A stretch of 64,000 bases of DNA, taken from NCBI RefSeq assembly GCF_004168365.1, contig NZ_CP035704.1:1426001-1490000 (forward strand). The letters run 5' to 3'. Shown here in pieces: positions 1 to 64,000 of the stretch. This DNA comes from Pseudolysobacter antarcticus. GTDB lineage: Bacteria > Pseudomonadota > Gammaproteobacteria > Xanthomonadales > Rhodanobacteraceae. Positions within the stretch are counted from its first letter, which is position 1. Each line of letters opens with the position of its first letter. The notes beneath the pieces are model-generated. The model ran no database searches. It worked only from the letters and a program-made list of their open reading frames with translations, and was not told where the DNA came from. The position numbers and the translations under genes were made by a program.

Positions 1-165
1 GGGAATGACCACGCCGATTTTCACGAACAGGATGGAAAAAACCCCGGCCGCGATCGCAAGATAAAGCGGCCAGCGCCAACGCGGCAATGCGACAGCGGGT
101 GCCTTTGCACGTGCGCCATTTTTTTGTGGGGCCGGTGATTTTTTGGAGCGGCGCGGGCTGGCCAT
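1..165 (-). CDS. N-terminus of a membrane protein (cut by window edge)
   Basis: An open frame starts at ATG (complement of 163-165) and runs off the window, giving 55 codons. It begins MASPRRSKKSPAPQ, a basic proline/alanine-rich cytoplasmic tail of about 30 residues. One hydrophobic segment follows (about residues 32-55, WPLYLAIAAGVFSILFV). This is a type II signal-anchor topology, as in bifunctional penicillin-binding proteins or other anchored cell-envelope enzymes, but no family-specific motif lies inside the window. I therefore leave the function open. No neighbour on this strand helps. Confidence 0.5.
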   Translation of the reverse strand, partial: MASPRRSKKSPAPQKNGARAKAPAVALPRWRWPLYLAIAAGVFSILFVKIGVVIP

Positions 166-344
166 CTTGATTTTCTCGTGACGCGGAGTTGCGGATGCAA
201 CTGTGCGCTTTATTAGACGTCAACGCATGGCGGTAACGAACAGATTGTCGACGATAACCGCCCTCATTCTTCGGCGTTTACAACATTGCCGCGAGATCCG
301 ATTCGTTTTGCGGGGCTGGCGACGGCGAGAAGATTCATCGGTTA

Positions 345-776
345 TCAGTTCTCGCCCGCGCTGAACTCAACATCGCCGATCCAGTTGCTCTGGCGGCGCG
401 CGAGGCGAGAGTCGGTACCTTCGCCATCGAAGTTGGTCGCTGCGCGGCGTAACAGCGATGTATCAAAATCCTCAAACGTATTGATATTGAACACCGCGTA
501 AACTCGTTCGTCGATGCGGCTCGTGACCACAGGTACGATGCCGCACCGCATGCAGACATGGAACTCCGCCGTGCGTGTACCAAACGCATATCGCGAGACG
601 CGCGCGGAATCTTTTATCGTCACCTTCAGTGCGCCACCCGGATTGGCCGTCCAGACACCGCTGTGCTTGATGCAGAACGAGCAGCCGCACGCGTTGGCCG
701 GGATATCGACGGGGTCGGGCCGCCATTCCAGGCAGAAAGAAATGTTCCCGCAGTGGCAGTGACCGTGGATCAACAT
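345..776 (-). CDS. GFA (CENP-V/GFA) domain protein
   Basis: This 143-residue protein carries the zinc-binding cysteine pattern of the GFA family (glutathione-dependent formaldehyde-activating enzyme and relatives). An N-terminal HCHCGN motif (residues 6-11) is followed by CGCSFC (about 30-35) and a later MRCG (about 77-80). The length is normal for a single-domain GFA protein. Most such proteins are annotated as glutathione-binding or formaldehyde-activating, yet few have been tested, so the substrate is unknown. No formaldehyde dehydrogenase gene is adjacent. The Shine-Dalgarno sequence before the ATG is weak. I am confident of the fold and not of a reaction. Confidence 0.8.
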   Translation of the reverse strand: MLIHGHCHCGNISFCLEWRPDPVDIPANACGCSFCIKHSGVWTANPGGALKVTIKDSARVSRYAFGTRTAEFHVCMRCGIVPVVTSRIDERVYAVFNINTFEDFDTSLLRRAATNFDGEGTDSRLARRQSNWIGDVEFSAGEN

Positions 777-857
777 TGTTGCGATCTCTGTTGCTGCGGG
801 ACAGGAGCCGACGAACTTGCGTAATACGCATCTTCGTCGAACGCGCTGTTGTGAACG

Positions 858-1115
858 TTACAAAAGGGATGCAAGCGGCGAAGTGTTGAGCGCAAGTATG
901 AAGGTTGCCTTTATTTTTGGATAATCCAAATGATCGCACCACGCAATCAGGTTATGCGTTTCACTGGTAAGCGACAGACCATTAGGGTAAGCAAGTCGGG
1001 AACACGCGACACTTAGTTTCTCAAGGCGAAATAAGTCATGCTCCGATGCATCACTGGCTGCGGATATTTGATGGAGCAACTCTTTGGTCGCCGTGATTGT
1101 CGCTAGGAGTTCTTC
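858..1115 (-). pseudogene. Possible C-terminal fragment of an unknown gene
   Basis: A frame open for roughly 85 codons reads through from near the edge of the ilvA remnant and contains TAEELLATITATKELLHQ. A TTG at 1079 is the only start-like codon and has no clear ribosome binding site. The composition is mixed and protein-like, but I recognise no family. The frame differs from that of the adjacent ilvA remnant, which hits a stop almost at once. It may be the tail of a gene broken by the same rearrangement, or chance. The rest of 777-1122 holds nothing I can name. Confidence 0.2.
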
Positions 1116-1345
1116 TGCGGTGGCAGCTTGCCGATCTCATCGCGGCTTTTCACTTGTACGCCGACAAAAATATGCGCGTCTTTGGCATCTGCGTAGCGAT
1201 AGTTGAATTCGGTGACCGAGCGGTTGCCGATCAGTTCGCAGAAGGTGCGGAAACTGCCAGGGCGTTCGGGAATTTTCGCGGCGAAAATCGCTTAGAGCCT
1301 GTTCAAAGTCTCAATCTATGAGACCGGCGTGCTGATACTGGCGGA

Positions 1346-1675
1346 ATGAGATCAACCTATCCGAGTGACATCAGTCGCGCCCAGTTTGAGCAAATTCATC
1401 CTTTGCTGGAAAGCGCACGCAAGAAGACCAGCCCGCGTCGGGTGGATCTGTACGAGGTATTTTGCGCGGTCCGCTACCTCCTCAAAAGCGGCTGCCAGTG
1501 GCGCATGCTGCCCACGGAGTTTCCGAAATGGCGAACGGTGCATTCGTACTTTTCGATCTGGAGCGAGCCTGACGAGAACGGCATCAGCCTGCTGGAGCGG
1601 GCGTTAAAAAAATCAGGTGGGCGCGGTGCGTATCAAGCAGGGGCGCAACGCCATGACGAGCTTCTTGATCGTTGA
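1346..1675 (+). CDS. IS427-type transposase, N-terminal frame (orfA)
   Basis: This 109-residue product holds the DUF4096-type N-terminal domain of IS5-family transposases. Recognisable pieces are the helical region around FEQIHPLLESARKKTSPRR, the stretch YEVFCAVRYLLKSGCQWRMLP and WRTVHSYFSIW. It lacks the catalytic residues, which lie in the following frame. A run of seven A at 1606-1612 lies near its end. A -1 slip there fuses it to orfB, a known strategy of this IS group. Without slippage the frame adds a short unrelated tail and stops at 1675. Confidence 0.85.
   Translation: MRSTYPSDISRAQFEQIHPLLESARKKTSPRRVDLYEVFCAVRYLLKSGCQWRMLPTEFPKWRTVHSYFSIWSEPDENGISLLERALKKSGGRGAYQAGAQRHDELLDR
1606..1612 (+). 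promoter_or_regulatory. A7 slippery site for -1 frameshift
   Basis: Seven consecutive A residues are read TTA AAA AAA in the orfA frame. A -1 slip continues as AAT CAG GTG and enters the catalytic frame. The position, just before the domain junction, is where frameshifting is expected in IS427-type elements. The site is seen directly. Its use is inferred. Confidence 0.6.
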
Positions 1676-2135
1676 TGCACAAAGCGTAAAGAACACCGAC
1701 ACGGCGACGCATAAGGGCTACGATGCCGGCAAGAAGGTCTCGGGGATCAAGCGGCATATTGCCGTGGATACGCAGGGACTGCCTCACGCTATTGCGGTGA
1801 CTACAGCGGAAGTCACCGATCGCAAGGGCGCCTTGCAGGCGATAGATCGATGTCAGGCAAACCTACATCGGGTACAAAGTGTCCTAGCGGATGGCGGCTA
1901 CGTCGGCCAGCCCTTTGCCGAAGCGGTCCAAGGCGCCATCGGTGCCACCGTGCAGATCGCCCAACGCAATGAATTGCATACCTTCGCCGTTATCCCGAAG
2001 CGGTGGGTGGTCGAGCGCTCCTTCGCCTGGTTGGAGAAATGCCGACGACTCTGGAAGAACTGCGAGCGCAAGCTCAATACCAGCCTCCAGTTCATTCACC
2101 TTGCCTTCCTCACGCTACTGCTCAAAAGACTTTGA
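1617..2135 (+). CDS. IS427-type transposase, catalytic frame (orfB)
   Basis: This frame carries the DDE catalytic core. The first Asp is in LIVDAQSVKNTD, the second in VLADGGYVG and the Glu in RWVVERSFAWLEKCRR, all typical of IS5-family transposases. The reading frame is -1 relative to orfA and the two are probably made as one fused protein through the A7 slip at 1606-1612. The stop codon lies inside the right inverted repeat, as is common in compact elements. All three catalytic residues are present, so the enzyme may be active. Confidence 0.85.
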   Translation: MGAVRIKQGRNAMTSFLIVDAQSVKNTDTATHKGYDAGKKVSGIKRHIAVDTQGLPHAIAVTTAEVTDRKGALQAIDRCQANLHRVQSVLADGGYVGQPFAEAVQGAIGATVQIAQRNELHTFAVIPKRWVVERSFAWLEKCRRLWKNCERKLNTSLQFIHLAFLTLLLKRL

Positions 2136-2458
2136 ACAGGTTCTTAGCGCGCTTCGCCTAGTTCGGCGCGCTCGGTAACAAAACACAGCCGGTCAAAATT
2201 CATGTTGGCGCCGCGGGCGATCGCGACCATATCCTTGAGTGCGGCGCAGTTCGCGTCGGTATCGACGGTGATGATTTCATCGACCAGCTCGCGCTGCTCT
2301 GCGAAGCGCGCGGTCGCGCCGGTAGTCTCTCAGCATCGGCCGACAAATTTGCGTCCGGCCATCAAAATGCGCGCGATGGCAGCGTTTTTGTAAGACAAAC
2401 GCGGCGACTGTTTGCAGTGCTAAACTCGCCCCACCGTTGCCACATTCAGGGGGATGTC

Positions 2459-4456
2459 TTGAAACGATTCCGCGTATTTGCATGTCTGGCGGCCGCATGG
2501 CTGCTGTTGCTTTCATCGACGCTGGTCGCGCAAGTACCGCAAGGTAGCGCGTTTACCTATCAAGGCGAGTTACTGCACAACGGCGCACCGGTGACGGCGA
2601 ACGTCGATATGCTGTTTACTCTGTTCGACGCACCACAGAACGGTTCGCCTCTGGGCCAGGTTCCATTTACCGGCGCCAGCGCAGTGACCGTCAGCAACGG
2701 CATCTTCACCGTTACGCTCGATTTCGCCGGGTTGTTCAACACGCTCATCAGCGATCAACGTTGGCTCGAGGTGACAGCAAACGGCAATATCCTGACGCCA
2801 CGCACGCAGATCCAGAGCGCACCTTACGCGCTGCAATCGCAGACGGCGGTATTGGCCTATTCGATATCGAATGCCAGCGTCGGGGCGGCGCAGATCGTGC
2901 CGTCGCAGGTGCAGGCGCGCGTAGGCGGCACGTGCACGGTGGGATCCAGCATCCGCGCCATCGCGCAAAACGGCACGGTCACCTGCGAGTCCGCCGGAAG
3001 CGGCACGGTCACCAACATCGCTACCGATGCGACTCTCTCCGGTGGTCCCATCACTTCCACCGGCACGCTCGGTATCGCATCCGGCGCGGTCGGCACTACG
3101 CAGATCAATCCTGCGCAAGTGCAGCAGCGCGTCAACGGGTCCTGCAGCGGCAACCAGATGGTGAAGTCGATCAATGCGGACGGCACAGTCAGCTGCGGCA
3201 GCGCCGGCACGGGCACCGTCACGAACATCGCGACCGATGCGACACTGGCCGGTGGGCCGATTTCCACGTCGGGCACGTTGGGTATTGCACCCGGCGGCGT
3301 CGGCCTTGCACAGATCGACACCTCACAGGTTCAGGCACGCACCACAGGCACCTGCGACCCGGGCTTCTACATGCGCGTGGTGAACGCCGACGGCAGCGTG
3401 ACGTGTGAGCAAGAGCAAGTCACAACGATACCTCCCATCGGATATTCGCCTCGCATTACTTCCTATTGGGGCAAGCTCGCGAGTCTGCCTTCAATGGCTT
3501 TCGGTAGCGACGGGTTTCCGGTCATCAGCTACACGGCCGTTGTCAATTCGAAGCACGTAGTGATCGTTGCGAAATGTACCGAAGCGGCGTGCCTGGCTCC
3601 GATCTTGACGACCGTATATGACCCCGGAAGCACTAGCGTCGTCTTCGGCGGATCTTCGATTGTTGTCGGCAGCGATGGTTTGCCCCTGGTTAGTTTTGCA
3701 GTGCCGAATGCGGGAGGCGCTCCCTTCTATACGGTGAAGTGCAGCAATGTCGCATGCACGGCGACAAGCGCGGTTTCGGTGTTAACACAGACCAGTTCCA
3801 TTACGGCTCCCGTTTTGCTGGTCGACGCGTCGCTCAATCGCTACTACATCGTGTACGTGGACTCCAGCAACAATCTGCGTCGCGCAACATGTAGCGGCTC
3901 CTGTACTTCGCTCAGCGGCGGCATCGACACGCTCGTGACCGGAGTTGGTTCGATATTCGCCGCGACCATCGATCACGCGACGGTGTACTATGCCTATACA
4001 AATTCGACGGGGGCGTACTTCTATAACTGCACCTCGGGCTGTTCGCCCACCGCGATCGCTACGCCGAACGCTTCGCCGCCGCTGCTATCCATGCTGAATG
4101 CTAGTGGCAGCATCTTGGTCGCATTCCGCAACGCTGCAGGCAAGTTGGCCGTGCGGTCAATGTCGCCCCTGCTACCCGCTCAAGTCGCCCTTGCGAGCAG
4201 CAATGTCACTGCCATCAGTGCGGCACTGGTCGGAACTCAATCGCCTGTTTTGGCCTACAGTCAGGACAATCTGATCAAAGTCGTCGACTGCAGTTTTTCC
4301 TCGTGCAATTTCGGAGGTTCAAACGTCGGCAGTACATTGGATGGCTTGGCGAATGCGACATTTGCTGTGGGTCGGGGGTCCGATGGTCTCGCTGTCGCCG
4401 CCTACGCCGACGGCAACGAATTGCGCGTCGCCAAGTGCGTCGGCGCATGCCCGTGA
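2459..4456 (+). CDS. Secreted repeat protein with propeller-like C-terminal half
   Basis: A TTG at 2459 follows AGGGGG by five bases and gives a clean signal peptide (KRFRVFACLAAAWLLLLSS, cleaved near VAQ). An upstream GTG at 2417 is possible but less likely. The N-terminal third holds at least two near-identical units of about 70-75 residues. Each has GTVTNIATDATL, a GGPI(T/S)(S/T) stretch, GTLGIA and QVQ(A/Q)R, followed by a paired-cysteine segment ending NADGTVSC, a style seen in phage-tail-fibre-like and surface proteins. The rest contains recurring VISY/VAK-C-x3-C strands suggesting a beta-propeller. I do not recognise a named family. It overlaps the next gene by 10 bases, so they are probably co-translated. 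Confidence 0.7.
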   Translation: MKRFRVFACLAAAWLLLLSSTLVAQVPQGSAFTYQGELLHNGAPVTANVDMLFTLFDAPQNGSPLGQVPFTGASAVTVSNGIFTVTLDFAGLFNTLISDQRWLEVTANGNILTPRTQIQSAPYALQSQTAVLAYSISNASVGAAQIVPSQVQARVGGTCTVGSSIRAIAQNGTVTCESAGSGTVTNIATDATLSGGPITSTGTLGIASGAVGTTQINPAQVQQRVNGSCSGNQMVKSINADGTVSCGSAGTGTVTNIATDATLAGGPISTSGTLGIAPGGVGLAQIDTSQVQARTTGTCDPGFYMRVVNADGSVTCEQEQVTTIPPIGYSPRITSYWGKLASLPSMAFGSDGFPVISYTAVVNSKHVVIVAKCTEAACLAPILTTVYDPGSTSVVFGGSSIVVGSDGLPLVSFAVPNAGGAPFYTVKCSNVACTATSAVSVLTQTSSITAPVLLVDASLNRYYIVYVDSSNNLRRATCSGSCTSLSGGIDTLVTGVGSIFAATIDHATVYYAYTNSTGAYFYNCTSGCSPTAIATPNASPPLLSMLNASGSILVAFRNAAGKLAVRSMSPLLPAQVALASSNVTAISAALVGTQSPVLAYSQDNLIKVVDCSFSSCNFGGSNVGSTLDGLANATFAVGRGSDGLAVAAYADGNELRVAKCVGACP

Positions 4457-4791
4457 TTGCCTTTCGGATCGCGCGGGCGCTCGCCGACAGCGCGATGCCC
4501 CGTCGTCGCCCGTCCAACTTGGTGTGCATGCCTTTGCTGTTCGGCATACTTGCACTCGCCGCGCCGCTCGCGCTCGGTCAGTCGGCGGGCGGCTACGACC
4601 TGCACTGGAATGTCACGACGGCCAACGGCGGCGGCGCGATGACCGGCGCAAACGGCTACACGATGACCGGCACGATCGGCCAACCGGTCGCCGGGCCCTC
4701 GACCGCGATGACAGTTGCTTCAGACAGTATCGTCGGAGGATTCTGGAGCGTGCACGCGAACGACGTGATCTTCCGAACCGGATTCGAATGA
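4447..4791 (+). CDS. Small secreted protein ending in FRTGFE
   Basis: This 114-residue protein starts inside the end of the upstream gene (ATG 4447 overlapping its TGA). ATG at 4495 is an alternative that gives a more usual signal peptide, MPRRRPSNLVCMPLLFGILA, with cleavage near ALGQS. The mature part contains YDLHWNVTTANGGG and TMTGTIGQP, resembling short secreted proteins common in Xanthomonadales. It ends VIFRTGFE. That terminal F-x-x-GFE pattern recurs, from memory, at the C-termini of many exported proteins in this order, but its role is unknown to me. The overlap suggests it is made with the upstream surface protein. Confidence 0.65.
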   Translation: MPVIAFRIARALADSAMPRRRPSNLVCMPLLFGILALAAPLALGQSAGGYDLHWNVTTANGGGAMTGANGYTMTGTIGQPVAGPSTAMTVASDSIVGGFWSVHANDVIFRTGFE

Positions 4792-4837
4792 CGCATTCGC
4801 CTGCGGGCCTGAAAGTCATTCCGTACACAATCGCATG

Positions 4838-5044
4838 CCACGTCGCTTACGCGGTGCGCTAGCTGGCCGCGGACAACACACGCACTCTGTCGTCAAAGCC
4901 ATCATCGAGCGCGAACCGGGGTTGCTGGTGGCGTCATCGCAATTGAGCGATCTGAACGCACGGCAATGGGTCGCGATGTACGCCAAACGCATGCAGATCG
5001 AATTGTCGTTTCGCGACTTGAAGTCGCATCGCCATGAACGATGA
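4838..5044 (+). pseudogene. IS4-family transposase C-terminal remnant
   Basis: About 65 codons contain the IS4 signature Y-x2-R-x3-E-x6-K in YAKRMQIELSFRDLKSHR, preceded by EREPGLLVASS, which is also typical of the family. The N-terminal two thirds of the transposase, with both catalytic Asp residues, is absent and the end is frameshifted or truncated after SHRHER. No inverted repeats are recognisable. The stretch 5045-5197 holds nothing else I can name. Confidence 0.75.
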
Positions 5045-5197
5045 CTCGAGGATAGCTTGACGCAGAAGGCGATTTCTTTCCTTGATACGTGAATTGCCGG
5101 CACGCCATACGATAAGAAGACTGCGAAGTGCAGACGTTTGCCTACGGAGATAGGTTCCTATCGAAATAATGCTAACCGGCTCATTTTGTGCGTAAAA

Positions 5198-6712
5198 TTA
5201 TTTCCCTAAAAACATCCGATAAGCCAGATTCTCGCTCTCATCCACAAACGGATATCCAAGCTCCGCGAGGAATCGCTTGAACTCATTTTTATCCGACGGC
5301 GGCACTTGAATGCCGACGAGTACGCGGCCCGTGTCGGCGCCATGGTTGCGGTAGTGGAACAGGCTGATGTTCCAGCCCGCGCTCATGTGGCTCAGGAATT
5401 TCAGCAGCGCGCCGGGGCGTTCGGGAAATTCGAAGCTGTAGACGATTTCGTTTTCGACGGTGGGCGCGTGGCCGCCGACCAGATGGCGCACGTGAAGCTT
5501 GGCCATTTCGTTGTCGGATAAATCCTGCGCGGCGATGCCGGCCTTTTTCAGCGTGACCAGCAGCTTGCCGATTTCATCGCGGCTTTTCACTTGCACGCCG
5601 ACAAAAATATGTGCGTCCTTGGCATCGGCGTAGCGGTAGTTGAATTCGGTGACTGAACGATTGCCGATCAGTTCGCAGAAGGCGCGAAAGCTGCCGGGGC
5701 GTTCGGGAATGGTCGCGGCGAAAATCGCTTCGCGCGCTTCGCCGAGCTCGGCGCGTTCGGCAACAAAACGCAGTCGGTCGAAATTCATGTTCGCGCCGCA
5801 CGCGATCGCGACCAGAGTTTTGTCGTGCCACTTTTCGCGCGCGACATACGCCTTGAGCCCGGCGATCGCGAGCGCACCGGCGGGTTCGAGAATCGCGCGC
5901 GTATCCTCAAACACATCCTTGAGTGCGGCACAGATTGCATCGGTATCGACGGTGATGATTTCATCGACGAGTTCGCGCGTGATGCGGAAGGTTTCCTTGC
6001 CGACTTGCTTGACCGCCACGCCATCGGCGAACAAGCCGACCTGTGCGAGTTTCACACGTCGCCCGAGCCGCACCGACTGCGCCATCGCATCCGAATCGTT
6101 CGGTTGTACACCGATGATTTTCACTTCGGGACGCACGCGTTTCACATACGCGGCGATGCCGGAAATCAAGCCGCCGCCGCCAATCGCGACGAAGATCGCA
6201 TCAAGCGGGCCTTGTTGCTGGCGCAGGATTTCCATGCCGATCGTGCCTTGCCCGGCGATCACGTCGGGATCGTCGTACGGATGCACAAACACTGCGCCAG
6301 ATTTCTCGGCGAGCGCGAGTGCGTGTTCGTACGCATCCGAATAACTGTCGCCGGCCAGCACCACTTCGGCACCGCGGCGCAGCACCGCATCGATCTTGAT
6401 TTGCGGCGTGGTGGTCGGCATCACGATGATGGCGTGGCAGCCGAGTTTCTGAGCCGATAACGCGACACCTTGCGCGTGATTGCCAGCGCTCGCAGCGATC
6501 ACGCCACGCTTGAGCTGGGCCGCACTGAGTCGCGCCATCTTGTTGTAGGCGCCGCGTAATTTGAACGAGAACACCGGCTGCTGATCCTCGCGTTTCAGCA
6601 GCACGCGATTGCCAGTGCGGCGACTCAGTTCGGGCGCGTGTTCGAGCGCGGTTTCCTGCGCGACGTCGTAAACGCGCGCGGTGAGAATCTGGGTGAGATA
6701 GTCGTAGGCCAT
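5198..6712 (-). CDS. ilvA: Threonine ammonia-lyase, biosynthetic
   Basis: This 504-residue PLP enzyme deaminates threonine to 2-oxobutanoate, the first step of isoleucine synthesis. The N-terminal catalytic domain has the PLP lysine in FSFKLRGAYNK (about Lys51), SAGNHAQG and the glycine loop IGGGGLISG. Two ACT-like regulatory modules follow (about residues 330-504, each with an ERPG motif: IPERPGSFRAF and FPERPGALLKF). This marks the isoleucine-regulated biosynthetic form, and the length matches E. coli IlvA. I start at MAYDYL, since the 36 upstream codons overlap a REP repeat. It stands alone, without other ilv genes. A decayed partial copy lies 3 kb away. Confidence 0.96.
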   Translation of the reverse strand: MAYDYLTQILTARVYDVAQETALEHAPELSRRTGNRVLLKREDQQPVFSFKLRGAYNKMARLSAAQLKRGVIAASAGNHAQGVALSAQKLGCHAIIVMPTTTPQIKIDAVLRRGAEVVLAGDSYSDAYEHALALAEKSGAVFVHPYDDPDVIAGQGTIGMEILRQQQGPLDAIFVAIGGGGLISGIAAYVKRVRPEVKIIGVQPNDSDAMAQSVRLGRRVKLAQVGLFADGVAVKQVGKETFRITRELVDEIITVDTDAICAALKDVFEDTRAILEPAGALAIAGLKAYVAREKWHDKTLVAIACGANMNFDRLRFVAERAELGEAREAIFAATIPERPGSFRAFCELIGNRSVTEFNYRYADAKDAHIFVGVQVKSRDEIGKLLVTLKKAGIAAQDLSDNEMAKLHVRHLVGGHAPTVENEIVYSFEFPERPGALLKFLSHMSAGWNISLFHYRNHGADTGRVLVGIQVPPSDKNEFKRFLAELGYPFVDESENLAYRMFLGK

Positions 6713-6793
6713 GCGCCGAGTATGCCGTGTCGGAGCCGTGCTGGGGAGAGCTGCGGCAAAGGACACGACAACTCGCGATGACATCCTTGGTTC

Positions 6794-6820
6794 GTCATTC
6801 CAGCGCAGGCTGGAATCCAT
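6794..6820. repeat. REP-like palindrome, left arm of inverted pair
   Basis: This 27-base unit, itself a stem around ATTCCAGC/GCTGGAAT, is repeated in inverted orientation at 6873-6899 with a single mismatch. The pair encloses 52 bases between ilvA and the peptidase array. Paired units of this kind are common extragenic repeats in Xanthomonadales and other proteobacteria. Confidence 0.85.
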
Positions 6821-6872
6821 CTTGATCTTGGTCTAGTGGCCTGTCGCTGTCGCCAAACTTACTAGAGTCAAA

Positions 6873-6899
6873 ATGGATTCCAGCCTTCGCTGGAATGAC
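6873..6899. repeat. REP-like palindrome, right arm of inverted pair
   Basis: Inverted copy of the unit at 6794-6820, 26 of 27 bases complementary. It ends 13 bases from the stop codon of the last M13 peptidase gene, so transcripts of both convergence sides could fold here. Confidence 0.85.
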
Positions 6900-6912
6900 G
6901 GCTTTTTTCAAC

Positions 6913-8943
6913 TTACCAGATTTTCACCTGCGTCTCGGCACCGCGCACCATCGCATCACCGGCCTTGCACTGGAACGCCTGCGCAAATGCGGGCATGTTC
7001 GATGGCGCCGCGATCGCGCGGAATTGTGCCGGTGCGTGCACATCCGTGTTCAGTCGCAACTTGAGTTCTTCCGGGCGGAACTGACGCGCCCAAACGTGCG
7101 CGAAGTTGATGAAAAAACGCTGCTCGGGACTAAAGCCGTCAATCGGCCCTTGCGGCTTCTTTTTCAACGCGGTGTGCAATGCATCGAGCGACACATTGAG
7201 GCCGCCGAGATCAGCGATATTTTCACCAAGCGTGAGCGCGCCCTTGACGTGCAGGTTGTCGATCGCGACATAGTCGTCGAACTGCTTTACCAGTTTATCG
7301 GTGCGCGATTTGAAATCCTTCTTGTCGGCGTCGCTCCACCAGTTTTTGTAGTTGCCTTGCGCATCGAACTGGCTGCCCTGGTCGTCATAACCGTGCGTCA
7401 TTTCGTGGCCGATCACGGCGCCGATCGCACCGTAGTTCAGCGCATCATCGGCCTTCGCATCGAAGAACGGTGGCTGCAGGATTGCGGCGGGGAAGGTGAT
7501 GTCGTTGTTGGTCGGGCTGTACTGCGCGTTGACCGTTTGCGGCGTCATGCCCCATTCGCGGCGATCGACCGGCTTGCCGACTTTGGCGGCGCGATACGCC
7601 AGATTGAACTTGTCGAGCGCGCGCACGTTGTCGAAATAACTGTCGCGCTTGATGGTCACGCCGGAGTAATCGCGCCAGTGATCGGGATAGCCGATTTTCG
7701 GAACAAAACTCGCCCACTTTTCCAGCGCCTGTTTCTTCGTGACATCGCTCATCCAGTCGAGTTTCTCGATGCGGATTTTCAGCGCGTCGCGCAGATTGTT
7801 GACCAGTTCCAGCGCGCGCGCCTTCGATTCCGGCGGGAAGTTTTTCGCCACGTACAACTGGCCCAGTGGCTCACCGAGCTTGCGGTCGATATCTTCGAGC
7901 AGACGCTTCCAGCGCGGCTTGATTTCCTTCTGGCCATGCAACACGGTGCCGTTGAATGCGAAGTTTTCATCGACGAACGCCTTGCTCAAATACGGCGCGG
8001 CGGAGTCGGTGGCATGGAAACGAAAATACGCTTGCCATTGCGCCACCGGCACGTCATTGAACATGCTTTCGAGCTCGGCAAAAAATCGCTCCGGCGACAG
8101 CGAGAAGTTGCTGACGCCATCCACTTTCAGTGCGCCGAAAAACTTGTCCCATGAAAAATGCGGCGTGATTTTTTCCGCATCGGCAATCGCAACCGGGTGA
8201 TATTGATTGTCCGGATTGCGTTGTTCCAGTCGGGTCAACGAGGCCTTGGCCAGTCTCGTTTCCAATGCAAGGATTTGTTCCGCTTGTACACTCGCTGCGG
8301 CCTTCGGTATGCCGATCAAGACCAGCGTATTCGCAATATGCACAAGATACGCATCGCGGATTTTTTTGCTGTCGGCATCGTCCTTCAGATAATAATCGCG
8401 CTCCGGTAGACCCAACCCGCTCTGGCTGGCGTAGGCCATCACCGTGGTCGAATTTTTGTAGTCGGGCCGCGCACTGAAAAAGAACAGGCTGCGTTGTGCA
8501 TCCGCGGCGTTGTCGCGTGCGAGCGCGGCGATGTCGTCTGGCGTTTTTAGCGTATCGATGCGTTTTAGCGCAGGTTTTATCGGATCGAAACCGAGTTTCT
8601 CGATCTTCGCTTCATCAAGACCGCTGGCGAAAAAATCACCGACCTGTTGCTCCGGCATGCCGATCGCCGCCTTGCTTTTTGTCGCCGCTTCGGCGAGCGC
8701 GTGTTGCGCGATCAGCGAGCGTTCGTCGAGTTGCTCGAACGTGCCCCAGCTGGTGCGGTCGGCCGGGATTTCCTCGCTCGCAAGCGGAATGCGATTGACG
8801 TAGCCGAACAAATCCTGGCACGGATTGATCTTGCTATCGAGCGTGGATTTGTCGATCGCGCTGCGCGATGGATCGGCGCTGGCGGCGAACGATAGCGCGA
8901 TCGCGCCGACAAGAACGAGGGGTTTCAGAAAACGTGTAGACAT
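6913..8943 (-). CDS. M13 family metallopeptidase (array copy 4)
   Basis: This exported zinc endopeptidase of the neprilysin/PepO family has 676 residues from MSTRFLKPLVLVG, a normal length. A signal peptide ends near FAASA. The zinc site is HEMTH (about residue 512) with the downstream Glu in GENIADLGG (about 575). NAQYSPTNNDITFP before it is the family NAxY substrate-binding stretch, and the protein ends VKIW. It is the last of four tandem copies and closest to copy 3. A terminator-like hairpin at 8992-9026 lies about 50 bases before its start, so it may be expressed less than its neighbours. Such enzymes cleave short peptides in the periplasm or outside, and its own substrate is unknown. 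Confidence 0.93.
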   Translation of the reverse strand: MSTRFLKPLVLVGAIALSFAASADPSRSAIDKSTLDSKINPCQDLFGYVNRIPLASEEIPADRTSWGTFEQLDERSLIAQHALAEAATKSKAAIGMPEQQVGDFFASGLDEAKIEKLGFDPIKPALKRIDTLKTPDDIAALARDNAADAQRSLFFFSARPDYKNSTTVMAYASQSGLGLPERDYYLKDDADSKKIRDAYLVHIANTLVLIGIPKAAASVQAEQILALETRLAKASLTRLEQRNPDNQYHPVAIADAEKITPHFSWDKFFGALKVDGVSNFSLSPERFFAELESMFNDVPVAQWQAYFRFHATDSAAPYLSKAFVDENFAFNGTVLHGQKEIKPRWKRLLEDIDRKLGEPLGQLYVAKNFPPESKARALELVNNLRDALKIRIEKLDWMSDVTKKQALEKWASFVPKIGYPDHWRDYSGVTIKRDSYFDNVRALDKFNLAYRAAKVGKPVDRREWGMTPQTVNAQYSPTNNDITFPAAILQPPFFDAKADDALNYGAIGAVIGHEMTHGYDDQGSQFDAQGNYKNWWSDADKKDFKSRTDKLVKQFDDYVAIDNLHVKGALTLGENIADLGGLNVSLDALHTALKKKPQGPIDGFSPEQRFFINFAHVWARQFRPEELKLRLNTDVHAPAQFRAIAAPSNMPAFAQAFQCKAGDAMVRGAETQVKIW

Positions 8944-8991
8944 GGTCGTATCCTGTTGTCGAATGGGTCGAGCAGCGAGCGCGTCGCCTGC

Positions 8992-9026
8992 AAAAAAAAC
9001 GGCAGCGCACACGAGGTACGCTGCCG
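8992..9026 (-). terminator. Rho-independent terminator inside the M13 array
   Basis: Read on the minus strand, CGGCAGCG and CGCTGCCG form an 8-bp GC-rich stem with an 11-base loop, followed directly by eight U residues. It lies just downstream of array copy 3 and about 50 bases upstream of copy 4, so it should stop or attenuate transcription between them. Confidence 0.8.
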
Positions 9027-9062
9027 AAGGGAAAATCGCAGCCGTGATCGCGGCTCAGTCGC

Positions 9063-11099
9063 TTACCAGATTTTCACCTGAGTATCGGCGCCGCGCACCA
9101 TGGCATCACCGGCCTTGCACTGGAAACTCTGCGCGAAAGCGGGCATGTTGGAAGGTGAGGCGATAGCGCGAAATTGCGCCGGCGCATGCACGTCGGTGTT
9201 CAGACGCAGCTTCGCTTCCTCGGGGCGGAACTGGCGCGCCCAGACATGCGCGAACGCGAGGAAGAATCGCTGATCCTGCGTGAGTCCGTCGATCGGGCCC
9301 TGCGGCTTTTTCGCGAGCGCTGCATGCATCGCATCGAACGCGGTATTGATGCCGCCGAGATCCGCAATATTTTCGCCGAGCGTGAGCGCGCCCTTGACGT
9401 GCAGATTGTCGATCGCGACGTAATCGTCGAACTGCTTCACGAGCTTGTCGGTGCGCGACTTGAAGTCTTTCTGATCGGCGTCGGTCCACCAGTTCTTGAA
9501 GTTGCCCTTGGCATCGAATTGCGCGCCCTGGTCGTCGTAACCGTGCGTCATTTCGTGACCGATCACCGCGCCGATCGCACCGTAGTTCAATGCATCGTCG
9601 GCCTTGGCATCGAAGAACGGCGGCTGCAGGATCGCGGCCGGGAAAGTGATGTCGTTGCTCAGCGGATTGTATTGCGCGTTCACCGTCTGCGGCGTCATGC
9701 CCCATTCGCTGCGATCGACCGGCTTGCCGATCTTGGCGACGTTGAAGGCCTGGTTGAATTTGTTTACCGCGGTGACGTTCGCGAAATAATTGTCACGCGT
9801 GATGGTCACGCCGGAATAATCGCGCCAATGATCCGGATAACCGATTTTGGCGACGAACGTGCCCCATTTTTCCAGCGCTTTTTTCTTCGTCTCGGCGCTC
9901 ATCCAGTCGAGTTTTTCGATGCGGATCTTCAGCGCTTCACGCAGGTTGTTGACGAGTTCCAGCGCGCGCGTCTTCGATTCCGGCGGGAAATTCTTAGCCA
10001 CGTACAACTGGCCCAGCGGCTCGCCGAGATCGTTACTGGTTTCGTCCAGCACGCGCTTCCAGCGTGGCTTGATTTCCTTCTGCCCACGCAGGGTGGTGCT
10101 GAAGAAAGCGAAGTTTTCGTTGACGAATGCCTTGCTCAGATACGGCGCCGCGGCGTCGGCGGCGTGATAGCGAAAATACGCCTGCCACTGCGCCATCGGC
10201 ACTTCGGTCAGCATCGCGTCGAGTTCGCCGAAGAACTTGGTCGGGCTCATCGAAAAGCTGTTGATGCCGCTGGTGTTCATCGTCGCGAAAAACTTCTCCC
10301 ACGATATGTGCGGCGTGAGTTTGTCGGCATCGGCAAAGCTGATCGGATGATACTGATTGGCCGGATCGCGCTGTTCCAGCGCCGACAAAGATGCCTTCGC
10401 CAGACGCGTTTCAAGCGCAAGAATCTGCTGCGATTGCGCGGTTGCATCTGCCGCCGGTGTGCCGATCAATTGCAGCATGCGCGCGATGTGCGCGACATAC
10501 GCATCGCGCAGCTTTTTCGATTCCGCACTTTCGTTGAGATAATAATCGCGCTCCGGCAAATTGGTGCCGGCCTGACCGGTGTAGGCGATCACCATGTCCG
10601 AATTCTTGAAGTCCGGAAACGCGCCGAAGAAGAACAAATTGTCGTTGCCGCCGCGCACTGCGGTGTCGCGAATCAGCGCGACGATATCGTCCGGCGTCTT
10701 CAAGCCGTCGACGCGCTTCAGATCGTCCTTGATCGGCGTGAAGCCAGCCTTTTCGACTGCCGCTTCGTCGCTGCCGCTAGCGTAGAAGTCACCAACTTTC
10801 TGCTCGATGCTGCCCGGCGCGGCCTTGCTGTTCATCGCCGTCTCGACCAGCGTGCGCTGTTGCGCCTGCGAGCGTTCGTCGAGCTGCTCGAACGTGCCCC
10901 AACTCGTGCGGTCGGCCGGAATCGGCGTCTTCTTGATGGTGATGCCGTTGACGTAACCGAAGAAATCCTGGCACGGGTTGATCTTGCTATCGAGCGAGGC
11001 CTTGTCGATGCTGCTGCGCGGCGCGGTTTCGGCGAACGCGCCGAACGACATGGTGATGGCAGCGACGAGGGTGAGCGGTTTCAGCAAACGCATTTGCAT
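9063..11099 (-). CDS. M13 family metallopeptidase (array copy 3)
   Basis: This 678-residue neprilysin-type zinc peptidase starts at ATG 11099, seven bases after an AGGA site. The signal peptide is MQMRLLKPLTLVAAITMSFG, with cleavage near AFA. HEMTHGYDDQG gives the HExxH zinc ligands, GENIADLGG the third ligand, and NAQYNPLSNDITFP the substrate-binding stretch. The C-terminus is CKAGDAMVRGADTQVKIW. It is the nearest relative of copy 4, with long identical stretches in the C-terminal catalytic half, and differs mostly in the N-terminal half. The copies probably arose by recent tandem duplication. A strong terminator follows the gene. Confidence 0.93.
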   Translation of the reverse strand: MQMRLLKPLTLVAAITMSFGAFAETAPRSSIDKASLDSKINPCQDFFGYVNGITIKKTPIPADRTSWGTFEQLDERSQAQQRTLVETAMNSKAAPGSIEQKVGDFYASGSDEAAVEKAGFTPIKDDLKRVDGLKTPDDIVALIRDTAVRGGNDNLFFFGAFPDFKNSDMVIAYTGQAGTNLPERDYYLNESAESKKLRDAYVAHIARMLQLIGTPAADATAQSQQILALETRLAKASLSALEQRDPANQYHPISFADADKLTPHISWEKFFATMNTSGINSFSMSPTKFFGELDAMLTEVPMAQWQAYFRYHAADAAAPYLSKAFVNENFAFFSTTLRGQKEIKPRWKRVLDETSNDLGEPLGQLYVAKNFPPESKTRALELVNNLREALKIRIEKLDWMSAETKKKALEKWGTFVAKIGYPDHWRDYSGVTITRDNYFANVTAVNKFNQAFNVAKIGKPVDRSEWGMTPQTVNAQYNPLSNDITFPAAILQPPFFDAKADDALNYGAIGAVIGHEMTHGYDDQGAQFDAKGNFKNWWTDADQKDFKSRTDKLVKQFDDYVAIDNLHVKGALTLGENIADLGGINTAFDAMHAALAKKPQGPIDGLTQDQRFFLAFAHVWARQFRPEEAKLRLNTDVHAPAQFRAIASPSNMPAFAQSFQCKAGDAMVRGADTQVKIW

Positions 11100-11218
11100 G
11101 GTGGTGTCCTTTTGTTGGATTGATCAGCAAGCGGGAAATGGCTCGCCGATTTTCGTCGAAAATAAAATAGGAGCGAGGCGCGTAATGCAACGCGCTACGC
11201 TTTTTTCATGACATGGCT

Positions 11219-13252
11219 TTACCAGATCTTTACCTGAGTTTCGGCGCTGCGCACCATCACATCACCGGGCTTGCACTGGAAAGTCTGCGCGAATGCCGGC
11301 ATGTTCGATGGCGCACCCATTGCGCGAAAGCGTGACGGCGAATGCGGATTGGTATTGACGAGTAATTTCAGCGCTTCATCGCGATACTGGCCTTCCCAGA
11401 CATGCGCGAACGCGATGAAAAAGCGCTGCTCCGGAGTGAGGCCATCGATCACCGCCTGCGGATGTTTTTTCAGCGCCGCATGCAGCGCATCGAACGCAAC
11501 GTTGATGCCGCCGAGATCGGCGATATTCTCGCCGAGCGTGAGTTTGCCGTTGACGTGCAGATCGCCGATCGCGATGTAATCGTCGAACTGTTTCACGAGC
11601 TTGGCGGTGCGCGATTCGAAGTCTTTCTTGTCGGCCGCGGTCCACCAGTCGTGCTGATTGCCCTTGGCATCAAACTGACTGCCTTCGTCATCAAAACCGT
11701 GCGTCATTTCGTGGCCGATCACGGCGCCGATCGCGCCGTAGTTCAGCGCGTCGTCGGCTTTTGCATCGAAGAACGGCGGCTGCAGAATCGCTGCCGGAAA
11801 CACGATTTCGTTGAGCAGCGGGTTGTAGTACGCGTTCACGGTTTGCGGCGTCATGCCCCATTCGCGGCGATCCACCGGCTTGCCGATCTTGCCCATTTCC
11901 CAGGCGTGATTGAACTTGTCGGCGGCGCGGATGTTCGCGACATAACCATCGCGCGAAATGCTCAATCCGCTCCAGTCGCGCCACTGGTCGGGATAGCCGA
12001 TCTTCGGCATGAACGTGGCCCATTTTTCGAGCGCCTGCTTCTTGGTTTGCGCACTCATCCAGTCGAGATTTTCGATGCGGGTCTTGAGCGCGTCGTGCAG
12101 ATCGTTGACCATGTCCTGCGCACGTTGCTTGGCTTCGGGCGGGAAGGTCTTGGCGACGTACAACTCGCCGAGCGCCATGCCCATTTCGCTGTTGGTGGCG
12201 CCGAGCACGCGTTTCCAGCGCGGTTTGTTTTCCTTCTGTCCCTGAAAGGTCTTGCCGGTGAACGCGAAACGCTCATCGACGAACGCCTTGCTCAATGCCG
12301 GCGCGGCGGAGGCGACGATATGGAAACGGAAATATGCCTGCCAGTGCGCGATCGGCGCCTCGGCGATGAGCTTGTCCATCGTCGCGAAAAATTCCGGCTG
12401 CGCGAGCGAGAAACCGGTCTGACCGTTTACGCCCTGCGCGGCAAAATATTTCAACCACGAAAAATGTGGCGTCGTCTTGTCGCCCTCAGCCATGCTGACG
12501 AGATGATATTGGTTGTTCGGATCACGCAGCGCGACCTGCGTCAGCGACGCACTCGCGAGCTTGGTTTCGAGATCTACCACCGCTTGTGCCTGCTTGCTTG
12601 CGTCGTCTTTTTTCACGCCGACCAACACCAGCAGATTGGCGACATGCGCCTGATATGCGGCGAGCAGTTTTTTCGATTCGGCGTCGGTCTTGAGGTAATA
12701 ATCGCGATCCGGCAAACCGAGTCCGCCCTGATTCGCGAAACCGATCGTCATCGTCGAATTCTTGAAATCCGCACCACGCTCGAAGTCGAACAGTAGCGCA
12801 TCGCCTTGCGCTGCGTAGTCGCGCACGAGTTCGGCGATATCATCGGGATTGCGCAAACCATCGACTCGTTTCAGGTCGTCCTTGATCGGCGTGTAACCGG
12901 CCTTTTCGATCGCGGCCTCGTCCATGCCGCTCGCGTAAAAATCGCCGATCTTTTGCTGGATCGTGCCCGCTGCGGCCTTGTTCAACGCCATCGCGTCGAG
13001 GATGTCGTGCTGCGCCACAAGCGAACGTTCGCGCAACTTGTTGAACGTGCCCCAGCTGGTCTGGTCGGCTGGAATCGGATCGTTCTTCATCGAGATATTG
13101 TTGACGTAGCCGAAGAAGTCGGTGCATGCACCAGCCTTGCTGTCGAGCTTGGCCGGGTCGATGCTGCTGCGTGGTGCATCGGCCGCCGCGGCGCCAAGGG
13201 CGAGTGTGATAGCGGCGGTCAGGGCAAAGGGTTTTAACAAGCGAATGATCAT
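11219..13252 (-). CDS. M13 family metallopeptidase (array copy 2)
   Basis: This 677-residue M13 zinc peptidase starts at MIIRLLKPFALT, with AGGAAA six bases before the ATG. It has an alanine-rich signal peptide ending near GAAAA. The zinc motif is HEMTHGFDDEG, the third ligand is in GENIADLGG and the substrate stretch is NAYYNPLLNEIVFP. Asparagine-alanine-tyrosine variants (NAYY here and in copy 1, NAQY in copies 3 and 4) split the array into two pairs and may reflect different peptide preferences. It lies 119 bases upstream of copy 3 and 133 bases downstream of copy 1 on the same strand. Confidence 0.93.
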   Translation of the reverse strand: MIIRLLKPFALTAAITLALGAAAADAPRSSIDPAKLDSKAGACTDFFGYVNNISMKNDPIPADQTSWGTFNKLRERSLVAQHDILDAMALNKAAAGTIQQKIGDFYASGMDEAAIEKAGYTPIKDDLKRVDGLRNPDDIAELVRDYAAQGDALLFDFERGADFKNSTMTIGFANQGGLGLPDRDYYLKTDAESKKLLAAYQAHVANLLVLVGVKKDDASKQAQAVVDLETKLASASLTQVALRDPNNQYHLVSMAEGDKTTPHFSWLKYFAAQGVNGQTGFSLAQPEFFATMDKLIAEAPIAHWQAYFRFHIVASAAPALSKAFVDERFAFTGKTFQGQKENKPRWKRVLGATNSEMGMALGELYVAKTFPPEAKQRAQDMVNDLHDALKTRIENLDWMSAQTKKQALEKWATFMPKIGYPDQWRDWSGLSISRDGYVANIRAADKFNHAWEMGKIGKPVDRREWGMTPQTVNAYYNPLLNEIVFPAAILQPPFFDAKADDALNYGAIGAVIGHEMTHGFDDEGSQFDAKGNQHDWWTAADKKDFESRTAKLVKQFDDYIAIGDLHVNGKLTLGENIADLGGINVAFDALHAALKKHPQAVIDGLTPEQRFFIAFAHVWEGQYRDEALKLLVNTNPHSPSRFRAMGAPSNMPAFAQTFQCKPGDVMVRSAETQVKIW

Positions 13253-13385
13253 TGAGTTTCCTGTGGAATTTGTAGTTTTGTGGAGACGATGCAACGAACA
13301 ATCAAGCAGACGGCAAGGTGAGTAGCGACACCGGCTATTCCGTCTCTTCGTCTACATGTCCTGAGTATCTAATCGTAAAAAAGCG

Positions 13386-15413
13386 CTACCAAATATCAAC
13401 CTTGCTATCGGCGCCGCGCACCATCGCGTCACCTGCCTTGCACTCGAACGCCTTGGCGAACGCCGGCACGTTGCTGATCGGACCGATCACGCGGAATTTG
13501 GCCGGCGCATGTTCGTTCGATTGCACCTGCAGCTTGAGCTGTTCCGGGCGCTGACTGGTGCGCCACGTTTGCGCATACGAAAGAAAGAAACGCTGATCTG
13601 GATTCAGGTTTTCGATCTTCTCGTCACCCTTGCCTTGCGGCGTGAGTTTGAACGCATCGTAGGCGACCAGCAGACCGCCGAGGTCGGCGATATTTTCGCC
13701 GAGCGTGAGCTTGCCGTTGATATGCAATTGATCGATAGGCACGTACGCAGCAAACTGATTCACGAGTTTTGCGGTGCGGCTTTCGAACTGTTTTTTGTCC
13801 TGCGCGCTCCACCAGTTCTTGAGATTGCCGGCGGCATCAAACTGGCTGCCTTCATCGTCGAACGCATGGGTCATTTCATGCCCGATCACCGCGCCGATAC
13901 CACCGTAGTTCAGCGCGTCGTCGGCTTTCGCATCGAAGTATGGCGGTTGCAATTGCGCCGCGGGAAAAACAATCTCGTTGCGCGTCGGGTTGTAATACGC
14001 ATTCACCGTTTGCGGCGTCATACCCCATTCGGTCTTGTCGACCGGTTTGTCGATCTTGGCGAAGTTGCGATGCGCCTCGAACGCGATCGCCGCGCGCATG
14101 TTTTCGAGATACGAATCGCGCTTGATCGTCAGCGCCGAATAGTCGCGCCAGTGATCGGGATAACCGATTTTCGGATCGAGCGTGTAGAGTTTTGCGTAGG
14201 CCGATTTTTTCGTCGCTTCCGACATCCACGCGAGTTTTTCGATGCGTTCGTGCATCGCCACCTTGAGGTTGTTCACGAGCACCAGCGCGCGCGCTTTCGC
14301 CTCGGGCGGGAAGGTGCGTTCGACATACGCCTGGCCCAGCACTTCGCCGAGCGCGTGGTCGGCGGAATCGATCACACGTTTCCAGCGCGGTTTCAATTCC
14401 TGCGTACCGCGCAACACCTTGCCGCGAAAATCGAACTTGGCATTGACAAAATCGTCGCCGAGAAAATCTGCCGAAGACGCGATCAGGTTCCAGCGCAGGT
14501 ACGCTTGCCAATGCGACACGGGCACGTCGCTCAGCGCCTTGTCGGCGGTCGCGAAAAACAGCGGATGCGGCAGCGAAAAACGCTTCACATCGTCGCGATG
14601 AATCGCCTTGAAAAATTCCGTCCACGAGAAATGCGGCGTCTGTGTATCCGCCTGTTTCAAGGTGACGATCTGGTAGGACTTGATCGGATCACGCAAGCTC
14701 ACGCGATCCAGTGATGCCTTGGCCAAGCGCGTTTCGAGTGCGAGCACCCAGTCGGATTGTTCCCTCGCGTTTTTCTCGCCGAGCAGGCTCAGCATCTTCT
14801 CGATATGCGTGTGATATTTTTCGAGCAGCGCTTTCGATTCGGCATCCTGTCGTATGTAGTAGTCGCGATCCGGTAGACCGAGTCCGCCCTGACTGGCGTA
14901 GCCGATATCGTTGGCAGAATCTTTCAAATCGGCATCAGCGCCGAACTCGAACAAGACACCAAAACCGAGCGCCTGCCAGTCGCGAATCAGTGCTACGACG
15001 TCAGCCGCGGATTTCACTGCATCGATCGCCGCCAGATCTTTCTTGATCGGCGTGATACCGGCTTGGTTGATCGCGGTCTGATTCATCGCGGTGGCGTAAA
15101 AATCGCCGATCTTCTGCGTCGTGCTGCCGGGTGTGCCGGGGTTTTTCGCGGCGTTTTCGAGAATCTCCTTGAGCAACGCCAGATTGCGTTCCTGCAATTC
15201 GTTATCCAGGCTCCACGTGCTGTATTCCGCCGGAATCGGATTGCTCTTGAGCCAGCCGCCATCGGCGTATTGCCAGAAATCCTGACACGCGCTAATGCTG
15301 GTGTCGTAGTTGCGCGCGTCCAGGCCGCGCTCGTTGGTGGATGCGCCAGCGCTCAGGCTCAGGCCGCTGGTCAAAGCAAACACCAGCGCGCGCTGGATCA
15401 AAACTGATGACAT
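13386..15413 (-). CDS. M13 family metallopeptidase (array copy 1, most diverged)
   Basis: This 675-residue M13 zinc peptidase is first in the direction of transcription. A GGAG site precedes ATG 15413. The signal peptide is MSSVLIQRALVFALTSGLSL, cleaved near AGAS. HEMTHAFDDEG and GENIADLGG supply the zinc ligands and NAYYNPTRNEIVFP the substrate stretch. The N-terminal half is clearly less like the other three, so this is probably the oldest branch. The 290 bases upstream hold no gene and should contain the promoter for the array. Confidence 0.93.
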   Translation of the reverse strand: MSSVLIQRALVFALTSGLSLSAGASTNERGLDARNYDTSISACQDFWQYADGGWLKSNPIPAEYSTWSLDNELQERNLALLKEILENAAKNPGTPGSTTQKIGDFYATAMNQTAINQAGITPIKKDLAAIDAVKSAADVVALIRDWQALGFGVLFEFGADADLKDSANDIGYASQGGLGLPDRDYYIRQDAESKALLEKYHTHIEKMLSLLGEKNAREQSDWVLALETRLAKASLDRVSLRDPIKSYQIVTLKQADTQTPHFSWTEFFKAIHRDDVKRFSLPHPLFFATADKALSDVPVSHWQAYLRWNLIASSADFLGDDFVNAKFDFRGKVLRGTQELKPRWKRVIDSADHALGEVLGQAYVERTFPPEAKARALVLVNNLKVAMHERIEKLAWMSEATKKSAYAKLYTLDPKIGYPDHWRDYSALTIKRDSYLENMRAAIAFEAHRNFAKIDKPVDKTEWGMTPQTVNAYYNPTRNEIVFPAAQLQPPYFDAKADDALNYGGIGAVIGHEMTHAFDDEGSQFDAAGNLKNWWSAQDKKQFESRTAKLVNQFAAYVPIDQLHINGKLTLGENIADLGGLLVAYDAFKLTPQGKGDEKIENLNPDQRFFLSYAQTWRTSQRPEQLKLQVQSNEHAPAKFRVIGPISNVPAFAKAFECKAGDAMVRGADSKVDIW

Positions 15414-15706
15414 TCAAAGCTCCAGAATGGGATGAAATGCTGCGATCGCAGCACCGCATAGAATAGCAAAGCGTAGTCGCCAAGCCGATTTGCTTACAGT
15501 GTCGAAGGTCATAAGGGTACATATCGAGCACTCGGCGGCATGTGAAAGACAGCGCTGGCTTGGCATGAATAGGCGCACAAACCTCAGTGCGAGTTGTGAT
15601 GCTGCACAGGGAGATAATTTGTTGTAAATTGGCGGCAAGTCGCGATTTCCGCGGGCAGATGTTGCGTTATGCTAGTGCACTCAACCCACACAATTGGAAG
15701 TGTCTG

Positions 15707-16258
15707 ATGAAAAAATTCGCTCGCTATATCCTGACTGGTTTGCTTGGTTTTGCAGCACTGAACGCCAGCGCCGAATCGCCCTCTGCGCCTGCATTTGAAT
15801 CGGTAGATCATGCAGATTTTTTCAGCATGCTCAAGCGCGCTGATCAAGCTCTCCAGGACAAGGAAAGCACCACGGTGTTCGCACAGCAGCAGCGTCTTGC
15901 GTGCGCGGGCAGTCAGTCGAATCAGGCCGCGCTCGGTGGTTTGTATCTCACTGGCCGCGGTGTGACCGAGGATGACATCACCGGTTACTCCTGGCTCAAG
16001 CTCGCGTCCGCATCCGGCATGCCGGCGCAACGTGATCTGGTCAAAAAGCTGGAGCAAGGCATGACTCCAGCGCAGCATGTGGTGGCCGATGCCAAGGTCG
16101 AAAAGCTCCAAAGCTTGTACGGCCCGATGGCGACTCACATGAGTTGCAGCCAAGTGAATGCGCCAGGCTCACACTTGAAACAACTCGTCTGCAATCCAGA
16201 GCGCATCGATGCGGATGGCCGACTGGTTTGGCTGAAGCGTTGCGTCGACGGTAAATAG
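15707..16258 (+). CDS. Secreted Sel1-repeat protein
   Basis: I start at ATG 15707 (MKKFARYILTGLLGFAAL), which gives a standard signal peptide cleaved near ASA and a 183-residue product. The longer open frame upstream has no signal-like N-terminus. The mature protein carries one Sel1-like unit (AALGGLYLTGRGVTEDD then YSWLKLASASG), a two-helix solenoid motif used for protein contacts. Two late cysteines (MSCSQ and LVCNPE, with a further C near the end) could form a disulfide. Its partner is unknown. It is divergent from the M13 array, so the 290-base gap may hold two promoters. Confidence 0.75.
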   Translation: MKKFARYILTGLLGFAALNASAESPSAPAFESVDHADFFSMLKRADQALQDKESTTVFAQQQRLACAGSQSNQAALGGLYLTGRGVTEDDITGYSWLKLASASGMPAQRDLVKKLEQGMTPAQHVVADAKVEKLQSLYGPMATHMSCSQVNAPGSHLKQLVCNPERIDADGRLVWLKRCVDGK

Positions 16259-16316
16259 TCCAACCCGCAATATTCCGCAGCAAGAAACGGAGCGTTTTGT
16301 ACTTCGCTGCCGGGTA

Positions 16317-16353
16317 GCATGACGACTCTTGATCCTGTTCGGAGTCGTCATGC
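16317..16353 (+). promoter_or_regulatory. 12-bp stem sequestering the GST start region
   Basis: GCATGACGACTC at 16317-16328 is perfectly complementary to 16342-16353, with a 13-base loop. The right arm contains most of the GGAG ribosome binding site (16341-16344) and the whole ATG (16350-16352) of the GST gene. In mRNA that starts upstream this would hide the translation start. At DNA level the same dyad could be an operator. The sequence is seen directly and the function is inferred. Confidence 0.6.
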
Positions 16354-17051
16354 CCACACTCAAACTTTACGATTATCTGCCTTCGCAGAACGCGTGGAAA
16401 ATCCGCGTGCTGCTGGCGCAGCTTGGTTTGCCATATCAGCAAGTGCTGGTAAGCATTTTTGAAGGGCAGGGCCAGACGCCTGAGTTTCTTGCGATGAAGT
16501 CGAGCGGCGGCGTGCCGGTGCTGGAAATCGCACCGGGCGAATATCTGGCTGAGTCGAACGCGATCCTTGCTTATCTCGCGGAAGGATCGCGTTACTTGTC
16601 GATGGATCGCTTGCAGCGCGCTCGCACTTTTGCGTGGCTATTTTTCGAAAGCGAAATGGTGGAGCCTAATATCGGCTCGCTGCGATTCTGGACCTTGACC
16701 GACAAGCTCGCCAAGCGGGATCCGGCGCTGATCGCAATGAAACGCGCCGGTGGCACACGCGCACTGGCGAGCATGCAACGGCATTTGCAGGATCGGAAGT
16801 TTTTTGTCGACGAGCGCTGCAGCATCGCCGATATTTCGCTGTATGCGTATACCCATCTGGCTGCGGATGCAGGTTTTGATTTCGCGGTTTATCCGGCGGT
16901 CGACGCATGGATAAAACGCGTACGTGAGCAACCTGGCCTGGATGAACGCGTGTACCCGTACTCGATCGACCCGCATTCGTTCAAGGAGCTGCGCGAGCGG
17001 CTGTTTCGCGCGCGAAGGATGTATGTGATTGGACCTGACTCTCGACGGTAA
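16350..17051 (+). CDS. Glutathione S-transferase family protein
   Basis: This 233-residue cytosolic GST has an N-terminal thioredoxin-like domain (residues 1-80). LYDYLPSQNAWKIRVLLA holds the glutathione-site start, GGVPVLEI is the cis-proline motif and LAESNAILAYLA the Glu-Ser pair binding the gamma-glutamyl group. The all-helical C-terminal domain has the N-capping segment DERCSIADISLYAY. Start at MPTLKLYDYL follows GGAG. GSTs of this type conjugate or reduce electrophiles, and the substrate is unknown. Translation may be controlled by the hairpin over its start. The gene converges on the P-type ATPase gene, and the 166 bases between hold nothing I can name. Confidence 0.9.
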   Translation: MPTLKLYDYLPSQNAWKIRVLLAQLGLPYQQVLVSIFEGQGQTPEFLAMKSSGGVPVLEIAPGEYLAESNAILAYLAEGSRYLSMDRLQRARTFAWLFFESEMVEPNIGSLRFWTLTDKLAKRDPALIAMKRAGGTRALASMQRHLQDRKFFVDERCSIADISLYAYTHLAADAGFDFAVYPAVDAWIKRVREQPGLDERVYPYSIDPHSFKELRERLFRARRMYVIGPDSRR

Positions 17052-17217
17052 TGTTGTAATACAAGACCTGCCTCCTAGTCTCACTCGTGGAAAATGGGTT
17101 CGGCACAAGGATTTCGCTTGGCCGTGCATCGTGGGCCACAACGAATTTCATGGCGCGATGGGAGCATTCGTTAGCGCGTTGCTGGGACAAGAATTTCATG
17201 ACACTTCTTTTGTGAAT

Positions 17218-19806
17218 TCACGTACTAATCGGTGCGGGTCGCTGTCCAAGTGCGTGCTGAACCAGCGGCATCAGTTTGGCGAAATCGAACGCCAGCGCCG
17301 CGCCGGTTCCGATGACGATCGCCAGCAAGGCAAGTCCGAGCGGGGGACGATCAAACTGGAATAAGCGCTCAAGCATGGGGATAACAATGCATGCTGCCGC
17401 CACGGTGCTCGCGATGGCCGTCACTATCCAGTAAGCGCTATGCCCAGGCGCGAACAAGTGGGCCAAGGTCGAGCCGCGAGTACCGAGTACGCGTACCAAG
17501 GTCAGGTTCCCCGCAGTAAGTGCAATAAATGCCAACGCACGCGCGCTTGCTACATCTATTTGTGCAGATAAGGCCGCAACGTAGATGCCGAATGTCGCCG
17601 CCAACAGCACAGAGCCTTGCAGTAGTGCGAGACTGAGTTGCGGCAGCCCGATCAAGGGATCGTTCGCTGCGCGCGGCGGCTGCTGCATGATCTGCGCTTC
17701 GGCCGGTTCGTTCTCGAAGGCGATGGCGCAGATCGGATCGATCACCATTTCGATCAAGACCACATGCAACGGCAACAACAGCGGCGGCAGACCGACCAGT
17801 AGTGGCAGCAGGGACAAACCGGCGATCGGGATATGAATTGCCGCGATGTAGATTGAGGCTTTGCGCAAATTATCGAAAATGCGCCGACCCATTTTGATGC
17901 CTGCAATCAAATGGCCTAAATCATCTTCCATCAGTACGACAGCGGCCGCCTCGCGCGCGACGTCGGTGCCGCGACCACCCATGGCAAGGCCGACATGCGC
18001 TGCTTTCAACGCCGGCGCATCATTAACGCCGTCACCAGTCATCGCCACGATTTCGCCGTTGGCCTTGAATGCTTCAACGATGCGCAGCTTTTGCGTCGGA
18101 CGAATACGCGCGAAAACACGCGTGTGTTGGACCAGCGTGCGCAGTTGTGTTTCGTCCGCTTGATCGATTTGCGTACCGGTGACGGGTGGCGTGGTGCAGT
18201 CGATCCCCGCTTGTTTTGCGATCGCCATTGCGGTTGCCGGATAGTCACCGGTGATCATCGCAACGGAAATACCTGCTTCACGTGCGGCTGCGATCGCTAG
18301 CTCGGCCGAGGCGCGCAAGGGATCAGCGAAAGCAATTAGCCCCTGCAACACAAGGCCAAGTTCGCGGGGATCGTCTGGCAGCGCTTCAGTGCGAGGTATG
18401 CCACTGGCAAGCGCGAGCACACGCAATCCGCGCGCCGCGTTGCGTTCGACTTCGCTCAACAGTTTGTCGCGTTCGGGTTTGGCAAGATGGCACAGGTCTG
18501 CGATTGCCTCGGGCGCGCCTTTAGCGAATGCACTGCTGGTGCCGTCGGCATTGCGCCATACGCATACGATCGCGGAGCGTTCGGGGGTGAGGCCGTATTC
18601 ACGCTCCACTACTGCCTCTTTCGTCGTTGCCGATGTGTTGGTGCGGATGGCATCGGCCAGACGATGCACCGCGGTGTCCATCGGATCGTTGGAACTGCGT
18701 GACGAAGCGCCGGCTGCGCTATGCATCAGGTTCGCAAACGATTCGCTCAATGTGGTTTCGTCACCGCGAAGGTCCATCGCGGTAGCGTCGGTTGCGAGCG
18801 CGCTGACGCGCATCCGGTTCTCGGTCAAAGTGCCGGTCTTGTCGACACACAGCGTACTGCATGCGCCAAGCACTTCGATCACGGCGGTGCGCCGTACTAG
18901 CACATGCACACGTGCGAGCCGCCGTGCACCCATGGCGACGAAGATGACGAGGATCATTGGAAACTCTTCTGGCAGCATCGACATGCCCAGCGCAATGCCA
19001 GACAAAACGCCCTGCAGCCACATGTCGCGACCCAGTCCGTAAACCAGAACAACGCCTGCGCTTAAAATCAATGCAAAAATGGCGAACAACCGAACAAGGC
19101 GGCCAAGCGAACGCTGCAGCAGAGTCGGCTCGGTATCGATCGACGCTAGCAATGCGCCAATTCGGCCTGCCTCGGTGTGAGCTGCGGTGGCTACTACCTG
19201 TGCGATGGCACGCCCCGCGGTGACGAGGGTGCTGGCATATACAAAGGCATGCTCGCAGGACTTGCTGCTGGCGCTAATCTCGGTGAGTTTGTCTGACACA
19301 CGCTTGGGCACGGGAACGGACTCTCCCGTCAGCAAAGATTCGTCGACGCTCAGCATTTCCGCGCTGCGCAGCATGGCGTCAGCGCCGATGCGTTCGCCGT
19401 CAGCGACAAGCAACAAATCGCCAGGCACTATGTCGCGCGCCGCGATGCGCTGCTCGCGCCCGTCGCGCATGACGCGCGCCATCGGTGCGGCCAATGCTCG
19501 CAGCGCTTCCAGCGCGTTCTCGCTGCGCCGTTCTTGCACCACGACAAGCATGATCGAGAGTGTGGCGAATCCAATCATTACCAAGCCTTCGCCGATGCCA
19601 CCAATGACGAGATAGACCGCGGCGGCCAGCGCAAGCAATAAAAACATAGGCTCGCGCAGTACCCCGACGACAATGCGTGCAAGGTTGCGCCGAGGCGCGT
19701 GCGGCAATTCGTTGGCACCGTATTGCTGCCGCAACAAACTGACTTGTTCCGCAGTCAAGCCGGTCAATGGCGTCGGAGACGAGAGGAGCGATTGCGGGAT
19801 ATCCAT
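17218..19806 (-). CDS. Cation-translocating P-type ATPase (P2-like)
   Basis: The protein has 862 residues from MDIPQSLL. The frame stays open to 19965, but the upstream 53 codons match no family part and no start has a good ribosome site. The N-terminal cation-ATPase domain (GLTAEQVSLLRQQYGANELP) comes first, then the actuator motif LLTGES, the phosphorylated Asp in DKTGTLTENRM, the hinge TGDGVNDAPALKAAHVG and a C-terminal block of membrane helices. The M4 motif is LPEEFP rather than the PEGLP of classical calcium pumps. The ion is therefore uncertain, with calcium, manganese or another divalent possible. There is no heavy-metal-binding domain. It is divergent from the cytochrome b561 gene, 480 bases away. 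Confidence 0.9.
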   Translation of the reverse strand: MDIPQSLLSSPTPLTGLTAEQVSLLRQQYGANELPHAPRRNLARIVVGVLREPMFLLLALAAAVYLVIGGIGEGLVMIGFATLSIMLVVVQERRSENALEALRALAAPMARVMRDGREQRIAARDIVPGDLLLVADGERIGADAMLRSAEMLSVDESLLTGESVPVPKRVSDKLTEISASSKSCEHAFVYASTLVTAGRAIAQVVATAAHTEAGRIGALLASIDTEPTLLQRSLGRLVRLFAIFALILSAGVVLVYGLGRDMWLQGVLSGIALGMSMLPEEFPMILVIFVAMGARRLARVHVLVRRTAVIEVLGACSTLCVDKTGTLTENRMRVSALATDATAMDLRGDETTLSESFANLMHSAAGASSRSSNDPMDTAVHRLADAIRTNTSATTKEAVVEREYGLTPERSAIVCVWRNADGTSSAFAKGAPEAIADLCHLAKPERDKLLSEVERNAARGLRVLALASGIPRTEALPDDPRELGLVLQGLIAFADPLRASAELAIAAAREAGISVAMITGDYPATAMAIAKQAGIDCTTPPVTGTQIDQADETQLRTLVQHTRVFARIRPTQKLRIVEAFKANGEIVAMTGDGVNDAPALKAAHVGLAMGGRGTDVAREAAAVVLMEDDLGHLIAGIKMGRRIFDNLRKASIYIAAIHIPIAGLSLLPLLVGLPPLLLPLHVVLIEMVIDPICAIAFENEPAEAQIMQQPPRAANDPLIGLPQLSLALLQGSVLLAATFGIYVAALSAQIDVASARALAFIALTAGNLTLVRVLGTRGSTLAHLFAPGHSAYWIVTAIASTVAAACIVIPMLERLFQFDRPPLGLALLAIVIGTGAALAFDFAKLMPLVQHALGQRPAPIST

Positions 19807-20287
19807 ATAGACAACGCCGTTAACATGAGAGTGGATGACCTGCATCGGGTGGTTGCCGCTGGCCAAGCAAGTCGTATGTTTGGGGGCCGGCGTATGCATC
19901 ACTTGAGTTGAGTCATTCGGGTCGGGGCTGCGTCCAAATTCAACGTGCTCAGCGAGTTCGCGCATGAGCTGTTCGATAGTGGTTTTTAATTGATGCGCTT
20001 CGCTTGAAGAGAGCGGGCAGTCACGATTGTGGATCTCGCTGATAACAACGGCTCATTATGATGGTGCACGCTTGCCTGCGTTTCGTATGTTCGCTGACGC
20101 ACATAGCGGAAGCGTGCGCAAACGTACAGACCCACCACCGCCTGAGGTATAGAGTGGCGAGTGAATCAGAAACGTTGCGATCCTTTCCACGGACGGCTTC
20201 ACGTGCAGAGTTCAAACCATGAGCACCAACAATCATAGCGATCACAATAGTTCTCCCTCTCGTCCTGACTGGAAATCGGAGGTCGTC

Positions 20288-20848
20288 ATGGCAGCACCCC
20301 CCAACCGCTCCGACGACTTGGTCGCGCCGATCAGCTACGACAGCAAAACGATTTGGCTGCACTGGATTACTGCGGTGCTGGTAGTGGCACTTTGGTGTCT
20401 TGGTGAGACGATTGACTGGTTCCCTCGTGGCACAGGTCGAATTGCGGCGCGCAGCGTCCATATCTGTCTTGGCATCTCGCTGGGATTGATCCTGTGTTAC
20501 CGCCTTTATTGGCGAATTTTTGCTGGTCGTCGTTTGCCGCTTGCAACCTCGGGATTGATTCAAGCCTTATCGACGCTGGTGCTTGTCGCGCTCTATGCAA
20601 CGTTGTTCGGCACCGTCGTGCTCGGTGTGGCCAATGCGTGGATCCGTGGGGATACGCTGTTCAATCTGTTTACGATCCCGGCGTTTGATCCGGGCAACAA
20701 GGCTCTACGCGAGCAAGTCGAAGACCTTCACGGCTTGTTTGCCAACGGTTTGTTGATACTGGCCGGTTTTCACGCTGCAGCAGCGTTGGTGCATCATTTT
20801 CTGCTGCGAGACAATGTTCTGCAGCGCATGCTCCCAACTCGACGGTGA
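20288..20848 (+). CDS. Cytochrome b561 family protein
   Basis: This 186-residue integral membrane haem protein has four helices. Likely haem-ligand histidines are in IWLHWITA (helix 1), RSVHICLG (helix 2), EDLHGLFANGLL (helix 3) and AALVHHFLL (helix 4). Bacterial b561 proteins of this kind pass electrons between the quinone pool and periplasmic partners such as superoxide. I start at ATG 20288 because GGAGG lies five bases before it. ATG 20219 would add 23 residues with no good site. No redox partner gene is adjacent. The 480 bases between this gene and the ATPase start hold no gene. Confidence 0.88.
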   Translation: MAAPPNRSDDLVAPISYDSKTIWLHWITAVLVVALWCLGETIDWFPRGTGRIAARSVHICLGISLGLILCYRLYWRIFAGRRLPLATSGLIQALSTLVLVALYATLFGTVVLGVANAWIRGDTLFNLFTIPAFDPGNKALREQVEDLHGLFANGLLILAGFHAAAALVHHFLLRDNVLQRMLPTRR

Positions 20849-20940
20849 GTTGATCGATGCACGCTGCTTGAGTCGCACGCACTTTTTCGCGCTGAGATGA
20901 CGACGCTCCGGCGCCGAGGTCGCAAAGTTGCGGCTGGCAA

Positions 20941-21612
20941 TCATTCGCTTGGCATGTTTGCCAACGGCTCGCGAGGTACCGAAAACGGCAACGTATCTGG
21001 CCCGATCGCGCCGCCGGAAAGCAGAAACGCCATCGCCTGATCGACGCTCCAGTCGACCGCGATGAGTTTGTCGAGCGGCACGATTTCGAGATAACCGCCG
21101 GTTGGATTCGGTGTGGTCGGCACATATACCGCGGCCAGATCGCGACCGGCGTTGTCCTGAAATACGCGGGTGACAAACCCGATGCTCTTGAGTTCGGGTG
21201 ACGGAAAGTTGATCAACACCACGCGTTGAGTGCCGGTCGGTTTGTTCTGCATCAGCGACATCAGTTTTTTAGTGCCGCCGTAAATCGAATGCACCAGCGG
21301 AATGCGCGACATCAGATTGTCGAGCGCGCTAATCAGGCGTTGCCCGATCACGCGATTGCTGGCGAAACCGATCACGTACAACGCGACGATCGTGCTGATG
21401 AACGCGAGGATCGACTGCAGCCACATGTGGTTGAGCCAACCCGCCGCGCCGGGGAACTCGCTGCTCAAGCCGGCGGACAGCGCCGCCACCCACGGTGTGC
21501 TCACCTCGGACAAAAACGAGAAGATGAACTTGAACACCAGCCACGTCAGCCAGAGCGGAATGAACGTGAGCAGACCGGTGATCAGATAACGTTGGACATA
21601 AAGATTGCGCAT
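20941..21612 (-). CDS. DUF502 family inner-membrane protein
   Basis: This 223-residue protein of the DUF502 family has two transmembrane helices near the N-terminus (about 8-32, ITGLLTFIPLWLTWLVF, and about 65-85, QSILAFISTIVALYVIGF). Conserved blocks follow: RIPLVHSIYGGTKKL, VVLINFPSPELKSIGFVT and VYVPTTPNPTGGYLEIVP. Members occur widely in proteobacteria and chloroplasts. Their role is not established beyond a plant relative (COV1) affecting development. It converges with the b561 gene and is divergent from the LuxR-type gene. Confidence 0.88.
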   Translation of the reverse strand: MRNLYVQRYLITGLLTFIPLWLTWLVFKFIFSFLSEVSTPWVAALSAGLSSEFPGAAGWLNHMWLQSILAFISTIVALYVIGFASNRVIGQRLISALDNLMSRIPLVHSIYGGTKKLMSLMQNKPTGTQRVVLINFPSPELKSIGFVTRVFQDNAGRDLAAVYVPTTPNPTGGYLEIVPLDKLIAVDWSVDQAMAFLLSGGAIGPDTLPFSVPREPLANMPSE

Positions 21613-21825
21613 GGATTGGGGCTCGCAGACAAGGGCACATCATAACGTGACGTGCACCGGAGGTTTGGTCGCCGGTGCATGCTTTCAATTGCGTCATCCG
21701 CCAACTGACCGGAAATCAGACAACTTGCGTCGCGCCACCTGCAGCGTTGTTGCTGATCCGCGGTGCTGTGGCATCATCGCAAACAGGGTTGTTTTATCGG
21801 GACAGCGGGGAGACGCAAGCCAGTT

Positions 21826-22563
21826 ATGTTCACGCATAAGGAGCTGCAACGATTCAATCGTGCCGTACTCGCGGTGCATACCTCGCGCACGCCGGATGAT
21901 TTTCCGCTGCACCTGTTGCAGATGTTGCGCTGCGTTGTCGCGGCGGATATTGCTGTGGTCGATTGGGCGGGTGCGGTCAACATTCCAGTGCGGACTTTGT
22001 ACGATCCTGGTGATGCGATTTCCGGCGACGTAAACACGGCTGTGCATCGCCATCTCGACGACAACCCGATGTATGGCAAACGCCAGCTCGCGGCGAGCAG
22101 TATTTCGGATCACCTGACACGCCGGCAGTGGCATCGCACCGCCTTGTATGGCGAGGCCTATGCACAGGTCGGGCAGGAGGATGGTCTCGCGCTGGATATT
22201 CCGCTTGGTGGTGCGGGATTCCTTTCGCTCAATGTCACGCGTGGCCAACGCGGCTTCGCCAGCAGCGAGCGCTTGGCGCTGAGTCTGCTCGGGCCGCATG
22301 TGCGTGAGGTGTATCGGCGCCTGCAGGGCAATGTGCGTCTGGCGCGTGCGCTGGATCTTGCGCATGCTGGAGAAAACGCGGCAAAGATCAGCGCACGCGA
22401 AAGCGACGTGTTGCGCTGGGTCACGCTTGGCAAGAGCAATGCTGAAATCGCCGATCTGCTCGGTATTCGCCCCGGCACGGTCAAACGCCATCTGGAAAAT
22501 CTGTACGCCAAACTCGGTGTGCAAAGTCGGCACCAGCTCCCGCGACAGCTCGCCCAAGTCTGA
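21826..22563 (+). CDS. LuxR-type HTH transcriptional regulator
   Basis: This 245-residue protein has a C-terminal LuxR-type helix-turn-helix (about residues 183-240, ISARESDVLRWVTLGKSN then AEIADLLGIRPGTVKRHL). The N-terminal about 170 residues do not show the conserved Trp/Tyr/Asp pocket of acyl-homoserine-lactone receptors and look like a GAF/PAS-type sensory region. It is neither a full response regulator (no Asp receiver) nor a MalT-like ATPase. Start MFTHKELQRF is chosen over an upstream in-frame codon. A perfect 19-bp dyad lies 36 bases after its stop and in front of the large secreted protein gene, which is the likely target. Confidence 0.85.
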   Translation: MFTHKELQRFNRAVLAVHTSRTPDDFPLHLLQMLRCVVAADIAVVDWAGAVNIPVRTLYDPGDAISGDVNTAVHRHLDDNPMYGKRQLAASSISDHLTRRQWHRTALYGEAYAQVGQEDGLALDIPLGGAGFLSLNVTRGQRGFASSERLALSLLGPHVREVYRRLQGNVRLARALDLAHAGENAAKISARESDVLRWVTLGKSNAEIADLLGIRPGTVKRHLENLYAKLGVQSRHQLPRQLAQV

Positions 22564-22599
22564 CGGCAAGCCTCGGAAAACCCTGTTTCTGTGCAGTCC

Positions 22600-22618
22600 A
22601 ATGTGCCGTCGGCACATT
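22600..22618. promoter_or_regulatory. Perfect 19-bp dyad, candidate LuxR-type operator
   Basis: AATGTGCCG and CGGCACATT are exact inverted repeats around one central base. The site lies between a LuxR-type regulator gene and the gene starting at 22680, 62 bases before its ATG. Size and symmetry fit LuxR-family binding sites. There is no U-run, so a terminator is less likely. Confidence 0.45.
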
Positions 22619-22679
22619 GCGGCGCGGCGCGCGTTGCCATAAAAAATCGCGCATCGTTTGGTTGCCGGGATACCGTGAT

Positions 22680-25418
22680 ATGCGCCAGTCATTTTTACCA
22701 CGCTTGATTGCAACTGCTGGTCTCGGTTTGGGTATCGCGACGGCAAGCCATGCCGGCAGCACGATTACCGTAACCACGGGCGGCAATAGCGTCGACTTTG
22801 CGGCCACGGGCAGCGGTGCCACCACACTGGTGCGGCCCAGCTGGGATATGGTCGTGCAAACTGGCAGCGCGCAACCCAGCCCGAGTACCGGCGTGTGGGT
22901 TCCTGGCAGTGGCGCACCGAGCGTGGCGCAACTTGTTGCCGATCTCGCCACACGCGGCGACGGCAAGATCAGCCTGCGCGAAGCGATTGTAATCGCCAAT
23001 GCCACGCAATACAGCGGCAGCGAAATCGGGCCGACCACGATCGTGTTCGATACCGCCGCGATGGGCGGCACACTCGTCACGCTCGATGGCCCGGATAACT
23101 GGTGGTACGGCCCGAATGGCCTGCCGCCGATCTATTCGAATATCGTCATCGATGGCGGCAGCGGCGTGACGATCCAGCGCATAAACCTTTCCAGTAACAC
23201 GTCAAATCCCTTTCGCCTGATGTACGTGGCCGGAAAGTTTCACAATCTGGTCGATGGCAAAACTCCACCGGTGGGCGCACCCGCGTATACCCAGGGCAAT
23301 CTCACGTTGCGCCATATCACTTTGCAGAATGGGCTGGCGCAGGGCGGCGACACGCGCTTGGGCGGTGGCGGTGCGGGTCTCGGCGGCGCGATCTACAGCC
23401 AGGGTCTGCTGACGCTCGATCAGAGTGTCGTTACCCAGAATCAGGCACTCGGTGGTGCGAGCGGACGTACGGATGGTTCTTACGCAAGCGCGGATTCTGG
23501 TGGTGGTCTCGGTGGGGCTGGCTCCAGTTTTTCAGGAGGAGGTATGCGTTACGCCGGGTTGAATGCCGATGGCGGTGGTTTTCTGTCGCAGCAACCGCGA
23601 GTCGAAGGCGGGCAGGCTTATCTGGATGCAACCGGTGGTGGGCTCGGCGGCAGCAGTCGTTTCGGTGGTAATGGCGCTAACGGTAGTCAGCCCAAGACAG
23701 TCGTTTGCAGCACGTTCGCTTCGGGCGGCGGTTTCATATCGAGCGCCACGGCCACCAACCGTGGCGATGGCGGTGGCTATTCTTCCAAATGCACGGGCGG
23801 CGGTGGCGGCTTTGGTGGTGGCGGTGGCGGTTATCCGTATTTCACGGCCAATCTAGGCGGCGGTGGCGGCGTGGGTGGTGGTGGCGCGCTGTATTCAGAT
23901 GGCGGTTATGGTGGTGGTGGTGGGCTGGCCGCGTATGGCGGCTTCGGCGGCGGCTCGGGCGTAAACATAGGTGCGTGGGGCTTCGCAGGCGGTAGCGGCG
24001 ACCCGAGCTTTCTATCGCGCGGCGGCGGCGGTGCCGGTCTGGGCGGCGGCGTGTTTAATCACACCGGCACGCTGACAGCGAAGAACGGCAGCAGCATCAA
24101 TACGAACCTTGCCGTGGGCGGCAGTGGCTACGGCGGCGGCGGCGGTTATGGCGGCGGTGTGTTCAATCTCGATGGGCAGGTGCTGATCGACGCGAGCACG
24201 ATTACCGGCAACACGGTAACGGGGGGTGGATCTTCTGGGGGCGGCATCGGTGGGGCCCGCGGCGGCGCGCTCTACAATCGCTACCAGTCTGAAGACGTCG
24301 GGGTCGTGGATCTGGATTTGTATCGCAACACACCTTTTTCGCCCAGCCTGACTTTGGTCACGCTGCGCAATGCAACACTGTCGGGTTCGATCGGTGGTTT
24401 CGATTGTTTTACCGATGGCGGCATGCGTCAGGAAAGCGGAGCTGACGAAGTCTATGTCGGCTACCTCAAATTCGAAGGCAACAACACGATTGCGACGGAT
24501 TCAGCCGGCATCAATTCCTGCGGCAACTTCAATCACAGGGGCGTGCTGTTCACGTTCTCGATAAAGGACGATGGCGCCGGAGATTTCAATGCACAAGGCT
24601 GGCTGGCGACGAACTCGCTATTCCAGCAAAACCTGCGCGCGGCTGCTGCGATCTGGGCGCGGGAGTTCGATATCGATGGTGTGACCCTGCGCGTGCTGGT
24701 GCAGGCCGACAATAGCGTGCCGAGAATGTCAGGCGGCGCATATCCCGGTGCGAGTCTGGGCACGATTGCCGGCTTGAACGAAATCGAACCCAGCAGCAGG
24801 AGCAAACTCCGCCTCGGTGCGTCACCGGCACGCCCGTATGACCTTCGCATAAGTGTGAACACGGCGTTTGTTGTCGCCAACTACTGGCTGGATCCGACCC
24901 CGCTGGATCGCAACGACAACGCTATTGCCAGCAGCAAGACCGATCAGGTTTCGATCGTCTTGCACGAGATGGAACACGGCCTCGGCATGGACAGTTATCG
25001 CAGCTTCGCTGCAGACAGTACGTACGGAAAATTCGTGCTGGAAAATATCAATCTGCTGGATGTCCTCACGCAACTGGCCAATCCCTCCGATCCGACCAGT
25101 GCACCCTACTTTATCGGTGTGCAAACCGAGGCTGCTTTCAGTGGCAGTCAGGTGCCGCTGGCGCACTGGGGGCCGACCTCGCCGAATGTTGGCTCCGATT
25201 TCACCCATTTCGCTGCCACCTGCAGCAACCGTTTCGATACCAGCATCGACAAACGTCTGCGTTATGCGTTGATGTCCAATTGCCCGGTTCCCACCGACGG
25301 CACCTACAATACGATCACCCCCCTGGATCGTGGCGTGCTTCGAGATATCGGTTATCCACTCGTGATTTTTCACGACAATTTCGAACTGCAGAATACCGAC
25401 GCCTTGACCCATCCCTGA
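22680..25418 (+). CDS. Large secreted Gly-rich protein with metalloprotease-like C-terminus
   Basis: The product has 912 residues, with a signal peptide (MRQSFLPRLIATAGLGLG, cleavage near SHA). KISLREAIVIANATQ at about residue 96 is the CSLREA-type motif that opens many secreted parallel beta-helix proteins. Residues about 225-530 are dominated by glycine runs (GGGG, GGGYGGG), as in beta-helix or adhesin passengers. The C-terminal third differs: HEMEHGLGM (about 761) fits the HExxHxxG zinc motif, and LDRGVLRDIGYP near the end is typical of secreted zinc metalloproteases of the M10-like type. VIFHDNFE near the C-terminus resembles the FxxxFE endings of other exported proteins. The combination is unusual. 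Confidence 0.8.
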   Translation: MRQSFLPRLIATAGLGLGIATASHAGSTITVTTGGNSVDFAATGSGATTLVRPSWDMVVQTGSAQPSPSTGVWVPGSGAPSVAQLVADLATRGDGKISLREAIVIANATQYSGSEIGPTTIVFDTAAMGGTLVTLDGPDNWWYGPNGLPPIYSNIVIDGGSGVTIQRINLSSNTSNPFRLMYVAGKFHNLVDGKTPPVGAPAYTQGNLTLRHITLQNGLAQGGDTRLGGGGAGLGGAIYSQGLLTLDQSVVTQNQALGGASGRTDGSYASADSGGGLGGAGSSFSGGGMRYAGLNADGGGFLSQQPRVEGGQAYLDATGGGLGGSSRFGGNGANGSQPKTVVCSTFASGGGFISSATATNRGDGGGYSSKCTGGGGGFGGGGGGYPYFTANLGGGGGVGGGGALYSDGGYGGGGGLAAYGGFGGGSGVNIGAWGFAGGSGDPSFLSRGGGGAGLGGGVFNHTGTLTAKNGSSINTNLAVGGSGYGGGGGYGGGVFNLDGQVLIDASTITGNTVTGGGSSGGGIGGARGGALYNRYQSEDVGVVDLDLYRNTPFSPSLTLVTLRNATLSGSIGGFDCFTDGGMRQESGADEVYVGYLKFEGNNTIATDSAGINSCGNFNHRGVLFTFSIKDDGAGDFNAQGWLATNSLFQQNLRAAAAIWAREFDIDGVTLRVLVQADNSVPRMSGGAYPGASLGTIAGLNEIEPSSRSKLRLGASPARPYDLRISVNTAFVVANYWLDPTPLDRNDNAIASSKTDQVSIVLHEMEHGLGMDSYRSFAADSTYGKFVLENINLLDVLTQLANPSDPTSAPYFIGVQTEAAFSGSQVPLAHWGPTSPNVGSDFTHFAATCSNRFDTSIDKRLRYALMSNCPVPTDGTYNTITPLDRGVLRDIGYPLVIFHDNFELQNTDALTHP

Positions 25419-25631
25419 GTTGTGATGTGCAACGCAGCGACACGCGCTTGCCGCACCCTGCGCGCATCCGAAGGCGTCGGACGGAGCCACAATCGGCGCC
25501 GATGAAGCAAACCACATCCTGGGGTGTTCCAGCGCGCTGCCTGTTGTCCTGTTGCCTTTGCTGCGCATGGGTGAGCGCCTGCACCGTGCGCTAAACTCCT
25601 CGCTTCGATTTTGCACATTCGGAGCAATGAC

Positions 25632-25997
25632 ATGATCCAGGGGCTGCGCACCGTCATCTATCCCGCACCAGATCTGGCGCGCGCAAAAAACTGGTACACC
25701 GAGGTGCTCAGCGTCGCGCCATATTTCGATGAGCGGTTTTATGTCGGTTATGCGGTCGGTGGATTTGAGCTCGGCCTGATTCCCGATGGCGAGCCGGGCG
25801 CGAGCGGCGCGATGGTGTATTGGGGTGTGGCCGATGCCGATGCCGAATTTGCTCGGCTCGAAGCGCTCGGCGCGCAGGTGCATGAAGCGGTCAAGGATGT
25901 CGGCGGTGGCATCAAGGTAGCGACGGTGAAAGATCCATTCGGCAATCTGTTCGGCATCATCGAGAATCCGAATTTCAAACTGCAGGATGTGCGTTAG
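25632..25997 (+). CDS. VOC (glyoxalase/bleomycin-resistance) family protein
   Basis: This 121-residue single VOC domain protein has two beta-alpha-beta-beta-beta modules. The first begins TVIYPAPDLARAKNWYTEVL and the second ends DPFGNLFGIIENP, which carries the usual Glu metal ligand. GGAG lies seven bases before ATG 25632. VOC enzymes are metal-dependent and range from glyoxalase I to dioxygenases and antibiotic-binding proteins. Nothing here fixes the substrate. Only three bases separate it from the downstream LOG gene, so the two are likely one transcript. Confidence 0.88.
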   Translation: MIQGLRTVIYPAPDLARAKNWYTEVLSVAPYFDERFYVGYAVGGFELGLIPDGEPGASGAMVYWGVADADAEFARLEALGAQVHEAVKDVGGGIKVATVKDPFGNLFGIIENPNFKLQDVR

Positions 25998-26000
25998 ATC

Positions 26001-26597
26001 ATGACGAGCAAAATCATCAAGAGCCTGTGTGTTTATTGCGGCTCCAGCATCGGCCGCACGCCGGCTTATGCAGAGCATGCACAAGCGCTCGGTCGCGCAT
26101 TCGCGCAGCGCGGCATCCGTCTTGTATACGGCGGCGCGAGCGTTGGCATCATGGGCGTGGTCGCCGATGCTGTGCTCGAGGCGGGCGGCGAGGTGATCGG
26201 TGTGATTCCTGCGGCGCTGGCCGACAAGGAGATCGCGCATCACGGCCTAACTCAATTGCATGTCACCAAATCCATGCACGAACGCAAGGCGTTGATGGCC
26301 GATCTAGCCGATGGTTTTATCGCGTTGCCGGGCGGCATCGGCACGCTGGAAGAAATCTTCGAAATCCTGACGTGGGCGCAACTCGGATTCCACGAAAAAC
26401 CCTGCGCGTTGTTGAATGTCGATGGCTACTACGATGCGCTCACGACGTTCCTCGATCACAGCGTTGCCGAAGCGTTTGTGCAGCCCCTGCATCGCTCGAT
26501 GCTGATCGTCGAGCGCGATGCCGACGTATTGCTCGATCGCTTCGCGAACTACGTGGCGCCGGCGGTCAAGAAGTGGGTTGGTCGCGAACAGACGTGA
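26001..26597 (+). CDS. LOG family nucleotide phosphoribohydrolase
   Basis: This 198-residue LOG family protein has the signature PGGIGTLEEIFE (about residues 111-122) and a Rossmann-like start, LCVYCGSS. MHERKALM supplies the Arg-Lys of the active site. LOG enzymes hydrolyse N6-substituted AMP (cytokinin nucleotides) or plain AMP to free base and ribose 5-phosphate. Many bacterial members act in nucleotide salvage. It follows the VOC gene by three bases. Confidence 0.92.
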   Translation: MTSKIIKSLCVYCGSSIGRTPAYAEHAQALGRAFAQRGIRLVYGGASVGIMGVVADAVLEAGGEVIGVIPAALADKEIAHHGLTQLHVTKSMHERKALMADLADGFIALPGGIGTLEEIFEILTWAQLGFHEKPCALLNVDGYYDALTTFLDHSVAEAFVQPLHRSMLIVERDADVLLDRFANYVAPAVKKWVGREQT

Positions 26598-26640
26598 ACC
26601 GCGACGAGATCGTTCGGCGTGTAGCAAATTGTCGGATAAA

Positions 26641-27522
26641 TCAGAACAACAGCGACGCCATCTTGCGCCGATAGCTGCCGACCAAGTCTTCGTCGTCGAG
26701 TATCGCGAACGCTGCCAGCAGGCGTTTTTTCGCGATGCCGTCGCTGAAATCGCGCTTCACGCGCAGGATGTGCAGAAACTGATCGAGGCCCGCGGCGGCA
26801 TCGCCACTCAGCAGCAGCCGTACGCCGAGCATGTCTCGCGCGGCGAAGTCGTCGGGGTTTTTTTCGACACGCGCCTGCAAGGTCGCGAGATCCGGCGCAT
26901 CTTTCAGCGCCTGTGCCAGGTCGAGCTGGCTGCGCAGACGTTTTGCTTTGCTGTCGGTGGAAAGATTTGCCGGCAAGGCATCGAGTTCGGCCTCGGCACT
27001 TTCGGTATTGCCGGCCTGCATCAGTGCGATGGCGAGATCGAGCTTGAGTTCGGATTTGTCCGGTTGCGCGGCGATTTCCTGCTGCAGCCGTGCGATTGTT
27101 TCCTCGACGGATTCGGCGGGAGTTGCAGCTTCCGGCGGTGCATCAGGATCATCGGCCAAGGTCGCATCGGCATCCGCGGCGACGATATTGTGGCGCGCAA
27201 GAAACTCGCGAATCTGGCCTTCGGGCAACGCGCCCATGAAACCATCGACCATTTGGCCGTCCTTGACCAGCACCACGGTCGGCAGGCTGCGAATGCCGAA
27301 CGCGCCGGCCAGCTGCGCTTCGACATCGGTATCGACCTTGGCGAGTTTTATCGCGCCGTTGAAATCCGCGACGATTTTTTCCAGCATCGGACCGAGCGTA
27401 AGACACGGCGCGCACCATGGTGCCCAGAAATCGACGAGTATTGGTTGCTGCAGCGATGCCTGCAGTACATCGGCTTCGAAATTGGCTTGGGTGGCGTCGA
27501 ATACAAGATCGAGTGGCGGCAT
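26641..27522 (-). CDS. CnoX/YbbN-like thioredoxin with TPR tail
   Basis: This 293-residue protein has an N-terminal thioredoxin fold (about 1-110) with WAPWCAPC as active site. A C-terminal helical, TPR-like region (about 140-293) ends with LGVRLLLSGDAAAGLDQFL. The layout matches CnoX (YbbN), a holdase that passes clients to GroEL. E. coli CnoX has lost the first cysteine, whereas both are present here, so redox activity is expected, as in other bacterial CnoX proteins. ATG 27522 is preferred to a TTG at 27579. It converges with the LOG gene. Confidence 0.88.
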   Translation of the reverse strand: MPPLDLVFDATQANFEADVLQASLQQPILVDFWAPWCAPCLTLGPMLEKIVADFNGAIKLAKVDTDVEAQLAGAFGIRSLPTVVLVKDGQMVDGFMGALPEGQIREFLARHNIVAADADATLADDPDAPPEAATPAESVEETIARLQQEIAAQPDKSELKLDLAIALMQAGNTESAEAELDALPANLSTDSKAKRLRSQLDLAQALKDAPDLATLQARVEKNPDDFAARDMLGVRLLLSGDAAAGLDQFLHILRVKRDFSDGIAKKRLLAAFAILDDEDLVGSYRRKMASLLF

Positions 27523-27605
27523 GACGGATTCCGGCGGAAGTGTGTCGCCAAGGATGTAGGCGATTGCCGGTGCGTTCAAGAGTTGTATTGTTGCGAAAGA
27601 TAAAT

Positions 27606-27633
27606 CGCCACTCCCGCTCGTGCGGGAATGGCG
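27606..27633. repeat. Short extragenic palindrome after the amidohydrolase gene
   Basis: The 28-base stretch from CGCCACTCCCGC to GCGGGAATGGCG folds into a near-perfect stem with a four-base loop. It lies 14 bases past the stop of the minus-strand amidohydrolase gene and may act as a terminator, although the following U-run is poor. It resembles the REP-like units elsewhere in the window. Confidence 0.55.
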
Positions 27634-27646
27634 AGAAAAACTCCTA

Positions 27647-29035
27647 TCAGTAACCCAGCAATTCCTCGCCTTGCGCGACCGACGGCGCAGTCACCTGCGC
27701 CTGCGTTTCGGGTGTGACTGCGTTGCCGTTATCCTTGTAGATCTTGCCGTCTTTCATGACGAAACTGACTTTTTGCATCAGCTTGATATCGTCCAGCGGA
27801 TTGCCTTTTACTGCGATCACGTCAGCGAAATAACCGGCCTTGATGCGGCCGAGTTTGTCGCTCTTGTGCAGCAATTCGGCGGCATGCGTGGTCGCAGCTT
27901 GCAGCACGTACAACGGCGGCATGCCGGCATCGACCATGTAGACGAATTCGCGCGCGTTTTCGCCATGCGGATAGACCGCTGCATCGGTGCCGAATGCGAT
28001 CTTCACCCCTGCCTTGTAGGCACGCCCGGCAGTGGCCTGAATCATCGGGCCGACCTGCGCGGCTTTGGCCGCAACTTGGGCCGGGTAATAGCCAGGAATC
28101 TTGGCTTTTTCCTCGACGTATTTGCCGGCGATGATGGTCGGCACATACCACGTGCCGTGTTCCTTCATGAGCTTCATGTCGGCATCGTCCATGAAGGTGC
28201 CGTGCTCGATCGAATCGACGCCGCCGATCACCGCGCGACGGATCGCTTCGGCACCGTGCGCATGCGCCGCGACGGTGAATCCGTAGTCGTGCGCAGCGGC
28301 GACTACCGCCTTGATTTCCTCGATCGTCATTTGCGCGTTATCGACGCTCGCGCTTTCATCGAGCACGCCGCCGGACGGCATGATCTTGATCAGGTCGGCG
28401 CCATCTTTGTAATGCTGGCGCACCGCTTTCCATGCTTCGTCGGCACCGTTGATGATGCCGTCCTTCGCGTGCGGGTCGCCCTGCAGATCGGCGCGATAAC
28501 CGTCGGTGCCGTCGGCGTGGCCGCCGGTGGAACCGATCGCGCCGCCAGCGGTGAAAATTCGCGGACCCGGCACGATGCCCGCGTTGATCGCGTTGCGCAG
28601 CGAGATCGAGGCGTTGTCGCCGTCACCGAGGTTGCGCACAGTGGTGAAGCCGGCTTGCAGGGTGCGTTGCGCATACACTGTGGAGCGGATCGCGTAGTCA
28701 GCAATATTCCAGCGGAATTGATCGGTGTAACCGGTCGGGCTGGTTTCGCCCGTGAGGTGGGTGTGGCTGTCGATCAGGCCCGGCAGGCAGGTGAGCCCCG
28801 GCGTATTGTGAATATTCGTCGCCATTTTGGTGGCATCTTCTTCTTTCATGTGCCCGGGCCGGACCTCCATGATCAGCTTGCCTTCGGTGATGATGGTGGT
28901 TTCACCGAGCATTTTTCCGGTATCGATATCGAGCAGGTTCGAACAGTAGAAAATCGTCCGTTCCGCGGCGCCCGCAGTAGCGGAAGCAAACAAGGCGGCA
29001 AGCGATACCGACAACAACAACGGGCGCAGCATCAT
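27647..29035 (-). CDS. Exported imidazolonepropionase-like amidohydrolase
   Basis: This 462-residue protein starts at a MM pair with GGAGG seven bases upstream. A signal peptide (MMLRPLLLSVSLAALFAS, cleaved near AGA) exports it. Metal-dependent amidohydrolase residues are visible: HxH in DSHTHLTG, a candidate carboxylated Lys in DLIKIMPSGG, histidines in AAHAHGAEA and IEHGTFMDD, and the late Asp in FGTDAAV. Exported members often act as dipeptidases or prolidases, which would fit the peptidase-rich content of the window, but the substrate is unproven. An AraC-family gene is divergent, 180 bases away. Confidence 0.9.
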   Translation of the reverse strand: MMLRPLLLSVSLAALFASATAGAAERTIFYCSNLLDIDTGKMLGETTIITEGKLIMEVRPGHMKEEDATKMATNIHNTPGLTCLPGLIDSHTHLTGETSPTGYTDQFRWNIADYAIRSTVYAQRTLQAGFTTVRNLGDGDNASISLRNAINAGIVPGPRIFTAGGAIGSTGGHADGTDGYRADLQGDPHAKDGIINGADEAWKAVRQHYKDGADLIKIMPSGGVLDESASVDNAQMTIEEIKAVVAAAHDYGFTVAAHAHGAEAIRRAVIGGVDSIEHGTFMDDADMKLMKEHGTWYVPTIIAGKYVEEKAKIPGYYPAQVAAKAAQVGPMIQATAGRAYKAGVKIAFGTDAAVYPHGENAREFVYMVDAGMPPLYVLQAATTHAAELLHKSDKLGRIKAGYFADVIAVKGNPLDDIKLMQKVSFVMKDGKIYKDNGNAVTPETQAQVTAPSVAQGEELLGY

Positions 29036-29214
29036 GGTGAATCCTCCGGCAAAGGGTTCGTGCATCATAACCGCGAGCACAGTGCGCGCTACTGGACGAA
29101 AGTAACGCTGAGCCGCAATCGCCACATGCTGCGCCGCTTTCGACAATCGGGTTCGTGCTGTTACACAATGTCGGTGCAATCGGTAATCACGCCGGAGAAT
29201 GGCACGTGTACGTA

Positions 29215-30288
29215 ATGGCAATTGATCCTGGAAATACTCAGACGTCCGCGGTGCGTCGAGGCAAGTCGCATGACCCACGCTTCACCGCAGCGATAATTCC
29301 CACCAACGCGCTCGATTGTCTGATGCAGATCGCCGAAGAACGCGGCGTGGCGACAGGTGCATGGTTCAACGGCCTTGCGCTCACGCGCGCGCAACTCAAC
29401 GATGCCGCAGTGCGCGTGTCGTATCGCGAGGCTAGCTTGATCATCAAACGCGCCATGCGTGCATTGGCGCAGAATTCGCTCGGCCTTGATGTCGGGCGGC
29501 GCCAGAGTGTCGGCACGTTCGGCGTACTGGGTTTGGCGATGATGACGGCGCGCACGTTTGGCGAATCGATGCAGATCGGCATCGAGAATCATCAAGTGGC
29601 CGGCTCGATGATGGAAGTCGGTTTCGATGTCGTTGATGCAAATTCCGTGGCGATGGTCGCCGAGCCGCGTTTCGTCGATGGCGAAATCCTGCCATTCCTG
29701 TGCGAGGAATTGTTCATCAGTTCGCTGATGGTCTCGCGCGCGCTGGTCGGGGCGAATTTTCATCCGCGTTATGTCGAATTCACATATCCGCAACCGGCCT
29801 GGGCGGACGCATATCGCGAGACATTCCAGTGCGAAGTGCGTTTCGACATGCCGCAGAATCGCGCGGTAATCGATACATCGTGGATGAGTTACGAATTGCC
29901 GACGCATCATCCGGTCAGCGCGCAACAGGCGCTCGGTTTATGCCGCCAGATGCGCGCGAACGTGGCCGGGCCGCAACCCGAAATCGTGGTCGCGGTGGAG
30001 CGCATGCTGCGCAGCCGCTTGCACGAAAATCCCACCGTCACCGAAGTCGCGCAAAGCCTGCATCTGACCGAACGTTCGTTGCGCCGTCACCTTGCCGCCG
30101 GTGGCCAGATCTTCCGCGATATGCACGATCGCATCCGCACCGAGCGCGCCCTCGAACTGCTGCGCGACGGGCGCCATACCGTGAGTGAAATCGGCAGCGT
30201 GATCGGCTTCAGCGATGCGCGCGAATTTCGTCGCGCCTTCAAACGCTGGACCGGGCAGTCGCCTTGCACGGTGCGCGAGATGCGTTAA
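29215..30288 (+). CDS. AraC family transcriptional regulator
   Basis: The protein has 357 residues, with an N-terminal Arabinose_bd-type sensing domain (about 30-215). The C-terminal double helix-turn-helix includes VTEVAQSLHLTERSLRRHL and VSEIGSVIGFSDAREFRRAF, then KRWTGQSP. This is the OruR/ArgR-like branch, which often responds to amino acids or lipids. A GTG at 29206, better spaced from GGAGA, may be the true start. Divergent placement from the exported amidohydrolase gene suggests it controls that gene. Confidence 0.9.
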   Translation: MAIDPGNTQTSAVRRGKSHDPRFTAAIIPTNALDCLMQIAEERGVATGAWFNGLALTRAQLNDAAVRVSYREASLIIKRAMRALAQNSLGLDVGRRQSVGTFGVLGLAMMTARTFGESMQIGIENHQVAGSMMEVGFDVVDANSVAMVAEPRFVDGEILPFLCEELFISSLMVSRALVGANFHPRYVEFTYPQPAWADAYRETFQCEVRFDMPQNRAVIDTSWMSYELPTHHPVSAQQALGLCRQMRANVAGPQPEIVVAVERMLRSRLHENPTVTEVAQSLHLTERSLRRHLAAGGQIFRDMHDRIRTERALELLRDGRHTVSEIGSVIGFSDAREFRRAFKRWTGQSPCTVREMR

Positions 30289-30379
30289 CGCAGGACGTCG
30301 CGCAATAAAATCGATAGCCAGAAGTATCCGTCACCCCAAATATTGGCCACCCGATAGCAGCCGCTACTCACAAATAGCC

Positions 30380-30406
30380 GTCATCCCAACGCACGCTGGG
30401 ATCCAG
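30380..30406. repeat. REP-like palindrome, left arm of second inverted pair
   Basis: A 27-base unit (GTCATCCCA to GGGATCCAG) is repeated in inverted orientation at 30465-30491 with about three mismatches. The pair occupies the 280-base gap between the AraC and protease genes, which holds no gene. It is a sequence variant (ATCCCAGC) of the unit at 6794. Confidence 0.8.
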
Positions 30407-30464
30407 CTCTTGAAGCATTTGCCGCCTTGTAAGCTGTCGATTTTTGCAGCAGGCCATGGCAGCA

Positions 30465-30491
30465 CTGGATCCCAGCCTACGCTGGGATGAC
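30465..30491. repeat. REP-like palindrome, right arm of second inverted pair
   Basis: Inverted partner of 30380-30406, 58 bases away. Both gene ends converge here (AraC gene on plus, protease gene on minus), the usual location for paired REP units. Confidence 0.8.
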
Positions 30492-30568
30492 GCCTTCTTA
30501 CGTTGTGATTTCGTTTGCATCCGTGCGTGCGGTCGCATTCATGCGCGCTACTGCATCCGTAAGCGCGA

Positions 30569-32446
30569 TTACGGCAATAAATCCTGCGCCAAAACCAGCG
30601 TGACCTGCCGTGGTATTCCCGCGCGTTGCGTCGCCAGCGTGATGGCGGTGCCGGCGGGGCGCTGCGCGACACGTTTCAGATCATCCAGGCTCATCGCGCC
30701 GGCGCGCACGCCATCAATGCTGGTCACAACATCGCCAGGTTCCAGCCCGGCGTCGGCCGCAGGGGACTTTGCTGCGACCGTGGCGATGACGAAGCTGTCG
30801 TGTTCAGTGCGATCGAATCCGAGTCCGCTGCGATCGCCCGGTGATAGCTGCGCGAAGTCACGGCCGCGCTCGAGAAAAATCTGGTGCTGGGCATAATCGA
30901 ACGTGACCGCGAATCGCGACAGGATGCCGTGGCCGATATTGCCCGCCAGTACGCTCGAGGCGAATTCGCCAGCCTTGGGCGCGGCGAATGTCGTGAGCGG
31001 TCTTGATACCGAGTAAGGCCCGAGCGAAAAACTGCGCAGACGGGTGAGGCTGTTGGCGGTTTTGCCGCCGACTCCGCGCGCCTGCACCGCCAGCGTCGCG
31101 CCGCTGGCAGCGATGCCGTGGGCAGCGGCAAATGGGCCGAATACGGTGAGTTCGCCGGCGTCGCCGCTGTCCAGCGAAAAACTGCCTTCGACGCCGTCCA
31201 CGCGCGCTTTTACTTGCGGTGTGCGATCGTCGAACACGATCGGCAATCGCACACCGCTGCCCTGGTAATGGAATGTGGCGCTGGGCACGAACGTGAGTTG
31301 CAGTCGATCGTAATCGATGCGCGTGGCGAAGCGCCGCAGCAGCTCATAACCGAGCAGGCCGGCGATCGGCGTGCGCGTGCCGCGATCGGTCAGCAATCGC
31401 GGCAGATCAACGATCAGAAAGCGTTGCTCCTGCAGCGTTACGGCGCCGAGTGTGTAGGCCTTTACCTGCGCTGTCTGCATCGATTGCACGGCTTCGCCGG
31501 CGCCGCGCACGGCCTGGTTGCCGGCGCCGGCGATACCGAGCTGGCGCGCCGCGTCGGGCGTGAGCAGATTCAGTCCACCAGTATCTAGGATGAACGGCAG
31601 CGGTGGCGCGCCGTCGATGCTGACGTTGACCAGGACTAGCCCAGCGTAGAGTTCAAACGGCACGATCGCGGAGTCGGCACCAGCTGCGATCTGCGCGTCG
31701 TGCGCGGACGAGATCGGCATGACGAAATGCGCATCGTCGGCGTGTCGGAGCACCGCGTAATGGCGCACGTGCGTGACGCTGTCGTATTGCGCCTCGCCAT
31801 TGCTGCTGCGCTGGGTGTGTGCAAGCAACACACCGGACTCGGCGCGGTAGTCGGAATAATACGTCGTGGTTGTGTCGCCGCTATCGCCGTGCTGCACCAC
31901 GCGATCGAGCAAATGGCTGCTCGCGTCGAGCCAGACCTCGAATGCCGCGCCGCCTTTCGGTGCGATGCGCAGGATCAGAAAATCGCGTTCGTGCTCGCGC
32001 TGGGAGGCGACGAATTCGAAACGTGCAGACTGCGCCGTCACCGCGTCGAACCAGCCGTTGCGCGCGATGTAGCGATCGGTCGGGGACTGGCGTGCGGTCT
32101 GCGCCGATTCGCGTATCGAGACCAGATTCTTTTCGTCGATAAGCCAACTGTGCCGGCCATCGAAACCCTCGCCGCTGCGCTCGCCTTCCATATCGTAGTA
32201 AGCGGCGGCGCGACCGTTGCGCAAATCCTGGCTGACCTGGGTGTGGCCATGTTGTCCGCCTTGGTCGGTATCCGCGTCGTAGTCGATTTCGGCGATGCCA
32301 TCCCACGCCGCGCCGCCGCTGGCTGCTTTCATCGCGGCGAAGATCGCGGAGGGATCGCGACTGGCGGTGCCGCTGACGTGCATCGCCGTGGGTGGGCTCA
32401 TGCTGAACATGGCGGCCATCGCGAATGTGGGGATCTTGCAAATCAT
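30569..32446 (-). CDS. Exported aspartyl protease with C-terminal PDZ domain
   Basis: This 625-residue protein starts at MICKIPTF, six bases after GGAGA, with a hydrophobic N-terminus as signal. Residues about 30-250 resemble lipoprotein-carrier-like exported proteins. Two retropepsin-type halves follow: FILDTGG (Asp about 288) with GLLGYELLRRF, and FSLDSGDAG (Asp about 426). A PDZ domain (about 530-610, ending with GLEPGDVVTSIDG) precedes the C-terminus. The two DTG/DSG motifs in one chain suggest a self-contained active site, where retropepsins normally dimerise. Periplasmic peptide cleavage is likely. It is divergent from the DUF2975 gene across an operator-like palindrome. Confidence 0.88.
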   Translation of the reverse strand: MICKIPTFAMAAMFSMSPPTAMHVSGTASRDPSAIFAAMKAASGGAAWDGIAEIDYDADTDQGGQHGHTQVSQDLRNGRAAAYYDMEGERSGEGFDGRHSWLIDEKNLVSIRESAQTARQSPTDRYIARNGWFDAVTAQSARFEFVASQREHERDFLILRIAPKGGAAFEVWLDASSHLLDRVVQHGDSGDTTTTYYSDYRAESGVLLAHTQRSSNGEAQYDSVTHVRHYAVLRHADDAHFVMPISSAHDAQIAAGADSAIVPFELYAGLVLVNVSIDGAPPLPFILDTGGLNLLTPDAARQLGIAGAGNQAVRGAGEAVQSMQTAQVKAYTLGAVTLQEQRFLIVDLPRLLTDRGTRTPIAGLLGYELLRRFATRIDYDRLQLTFVPSATFHYQGSGVRLPIVFDDRTPQVKARVDGVEGSFSLDSGDAGELTVFGPFAAAHGIAASGATLAVQARGVGGKTANSLTRLRSFSLGPYSVSRPLTTFAAPKAGEFASSVLAGNIGHGILSRFAVTFDYAQHQIFLERGRDFAQLSPGDRSGLGFDRTEHDSFVIATVAAKSPAADAGLEPGDVVTSIDGVRAGAMSLDDLKRVAQRPAGTAITLATQRAGIPRQVTLVLAQDLLP

Positions 32447-32487
32447 GGGAATCTCCGGCAGGGTGAGCGAACCCACACTTTAGGATA

Positions 32488-32514
32488 AAAGTTTATTGTT
32501 TAACAGTAAACTTT
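32488..32514. promoter_or_regulatory. 27-bp near-perfect operator palindrome
   Basis: AAAGTTTA at 32488-32495 and TAAACTTT at 32507-32514 are exact inverted arms, and the inner TGTTTAACA continues the symmetry. Twelve of thirteen base pairs match. It lies 12 bases before the ATG of the DUF2975 gene and 41 bases from the divergent protease start, overlapping the only AT-rich promoter-like sequence there. The XRE protein encoded downstream is the obvious candidate binder. Confidence 0.65.
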
Positions 32515-32526
32515 ATATACTTAACA

Positions 32527-33060
32527 ATGAATATTGATTGTGTTAGAGCCAAACGCATGGCGCGCTGGCTGCGTTACGCTGTTCTCTTGATGATGATCGC
32601 GACGGTGCTCGGCAATGTGCTCGTGGCATGGCCGGATACGCCGCAAGCGGCCGATGCGCGGATCGCGCTCACGACCCAGGTGCCGGAGGCGCTGGCCGGT
32701 CATCGCTGGCTTATCTTAATCGATAGTGTGGCCGTATCACTGATCCTGCTGCTGGGTTTGTATCGTTTGCTGCGGCTAATGCGTTTGTTCGAGCAGGGCG
32801 ATTTTTTCAGTCGCGCCGCGGCGTTGCATTTGCGCGCGTTTGCGCTTGCATTGTTGTTGAGCACGCTGGCAAGTTGCCTGATGCCGGGCCTGGAGCTTCT
32901 CATCGTGCGCCTGGCTGGGCTGGATGCGCCGACCTCGATCAGCTTCTCGATCGATAGCGCCGACATCTGGCTGATCATGATCGGTGCGGTGTTTTTCATG
33001 ATCACGTGGATCATGGGCGAAGCGCGGCAACTGGCCGAAGACAACCGGATGATCGTCTAG
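32527..33060 (+). CDS. DUF2975 family membrane protein
   Basis: This 177-residue protein has four predicted helices: WLRYAVLLMMIATVLGNVL, LILIDSVAVSLILLLGLY, a third around ALALLLSTLASCLMPG, and WLIMIGAVFFMITWIMG near the end. DUF2975 proteins are small four-helix membrane proteins almost always encoded next to a small XRE/YozG-type repressor, as here, four bases downstream. Their function is unknown. The ending GEARQLAEDNRMIV is typical of the family. The upstream palindrome suggests the pair is autoregulated. Confidence 0.88.
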   Translation: MNIDCVRAKRMARWLRYAVLLMMIATVLGNVLVAWPDTPQAADARIALTTQVPEALAGHRWLILIDSVAVSLILLLGLYRLLRLMRLFEQGDFFSRAAALHLRAFALALLLSTLASCLMPGLELLIVRLAGLDAPTSISFSIDSADIWLIMIGAVFFMITWIMGEARQLAEDNRMIV

Positions 33061-33064
33061 CGTC

Positions 33065-33301
33065 ATGGCCATCGTCGTCAATCTCGACATCATGCTCGCA
33101 CGGCGCAAGGTGAAATCGCGTGAGCTGGCCGCGCACATCGGCATCACTGAGCAGAATCTGTCGTTGCTGAAATCAGGCAAAGTTCGTGGCATCCGTTTCG
33201 GCACGCTCGAACGCATTTGCGAATATCTCGACTGCCAGCCCGGCGATCTGCTCGAGTTCCAGCCGGGCGGTGCGCAGGTGGAAGATACGGACGCGTTTTG
33301 A
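33065..33301 (+). CDS. Small XRE/YozG-type HTH repressor
   Basis: This 78-residue Cro/CI-type helix-turn-helix protein of the HTH_26 (YozG) type has the core KSRELAAHIGITEQNLSLLK (about residues 18-37). FGTLERICEYLDCQPGDLLEF completes the five-helix fold. It is the standard partner of DUF2975 proteins and lies four bases after that gene. It probably binds the 27-bp palindrome at 32488. The following 339 bases (33302-33640) hold no gene I can support. Confidence 0.9.
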   Translation: MAIVVNLDIMLARRKVKSRELAAHIGITEQNLSLLKSGKVRGIRFGTLERICEYLDCQPGDLLEFQPGGAQVEDTDAF

Positions 33302-33640
33302 TCCTCGCGCGAGCGCGCATCGCGATCCCGACGCTCGCCGAAATGGTTTTGCGACAAGCGCGGCCGCACATCCTGCGCTTGATGCTGCCATACCCGCCTG
33401 TCGGAACAACGGGCGTCGGCGCCGATGTCGCAGGAACATTTGTCTGACGCCGGGTTCTCCATACGCCCGCGCATCTTGTCCGCTTTGCCCCCCTCTCTGC
33501 CGCGTTGCCACCCTTTACGATAGTGAGGGTTTTGTTGAGACTGGCATTGCGTCGTCAGGTGGTGAGATCGACATGGCCTGCTCCAGGTGCGTGGCGTGTC
33601 GGGCTTGTGCGACGCAACCCTTTCGCTTTGGAGTTGCAAC

Positions 33641-34876
33641 ATGCGCAAGCTCGTTCTCGCCGCACTCGTCGTCACGCTCGCTGGCTGTGGCCGCGGCGCT
33701 GAAGAAATCAAGGCGCTGACCGCCGATGAATCGGCCTATCAGAAACATTTGCAGGAACAGCTGCTGGATGCCAAGCCGGGTAGCGTGATCGAGATTCCCG
33801 CCGGCAAGCACCGTTTCGATCGCGGCCTGACCCTGCGTGTCAACGGCGTCACGATCCGCGGTGCCGGCCAGGACAAATCCATTCTTTCGTTCAAAGGCCA
33901 GGTCGCCGGCCCCGAGGGTATGTTGGTCAACGCCAGCGATTTCACGATCGAGAATCTCGCGATCGAAGACAGCAAGGGCGATGGCCTGAAGATCAACGAT
34001 GGCGAGAACATCACGATTCGTGGTGTACGCGTCGAATGGACCGGCGGATCGCAGACCACCAATGGTGCGTACGGTATCTACCCGGTGAAAACGCGCAACG
34101 TGCTGATCGAGGATTCGATCGCGATCGGCGCATCGGATGCGGGCATCTACGTCGGTCAGTCGAACACCGTGATCGTGCGCCGCAATCGCGCTGAGCTCAA
34201 CGTCGCCGGTATCGAAATCGAAAACACCATCAACGCCGATGTCTACGAAAATACCGCGACCAAAAACACCGGCGGCATCCTGGTTTTCAACATGCCGAAC
34301 CTGTCGCAGCCCGGACATTCAACGCGCGTCTACAAGAATCACGCAGTGGCCAACAATACCGGCAATTTCGCCGCAAAAGGCGCAGCGGTCGCGAGCGTGC
34401 CGGCGGGTTCCGGTATCGTTATCAATTCCAATCCGCTGGTCGAGATTTTCGATAACGACATCGCCGACAACAAGACTGCCAACCTGATTATTTCGAGTTA
34501 TTTCTCGACGGGCTACATGAACAAATACGGCGTCGCGGAAAACTACGATCCGTATCCGAAGGGAATTTTCATCTACGACAATCGTTTCTCGGGCGGTGGC
34601 GATTCGCCGGACGGGCTCGACTTGAAAACGCTGAAGACCGCGATGTTCGGCATCACCGGACACTTCCCGAATATTCTGTGGGACGGTTACGTCGATACCA
34701 AAACTTTGGTTAACGGACTACCGCCGGCTGAGCAGCGCATCTGCATCCGCAACGGCGATACCGGTATCCTGAATGTCGACGGCCCGAACAAATACGACAA
34801 GCCAAGCACCGACATGGCGCCGTTCCAGTGCGAGCTCACCAAACTGCCAGCGGTCACGCTACCGGCCAAGGCGTGA
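33641..34876 (+). CDS. Parallel beta-helix lipoprotein (TIGR03805-like)
   Basis: This 411-residue protein starts at MRKLVLAALVVTLAGC, a lipoprotein signal with lipobox LAGC, seven bases after GGAG. The body is a right-handed parallel beta-helix with NosD-like turns such as FTIENLAIEDSKGDGLKIND, NVLIEDSIAIGASDAGIYVG and IEIENTINADVYENTAT. Family TIGR03805, as I recall it, is regularly encoded in a pair with TIGR03806, both exported. The same pair occurs here, with the next gene starting at or near this stop codon. The outer membrane or periplasm is the likely site. Its ligand is unknown. Confidence 0.85.
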   Translation: MRKLVLAALVVTLAGCGRGAEEIKALTADESAYQKHLQEQLLDAKPGSVIEIPAGKHRFDRGLTLRVNGVTIRGAGQDKSILSFKGQVAGPEGMLVNASDFTIENLAIEDSKGDGLKINDGENITIRGVRVEWTGGSQTTNGAYGIYPVKTRNVLIEDSIAIGASDAGIYVGQSNTVIVRRNRAELNVAGIEIENTINADVYENTATKNTGGILVFNMPNLSQPGHSTRVYKNHAVANNTGNFAAKGAAVASVPAGSGIVINSNPLVEIFDNDIADNKTANLIISSYFSTGYMNKYGVAENYDPYPKGIFIYDNRFSGGGDSPDGLDLKTLKTAMFGITGHFPNILWDGYVDTKTLVNGLPPAEQRICIRNGDTGILNVDGPNKYDKPSTDMAPFQCELTKLPAVTLPAKA

Positions 34877-34887
34877 GCGAAGAAAAA

Positions 34888-36063
34888 ATGCAGCATGCGG
34901 CACGTTTTTGCGTGAATACGGCGGCAGCATTCGTGCTCGCCGCGGCGCTGGTCGCGTGCTCGCAGGCGCCAGCGCCAGTGGTCCCGGTGACGTTCCACGC
35001 CAGCGGCAGTCCGGCGCATTTGAGTGACTGGCATGTCACCGCTGCGCTGGACGGAAAACTTCAGCTCAATGCCGATGTTGTGCCGTACGATTTGAACACA
35101 CCGTTGTTCAGCGATTACGCGCACAAACTGCGTACGATCTGGATGCCGAAAGGTGTTGCGGCAAAATACGATGCGGCGCAGACCTTCGATTTTCCGGTCG
35201 GCACGATCATCACCAAGACGTTTTATTATCCTCTGCCGAAAGGTGCGGCGCGTGATGCCAAGTCGGTGGCGCGCAGCTACGATCAATCGCGCGATTTTGC
35301 CGGCTCGGGTCTCGATCTCACGCAAGTCCATCTGATCGAAACGCGCGTACTGGTTCGCCGTGAAAGCGGCTGGGCGGCGCTGCCTTATGTCTGGAATGCG
35401 GATCAGACCGATGCCGAACTCGCACGCACCGGCGATACCCAAGCACTGGAGCTGGTCGCCGACGATGGCACACGCGAACCGTTCACATATGTAGTGCCGA
35501 ACGAAAACCAGTGTGCCGGCTGCCACGGCACCGACATGAAAAATCCTTCGTTGATCGCACCAATCGGGCCGAAGGCGCGGCATCTCAATCGCGATTACGC
35601 TTATGCCGATGGCCGCGAAAATCAACTCGCGCATTTGACGCGGCTCGGTTATCTCATGGGATTGCCCGAAGCATCCGCCGTGCCACGCAATGCCGACTGG
35701 CACGATGCCACGCAGGATGTCACGGCGCGCGCGCGCGCTTATCTCGATATCAATTGCGGCCACTGCCACAACGCAAACGGTCCGGCCAATACCACGGGAT
35801 TGTCGCTGGATATTTTCACCGCGCCGGATCGACATCTCGGCCTGTGCAAACCACCGGTTGCGGCGGGTCGGGGTACTGGCGATCACAAGGTCGATATCGT
35901 GCCCGGCAAACCGGATGATTCGATTCTGCCGTATCGCATGAATTCCAGCGAACCGGCCGTGATGATGCCGGAGCAGGGACGCAGTACCATTCATCGCGAA
36001 GGTATGGAATTGATTCGCGCATGGATCGCGGCATGGCAGGGGAATTGCGATGTGGCGTCGTGA
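34888..36063 (+). CDS. SO2930-like diheme c-type cytochrome lipoprotein (TIGR03806-like)
   Basis: This 391-residue protein is read from ATG 34888. A GTG at 34873 overlapping the upstream stop would add five residues and couple translation. A lipobox (LVAC) follows the alanine-rich signal. Two haem-c sites are present: CAGCHG at about residue 209 and CGHCHN at about 291. The region before the first site (LNTPLFSDYAHKLRTIW and GTIITKTFYYP) is the conserved TIGR03806 part. It pairs with the beta-helix lipoprotein and probably transfers electrons at the envelope. The redox partner is unknown. Confidence 0.87.
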   Translation: MQHAARFCVNTAAAFVLAAALVACSQAPAPVVPVTFHASGSPAHLSDWHVTAALDGKLQLNADVVPYDLNTPLFSDYAHKLRTIWMPKGVAAKYDAAQTFDFPVGTIITKTFYYPLPKGAARDAKSVARSYDQSRDFAGSGLDLTQVHLIETRVLVRRESGWAALPYVWNADQTDAELARTGDTQALELVADDGTREPFTYVVPNENQCAGCHGTDMKNPSLIAPIGPKARHLNRDYAYADGRENQLAHLTRLGYLMGLPEASAVPRNADWHDATQDVTARARAYLDINCGHCHNANGPANTTGLSLDIFTAPDRHLGLCKPPVAAGRGTGDHKVDIVPGKPDDSILPYRMNSSEPAVMMPEQGRSTIHREGMELIRAWIAAWQGNCDVAS

Positions 36064-36155
36064 TCGATAAAAAATCTCAGGCAACACGCATGATCCGCGG
36101 GTGATGCGATGTTGCATTTGTTGTACTTGGTATTAGCACGTGGGGAGATGCGCAG

Positions 36156-38651
36156 ATGACCATACTCAGAAAAAAATTGACGCTGTGTCTTCGTGAAATT
36201 CTGTTCGGAGGTGTCACGCTTGCATGCCTTGCGCCGAATTTTGCGGCGGCGACAGAATCGCCTGATGCGGCAGTGGCAGATACGCCTGCGGCGGCGGCAA
36301 CGGATGCGAGCGGCGCGACGACCGAACTCGAAAATGTCACCGTCACCGCGCAGAGCCGCACCCAGCAGGTGCAGGACGTACCGATTCCGTTGCAGATCGT
36401 TACCGCCAAGGACATCGACAAACTTGCGGTCACCGATCTCAGCAAGATGAACGGTTATATCCCCGGTCTCGTGGTTGGCGGCGATCAACCGACCCAGCCT
36501 TCTTATGCGATGCGCGGCATCGGCACCGGCGATTTCGGCGTGGGTTCGGATTCGCCAATCGGCGTTTATGTCGATGGCGTCTACACCGGCAAGACCGGCG
36601 GCGCGCTCATGAACTTCAATGACGTGCAGCGCATCGAGGTTTTGAAAGGACCGCAGGGCACTTTGTTCGGACGCAACAGCGCCGGTGGTGCGATCTCGAT
36701 CATCACCAACGAACCTTCGGATAAATGGCAAGAACAGGCGCGCGTGCGCTTTGGCGATTATGGCCTGCGCTACATCGATGGCGTGTTGAATGCGCCGATC
36801 AATCAGGACATGGCGCTGCGTTTCAGTTTCGTCAACAACCAGAGTGACGGCTGGCTCAAGGATGCCGCGAGTGGCCAGCGTTACGAAGGCCAGCACGACT
36901 GGGGTACACGCGCGGCGTTCCGCTGGAATGCGCCAGGCGATACCCAGATTCTGTTGACCTGGGAACACGAAAAACTCGATCAGCCGGCGCGTCCCGCGAT
37001 TGGTCTGGTGGCGATGCCGCCAGCGCCCGGCGTGCCGACGCTCGGTGCCGATCCTGATACCTATCTTGATCCGCTCAAGGCGCCGGTCTACAACAACGTG
37101 ATCGACGGTGGTGAGCGTCGCCGCTTTGATGGTGTGACCTTGCGCATCGAACATCCGTTCGGTTGGGCTGATTTCACCTCGACCACTGCGTGGCGCAATT
37201 TCGACAGCTACAACCGCGAGAGCGACAGCGGTACCAATCGCATTCAGACCTATTTCGACACCACCAATATCGAGAGCAATACGACCTGGTCGCAGGAGTT
37301 CAAGTTGTCGGGTGAAACCTCACGCGCGAACTGGGTCGCTGGCGCGAGTTTCTTCAAGGAAAAAGCTGAACAATCGAGCCAGCTGAATTTTTTCACTGAC
37401 ACCATCGATACCTTGCTCAGCAATAATCCGCAGGTCGGTTTTCCGTTGGTCGGCACGCTCAGTCAGGTGTATGGCTCGGTCGGGCTGCCGAGCCTGCTTG
37501 GCGATCCGTGGCAGGAATCGATTTTCAACCACGGCGACTACAAGGCGCAGGCCTTGTACGGCGATGTGATCTGGCATCTCACCGATCGTCTGAACCTCAC
37601 CACCGGAGTGCGCTTCACGCATGACGAAAAAGAGTTCAGCTGGTACAACCCGTTGCGCAAAGCACCCGGACTCGATGCGGCGATTGCCGCGGCGACCGCC
37701 GCCGGACTTGATCCAGCCAGCGCGTTGGTTGCGACCGGGTTTTTCACGCCCGATCAAGCCGCGCAGCTCGCGCCGATCCTCAGCAACAATATCGAGTTCA
37801 ACACGCTCGCATCGAGCGCCAAGCCGCTTGCGCTCAACAACAGCTGGAACGATACCAGCCCGCGCCTCGTGCTCGATTACAAACTCACGCCGGAGATGAT
37901 GATCTACGCCTCGGCGACCAAGGGTTACCAGGCTGGCGGCTTCAACAGCGTGCAGGTCGGCTCCACCTACCAGCCGGAAAACGTCAAGAATTACGAGGCC
38001 GGCATCAAGAGTTATTTTCCCGATTACCACTTGCTGTTGAATGCGTCGATTTATTACTACAAGTTCTCGAACCTGCAATCGCTGACCCTCGTGCAAGATG
38101 TCAACAACGGCTTGCCGCTGTATCTCGTCACGAGCAGCGATCAGGATGCAAAAGGACTCGAGCTCGAAGCGCACTGGCAGGCGAGTGAAGGTTTGCGGCT
38201 GAACTTTACCTCGGCGTATATCGACGCACGCTACAAGGATTTTGTCGACAGCAACCAGATCGATCTGAGTGGTCAGCCGACCGGCGAACCTTCGTTCTCG
38301 GCCGCCGCAGGCATGGATTATGTCTGGCGCAATGTCGCTGGCGGCGCTATCGATTTCACGCTGCAACACGCGCATCGCGGCAAGACCCGCTGCAATGCTG
38401 CATCGCCGCTGCAGGGCAATTGTCTGGTCACGCCATCGTTCAAACTCGGCACCGCGCAGGAGCGCACCGATATGCGCATTGCGTGGAATTCCGACAGTAA
38501 CATCTGGGGTGTAGCCTTGTTCGCCAACAATCTGTTCGACAAACGTTACGTCACCGGCATCAACAATATTTCGACCAGCACGATTGGCACGCCGTTTGCG
38601 AGCATCAGCCCGCCGCGCATGTATGGCGTTGAGTTAAGCGCAAAATTCTAG
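36156..38651 (+). CDS. TonB-dependent outer-membrane receptor
   Basis: This 831-residue protein has a signal peptide (LFGGVTLACLAPNFAAA) and GGGGAG eight bases before ATG 36156. The plug domain opens with ELENVTVTAQSRTQQVQDVP and contains YAMRGIGTGDFG, YVDGVYTG, VLKGPQGTLFGRN and SAGGAISIIT. The barrel ends RMYGVELSAKF, with terminal Phe. It is of the FepA/PupB-like class without an N-terminal signalling domain. The substrate (siderophore, vitamin or oligosaccharide) cannot be read from sequence. It lies 92 bases downstream of the beta-helix/diheme pair on the same strand and probably works with it. Confidence 0.93.
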   Translation: MTILRKKLTLCLREILFGGVTLACLAPNFAAATESPDAAVADTPAAAATDASGATTELENVTVTAQSRTQQVQDVPIPLQIVTAKDIDKLAVTDLSKMNGYIPGLVVGGDQPTQPSYAMRGIGTGDFGVGSDSPIGVYVDGVYTGKTGGALMNFNDVQRIEVLKGPQGTLFGRNSAGGAISIITNEPSDKWQEQARVRFGDYGLRYIDGVLNAPINQDMALRFSFVNNQSDGWLKDAASGQRYEGQHDWGTRAAFRWNAPGDTQILLTWEHEKLDQPARPAIGLVAMPPAPGVPTLGADPDTYLDPLKAPVYNNVIDGGERRRFDGVTLRIEHPFGWADFTSTTAWRNFDSYNRESDSGTNRIQTYFDTTNIESNTTWSQEFKLSGETSRANWVAGASFFKEKAEQSSQLNFFTDTIDTLLSNNPQVGFPLVGTLSQVYGSVGLPSLLGDPWQESIFNHGDYKAQALYGDVIWHLTDRLNLTTGVRFTHDEKEFSWYNPLRKAPGLDAAIAAATAAGLDPASALVATGFFTPDQAAQLAPILSNNIEFNTLASSAKPLALNNSWNDTSPRLVLDYKLTPEMMIYASATKGYQAGGFNSVQVGSTYQPENVKNYEAGIKSYFPDYHLLLNASIYYYKFSNLQSLTLVQDVNNGLPLYLVTSSDQDAKGLELEAHWQASEGLRLNFTSAYIDARYKDFVDSNQIDLSGQPTGEPSFSAAAGMDYVWRNVAGGAIDFTLQHAHRGKTRCNAASPLQGNCLVTPSFKLGTAQERTDMRIAWNSDSNIWGVALFANNLFDKRYVTGINNISTSTIGTPFASISPPRMYGVELSAKF

Positions 38652-38703
38652 AGCTGGTGCAATATCTTACTGCGCGACCCTGATCGAGATTCATGCGCTG
38701 CTC

Positions 38704-38783
38704 GAAATGCTCACATACGAAAAGTATGCTCCGCTTTCTGTGCTGCTCTTCACCTCGCTGAGGGCCGCTCGCTACAGATATTG
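38704..38783 (+). other. Shared 3-prime element, copy A
   Basis: A stretch past the TonB receptor gene contains a small stem, CATAC-GAAAA-GTATG, then a CTCCG/TT block, TCACC and CGCTCGCTAC. The same order of blocks recurs at 56696-56777, where the stem bases differ but still pair. It is non-coding as far as I can tell. I recall similar sequences after genes in other proteobacteria but can cite no description. Confidence 0.5.
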
Positions 38784-38817
38784 AACAAATTTTTTCAGGC
38801 TTTTTTGGCCTCCAACA

Positions 38818-38849
38818 CGGGTCAGCAGTTTGCTGACCCGCTTTTTTTT
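38818..38849 (+). terminator. Rho-independent terminator before leuS
   Basis: CGGGTCAGCA and TGCTGACCCG form a perfect 10-bp stem with a three-base loop, followed by C and eight T. It ends transcription from the receptor cluster and separates it from leuS. Otherwise 38652-38965 holds only the element at 38704. Confidence 0.9.
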
Positions 38850-38959
38850 GCGGCGGCGCGCAGCGCCGGGTAATTTCCCGACGGTGATGGCAACAAGCCG
38901 CATGGCTTTCCTCGCGGCGCAGCCTGGGTTACGCTGGAAAGCTGACTTTGACACGTTGA

Positions 38960-41677
<2,718 letters not shown>

Positions 41678-41726
41678 CGCGCGAATCAGAAGCCGGGCTG
41701 CGAGCCTCAAGAGGATTCGTTTTGCG

Positions 41727-41752
41727 GTCATTCCCATGCCGGCGGGAATGAC
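41727..41752. repeat. REP-like single palindrome after leuS
   Basis: GTCATTCCC and GGGAATGAC form a 9-bp stem around an 8-base loop, related to the units at 6794 and 27606. It lies 49 bases past the leuS stop and may protect the transcript end. Confidence 0.65.
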
Positions 41753-41849
41753 TGCAACAGCGCTAACCAGGCATCAGCCCGATTTTCGTTTCCCTGCAAT
41801 GTTGATGCGAGAGTAGACTCCAGCGACCATCAGACTGGGGAGTTATGAC

Positions 41850-42410
41850 ATGGTTTCGCTCGCACAACTTTGGTTGCCGATTCTGCTTTCTGCCGTCTTC
41901 GTTTTTTTCGCCAGCAGCGTGTTCAACATGCTGCTGAAGTTCTGGCACGTACCCGACTATCGTGGCTTCTCCAACGAGGAAGAAGTCAGCGCCGCGATAC
42001 GCAATGCCAATGCCAGTGCTGGCATGTACATGATTCCGTATTGCACCTCCGGTGATATGAAAAAGCCCGAGACGCGCGAGAAATTTCGGCGCGGTCCGGT
42101 CGGCGCCATTTTTCTGCGCCAACCCGGCGAGATGAATATGGGCGCCTCACTCGGTCAGTGGTTTGTGTTTTGCCTGCTGGTTTCATTCCTGTGCGCCTGT
42201 CTCGCCAGCTCGGTGCTGGGCACCGCGGCGCCGTTTGCCAATGTATTTCATCTGGTCGCACTCGGCGCATTCATGGCGTATGCGCTCGGTACGTTGCCGA
42301 ATGGCATCTGGTGGGGGCATCCGTGGCGCAGCGTGCTTAAATATGCGATCGACGGGTTGATCTACGCGCTTATCGCGGGTGCCACGTTTGCCTGGCTTTG
42401 GCCGCGATAG
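41850..42410 (+). CDS. Uncharacterised inner-membrane protein
   Basis: This 186-residue protein has one N-terminal helix (LPILLSAVFVFFASSVFNMLL). A soluble segment of about 85 residues follows, with KFWHVPDYRGFSNEEEV, TSGDMKKPETREKFRRGP and LRQPGEMNMGASLGQWF. Three further helices end IYALIAGATFAWLWP. I have seen similar proteins annotated only as hypothetical, so I assign no function. It sits between leuS and lptE, genes normally adjacent in gammaproteobacteria, so it is an insertion in that block. Confidence 0.8.
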   Translation: MVSLAQLWLPILLSAVFVFFASSVFNMLLKFWHVPDYRGFSNEEEVSAAIRNANASAGMYMIPYCTSGDMKKPETREKFRRGPVGAIFLRQPGEMNMGASLGQWFVFCLLVSFLCACLASSVLGTAAPFANVFHLVALGAFMAYALGTLPNGIWWGHPWRSVLKYAIDGLIYALIAGATFAWLWPR

Positions 42411-42451
42411 AAACCCTGCGCATAACCGGATAGCGATACACCGAATGAGGC

Positions 42452-42491
42452 AACGTCTGGCGTGAGCCACACAGAAGTCGCGCCAGACGTT
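42452..42491. promoter_or_regulatory. 11-bp inverted repeat upstream of lptE
   Basis: AACGTCTGGCG at 42452-42462 is perfectly complementary to CGCCAGACGTT at 42481-42491, with an 18-base spacer. It lies 32 bases before the lptE start. It could be a hairpin ending the upstream gene (no U-run), a leader structure or an operator. Confidence 0.45.
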
Positions 42492-42523
42492 ATCATTCGC
42501 CAAACCGCCGATCCGGAATGTCC

Positions 42524-43030
42524 ATGTTGAAAAATCTCTCGTTGTTGTCCCTGTTGGCGCTGACCTTGGTCGGCTGCGGATTTCAGCTGCGCGGCGAGGC
42601 TCAATTGCCACCGGGCATGCAGCGCGTGATTGTGGTATCGGCGGATGCGTTCAGTCCGCTCAAGCGCAACCTCGAAGATTCGTTGCGGCGCTCGGGTGCC
42701 ACGGTCGAAGAAAAATCCGGCGACGGCATCGCCGAGCTCAAGTTACCGGTCGTCACGATCAGCCCGGAAGTCTCATCTGTCGGCATCGCCCAGCACGTGC
42801 GCGAATTCGTTATGGTCTATCACGTCGAGCTTGAAGTCGTGAACTCCGAAGGCAAGATCATCGTGCCGAAACAGACCGTCGAACTCACGCGTGACTTCAC
42901 GTTCGACGACACTCAGGCGCTTGGCATCGGCGTCGAACAGGACGAGCTCAAACGCCAGATGCAACGCGATATGGTGCAGTCGGTGATGCGCCGCATCGAA
43001 GCCGTCGGCAAGTCTGCTGCTGCGCATTGA
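42524..43030 (+). CDS. lptE: LPS-assembly lipoprotein LptE
   Basis: This 168-residue lipoprotein plugs and supports the LptD barrel that inserts lipopolysaccharide into the outer membrane. The lipobox is LVGC, followed by the typical GFQLRGEAQLPPGMQRV. The remainder has the LptE alpha/beta fold with VREFVMVYHVELEV. GGA lies six bases before the second ATG (42524), which I prefer to ATG 42518. It is followed by holA at 40 bases, the standard gammaproteobacterial order. Confidence 0.93.
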   Translation: MLKNLSLLSLLALTLVGCGFQLRGEAQLPPGMQRVIVVSADAFSPLKRNLEDSLRRSGATVEEKSGDGIAELKLPVVTISPEVSSVGIAQHVREFVMVYHVELEVVNSEGKIIVPKQTVELTRDFTFDDTQALGIGVEQDELKRQMQRDMVQSVMRRIEAVGKSAAAH

Positions 43031-43070
43031 TGCGATAGCCCCAGCGTCGTAGTCACAGCTTTTTCGCCGC

Positions 43071-44090
43071 ATGTCGATCAGCCTCGCACAACTTCATAAA
43101 CACCTGACTGGCGACACGTTGCGCCCGATATATCTGCTCGCCGGCGAGGAGCACTTGCTGTTGCTCGAAGCCGCCGATGCGATTCGCGTGCGCGCGCGTG
43201 CACTCGGATTCACCGAGCGCGAGGTGATCGATCTCGAAGCCAACGGCGACTGGAATGAGCTCAGCATGGCCGCATCGGCGATGTCGTTGTTCGCCACGCG
43301 CAAGGTCATCGACCTGCGCCTGCCCAGCGGCAAACCCGGCAAGGATGGCGCTGCGGCAATTATCGAATATTGCGAAAATCCGCCGCCCGATACTGTCTTG
43401 CTGATCACCAGCACGCAGTGGAGCAAGGCGCATGAAACGGCGTGGGTCGCGGCGCTTGAAAAGGCCGGTTTGTTCGTGCCGTGCTGGCCGATCAAACTCG
43501 GTGAATTGCCGGCATGGATCGAGCAGCGTATGGCGTCGCGCGGCCTCAACGCGAATCGCGATGCGGCGGCGTTATTGGCCGAGCGCGTCGAAGGAAATCT
43601 GCTCGCGGCCGCACAGGAAATCGACAAGCTCGTATTGCTGCGCGGGCCGGGTACGATCGACGTTGCGGCGATGGAAGATTTGGTCGCCGACAGCGCGCGT
43701 TTTGATGCGTTCAAGCTCACCGATGCCGCGTGCAGCGGCGACGGCGAACGTTGCCTGCGCATCCTTGCCGGCTTGCGTGCCGAGGGCGAACAAGTACCGC
43801 CGCTGCTCGGCTGGATCTTGAATCAACTGCAACTGCTGGCGCGTTTATCGGCACAATCGGCCAATCTTTCCGCAGCGTTTAGTAGCGAGCGTGTCTGGCC
43901 CGCGCGGCAAGGCATGTACCGCAAGGCGCTCGGCCGCAGTGATCGCAGCCATTGGGAACGCTGCCTGCGCCAGGCCACGCGTATCGATCGCATCAGCAAG
44001 GGCCGCGGCGCGGGTGATGCATGGCTAGAACTCGAACGTCTGCTCGTGGCGATGGCACAGCCGCGCGCGGCGCGACTGCTCGCCAGTTGA
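43071..44090 (+). CDS. holA: DNA polymerase III delta subunit
   Basis: This 339-residue clamp-loader subunit opens the beta sliding clamp. The N-terminal AAA+-like domain lacks a functional Walker A, as usual for delta, and has PIYLLAGEEHLLLLEAADAIR (split over residues 17-38). The motif around VDLRLPSGKPGK follows, then the helical C-terminal collar domain. Length and position after lptE match the family. Confidence 0.95.
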   Translation: MSISLAQLHKHLTGDTLRPIYLLAGEEHLLLLEAADAIRVRARALGFTEREVIDLEANGDWNELSMAASAMSLFATRKVIDLRLPSGKPGKDGAAAIIEYCENPPPDTVLLITSTQWSKAHETAWVAALEKAGLFVPCWPIKLGELPAWIEQRMASRGLNANRDAAALLAERVEGNLLAAAQEIDKLVLLRGPGTIDVAAMEDLVADSARFDAFKLTDAACSGDGERCLRILAGLRAEGEQVPPLLGWILNQLQLLARLSAQSANLSAAFSSERVWPARQGMYRKALGRSDRSHWERCLRQATRIDRISKGRGAGDAWLELERLLVAMAQPRAARLLAS

Positions 44091-44098
44091 GTTTTGTC

Positions 44099-44755
44099 GT
44101 GAGCGCGCAGCGGCCTCTCGCCTTGCTCGGCGGTACGTTCGATCCGATCCATCTTGGCCACCTGCGCGTGGCGTGGGAGGCCGCCGAGGCGCTTGATGCC
44201 GATGTGCATCTGCTGCTCGCGCATGAGCCGCCGCATCGGCCCGCGCCCGTCGCGAGTGTCGAGCAACGGGTTGCTATTTTGCGCGCCGCGCTTGCGGGGC
44301 AGCAACGACTGCACATCGATCTGCGCGAGCTGCGTCGTACTGGGCCGTCGTATAGCATCGATACGCTGATCGAAGTGCGTGCCGAGATCGGTCCGCAACG
44401 CAGCCTGATCCTGCTGCTCGGCGCCGATGCGTTTGCCGGATTGCCGGGCTGGCATCGCTGGCAGGAATTGTTCGATCTGGCGCATATCGTCGTGCTCACG
44501 CGCCCTGGCGTGGCCGCGGCGCTCGGCGCGGAGCTGCAAACGCAAGTGCTGGCGCACGAGGTGGATACGGCGCAAATCCTCGCGACGCGCACGGCCGGCG
44601 CGATATTCCATTTGCCGGTCACGCCTCTGGATATTTCCGCCACGCAGATCCGTCAATTGCTGCGCGATGGCCACGAACCGCGCTATTTGCTGCCCGATGT
44701 TTTGCTGGCCGATCCGAGCTTGCTCGACGCCTATCGGCTCGGCGCCGGCAATTAG
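44099..44755 (+). CDS. nadD: Nicotinate-nucleotide adenylyltransferase
   Basis: This 218-residue NAD-biosynthesis enzyme adenylates nicotinate mononucleotide. GGTFDPIHLGHLRVA carries the nucleotidyltransferase HxGH motif and ISATQIRQLL the ISxTxxR motif. I start at GTG 44099, eight bases after holA. The longer frame from 44021 would overlap holA by 70 bases. Its order before rsfS is conserved in proteobacteria. Confidence 0.95.
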   Translation: MSAQRPLALLGGTFDPIHLGHLRVAWEAAEALDADVHLLLAHEPPHRPAPVASVEQRVAILRAALAGQQRLHIDLRELRRTGPSYSIDTLIEVRAEIGPQRSLILLLGADAFAGLPGWHRWQELFDLAHIVVLTRPGVAAALGAELQTQVLAHEVDTAQILATRTAGAIFHLPVTPLDISATQIRQLLRDGHEPRYLLPDVLLADPSLLDAYRLGAGN

Positions 44756-44949
44756 TTTGCCTCGAAAGTCGGCTCGCAACGATGCTGGTTTTGCTGAACC
44801 ACACGCGAAAATCCGTTCATGCCCGCAGGCCGGAACCGACGCATTTCAGCCATCGTCACTTCCGCCACCGGCAAATCAGCGTATATTGGTGCCGCCCGGT
44901 CAGCCGAGTTCTGCGGCCGGTTTAATCAAAACACAGAGGTAATACCCGC

Positions 44950-45366
44950 TTGGCAACTGCAGCGAAAGCCAGTCCGAAAACAAAAGCCCGCCCCCGTATC
45001 AAGGCGCCTGTCGACCAGGCCGAGCATCTGCGATTGCAGGTCATCAAGGCGGTGGAAGATCTCAAAGCGAAAGACGTGCGTGAGATCGATGTACGCGGCA
45101 AAACATCCGTCACCGATCTCATGGTGATCGCGAGCGGCACATCCAGCCGACACGTGCGCTCCATCGCCGATGAAGTGCTCAAGCTCGCCAAGCAGATTGG
45201 CGTGGTGCCGATCGGCGTGGAAGGTCAGCGCGAAGCCGAATGGGTACTCGTCGATCTCGGCGACATCGTTGTGCATGTGATGCTGCCGAGAGTGCGCGAG
45301 TTTTACGCGCTGGAACGTCTGTGGACGGTTGGCGACGATATGCCGGAATCTGCTGCGTTGAATTGA
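44950..45366 (+). CDS. rsfS: Ribosomal silencing factor RsfS
   Basis: This 138-residue protein binds uL14 and blocks joining of the 30S and 50S subunits when nutrients are short. The family core is [21 protein letters not shown], then [11 protein letters not shown] and [15 protein letters not shown]. The start is TTG 44950, about ten bases after AGAGG. No ATG is available nearby in frame. An N-terminal basic extension (about 22 residues, [15 protein letters not shown]) is longer than in E. coli. Confidence 0.95.
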
Positions 45367-45409
45367 GGTTCGGCGCGTGCTTTTGCGATCCACTCGTGAT
45401 CAGAACGTC

Positions 45410-45730
45410 ATGGCCGAATGGCGAAGACGCAATGTCGAATATCGCGCGAAATCCTTTTGGCTTTGGTTCCCATTCTTCGGTGGTTTGCTGTTGTTTCTGG
45501 GTTGCTTTTTATACTCGCCCGGAATGCTCCCATACGTACTCGGTTTCGAAGCCATCAATTTGCTGATGATAGGTTTCTACCTTTCACGATACTCATCAGA
45601 ACTGCTCAGGTGTCCGCATTGCGAAGAGTGTCCTTTCAGTGTTTATGGCGCTCGACAGTTGCGAGATTATTGTCGCAAATGCGGCTACTGGCTTTCAGAT
45701 GATATCAGCGGGATTTTTGGTATTCGCTGA
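45410..45730 (+). CDS. Small membrane protein with C-terminal zinc ribbon
   Basis: This 106-residue protein starts at ATG 45410 (a GTG at 45377 would add 11 residues). Two hydrophobic helices, FWLWFPFFGGLLLFLGCFL and LGFEAINLLMIGFYL, precede a zinc-ribbon-like end with CPHCEECPF and CRKCGYW (four cysteines as two CxxC pairs). I do not recognise a family. It is inserted between rsfS and rlmH, which are usually adjacent. GC content looks lower than in its neighbours, consistent with later arrival. Confidence 0.65.
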   Translation: MAEWRRRNVEYRAKSFWLWFPFFGGLLLFLGCFLYSPGMLPYVLGFEAINLLMIGFYLSRYSSELLRCPHCEECPFSVYGARQLRDYCRKCGYWLSDDISGIFGIR

Positions 45731-45807
45731 TCGCGGCGCGGCGCGAGCATATATGCGATCTACGTTTCGTAAACGCCAATCGACCCTTCGCGCAATTTCA
45801 CTTTGAA

Positions 45808-46281
45808 ATGCGCGCCCGCCTGATCTCCATCGGTGAACGCATGCCAGCGTGGGTTGCCGCAGGTGTGGCCGAATACAGCAAACGCCTCAGTCATGATCTG
45901 CCGCTCGATGTAATCGAGATCGCGCTAGGCGCACGCGGCAAAGGCCGCGACCTCGCACGTGCGATTAGCGACGAAGGCGCAGCGATGCTTGCGGCGATTC
46001 CGAAAGGCGCACATGTGATCGCGCTCGATGGTCGTGGCAGTGTCTGGAGCAGCGAGCATCTTGCCGAACAACTCGCACGCTGGCGCATGCTCGGCCAGGA
46101 TCTCGTATTTCTGATCGGCGGCCCCGATGGTCTGGCACCCGATGCACTGGCGCGCGCCAATCAGCGTTGGTCGCTCGGTCCGCTGACCTTGCCGCATCCG
46201 ATCGTGCGCATCGTGCTGGCCGAACAGTTGTATCGCGCCGTGAGCCAGCTCGGCAATCATCCGTATCATCGCGGCGGCTGA
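45808..46281 (+). CDS. rlmH: 23S rRNA pseudouridine-1915 N3-methyltransferase
   Basis: This 157-residue SPOUT-fold methyltransferase modifies pseudouridine 1915 in helix 69 of 23S rRNA. The SAM-binding knot is seen in VFLIGGPDGL and LTLPHPIVRIVLAEQLYRA. The ending QLGNHPYHRG is diagnostic. Position downstream of rsfS is conserved. Confidence 0.97.
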   Translation: MRARLISIGERMPAWVAAGVAEYSKRLSHDLPLDVIEIALGARGKGRDLARAISDEGAAMLAAIPKGAHVIALDGRGSVWSSEHLAEQLARWRMLGQDLVFLIGGPDGLAPDALARANQRWSLGPLTLPHPIVRIVLAEQLYRAVSQLGNHPYHRGG

Positions 46282-46314
46282 GCGCGCCGCGTTTGATTTA
46301 TACGCGTCCGGCGC

Positions 46315-47199
46315 TTATGCCAGCGGATCTTCCTTGATCTTCAGTGCGATCCCGTCCTTGCCGCGATTCGTCGCGATTTCGCGATAACCGAGATCCTTGA
46401 ACGGTTGCGTCGCATCCCACGCAATCGCGGCCTTTTTTGGCACCGATCCCGCCACCGGCAGCGGCCACATCAACGACTCCGCGGCATAGTGCTTGATGTG
46501 TCCCGTGGCGTGTTCGTGCAGTTGATGGATATGACCGTAGAACACGGTGACGTTGGCGAATGGCATGAGCATTTCGATGACCTTGTCGCCGTTGCGTGTG
46601 GCCCAATCCCACGACGGCATGAGGTCGAACAAAGGGCGATGCGTGAGCACAACGATCGGCGTATTTTTCGGATGTTTGGTAAGGTCCGCCGCGAGCCATT
46701 CGAGCTGTGCCGGCGCGATGCCGAGCGCCGCATTGGTGACGTTGTCGATCACGACAAAATGGATGCCTTTGTGATCGAAGCTATAGTGCAACGCGCCGAA
46801 AAATTCCTGATAGGCCTCGCCTTTGTCGGCGGTCGCGTCGTGCTCGCCGGGCAGGTAGCGTACGTCCTTGCATTTGAGCGTGCGTGCGATCTCGCGAAAC
46901 TCGTGCATGCGGCGCCGACGCTCGACCGGGTCATCCGTGACCTGCGTGAGATCGCCGGTGAACACGACAAAATCCGGCGCCGGTTTTAGCTTGTTCACCG
47001 CAGCGATCGAACGCTGCAGGCTGGTCGCGAATTCGGGGTTGATCTTGGCATCGGTAAAGCCCCAATGCACATCCGACAACTGCACGAAATAAAAATCCTG
47101 CGATGCGGCGCGCGCGATGCCGGTCAGACCGGAGGCGAATACCACACCGCCTAGTGCGGCGATTTCAAGAAACTGGCGACGATTGATCGGGTGATTCAT
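46315..47199 (-). CDS. Tat-exported calcineurin-like phosphoesterase
   Basis: This 294-residue protein begins MNHPINRRQFLEIAALGG, a twin-arginine signal (RRQFLE), with GGAG before the ATG. The metallophosphatase core has DVHW for DxH, FTGDLTQ for GD, PGEHDA in place of GNHD, and VLTHRP and YGHIHQ. The GNHE/D box reads GEHD, an Asn-to-Glu change worth noting. The substrate (phosphodiester, nucleotide or phospholipid) is unknown. It diverges from an ECF sigma gene across a long inverted repeat and may belong to that regulon. Confidence 0.88.
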   Translation of the reverse strand: MNHPINRRQFLEIAALGGVVFASGLTGIARAASQDFYFVQLSDVHWGFTDAKINPEFATSLQRSIAAVNKLKPAPDFVVFTGDLTQVTDDPVERRRRMHEFREIARTLKCKDVRYLPGEHDATADKGEAYQEFFGALHYSFDHKGIHFVVIDNVTNAALGIAPAQLEWLAADLTKHPKNTPIVVLTHRPLFDLMPSWDWATRNGDKVIEMLMPFANVTVFYGHIHQLHEHATGHIKHYAAESLMWPLPVAGSVPKKAAIAWDATQPFKDLGYREIATNRGKDGIALKIKEDPLA

Positions 47200-47250
47200 G
47201 GTGGTGCTCCGCTGCTGGGTCGACAACGGACTCAACCGACGCTTGCCAAG

Positions 47251-47295
47251 ATTTATTCCCGTGCGTTTTCGCGGTAAAAATGCACGGAAATAAAT
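47251..47295. promoter_or_regulatory. Inverted repeat between divergent phosphoesterase and ECF sigma genes
   Basis: ATTTATTCCCGTGC at 47251-47264 and GCACGGAAATAAAT at 47282-47295 are inverted copies with one mismatch, spaced by 17 bases. Read outward each arm gives GCACGGRAATAAAT, whose GGRAAT resembles ECF -35 elements and is placed at a plausible distance from both start codons. It may be a pair of back-to-back sigma-dependent promoters or an operator. Confidence 0.5.
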
Positions 47296-47323
47296 TTCAT
47301 ACCATTGCAGTTACAGTAGTCGA

Positions 47324-47914
47324 ATGATCGATCAACCGTCGAAACCCGCAGCGGATGCCGCACAGCACGCCGATGCGATGCGCCGCTTCAACCAAAGCGT
47401 GCTACCGCATCTCGATGCGGCGCACAACCTTGCGCGCTGGTTGACCGGTCATGCCAGCGACGCGCAGGACGTGACGCAGGAAGCGCTGTTGCGCGCGTTT
47501 CGTTTTATCGACGGTTTTCACGGCAGCGATGCACGCGCGTGGTTGCTCACGATCGTGCGACATGCGGCGTACAGCTGGCTCGAACGGCATCGTCCGCAAC
47601 AACTCGCGGCGGTGCCGGAAACCGCGCTGGATGCTGCCGAGCAGAGTGGTGCGATCGAACCAGCGCCGAGTCCGGAAAATATACTGAGCGATCAACACGC
47701 GCATGCGCTGCTGCTCGAATTGATGAATGAATTGCCGTTGCCGTTTCGCGAGGTGCTGGTGTTGCGCGAATTGGAAGAACTGAGCTATCGCGAGATCGCT
47801 GCGGTCACCGACTTGCCGATCGGCACGGTGATGTCGCGGCTTGCACGTGCGCGTCTGCAACTGCGCGCGGCATGGACGCGGCGCGGACTCGAGGAGACAA
47901 GTCATGGACTGTAA
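47324..47914 (+). CDS. ECF RNA polymerase sigma factor
   Basis: This 196-residue extracytoplasmic-function sigma factor has region 2 with DAQDVTQEALLRAF (about residues 43-56) for -10 recognition. Region 4 has FREVLVLRELEELSYREIA and DLPIGTVMSRLARAR for -35 recognition. There is no region 1.1 or 3. The anti-sigma gene overlaps its last 11 bases. It is probably released from that membrane anti-sigma by an envelope or redox signal and likely drives its own promoter and the divergent phosphoesterase gene. Confidence 0.94.
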   Translation: MIDQPSKPAADAAQHADAMRRFNQSVLPHLDAAHNLARWLTGHASDAQDVTQEALLRAFRFIDGFHGSDARAWLLTIVRHAAYSWLERHRPQQLAAVPETALDAAEQSGAIEPAPSPENILSDQHAHALLLELMNELPLPFREVLVLRELEELSYREIAAVTDLPIGTVMSRLARARLQLRAAWTRRGLEETSHGL

Positions 47915-48731
47915 AACGCTGGCGTCATTGCTGGATGTATATGTCGATGGCGAAACCGATCTGACGCAGACGCTGCTGATCGAGCAGCATCTCGCGGATT
48001 GCGTCGCCTGCAAGGCGCGCAAGCAGGCGCTAGCCGACTGGCGCGCGATGATCCGCAAGGCCGCGTATTTCCCGGCGCCTGCCGGGCTGCGCGAGCGCCT
48101 TGAAGCCGCGTTGCAAGGTTCGATCGAGCACGTGCAAATTGAAATTGCCGCGCCGATCCATAAAACAGTGCCGCTGCTCCCGTCCATGCCGCGTGTGGCT
48201 CGGCGTCATCGCCATTTTGGTCAGCGCTGGATGGCCGGATTCGCCAGCGTTGCGGCGTTGCTGTTGTTCGCGCTGAATCTGAACTGGTATCTGCGCCAGC
48301 CGAATGCCGAAACGCGTCTCGCCACCGAGCTCGTCGCGGCACACGTGCGCTCGCAGCTCGCGGCGCACCTGACTGATGTGGTGTCTTCGGATCAGCACAC
48401 CGTGAAACCTTGGTTCAACGGCCGGATTGATATCGCGCCGCCGGCGATCGATCTCGCCGCACAGGGTTATGCCTTGATCGGTGGTCGTCTTGATTACATC
48501 GCCGGGCACGGCACGGCGGCGCTGGTGTATCGTCATCACGAGCATGTGTTGAATGTTTTTGTATTGCCAGCGGGCGCGGTGCCAGCCGATGCCAAGCCAG
48601 AGGCTTCGTCGTTGCAGGGTTTCCATCTGTTGCGTTGGGCGCAATCCGGCCTGGTGTTGTGGGTGATTTCGGATGCGAGCGAAAGCACGTTGCAGGGTTT
48701 TGCCGAGGCGTTCAAGCAGACTGCGCCCTGA
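47904..48731 (+). CDS. Zinc-finger transmembrane anti-sigma factor
   Basis: This 275-residue protein has an N-terminal zf-HC2 anti-sigma domain with ligands in [10 protein letters not shown] (His29, Cys33, Cys36). A single transmembrane helix (about 109-130, [18 protein letters not shown]) and a periplasmic domain of about 145 residues follow. It overlaps the sigma gene by 11 bases and has GAGGAG before its ATG, so the two are co-translated. It should hold the ECF sigma at the membrane until signalled. Confidence 0.92.
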
Positions 48732-48805
48732 GTTTTTCGGTTAATCCGAAAAGATTTCCGCGTGCTATTTTATTGGCCTTGATTCAGCTCGGCGAATATG
48801 GACTC

Positions 48806-49363
48806 ATGCTTTATCTCGCTTCGCAATCGCCGCGTCGACGCCAGTTACTCGAACAGCTCGGCGTGCAATTTACTGTGCTCGATGTCGATGTGCCGGAAGT
48901 GCGCGCGATCGGCGAACCGGCGCACGACTACATCAGTCGCGTTGCGCATGAGAAAGCCGGTGCGGGTCTGCTGCAAGTGATCGGTAATGCCGGCGCGCGC
49001 GTGCTCGGTGCGGATACCGAAGTCGTGCTCGGCGATCACGTGTTCGGCAAACCGAATGACGCGGCGCAGGCCAGCGCGATGTTGCGCGAATTGGCTGGGC
49101 GCACGCATCACGCTGTCACAGCGGTATGGTTGGTCGATAGTGGCCGTGAGGCCCGCGCAATCAGTGTCTCCGAAGTTACATTTGCCGATCTCGACGAGGC
49201 TGCAATCGCCGCCTACGTCGCCACCGGCGAGCCGTTTGGTCGGGCCGGCGGTTACGCAATCCAGGGCCGTGCGGGTGCGTTCGTGCGCCACCTGAGTGGC
49301 AGTTATTCGGGCGTGATGGGCCTACCGTTGTTCGAGACAGCACGGTTGCTGCGCGAGTTTTAA
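48806..49363 (+). CDS. maf: Maf-like nucleoside triphosphate pyrophosphatase
   Basis: This 185-residue Maf/HAM1-like enzyme (YhdE type) hydrolyses dTTP/UTP and modified NTPs. The motif [16 protein letters not shown] opens the protein, VLGADTEV gives the catalytic Asp region, and [13 protein letters not shown] is the late conserved block. Start is at MLYLASQ. Followed at 105 bases by rng, its usual neighbour. Confidence 0.94.
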
Positions 49364-49467
49364 TCAGCCTGCAGCTACACCGCCGAGTGTACTAATTCCG
49401 CGGTATTCGACAAGTTCAGCCAGTCCCGGCTATAAACCTTCCATTGAAGCTTTATTGATGGCGAATC

Positions 49468-50952
49468 GTGTCTGAGGAAATCCTGATCAACGTCACCCCG
49501 CGCGAAACGCGCGTCGCGGTGGTCGAAAACGGCATGCTGCAGGAAATGCATGTCGAACGTGCGCTGAAACGCGGTTATGTCGGCAATGTCTACAAAGGTC
49601 GCGTGTCGCGCGTGATGCCCGGCATGCAGGCGGCGTTTGTCGAAATTGGCTTGGGTCGTGCGGCGTTTTTGCATGCCTCGGATATTTTCCGCGCGCCAAC
49701 CGCGTTGCCGGTCGATGGCGTCGAAAACGGCTCGTCCGCGACGCCGGTGCCGCCGATCAACGAGCTGCTGCACGAAGGCCAGGAAGTGGTTGTGCAGGTG
49801 GTCAAGGATCCAATCGGCAGCAAGGGCGCACGCCTGACTACCCACCTGTCGATTCCGTCGCGTTATCTGGTGCTGCTGCCGTATAGCAAGGTGCTCGGCG
49901 TATCGGTGCGCATCGAGGACGAAACCGAACGGGCGCGGCTGAAAGAAATGCTCGTCGCGCTCGCGGCCGAGGGCGGCATCGGTTACATCGTGCGCACCAA
50001 TGCCGAGGGCCAGACCAGCGAAGCACTGGCCGAAGATATCGATTATCTCGGCAAGCTGTGGATCGCATTGCGCGAAAACATCAAGCGCACCCAGGTTGGC
50101 CAGTGCATCTATGAAGATCTCGCCTTGCCGCTGCGTGCATTGCGCGACCTCATGCGCAAGGATGTCGAGAAAGTGCGTGTCGATTCGCACGAAACGTACG
50201 ACAAGACGATCCGTTTCGCGCAGCAGTTCATGCCCGAGCTGGTCGAGCGCATCGAGCATTATCCGGGCGAGCGCCCGATCTTCGATCTGTATGGCGTCGA
50301 GGACGAAATCCAGCGCGCCTTGAAGAAGGATGTGCCGCTGAAATCTGGCGGCTATCTGATTATTGACCAGACCGAGGCGATGACCACGGTCGATGTGAAT
50401 ACCGGCGCGTTTCTCGGCCATCGCAATCTTGAGGAAACCGTCTACAAGACCAATCTCGAAGCCGCGCAATCGACTGCACGGCAATTGCGCCTGCGCAATC
50501 TCGGCGGCATCATCATCATCGATTTTATCGACATGATCGACGAGGAACACAAGCGCCAGGTGTTGCGCATGCTCGAAAAGTCGCTGCTGCGCGATCACGC
50601 CAAAACCACCGTCTACGACATCTCGCCGCTCGGCCTAGTCGAGATGACACGCAAGCGCACAACCGAAAGTCTGGAGCGTCAGTTGTGCGAGCCATGCCCG
50701 ACTTGCAACGGTCGCGGCAGCCTCAAGACTTCGGAAACCGTGACCTACGAAATCTTTCGCGAGATCACACGCGCGGTGCGCCAGTTCGAAGCCGCCACTC
50801 TGCTCGTGCTGGCCTCGACCAAGGTGGTCAGCAAGATTCTCGAAGAGGAATCCGTCGCGGTCGCCGAGCTTGAGGAATTCATTGGCAAGACGATTCGTTT
50901 CCAGCCCGAAGAAAATTATTCGCAGGAGCAATACGATGTGGTGCTGCTGTAG
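49468..50952 (+). CDS. rng: Ribonuclease G
   Basis: This 494-residue endoribonuclease of the RNase E/G family processes 16S rRNA 5-prime ends and degrades mRNAs. The S1 domain spans about 36-110 (GYVGNVYKGRVSRVMPGMQA). The DNase-I-like catalytic region has VDVNTGAFLG and IIIDFIDMIDEEH with the metal-binding Asp residues. The zinc link is CPTC in CEPCPTCNGRG (about 405). There is no long RNase E-type scaffold tail. Start is GTG 49468. Confidence 0.97.
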   Translation: MSEEILINVTPRETRVAVVENGMLQEMHVERALKRGYVGNVYKGRVSRVMPGMQAAFVEIGLGRAAFLHASDIFRAPTALPVDGVENGSSATPVPPINELLHEGQEVVVQVVKDPIGSKGARLTTHLSIPSRYLVLLPYSKVLGVSVRIEDETERARLKEMLVALAAEGGIGYIVRTNAEGQTSEALAEDIDYLGKLWIALRENIKRTQVGQCIYEDLALPLRALRDLMRKDVEKVRVDSHETYDKTIRFAQQFMPELVERIEHYPGERPIFDLYGVEDEIQRALKKDVPLKSGGYLIIDQTEAMTTVDVNTGAFLGHRNLEETVYKTNLEAAQSTARQLRLRNLGGIIIIDFIDMIDEEHKRQVLRMLEKSLLRDHAKTTVYDISPLGLVEMTRKRTTESLERQLCEPCPTCNGRGSLKTSETVTYEIFREITRAVRQFEAATLLVLASTKVVSKILEEESVAVAELEEFIGKTIRFQPEENYSQEQYDVVLL

Positions 50953-51003
50953 TTTTCGCGGCAGCGTATCTTGCGGCGGGATGATAGTGTGCGGAGAAAT
51001 TCG

Positions 51004-54000
51004 ATGACGCCGTGGCGTCGGCGTTTGCGCCGTCTGCGCCTGTGGCTGGTGCGCTTGCTCGCGCTGGCGCTGATTGCGATGGCGTTGGTGATGGGGCTCG
51101 GCCAACTGGCGTTGCCGTGGGTGATCAGCCATCCCGAAAAAGTCACCGCGTTTCTCAGCGACAAGCTGCATCGCCCGATCAGCATCGACAAGATCGAGGG
51201 CATCTGGGAGCGCAGCGGCCCGGTGCTGACCTTGCACGGTTTGCATCTTGGTGCGGCTGATGCGAGCCAGCAGGCGATGCTGATTCCGCAGGCCGAAATC
51301 GCGCTGAATTTTTTCGCCTGGATGCACAAGAATCAGCGCTGGAACGAGTTCCGTCTGAGCGGCTTGGATCTGGTCTTGAGTCATGATGCGCCGGATGGCT
51401 CGTGGCGCATTCACGGTTTTGTCGCCGACAATAACGACCAGCAGGACGACGGTGACAATCCGCTGTTTCAGCTCGGCTCGTTGGTGCTGCGTGACCTGCA
51501 TCTGCGCGTGGACGACACGCCGGATCAGCGCCAGTTGCAGTTCGGCATTTCGGAGCTGCGCCTGATCAACCAGGGCAGCGCGCATCGAATGCTCGCGCGT
51601 GTGCGGTGTCTGGAAACGCAATCGCCGCCGATGGCGCTGGTGGCCGAATATGATACTGATACGCGCAATGGCCGGCTTTATCTTGGCGCGAGTCAGCTCG
51701 ACCTGGCCGGTTTGCTGCGGCTGTTTCCGGTGCGTGGTTTGGCGCTCGCGAGCGGCGGCGGCGATGCGCAGTTCTGGGTCGACTGGCGCGCTGGTGCGCT
51801 CGATGCGGTGCGTGCCGAAATCGATCTGCGCAAACTGGTAATGCAGACCACCGCGCCAATCGACACCGGCAGCGTTGGCGACATCGTGCCGCGTATCGGT
51901 CTCGATCGTTTCGCGTTCGGCGCACGCCTGCAGCGCAATGTATCGGGTTGGCGTGCCGACGTGGCGGACTTGCGCATGGATCGCGATGGCGAAGCCGGTG
52001 TGCCCGGACGTTTCAGTATCGAACAGCGCAATGCGCCAGCGCAGCCGATAACAACGACGTTGCCGGAAGGTTTGCTGGTATCGCCGCAGGATGAAACCGC
52101 CGACAAGATGGTGCTCGCCGCGGCTGATGACAACGGCGTTAGCATGCCCAATGCCAGCGTCGAATATGTCGGCTCGGCCAGTGATCTGGATCTGAGCGCG
52201 ATCGCCAGTTTGTCGATGCTCAGCGATGCATTGCCGGCGGGTTTGCGGCAGTGGCTGTACAACGCCAGTCCGCATGGCGTCGCACACAATCTGAGTCTGC
52301 GTTATCACGACGGCCACGATTACGATGTCGCCGCGAGCATCGGCAGTGTGGCGTGGATGCCGGTCGGCAAACTTCCGGGTGTGGAAGGCTTGAACTTCGA
52401 AGCGCTGGCCGACGCGCAGGCGCTGAGCATTACCTTGCCGACGCGCACGCCGTTGCGCTTGCCGATGCCGCAGGTGTTCCGCTCGACCATCGAGCTGGCT
52501 GAATTCAGCGGCAAGGTCGCGGCGTATCGCACTGATAAAGCGTGGCGCATTGAAATTCCCGGCGTGCAGTTCGAAGGCCAGCCGGTGGCGGGGCTCGGAT
52601 ACGGCGGCGAGCTGCGCGGCAGCATCGATCTGAATATCGACGGCTCGCGACCGTTCATGGACATGTACGCCGCGATTACGCACGCCGACATGCTCGCGAC
52701 GCATCCGTTCTGGCCGTACAACAATATGCCGAAACAGGGCGTGGCATGGCTTGATCGTGGCCTCGCCGGTGGCCGCCTGACTGGGCGCGCGGCGTTTCGA
52801 GGCAACCTCGGCGACTGGCCGTTTCGCAATCAGCTCGGTCAGTTCAGCGCGCATGTCGAACTCGAAGATGCGATCCTCGATTACAACCCGGAGTGGCCGC
52901 GCATCGAGCATCTGCGCGCGAGCGCGGATTTCCTGAATACGAGTCTGCATGTCGTAACGACCGCAGGCCAGACCCTCGGCAATAATCTGACCAGCGGTAG
53001 TGCGGATATTTCCGATTTTGCGCACGCGATTATCGAGATCCAGCTCGCCGGCGAAGGCAGCGGTAAAAATCTGCTGGACTTCCTGCATGCCAGCCCGATC
53101 GGCAAACGTTATGCCGAGCAACTGCGCGGCGTGGATATTTCTGGCGCTGGCAAACTCGCGCTGCAATTGCATCTGCCGCTGGGCAACGACCAAGGCCCGC
53201 TGAAGCTCGACGGCAGCGTCGACATGACCGATGCGGCGCTGTCGGCGAGTGGTCCGAACCTGCTCCTGACCCAGGCCAACGGCAAGGTGATTTTCAGCGA
53301 GCGCGGTTTCGGTATCGACGACATGGCGGTGCGCTACGAAGACCAACCCGCGCGTTTTGCATTGCGCGTCGGCAGCGCCTACATGCGAGATCCGCAACAT
53401 CAGGCCGAAGCCAGCTTGCACGGCAAATTCCCCGCAACGATCCTGCTCAAACGCGTGCCGGTGTTATTGCCGTATCAAAAATTCATTGCCGGCAGCGCCG
53501 ACTGGACCGTCGATTACAGTGTCGATGACAACCACGGCAAGGGCGATTCCGCACAGCGACTTGTTGTTAGCTCCGATTTGAAGGGCATCGCGATCAGCTT
53601 GCCCGCGCCGATGCACAAGGACAGCAACGAAGTGCAACCGCTGCGCGTAATCGTGCCGCTGCCAATCGAGGGCGGCGAGCTGCAGGCGCGGCTCGGCGAC
53701 ATTGCGCAGATGCGCGCGCGCTTGGAAAAAGGTGTGACGCCATTCGCCGGTCATCTTGCGTTTGGTGCCGGTATGCCGGATGCCTTGCCCAAGCGTGGCC
53801 TGCGGGTCAGCGGCGGTGTGGTCGAAGCGGATATCAGTGGCTGGATGGATTTTGTCGTCGGCAACAGCAGCAGTGGCAGCGGCAGCTTTATCGAGAGCGT
53901 CGATCTACGCGTGGCGCAGCTGACGTTTTTCGGCCGCGCGTTTCCCGATACCTCGTTCAAGCTCGGTTTCAGCCCCGACGAAAGCACGATCAATCTCAGC

Positions 54001-55026
54001 GGCACGCAAGTCGAAGGCACGGTCCATATTCCTGCGGCAGATTTGATCAAGCGTGGCGTCACTGCCGAGCTCGCGCGTTTGTACATGCCGTCCGACAATG
54101 ACGATACGCCGCCAGCGGATGCAAATGCACCCGCCGCCACGGATAGCGATACGCTAGCGGGCGTCAATCCTGCGGCCATTCCGCCGCTGCACATCTCGGT
54201 CGGTGATTTGCATCTCGGTCATGCCAGCTTCGGCGCGGCGCGTGTCGAAAGTTATCCGATTGAAGGTGGCATGCATCTGGAACAGGTGCAGAGCGATTCG
54301 CCGAACATCGACATGAGCGCGCGCGGCGACTGGTTCGGCAAGGGCGGCAAGGATCATTCGACTTTTTCCATTCACTTCACCGCAAAAAACCTCGGGCACA
54401 TGCTCGATGCGCTCGGTTACGCAGGCGTGATCGACGGCGGCGAAACCGTGGTCGGCATCGACGCGAGCTGGCCCGGCGCGCCGTCGAGTTTTGCCCTCGC
54501 CAAGCTCGACGGCAGTTTGAGTCTGTCGGTTGCGGATGGTCGTATTCTCGAAGTTGATCCGGGCGCGGGTCGTATCATCGGCCTGGTTGGCATCACCGAA
54601 ATTCCGCGTCGGCTGGCTTTGGATTTCAGCGATTTTTTCAAATCCGGCCTCGCGTTCAACTCGATCAAAGGCAAGTTCGCGCTAGGCAACGGCAATGCCA
54701 CGACGAACGATCTGCAGATCAAGGGGCCGGCGGCCGATATCGCGATCAGCGGGCGCACCGACCTGCGCAAACGCGAATACGACCAGACCATGATTGTCGT
54801 ACCGCACCTGAGCAATACCTTGCCGATCGTCGGCGCGATTGCCGGCGGCCCGGTCGGTGCGGCGGCGGGTTTTGTGGTGCAGACCATCCTGCGCAAGCCG
54901 CTCAATCAGGCCGCCGAAACCACGTATCGCGTCAGCGGCAGCTGGGACAAACCGGTTATCGTCACCGTCGCCAAGGCTGTCAAGCCGCACGGCAAGGACG
55001 AGGCAAAAGCCGGCAAAGCCAAGTAA
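51004..55026 (+). CDS. yhdP: YhdP-family AsmA-like envelope protein
   Basis: This 1340-residue protein (TIGR02099/DUF3971) has GGAG before ATG 51004. A basic N-terminus and one membrane anchor (WLVRLLALALIAMALVMGL) precede a very long beta-strand-rich periplasmic part. YhdP forms a hydrophobic bridge that moves phospholipid to the outer membrane together with TamB and YdbH in E. coli. C-terminal AsmA-like blocks include GRIIGLVGITEIPRRL and ADIAISGRTDLRKREYDQ. It follows rng closely, as in other gammaproteobacteria. Confidence 0.94.
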   Translation: MTPWRRRLRRLRLWLVRLLALALIAMALVMGLGQLALPWVISHPEKVTAFLSDKLHRPISIDKIEGIWERSGPVLTLHGLHLGAADASQQAMLIPQAEIALNFFAWMHKNQRWNEFRLSGLDLVLSHDAPDGSWRIHGFVADNNDQQDDGDNPLFQLGSLVLRDLHLRVDDTPDQRQLQFGISELRLINQGSAHRMLARVRCLETQSPPMALVAEYDTDTRNGRLYLGASQLDLAGLLRLFPVRGLALASGGGDAQFWVDWRAGALDAVRAEIDLRKLVMQTTAPIDTGSVGDIVPRIGLDRFAFGARLQRNVSGWRADVADLRMDRDGEAGVPGRFSIEQRNAPAQPITTTLPEGLLVSPQDETADKMVLAAADDNGVSMPNASVEYVGSASDLDLSAIASLSMLSDALPAGLRQWLYNASPHGVAHNLSLRYHDGHDYDVAASIGSVAWMPVGKLPGVEGLNFEALADAQALSITLPTRTPLRLPMPQVFRSTIELAEFSGKVAAYRTDKAWRIEIPGVQFEGQPVAGLGYGGELRGSIDLNIDGSRPFMDMYAAITHADMLATHPFWPYNNMPKQGVAWLDRGLAGGRLTGRAAFRGNLGDWPFRNQLGQFSAHVELEDAILDYNPEWPRIEHLRASADFLNTSLHVVTTAGQTLGNNLTSGSADISDFAHAIIEIQLAGEGSGKNLLDFLHASPIGKRYAEQLRGVDISGAGKLALQLHLPLGNDQGPLKLDGSVDMTDAALSASGPNLLLTQANGKVIFSERGFGIDDMAVRYEDQPARFALRVGSAYMRDPQHQAEASLHGKFPATILLKRVPVLLPYQKFIAGSADWTVDYSVDDNHGKGDSAQRLVVSSDLKGIAISLPAPMHKDSNEVQPLRVIVPLPIEGGELQARLGDIAQMRARLEKGVTPFAGHLAFGAGMPDALPKRGLRVSGGVVEADISGWMDFVVGNSSSGSGSFIESVDLRVAQLTFFGRAFPDTSFKLGFSPDESTINLSGTQVEGTVHIPAADLIKRGVTAELARLYMPSDNDDTPPADANAPAATDSDTLAGVNPAAIPPLHISVGDLHLGHASFGAARVESYPIEGGMHLEQVQSDSPNIDMSARGDWFGKGGKDHSTFSIHFTAKNLGHMLDALGYAGVIDGGETVVGIDASWPGAPSSFALAKLDGSLSLSVADGRILEVDPGAGRIIGLVGITEIPRRLALDFSDFFKSGLAFNSIKGKFALGNGNATTNDLQIKGPAADIAISGRTDLRKREYDQTMIVVPHLSNTLPIVGAIAGGPVGAAAGFVVQTILRKPLNQAAETTYRVSGSWDKPVIVTVAKAVKPHGKDEAKAGKAK

Positions 55027-55152
55027 TACGCGGGTTTTTTTCGCGAATATCAGCGGCGTGCCGAGCGCGGTGTTTGCGCTCGCTGACCTTGTGACCGGCA
55101 TGCGCGCCCACACCTTATGCGCTGAACCTGCCCAACCTGCGATAATCCCCGA

Positions 55153-56607
55153 ATGAATTCACTAATAGCGCTTGCCGAAACCCGGCTTCTGCGCCCTGGC
55201 GGTTTGGCCAGCGGCGACCTCGATCAGGTTTTTTCACAATTGATGGGCCCGTCCATCGATGCAGCCGATCTGTATTTCCAGCATTCGCGTAGCGAATCGT
55301 GGGTGCTCGAAGACGGCATCGTCAAAGAGGGCAATCACTCGATCGAACAAGGCGTCGGCGTGAGAGCGATGTCCGGCGAAAAAACCGGATTCGCGTATTC
55401 CGACGAGATCGTCTTGCCCGAACTGTTGACCGCAGCGCGCTCGGCGCGTGCGATCGCGCAGGCCGGCAGCAAAGGCGTCGGCAAGGCGCTGGCGATCAGC
55501 AACGGACGCGGCCTGTATCCAGCGATCGACCCGATCGATTCGTTGAGCAACGACGCCAAGATCAGCCTGCTGCGCGAAGTAGATGGCTGGTGTCGTGCCG
55601 AAGATCCACGCGTGACGCAGGTTGTGGTCAGCCTAGCTGCCGCGCTCGATACCGTACTGATCGCGGCATCGGATGGCACGCTGGCCGCCGACGTACGCCC
55701 GCTGGTGCGTTTGAACGTGCAGGTGATCGTCGAGCAGAACGGGCGTCGCGAGCAAGGCCATTCCGGCGGCGGTGGGCGCTACAGCTACGTCGATCTGCTC
55801 GCGAACGGTCGTGCGCACGGCTTTGCGCGCGAGGCGGTGCGCCAGGCGTTGGTGAATCTCGAAGCGATCGATGCGCCGGCCGGCAGCATGACCGTCGTGC
55901 TCGGCCCGGGCTGGCCGGGTGTGTTGTTGCACGAAGCGATCGGCCACGGTTTTGAAGGCGATTTCAACCGCAAGGGCACCTCGGCATTTGCCGGCATGAT
56001 GGGCCAGCGCGTGGCCTCGGATCTGGTCACGGTGGTCGATGACGGCACTCTGCCGAACCGGCGCGGCTCGCTGAGCATCGACGACGAAGGTGTGCCGAGC
56101 GAATGCACCACCCTGATCGAAAACGGCAAGATGACCGGCTTCATGCAGGACAAGCACAACGCGCGCCTGATGGGTACACGCTCGACCGGCAACGGCCGCC
56201 GCGAATCGTTTGCGCATCTGCCGATGCCGCGCATGACCAACACCTACATGCGTCCGGGTCAGAGTGATCCGGGCGAGATTATCGCCTCGGTCAAACGTGG
56301 TTTGTACGCGGTGAATTTCGGTGGCGGCCAAGTCGATATCACCAACGGCAAATTCGTGTTCTCGGCGAGTGAGGCTTATCTGATCGAAAATGGAAAAATC
56401 ACGCGACCGGTCAAGGGCGCCACGCTGATCGGTGCTGGCCCGGAAGTGCTGACGCGCGTGAGCATGGTCGGCAACGATCTCGCGCTCGACGAAGGCGTCG
56501 GTGTGTGTGGCAAGGAAGGCCAGAGCGTGCCGGTCGGCGTCGGTCAGCCGACCTTGCGTGTGGATGCGATGACGGTCGGCGGCACGAATGCGGGCGAAGC
56601 GGCCTGA
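55153..56607 (+). CDS. tldD: Metalloprotease TldD
   Basis: This 484-residue subunit of the TldD/TldE protease degrades unfolded short peptides such as CcdA and matures microcin B17. The zinc motif HEAIGH sits at about residue 259 ([11 protein letters not shown]), with the later Cys in VCGKEGQ as a possible ligand region. Partner gene pmbA lies downstream at 57383 with darP between on the opposite strand. Confidence 0.96.
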
Positions 56608-56695
56608 AAAACTACTCGGCAAGAGCTCCCTGCGTTGCCCTACCTCCGGCATCCATGCCGTCGTGCGCTCGGTATTTTGCGCGAGGGCGGTACGC

Positions 56696-56777
56696 GGAAT
56701 CCTCATGTACATAAGTACACTCTGGTTCCTCCGTTCCGTCCTCACCCAAACTCCCTTCGCTCGCTACGTTTTTGAGG
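56696..56777. other. Shared 3-prime element, copy B
   Basis: Lies between convergent tldD and darP. It has TGTAC-ATAA-GTACA, then CTCTGGTT, TCACC and CGCTCGCTAC, the same block order as at 38704-38783. The stem is built from different bases, but both copies still pair, which supports a structured element. Confidence 0.5.
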
Positions 56778-56785
56778 CCACTTTG

Positions 56786-57349
56786 TCAGCTCGTTTCGCC
56801 GTCCGAGTCGGTTGTTTCGATGTCGCTTTCGATGGAATCACCATCGCCCGAAAACAGCGCACGCAATTCCTTGAACAAGGTGCGGCTCGCGGTCGGTGGC
56901 TTGTTCGCATGCGCATCGTCGCGCGCCTGACGCACGAGTGTGCGCAGATGCTGGCGATCGGCGTGCGGAAAATGTTGCAGCAGGTCGGACAACGCGCTGT
57001 CGCCATCGTTGATCAGGCGTTCGCGCCAGCCTTCGAGGCGATGCAATTCGGCAGTTTCGCGACGCATGCTGTCGCGGTCCTGCGTCAGCGCCTGGCGCAG
57101 CGGTTCGAGTTCTTCCTCGCGGCGGCGCATCTGCTTGGCGAGAAACTGAATCTGGCGTTTGCGCGCAATCTGCTGGGTGATGCGGCGCGCGCGTTGGACT
57201 TCCTCCCGCAGTTCGTCGGAGAGCGGCAGTTTGCCGAGTTGCGATTCGGGCAACGCAACGATGGCTTCGGCCAGCTTGAACACATCCAGCGCCTCGCGGC
57301 GTAGCTGGCTGCGACTGGGTTCTTCGAACTCTTGATCTTCGGTATGCAT
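56786..57349 (-). CDS. darP: Ribosome-associated protein DarP (YjgA, DUF615)
   Basis: This 187-residue, mostly helical protein binds late 50S precursors and helps the maturation of the peptidyl-transferase region. The family start SRSQLRREALDVFKLAEAIV, then LPLSDELREEVQRAR and a Arg/Glu-rich middle, are typical. The C-terminus is acidic. It is divergent from pmbA across only 33 bases, so the promoters overlap, as in E. coli yjgA-pmbA. Confidence 0.95.
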   Translation of the reverse strand: MHTEDQEFEEPSRSQLRREALDVFKLAEAIVALPESQLGKLPLSDELREEVQRARRITQQIARKRQIQFLAKQMRRREEELEPLRQALTQDRDSMRRETAELHRLEGWRERLINDGDSALSDLLQHFPHADRQHLRTLVRQARDDAHANKPPTASRTLFKELRALFSGDGDSIESDIETTDSDGETS

Positions 57350-57382
57350 GATTTGTCAGTGTAAGAATTCAGCAAAGGATAC

Positions 57383-58738
57383 GTGGTGAACGAACTATCA
57401 GCAAAAACCGACACCAGCGAGGCCCAGCTCGACCGCCTCGCGCAGGTGTGCGAAGACGTATTAAAACGCTGCCGCGCGGCCGGTGCGAGCCAGGCCGAAG
57501 TCGGCGCAAGCATCGACAGCGGACTCAACGTCGGCGTGCGTCTCGGCGAAGTCGAAACCATCGAACATACGCGCGATCGTTCGCTCGCGATCACGGTGTA
57601 TTTCGGCAAACGCAAAGGCTCGGCCAGCACCGCCGATCTGCAGCCTGAATCGATCGCGACTACAGTCGAACAGGCATGCGCGATCGCGCGCTACACCGAG
57701 GACGACGAATGTTCCGGACTTGCCGATGCCGACCGCATGGCGCGCGAGCAGCCGGATCTCGACTTGTGGCATCCGTGGAATGTTTCGCCGGAACAAGCAA
57801 TCACGCTCGGTCTGGAAATCGAAGACGCTGGGCGTGCGCGTGCCGGCATCAGCAACTCCGAAGGCGCATCAGTGCAGGCCGGCGAAATTCTTGCCGTCAC
57901 TGGAAATTCGCATGGCTTTCTTGCGCGCGAACGAGTCACGCGGCACATGTTGTCGTGCGCGTTGCTGGCCGAAGACGAGAACGGCATGCAGCGCGATTAC
58001 TGGTACGAATCGGTACGCGCCGCCGAGGACTTTCCCGACGCAAAACTGATCGGCAACAACGCCGCGCGACGCACACTGGAACGACTCGGTGCACGCCAGC
58101 TTTCGACCCGCAGTTGTCCAGTGTTGTTTGCGCCGGAAGTCGCGCGTGGCCTGATCGGACATTTGTTGTCGGCGGTCAGCGGCGGCGCTTTATATCGCAA
58201 GTCGACTTTCCTGCTCGATCATGTTGGCAAGAAAATCCTGCCGGACTTCATGGAAATCGTCGAACGCCCGTTCATCAAGCGTGGCCACGGATCTAGCAGT
58301 TTCGATGCCGAGGGCGTCGCGACGGTGGATAGCGACCTCATTCGCGATGGCGTGTTGACGCGTTACATCCTGTCGAGTTATTCCGCGCGCAAACTCGGGC
58401 TGTCGAGCACCGGCAATGCCGGCGGCGTGCACAATATTCTGGTCAAGCCCGGTACTGACGATCTGCGCGCGATGCTCAAGAATCTCGGCACCGGTTTGTT
58501 CGTCACCGATGTGATGGGGCAGGGTGTGTCGATCATCACAGGCGATTATTCGCGTGGTGCATCGGGTTTCTGGGTCGAGAACGGCGAAATCGTTTATCCG
58601 GTCGAGGAGATCACGATCGCCTCGAACTTGCGCGAGATGTATACGAACATCCGTGCGATCGGCAGCGATGTCGATCCGCGCTCGCATATTCTTTGTGGTT
58701 CGATTCTGGTCGACAAGATGATGTTGGCGGGTAGCTGA
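57383..58738 (+). CDS. pmbA: Metalloprotease-associated protein PmbA (TldE)
   Basis: This 451-residue partner of TldD is related in sequence but lacks the HExxxH motif. It forms the heterodimeric protease. Conserved blocks include GVRLGEVETIEHTRDRS, FLLDHVGKKILPDF and ILSSYSARKLGL with TGNAGG. GTG 57383 is chosen, next to a second GTG, after AAGGA. It is the last conserved block gene before the AT-rich insert. Confidence 0.96.
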   Translation: MVNELSAKTDTSEAQLDRLAQVCEDVLKRCRAAGASQAEVGASIDSGLNVGVRLGEVETIEHTRDRSLAITVYFGKRKGSASTADLQPESIATTVEQACAIARYTEDDECSGLADADRMAREQPDLDLWHPWNVSPEQAITLGLEIEDAGRARAGISNSEGASVQAGEILAVTGNSHGFLARERVTRHMLSCALLAEDENGMQRDYWYESVRAAEDFPDAKLIGNNAARRTLERLGARQLSTRSCPVLFAPEVARGLIGHLLSAVSGGALYRKSTFLLDHVGKKILPDFMEIVERPFIKRGHGSSSFDAEGVATVDSDLIRDGVLTRYILSSYSARKLGLSSTGNAGGVHNILVKPGTDDLRAMLKNLGTGLFVTDVMGQGVSIITGDYSRGASGFWVENGEIVYPVEEITIASNLREMYTNIRAIGSDVDPRSHILCGSILVDKMMLAGS

Positions 58739-58768
58739 TTGGTGCGGCTGGAGCTTGGAATGCGTCGG

Positions 58769-59941
58769 CTAATTGGTTTTTTGGCTTAGAATTCTGTCTA
58801 TTGAATCCATAATATTGGATATTGTGGAAATTGTTTTGTCAATCTCGTCAATAAAAATGTCTTGTGCACTGCCAACCGCGCGTTTCGCGCGATTCAATTC
58901 GGTAGTAAGTCGCGGGAATGCAGCAAATGTCTTTTTGAAACCAATCATGGAGTTTCTACAATTACTCATGGTTGTTGAGAAGGTTTCAAGACTGCTGTGG
59001 AGAGAGATAAGTTGAGTATCATTCGTGTTGTTAAAGTCTTGTTGTAGAATTATAGACTTACCAAGCGCGTCGTACGCTGCGCTTTGGGATTTGGAAATCG
59101 ATTCAGATTGTTCGGTCATTGATTTTGCGTAAGTATTCATATCTTCCGCAGACATTTTCATTATATTTCTCGCGGCTTTCCTGTCGATCGGCTGTTCGAG
59201 TTCAGAAATAGCTTTCGTCCTTCGCTCCATTTGTCTTGTAAAGAGATTCGCGGCTTCTGTTATTGTGTCTAAAATTAAGCTTGTTTCAGCAGTTCTGGAT
59301 TCAAATATTTCAATGTAATCTAGATAGCCTAGCTCATCTTCATCTTCATTATATGGATTATCTATAGTGGGTTTAGTCTGAATTTGCGTCGTAAGCGTCT
59401 TTGATGTGGAGCTGGAAAATTTCCTGACCAAAGCCGCAAGATGTGTTCGAAGCGATACCTTGAACTGGTCTTGACTATCAAATACAGAGTACAAACCGCC
59501 CATCGCAGCGATTGAATGCTTGAAATCCTGTACTTTCTGCATTTGATGCATGTCGAATTTAGATGGTGCAATGGGAGTATCTTTAAAATAAATCATTATC
59601 TCGGGAGCGATTGAGTTCGATTTAAATCTTTCGTAAGCTCGATTAAACTCTTCAATTGTTCCGGACTGCGCTCTTGGTGTTTGCGTGCCTATTCTTCGCC
59701 AAAGTATTCCTATAAAAACGTCATATCCATCACCAATTTGTCGATTTATGATTTCTTGTGGGTCTTGAGAAAATTCCGGACGTGTATCGGTCTCCCATTT
59801 CAGTAGTTCAAAAACTACTCCGTATTCTCTTGCTACGTTACGGTTTACTTCGGTGATGGCGTTTTCAAGAATCTCTCTTTCAGGAAAAACGTCTGATGGG
59901 GAAGATGCGAAGACCTGAACAATCGTTGCCGTTCTGGGCAT
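58769..59941 (-). CDS. AT-rich DUF4062 protein with helical tail, possibly acquired
   Basis: The product has 390 residues from MPRTATIVQVFASS. The frame stays open upstream to 60091 but without a good start. Residues 7-100 match the DUF4062 pattern: VQVFASSPSDVFPEREILE, then DGYDVFIGILWRRIG and FNRAYERF. No STAND NTPase domain follows, although DUF4062 often fronts one. The C-terminal half (from about 190) is long helices rich in Gln/Ser/Asp, with no obvious membrane segment. Two sampled 60-base rows are 27% and 38% GC against 58% in pmbA. It stands alone, opposite to its neighbours. The function is unknown and a defence role is only a guess. Confidence 0.8.
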   Translation of the reverse strand: MPRTATIVQVFASSPSDVFPEREILENAITEVNRNVAREYGVVFELLKWETDTRPEFSQDPQEIINRQIGDGYDVFIGILWRRIGTQTPRAQSGTIEEFNRAYERFKSNSIAPEIMIYFKDTPIAPSKFDMHQMQKVQDFKHSIAAMGGLYSVFDSQDQFKVSLRTHLAALVRKFSSSTSKTLTTQIQTKPTIDNPYNEDEDELGYLDYIEIFESRTAETSLILDTITEAANLFTRQMERRTKAISELEQPIDRKAARNIMKMSAEDMNTYAKSMTEQSESISKSQSAAYDALGKSIILQQDFNNTNDTQLISLHSSLETFSTTMSNCRNSMIGFKKTFAAFPRLTTELNRAKRAVGSAQDIFIDEIDKTISTISNIMDSIDRILSQKTN

Positions 59942-60214
59942 ATTCTTGGCCAATTTAGCTGAGCAGATTTGAATAGCCCACTTATTACACATTATAAATA
60001 TTAAGTCTAGTCGGTTGCGGCGATTCTTTGTGGTGCCTCTCGTTTCGAGTGCGATAGAGGTTCGTTCGCACCATTCGTCACGTTTTGGCAACTCAGTAAC
60101 GTGGCAGAATGTGGAGTCAGACTGAGGATCAAGCGCTTATGCGCTAACAACCGGCCTCCGCAACACCGAAGGTTGTGGCAATTTTTAAATCCTTACCCCT
60201 AAACAGGAAGAACT

Positions 60215-60763
60215 ATGCGTACTCTTGGATTCATGCTTGCGGCATCCCTCGCGTTCTCCGGCGTGACATTTGCTGCCGATGCTCCGGCCGCAGGCCCTGC
60301 CGACGGTCAATCAGCACCGGCTTTCAAGTTGCAGGATCAGCACGGCAAGACTCAGGAGCTCAGCCAGTACAAAGGCAAATGGTTGGTGCTGTATTTTTAT
60401 CCGAAGGACGATACGCCGGGCTGCACGACCGAGGCCTGCACGTTTCGCGACGACGTGATCAAGCTGCACAAGGCTGGTGCGGAAGTGCTGGGTGTGAGTC
60501 TGGACGATGTCAAATCACATGCGGCATTCGCCGAGAAATATCATCTGCCATTTCCGATCCTGTCGGATAACACGCAGGAAGCGGCGAAAGCCTACGGCGT
60601 GCTGACGACCGCCAAGTCTGGGGTTTCCTACGCGCGTCGCGAGACCTTTCTGGTTGATCCGAAAGGCGTGATCGCCAAGCATTACAAGGATGTCGATCCG
60701 AAGGAAAATTCAGCACAGGTGTTGAGTGATCTTGCCGACCTGCAGGCCAAGACCAAAAGCTGA
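60215..60763 (+). CDS. Periplasmic BCP/PrxQ-type peroxiredoxin
   Basis: This 182-residue protein has a signal peptide (MRTLGFMLAASLAFSGVTFA) after AGGA. The thioredoxin-like peroxiredoxin fold carries TPGCTTEACTF, with peroxidatic Cys70 and resolving Cys75 spaced five apart as in BCP. It reduces hydroperoxides, here probably in the periplasm, which is unusual because most BCP are cytosolic. A bidirectional terminator separates it from cysK. Confidence 0.92.
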   Translation: MRTLGFMLAASLAFSGVTFAADAPAAGPADGQSAPAFKLQDQHGKTQELSQYKGKWLVLYFYPKDDTPGCTTEACTFRDDVIKLHKAGAEVLGVSLDDVKSHAAFAEKYHLPFPILSDNTQEAAKAYGVLTTAKSGVSYARRETFLVDPKGVIAKHYKDVDPKENSAQVLSDLADLQAKTKS

Positions 60764-60822
60764 CAAAACACGCTTGAAATCACTATCGCCGAAGAATTTC
60801 GGCAATAGAGCCAACTTATAAA

Positions 60823-60860
60823 AAATCGCCCAGCGCGTTCATCGACGCGCTGGGCGATTT
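60823..60860. terminator. Bidirectional terminator between peroxiredoxin and cysK
   Basis: A perfect 16-bp stem, AAATCGCCCAGCGCGT paired with 60845-60860, has a six-base loop. A-run and T-run flank both sides, so it can end both convergent transcripts. Confidence 0.9.
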
Positions 60861-60870
60861 GCTATCGGGC

Positions 60871-61824
60871 CTACAATCCGTTCAACCACTCGTCGTCCGA
60901 ACCTTCGTTGACACCCTCGAACAGGAACGTGCTCAGATAACGTTCGCCAGTGTCCGGCAGCATCGACAGGATCACCGAACCTTGCGGCGCTTTCTCCGCA
61001 ACCTTCAGCGCGGCAGCGAGCGTGGCACCCGACGAAATGCCGGCGAAAATGCCTTCCTCGCGTGCGAGTCGCAGTGACGTATCGCGCGCCAGCACATCGT
61101 CGATCAGCACGATTTCATCGGCAATTGTTCGGCTCAATACTTTCGGCAGGAAGTCCGGCGTCCAGCCCTGGATCTTATGCGGTTTCCATTCCTGCCCCGA
61201 CAGCAATGCGGCGCCAGCGGGCTCGGTGGCGATGATCTTGATATCTGGTCGCGCGAGTTTCAGGATTTCGCCCGCGCCGGAAATCGTACCGCCGGTGCCC
61301 CAGCCGCTGACAAAATAATCGAGCCGCTTGCCGGCAAAATCGCTGAGGATTTCCGGGCCGGTGGTGTTGCGATGCCAGGCCGGATTGGCCGGATTATCGA
61401 ACTGCCTGGTCAGAAACCAGCCGTGCTTGGCGGCGAGTTCCTCGGCCTTGCGCACCATGCCGCTACCGCGTTCCGCCGCCGGCGTGAGTATCACCTTGCC
61501 GCCGAAAGCGCGGATCAGTTTGCGCCGTTCGATCGAAAACGATTCGGCCATGACCGCAACAAAAGGATAACCGCGCGACGCTGCGACCATCGCCAGCGCG
61601 ACGCCGGTATTGCCCGACGTGGCTTCGATGATGGTCTGGCCGGGTTTGAGCGCGCCGGATTTTTCCGCATCGAGCACCACCGCGAGCGCGAGACGATCTT
61701 TAACCGACGACGCCGGATTGAAAGATTCAACCTTGACGTAAACATCCACACCCAGCGGCGGCAGGCGATGCAATTTGACGACAGGCGTATTGCCGATCGT
61801 GTCGAGAATATTCTGATAGATCAT
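60871..61824 (-). CDS. cysK: Cysteine synthase A
   Basis: This 317-residue PLP enzyme makes cysteine from O-acetylserine and sulfide. The PLP lysine is Lys42 (NPASSVKDRLAL). TSGNTGVALA is the substrate-binding loop and GWGTGGTISG holds the phosphate. It ends DDEWLNGL, close to the C-terminal Ile tail used to bind CysE, though here the terminal residue is Leu. ATG 61824 follows GGAG. With cysG and cysB-like genes it forms a sulfur region. Confidence 0.96.
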   Translation of the reverse strand: MIYQNILDTIGNTPVVKLHRLPPLGVDVYVKVESFNPASSVKDRLALAVVLDAEKSGALKPGQTIIEATSGNTGVALAMVAASRGYPFVAVMAESFSIERRKLIRAFGGKVILTPAAERGSGMVRKAEELAAKHGWFLTRQFDNPANPAWHRNTTGPEILSDFAGKRLDYFVSGWGTGGTISGAGEILKLARPDIKIIATEPAGAALLSGQEWKPHKIQGWTPDFLPKVLSRTIADEIVLIDDVLARDTSLRLAREEGIFAGISSGATLAAALKVAEKAPQGSVILSMLPDTGERYLSTFLFEGVNEGSDDEWLNGL

Positions 61825-62013
61825 GGCGTTCTCCGAAGCTGTTCGAGTTTTAAGGTGATCAGAGTTTGTTTGCTGTGACCCGATTGTCGATCCTGTGTCT
61901 CGATTCGGGCAAGCTTTTGCTCGTCGTTACAGTCTGCACGGATGAGCTTCTCAACAGCGAAGCCGATCAATGACGGACGCTAGTGCTTAAAAGTCAAAAA
62001 GTGCTGCACGGGT

Positions 62014-63453
62014 CTACGCAGCATGCGCCAGCAAGGTTACGTTTTCCACGCTAGCATCGCCATCAATCACCGGCGCACCAAACCACGCGAGCTGCGTGGC
62101 GAATGCCGCTACTTCGCCGATGATCAGCATCGCTGGCGAGCGCACCTGATGCCGCTGTGCGATCAGATCGAGCTGACCGAGACTGCCGCTGATCACACGC
62201 TGATCGGGGCGACTGCCGTTTTCGATCAACGCAAACGGTGTATCTGCGCCACGTCCGTGCGCGATGAGTTTTTCGCGCAGCGTTTCGAGCCGCGCCACGC
62301 CCATGTAGACCGCGAGGGTTTGTTTTTCCTGCGCGAGCGCGCGCCAGTCCAAAGTATCTAGCGAGCTCTGGCAATGCGCAGTGACGAGTCGCAATGATTG
62401 CGCGTGATCGCGATGTGTCAGCGGAATGCCGGCGTACGCCGCGCATGCGGCTGCAGCGGTGATGCCGGGTACGACTTCATAATCGATGTCGTGCGCGTGC
62501 AGGTATTCAAGTTCTTCGCCGCCGCGACCGAAGATAAACGAGTCGCCGCCCTTGAGCCGCACGACACGTTTGCCGGCGCGCGCGTGCTCGACGAGAAGTT
62601 CGTTGATGCGTCCTTGCGTGGTGTGATGTGTGCCGGATTCTTTGCCGGTTTGGATGCGCTCGGCATCGCGCCGCGCAAGATCGAGCACCTCGCGGCTGAC
62701 CAGTCGATCATGCAGAATCACGTCGGCTTCCTGCAGGCATCGCAGCGCGCGAATCGTCAGCAGGCCCGGATCGCCCGGTCCGGCGCCGACCAGCGCGACG
62801 CGCCCGATATTGATCGTCGCATCGGCATTTTTCAGTGCGCTATCGAGCAACTGTTCGGCATGCTGATCGCGTCCGGCCGCGACCGCCGTAGCGACCGGAC
62901 CGACCAGCAGTGCCTCCCAGAAGCGCCGGCGTTGCGTCACGGTATCGAAGCGCGCGCGCACGGCGACTCGCGCTCGCTCAGCGAGCAGCGCAAGTTTTCC
63001 CACAGAATGATCCAGCAGTATTTCAAAACGTTCGCGCAGCATGCGTGCGAGCACCGGCGCGGCACCGCCGCTGGAGATTGCGATCATGATTGGCGAGCGA
63101 TCGACGATCGCTGGCACGATGAAGTTGCACAGTTGCGGATTGTCGACCACATTGACCAGTATTCCGCGTGCGTGCGCGTCGAGCGAAACCCGACGATTGA
63201 CAGCGCTATCGTTGCTCGCGGCAATCACCAGAACGCGATCATCGAGCCAGCTTGATTGGTAATCACCGGGCAGATATCGCAGTCGCCCTTGCTGTTCGAG
63301 CGCACGCAATTCGGCATTCAACTCGGGCGCGCCGATGCTGACATCCGCGCCGGCGGCGAGCAGCGTTTCGGCCTTGCGCGCAGCCACGCTACCGCCGCCC
63401 ACGACCAGGACGTGGCGTTTTTGCAGGTCGGCGAACAGCGGGTAAAATCTCAT
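62014..63453 (-). CDS. cysG: Siroheme synthase (trifunctional)
   Basis: This 479-residue fusion makes siroheme for sulfite and nitrite reductase. The N-terminal precorrin-2 dehydrogenase/ferrochelatase half (about 1-150) has [19 protein letters not shown]. The C-terminal uroporphyrinogen III methyltransferase half (about 215-460) has [34 protein letters not shown] and [20 protein letters not shown]. Length matches E. coli CysG (457) plus a short extension. It lies between cysK and the cysB-like gene. Confidence 0.97.
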
Positions 63454-63668
63454 CTCAATCCTGTGCTGAACCCGCGCGTTCAGTGCATGCCGCGGGTAAG
63501 TCGATGCGCGATAGTTTCAATGAGTACACGCTAATCCTCTATGGCGCCAACGAGAAATGACATCTGCATCGCGACTTATGCCGGCAGGTTATGGGTACTG
63601 TCAAAATCGTTTGGACGTCTATACGTCCCGGGTTGGACGGCATCCGGGGCATCAGCTAGGATGCCGAC

Positions 63669-64000
63669 ATGACACTCAATCAACTTCGATTTTTCGTGGC
63701 GATTGCCGATTCCGGCCTGAACATTACGCTTGCGGCCGAACGCGTGCACGCCACCCAGCCGGGCCTTTCCAAGCAGCTCAAGCAACTAGAAGACGAGCTC
63801 GGTTTTGCGTTGTTCACGCGCAAGGGCAAAAGCCTCAACAGCATTACCCAGACCGGTGAGGATGTGCTGACGCGGGCGCGCGTGATTCTCGAAGAGGCGC
63901 GCAATATCCGCGCGCTGGCAGCGAATCTGCGCAACGAAGCCGAAGGCGCCTTGCGCATCGCCACCGTGCATACCCAGGCGCGATTTGTACTGCCTCATAT
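63669..64000 (+). CDS. cysB: CysB-like LysR regulator, N-terminal part
   Basis: 110 codons are visible before the window edge. The LysR helix-turn-helix is clear: MTLNQLRFFVAIADSGLNIT, then LAAERVHATQPGLSKQLKQLE and ELGFALFTRKGKSL. The sequence after it, VHTQARFVLP, is typical of CysB/Cbl, which sense N-acetylserine or sulfate. It is divergent from cysG, 215 bases apart, so it probably controls the sulfur genes. The gene continues past 64000. Confidence 0.85.
   Translation, partial: MTLNQLRFFVAIADSGLNITLAAERVHATQPGLSKQLKQLEDELGFALFTRKGKSLNSITQTGEDVLTRARVILEEARNIRALAANLRNEAEGALRIATVHTQARFVLPH

What the first reader, a model, noticed from the sequence alone, without database searches (positions are those of the whole stretch)
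58769..60214. AT-rich DUF4062 singleton, best candidate for an undescribed system
A gene with strongly different base composition sits between pmbA and a peroxiredoxin gene, with an N-terminal DUF4062 domain (often found at the front of STAND-type NTPases) but a long helical tail in place of the NTPase. It could be a stand-alone sensor or effector, perhaps against phage.
Basis: partly seen in the sequence, partly recalled or inferred. Interest (0 to 1): 0.65.

Follow-up and report, generated by a model that had tools for sequence, protein, structure and literature searches.

The report
Lone phage-defence NADase with helical tail
This foreign-looking gene probably makes a single-protein anti-phage alarm: a front half that destroys the cell's NAD+ once triggered, joined to an unfamiliar four-helix tail that probably senses the infection; it is a variant of a defence system described in a May 2026 preprint.

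Summary
An intact 390-codon gene (58769-59941, minus) is the only stretch below 50% GC in the window. Its front is DUF4062 and its back is helical, with no NTPase. The 273 bases up to 60214 are non-coding.

DUF4062 is no longer of unknown function: PMC13174449 (May 2026 preprint) shows it is a TIR-like NADase and the killer part of the one-gene anti-phage system Swarozyc. Here the domain keeps the catalytic glutamate (E98, aligned with KpSwz E97) and models as a nucleoside-deoxyribosyltransferase/TIR fold.

The tail is not Swarozyc's winged portal sensor. Eight full-length relatives share a faster-changing tail, predicted in this protein as four long helices. They are rare, usually single genes in unrelated places: an integron cassette near the defence gene PD-T7-5, a provirus, beside a recombinase and toxin genes, and one insertion with an empty site in a sister species. 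Relatedness does not follow the host.

Best reading: a horizontally acquired abortive-infection NADase with a second kind of DUF4062 sensor. Activity and trigger are inferred, not shown. A new variant of a known kind.

The parts
58769..59941 (-). Complete gene, 390 aa, DUF4062 (TIR-like) domain plus helical tail; single-gene defence candidate
59411..59941 (-). Effector half, residues 1-177: DUF4062, predicted five-stranded TIR/nucleoside-deoxyribosyltransferase-like fold
   Evidence: profile's best hit in the PDB is KpSwz 10wc
59645..59665 (-). S-G-T-I-E-E-F motif (residues 93-99); E98 is the inferred catalytic glutamate, equivalent to KpSwz E97
59339..59410 (-). Low-confidence linker, residues 178-201 (pLDDT under 50)
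58772..59338 (-). Tail, residues 202-390: four long helices (206-247, 253-302, 309-340, 347-389); conserved positions A265/D267/M268, A292 and P343-R344-x-T346-x3-N350-x-A352-K353; inferred sensor/oligomerisation half
59942..60214 (.). Non-coding gap of intermediate GC between the gene and the peroxiredoxin gene; single copy in the genome

Best explanation
A one-gene abortive-infection defence protein, acquired horizontally. In the resting cell the protein is inactive. [quoted passage not shown] the infected cell stops before phage are released. Shown here: the domain, the fold class, the conserved glutamate, the shared tail family, the horizontal and mobile-element distribution. Inferred by homology with Swarozyc: NADase chemistry and abortive infection. 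Inferred only from architecture: the tail is the sensor and oligomeriser.
For: DUF4062 above cut-off; PADLOC PDC-S60 at E 3e-50, matched by all 8 members scanned; the profile's top PDB hit is KpSwz, with the second Glu of SGTxEE over the E97A position of the solved mutant; that Glu is found in the motif of 22 of 23 diverse DUF4062 proteins, whereas the first Glu varies; fold matches are DNPH1 (Z 12.0, 2.7 A, 128 residues) and NADase TIRs such as SPARTA (Z 11.2, 3.3 A, 136) and RUN1 (Z 11.0, 3.4 A, 141). KpSwz is a demonstrated single-gene NADase defence needing E97 (PMC13174449). The effector half is 34-52% identical to relatives, the tail 16-34%, as expected of a diversifying sensor. Full-length relatives occur in 3 of 369 class genomes, the window's included, and in 1 of 32 species of one genus, with an empty site in a sister species; one is an integron cassette 7 kb from PD-T7-5, one lies on a provirus contig, one beside a tyrosine recombinase, an HTH gene and a PIN-domain gene.
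Against: No activity was tested. Sequence similarity to KpSwz is weak (E 0.0016, 21 bits). NWD1, NWD2 and NPHP3 also carry DUF4062 and showed no NADase activity (PMC13174449), so the fold does not guarantee it. In the window the gene has no defence neighbours, and no recombinase or attC site marks how it arrived. Fold matches also include nucleotide N-hydrolases, so the substrate could differ. No empty site for the window itself could be shown, because pmbA-peroxiredoxin adjacency is not conserved in the family.
Confidence: 0.7

Rival explanations
1. Anti-phage, but the DUF4062 domain acts on another glycosidic substrate (dNMPs, nucleosides) or makes a signal molecule, as in DNPH1/nucleoside deoxyribosyltransferases or signalling TIRs, instead of simply depleting NAD+.
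For: Best structural neighbours by Z are DNPH1 and deoxyribosyltransferases; the SGTxxE signature suits either group.
Against: [quoted passage not shown]). No companion effector gene sits beside the gene in the window or is shared among the relatives.
Confidence: 0.12
2. Stabilisation or exclusion gene of a mobile element (superinfection exclusion, toxin-like maintenance) whose present host carries a stranded copy.
For: Relatives on a provirus contig, in an integron and beside a recombinase or toxin-antitoxin-like genes; other DUF4062 genes sit next to phage terminase genes.
Against: No antitoxin partner in the window; the reading frame is intact with all conserved residues. It overlaps with the main reading, since prophage-borne defence genes do both.
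Confidence: 0.1
3. Catalytically dead or regulatory scaffold: DUF4062 only oligomerises.
For: Several human DUF4062 proteins showed no NADase activity (PMC13174449).
Against: E97 and E98 and the surrounding SG[TS] are kept in all nine members.
Confidence: 0.05
4. Ordinary housekeeping or stress gene tied to pmbA or the peroxiredoxin gene.
For: It lies between two such genes.
Against: Of 60 relatives searched, 2 have the full architecture and 3 more only a DUF4062 match; neighbours differ in every case; base composition is foreign.
Confidence: 0.02

Closest known systems
Swarozyc (KpSwz, PDB 10wc/11cq/11cv), PMC13174449
   Same: Single gene; N-terminal DUF4062 TIR-like domain with the equivalent glutamate; helix following it; patchy horizontal distribution
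   Different: KpSwz (326 aa chain) ends in a helix-turn-helix/winged domain that binds the phage portal; here the tail is about 190 aa, predicted all-helical, with no sequence match to KpSwz. Trigger unknown.
PADLOC PDC-S60
   Same: Residues 8-243 match profile positions 4-235
   Different: The profile is 906 long; the remaining 670 or so positions have no counterpart here.
DUF4062-STAND/NACHT proteins (TEP1, NWD1, NPHP3; bacterial STAND NTPases)
   Same: Same N-terminal domain
   Different: No P-loop NTPase or repeat sensor.
TIR-APAZ/SPARTA and other TIR NADase defences
   Same: Fold class and presumed NAD+ depletion as effector
   Different: No Argonaute or signalling partner; a lone gene.
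Integron-borne defence cassettes (Darracq 2025, Getz 2025, Kieffer 2025, as cited in PMC12444791)
   Same: One relative (L002) is a cassette with an attC hairpin behind an integron integrase
   Different: The window copy has no attC and is 2.6 Mb from the host's own integron.

Membership tests
DUF4062 (PF13271) | Score above Pfam's gathering cut-off | tested here: met
   27.5-27.9 bits against 24.7; all 8 members scanned match the model
DUF4062 TIR-like NADase | TIR/NDT-like alpha/beta fold | tested here: met
   AF2 of residues 1-177, pLDDT 81, pTM 0.78; VIA Z 11-12 to DNPH1, SPARTA TIR and RUN1 TIR. Foldseek E-values alone were weak
DUF4062 TIR-like NADase | Conserved catalytic glutamate (KpSwz E97) | tested here: met
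   E98, invariant in nine members; aligned with the E97A position of 10wc
[quoted passage not shown]
   Needs purified protein
Swarozyc | C-terminal helix-turn-helix/winged auxiliary domain | tested here: not met
   Tail predicted as four helices of 32-50 residues without strands (block pLDDT 68-91); tail profile does not find the KpSwz chain at E up to 10. Rests on prediction and on the paper's description of the domain
Swarozyc | Activation by phage portal protein, abortive infection | not testable with these tools
   Needs phage challenge
PDC-S60 | Match along the profile's whole length | tested here: not met
   Positions 4-235 of 906 only
STAND NTPase | P-loop NTPase after DUF4062 | tested here: not met
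   No such Pfam, NCBIfam or PADLOC match in residues 178-390
Integron gene cassette (window copy) | attC site 3' of the gene | tested here: not met
   Only 30 bases separate the gene's stop from the pmbA stop; no attC candidate found. The strict core pattern also missed the L002 site, so the spacing is the stronger argument

The most novel reading that the evidence does not exclude
The four-helix tail is a second, unrelated class of DUF4062 sensor that recognises a phage component other than the portal, making these proteins a distinct defence type that shares only its NADase with Swarozyc.
Probability: 0.45. Interest if true: 0.5.

Novelty: new variant of a known kind. Interest (0 to 1): 0.4.

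Why it matters
DUF4062 also sits in human TEP1 of the vault particle, so each bacterial DUF4062 sensor shows how such NADases are switched on. A compact 390-residue protein with a different sensor is an easy system in which to ask what second phage signal can trigger the domain. The relatives also add an example of lone defence genes travelling as integron cassettes or as single-gene insertions.

Tried and rejected
Own-genome paralogues: none. Phage records (INPHARED): no match. Weak Pfam/NCBIfam/PADLOC hits of the tail to tape-measure protein, TMEM120, ZorA, LmuB and MG_279 families: scattered, one member each, typical of long helices; rejected. Tail matches to MukF (Z 13.8), STAT5 and syntaxin: about the range the tool gives as usual for helical bundles; not used as a family assignment. 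Weak tail-profile genome hits (E about 1e-4): those inspected are unrelated helical proteins without DUF4062. Empty site for the window: not obtainable, since the only congener's assembly breaks inside pmbA and lacks this peroxiredoxin gene, and other genera have other genes after pmbA. attC, Rfam RNA, repeats or a mobile-element copy around the gene: none convincing. Promoter and terminator scans no better than shuffles. More viral loci through the tail profile: not conserved enough to search with.

Full report
Observation. The 273 bases to the peroxiredoxin gene are non-coding and single copy in the genome. GC is 40.3% against 58.7% for the window, z = -5.7, and no other 500-base stretch is under 50%. 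DUF4062 passes Pfam's cut-off, and PADLOC's single-gene candidate PDC-S60 matches residues 8-243 at E 3e-50.

What the front half is. A May 2026 preprint (PMC13174449) shows that DUF4062 is a TIR-like NADase and names the bacterial one-gene system Swarozyc: KpSwz protects E. coli from phages, needs glutamate E97 and its C-terminal auxiliary domain, lowers NAD+ on infection, and is switched on by the phage portal. I tested our protein against those features. A profile of the front half from the window and relatives has KpSwz (PDB 10wc) as its top hit among all solved chains, weakly (E 0.0016), and the alignment places the second glutamate of SGTxEE over the mutated E97A. That glutamate, E98 here, is invariant in nine full-length members and found in the motif of 22 of 23 diverse DUF4062 proteins, whereas the preceding one varies. 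The predicted domain (pLDDT 81) is most similar to DNPH1 and to NADase TIR domains of SPARTA and RUN1, Z 11-12; plain Foldseek E-values were weak.

What the back half is. Residues 206-389 are predicted as four long helices. Eight other proteins share the whole architecture, 369-401 aa. Their tails are 16-34% identical to ours while the front halves are 34-52% identical. The best-kept tail positions are G205, D208, A230, A265, A292, P343, N350, A352 and K353. This tail is not the helix-turn-helix/winged, portal-binding domain described for KpSwz: it has no predicted strands, and its profile does not find the KpSwz chain. Of 369 class genomes, 24 have a DUF4062 match and three carry this tail; other DUF4062 proteins seen end in GGDEF-like, TPR-like, NTPase-like or short unrelated tails.

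Distribution and mobility. The family is rare: three clear cases among 299 genomes of the order and two among 398 of the phylum, the window's included in both. The window protein is 41% identical to members from a Pseudoalteromonas MAG, a provirus contig and another class, but 29% to the one in its own family and 36% to one in its order, which points to horizontal transfer. The Pseudoalteromonas copy is an integron cassette, with an integron integrase (459 bits), an attC hairpin (z -2.9) and, 7 kb on, a PD-T7-5 defence gene (E 1.5e-107). Another lies beside a tyrosine recombinase, an HTH gene and a PIN-domain gene. In the genus of G250 one of 32 species has the gene, and a sister species shows the empty site: about 1.8 kb inserted at the gltD terminator, with TGGGCTTTTT at both ends. 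The window copy itself has no attC, although the host carries an integron 2.6 Mb away, and no empty site could be shown for it.

Mechanism. The best-supported account is an abortive-infection NADase with sensor and effector in one chain. The domain, fold, glutamate and distribution are shown here; the chemistry and outcome are inferred from KpSwz; the tail as sensor is inferred from its position, its faster divergence and the role of the KpSwz auxiliary domain. The trigger is unknown.

Verdict. Its enzymatic class has since been described, so this is a new variant rather than a new kind of system. The tail is the part worth an experiment.

Noticed in passing
L065:5255-6178, L066:4740-6965, L083:4001-4573, L119:1-1185: Four unrelated phage or prophage sequences carry a DUF4062 gene directly beside the terminase genes (two DUF4062 genes in tandem in L066). 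Since KpSwz senses the portal, a packaging-module position may be more than chance.
   Followed up: partly
L065:5255-6178: DUF4062 followed by what looks like a GGDEF domain, a fusion that would join an NADase-type domain to cyclic-di-nucleotide signalling; the frame runs off the contig end.
   Followed up: no
L074:9680-10547: A different DUF4062 gene in the same family as the host is broken by one in-frame TGA.
   Followed up: no
L120:6791-7735 (G000:C2:4106791-4107735): The host chromosome has a true integron integrase (470 bits) with attC-like sites to its right, alongside a transposase gene, a glyoxalase-like gene and an acetyltransferase-like gene.
   Followed up: partly
L002:9494-9847 and 11244-11648: The DUF4062 cassette in Pseudoalteromonas is bracketed by two near-identical copies of another cassette.
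   Followed up: no
L073:8957-9513: The 557 bases that lie behind the G250 homologue hold short inverted repeats; two short pieces recur in a related species (L159), perhaps a small mobile repeat.
   Followed up: partly
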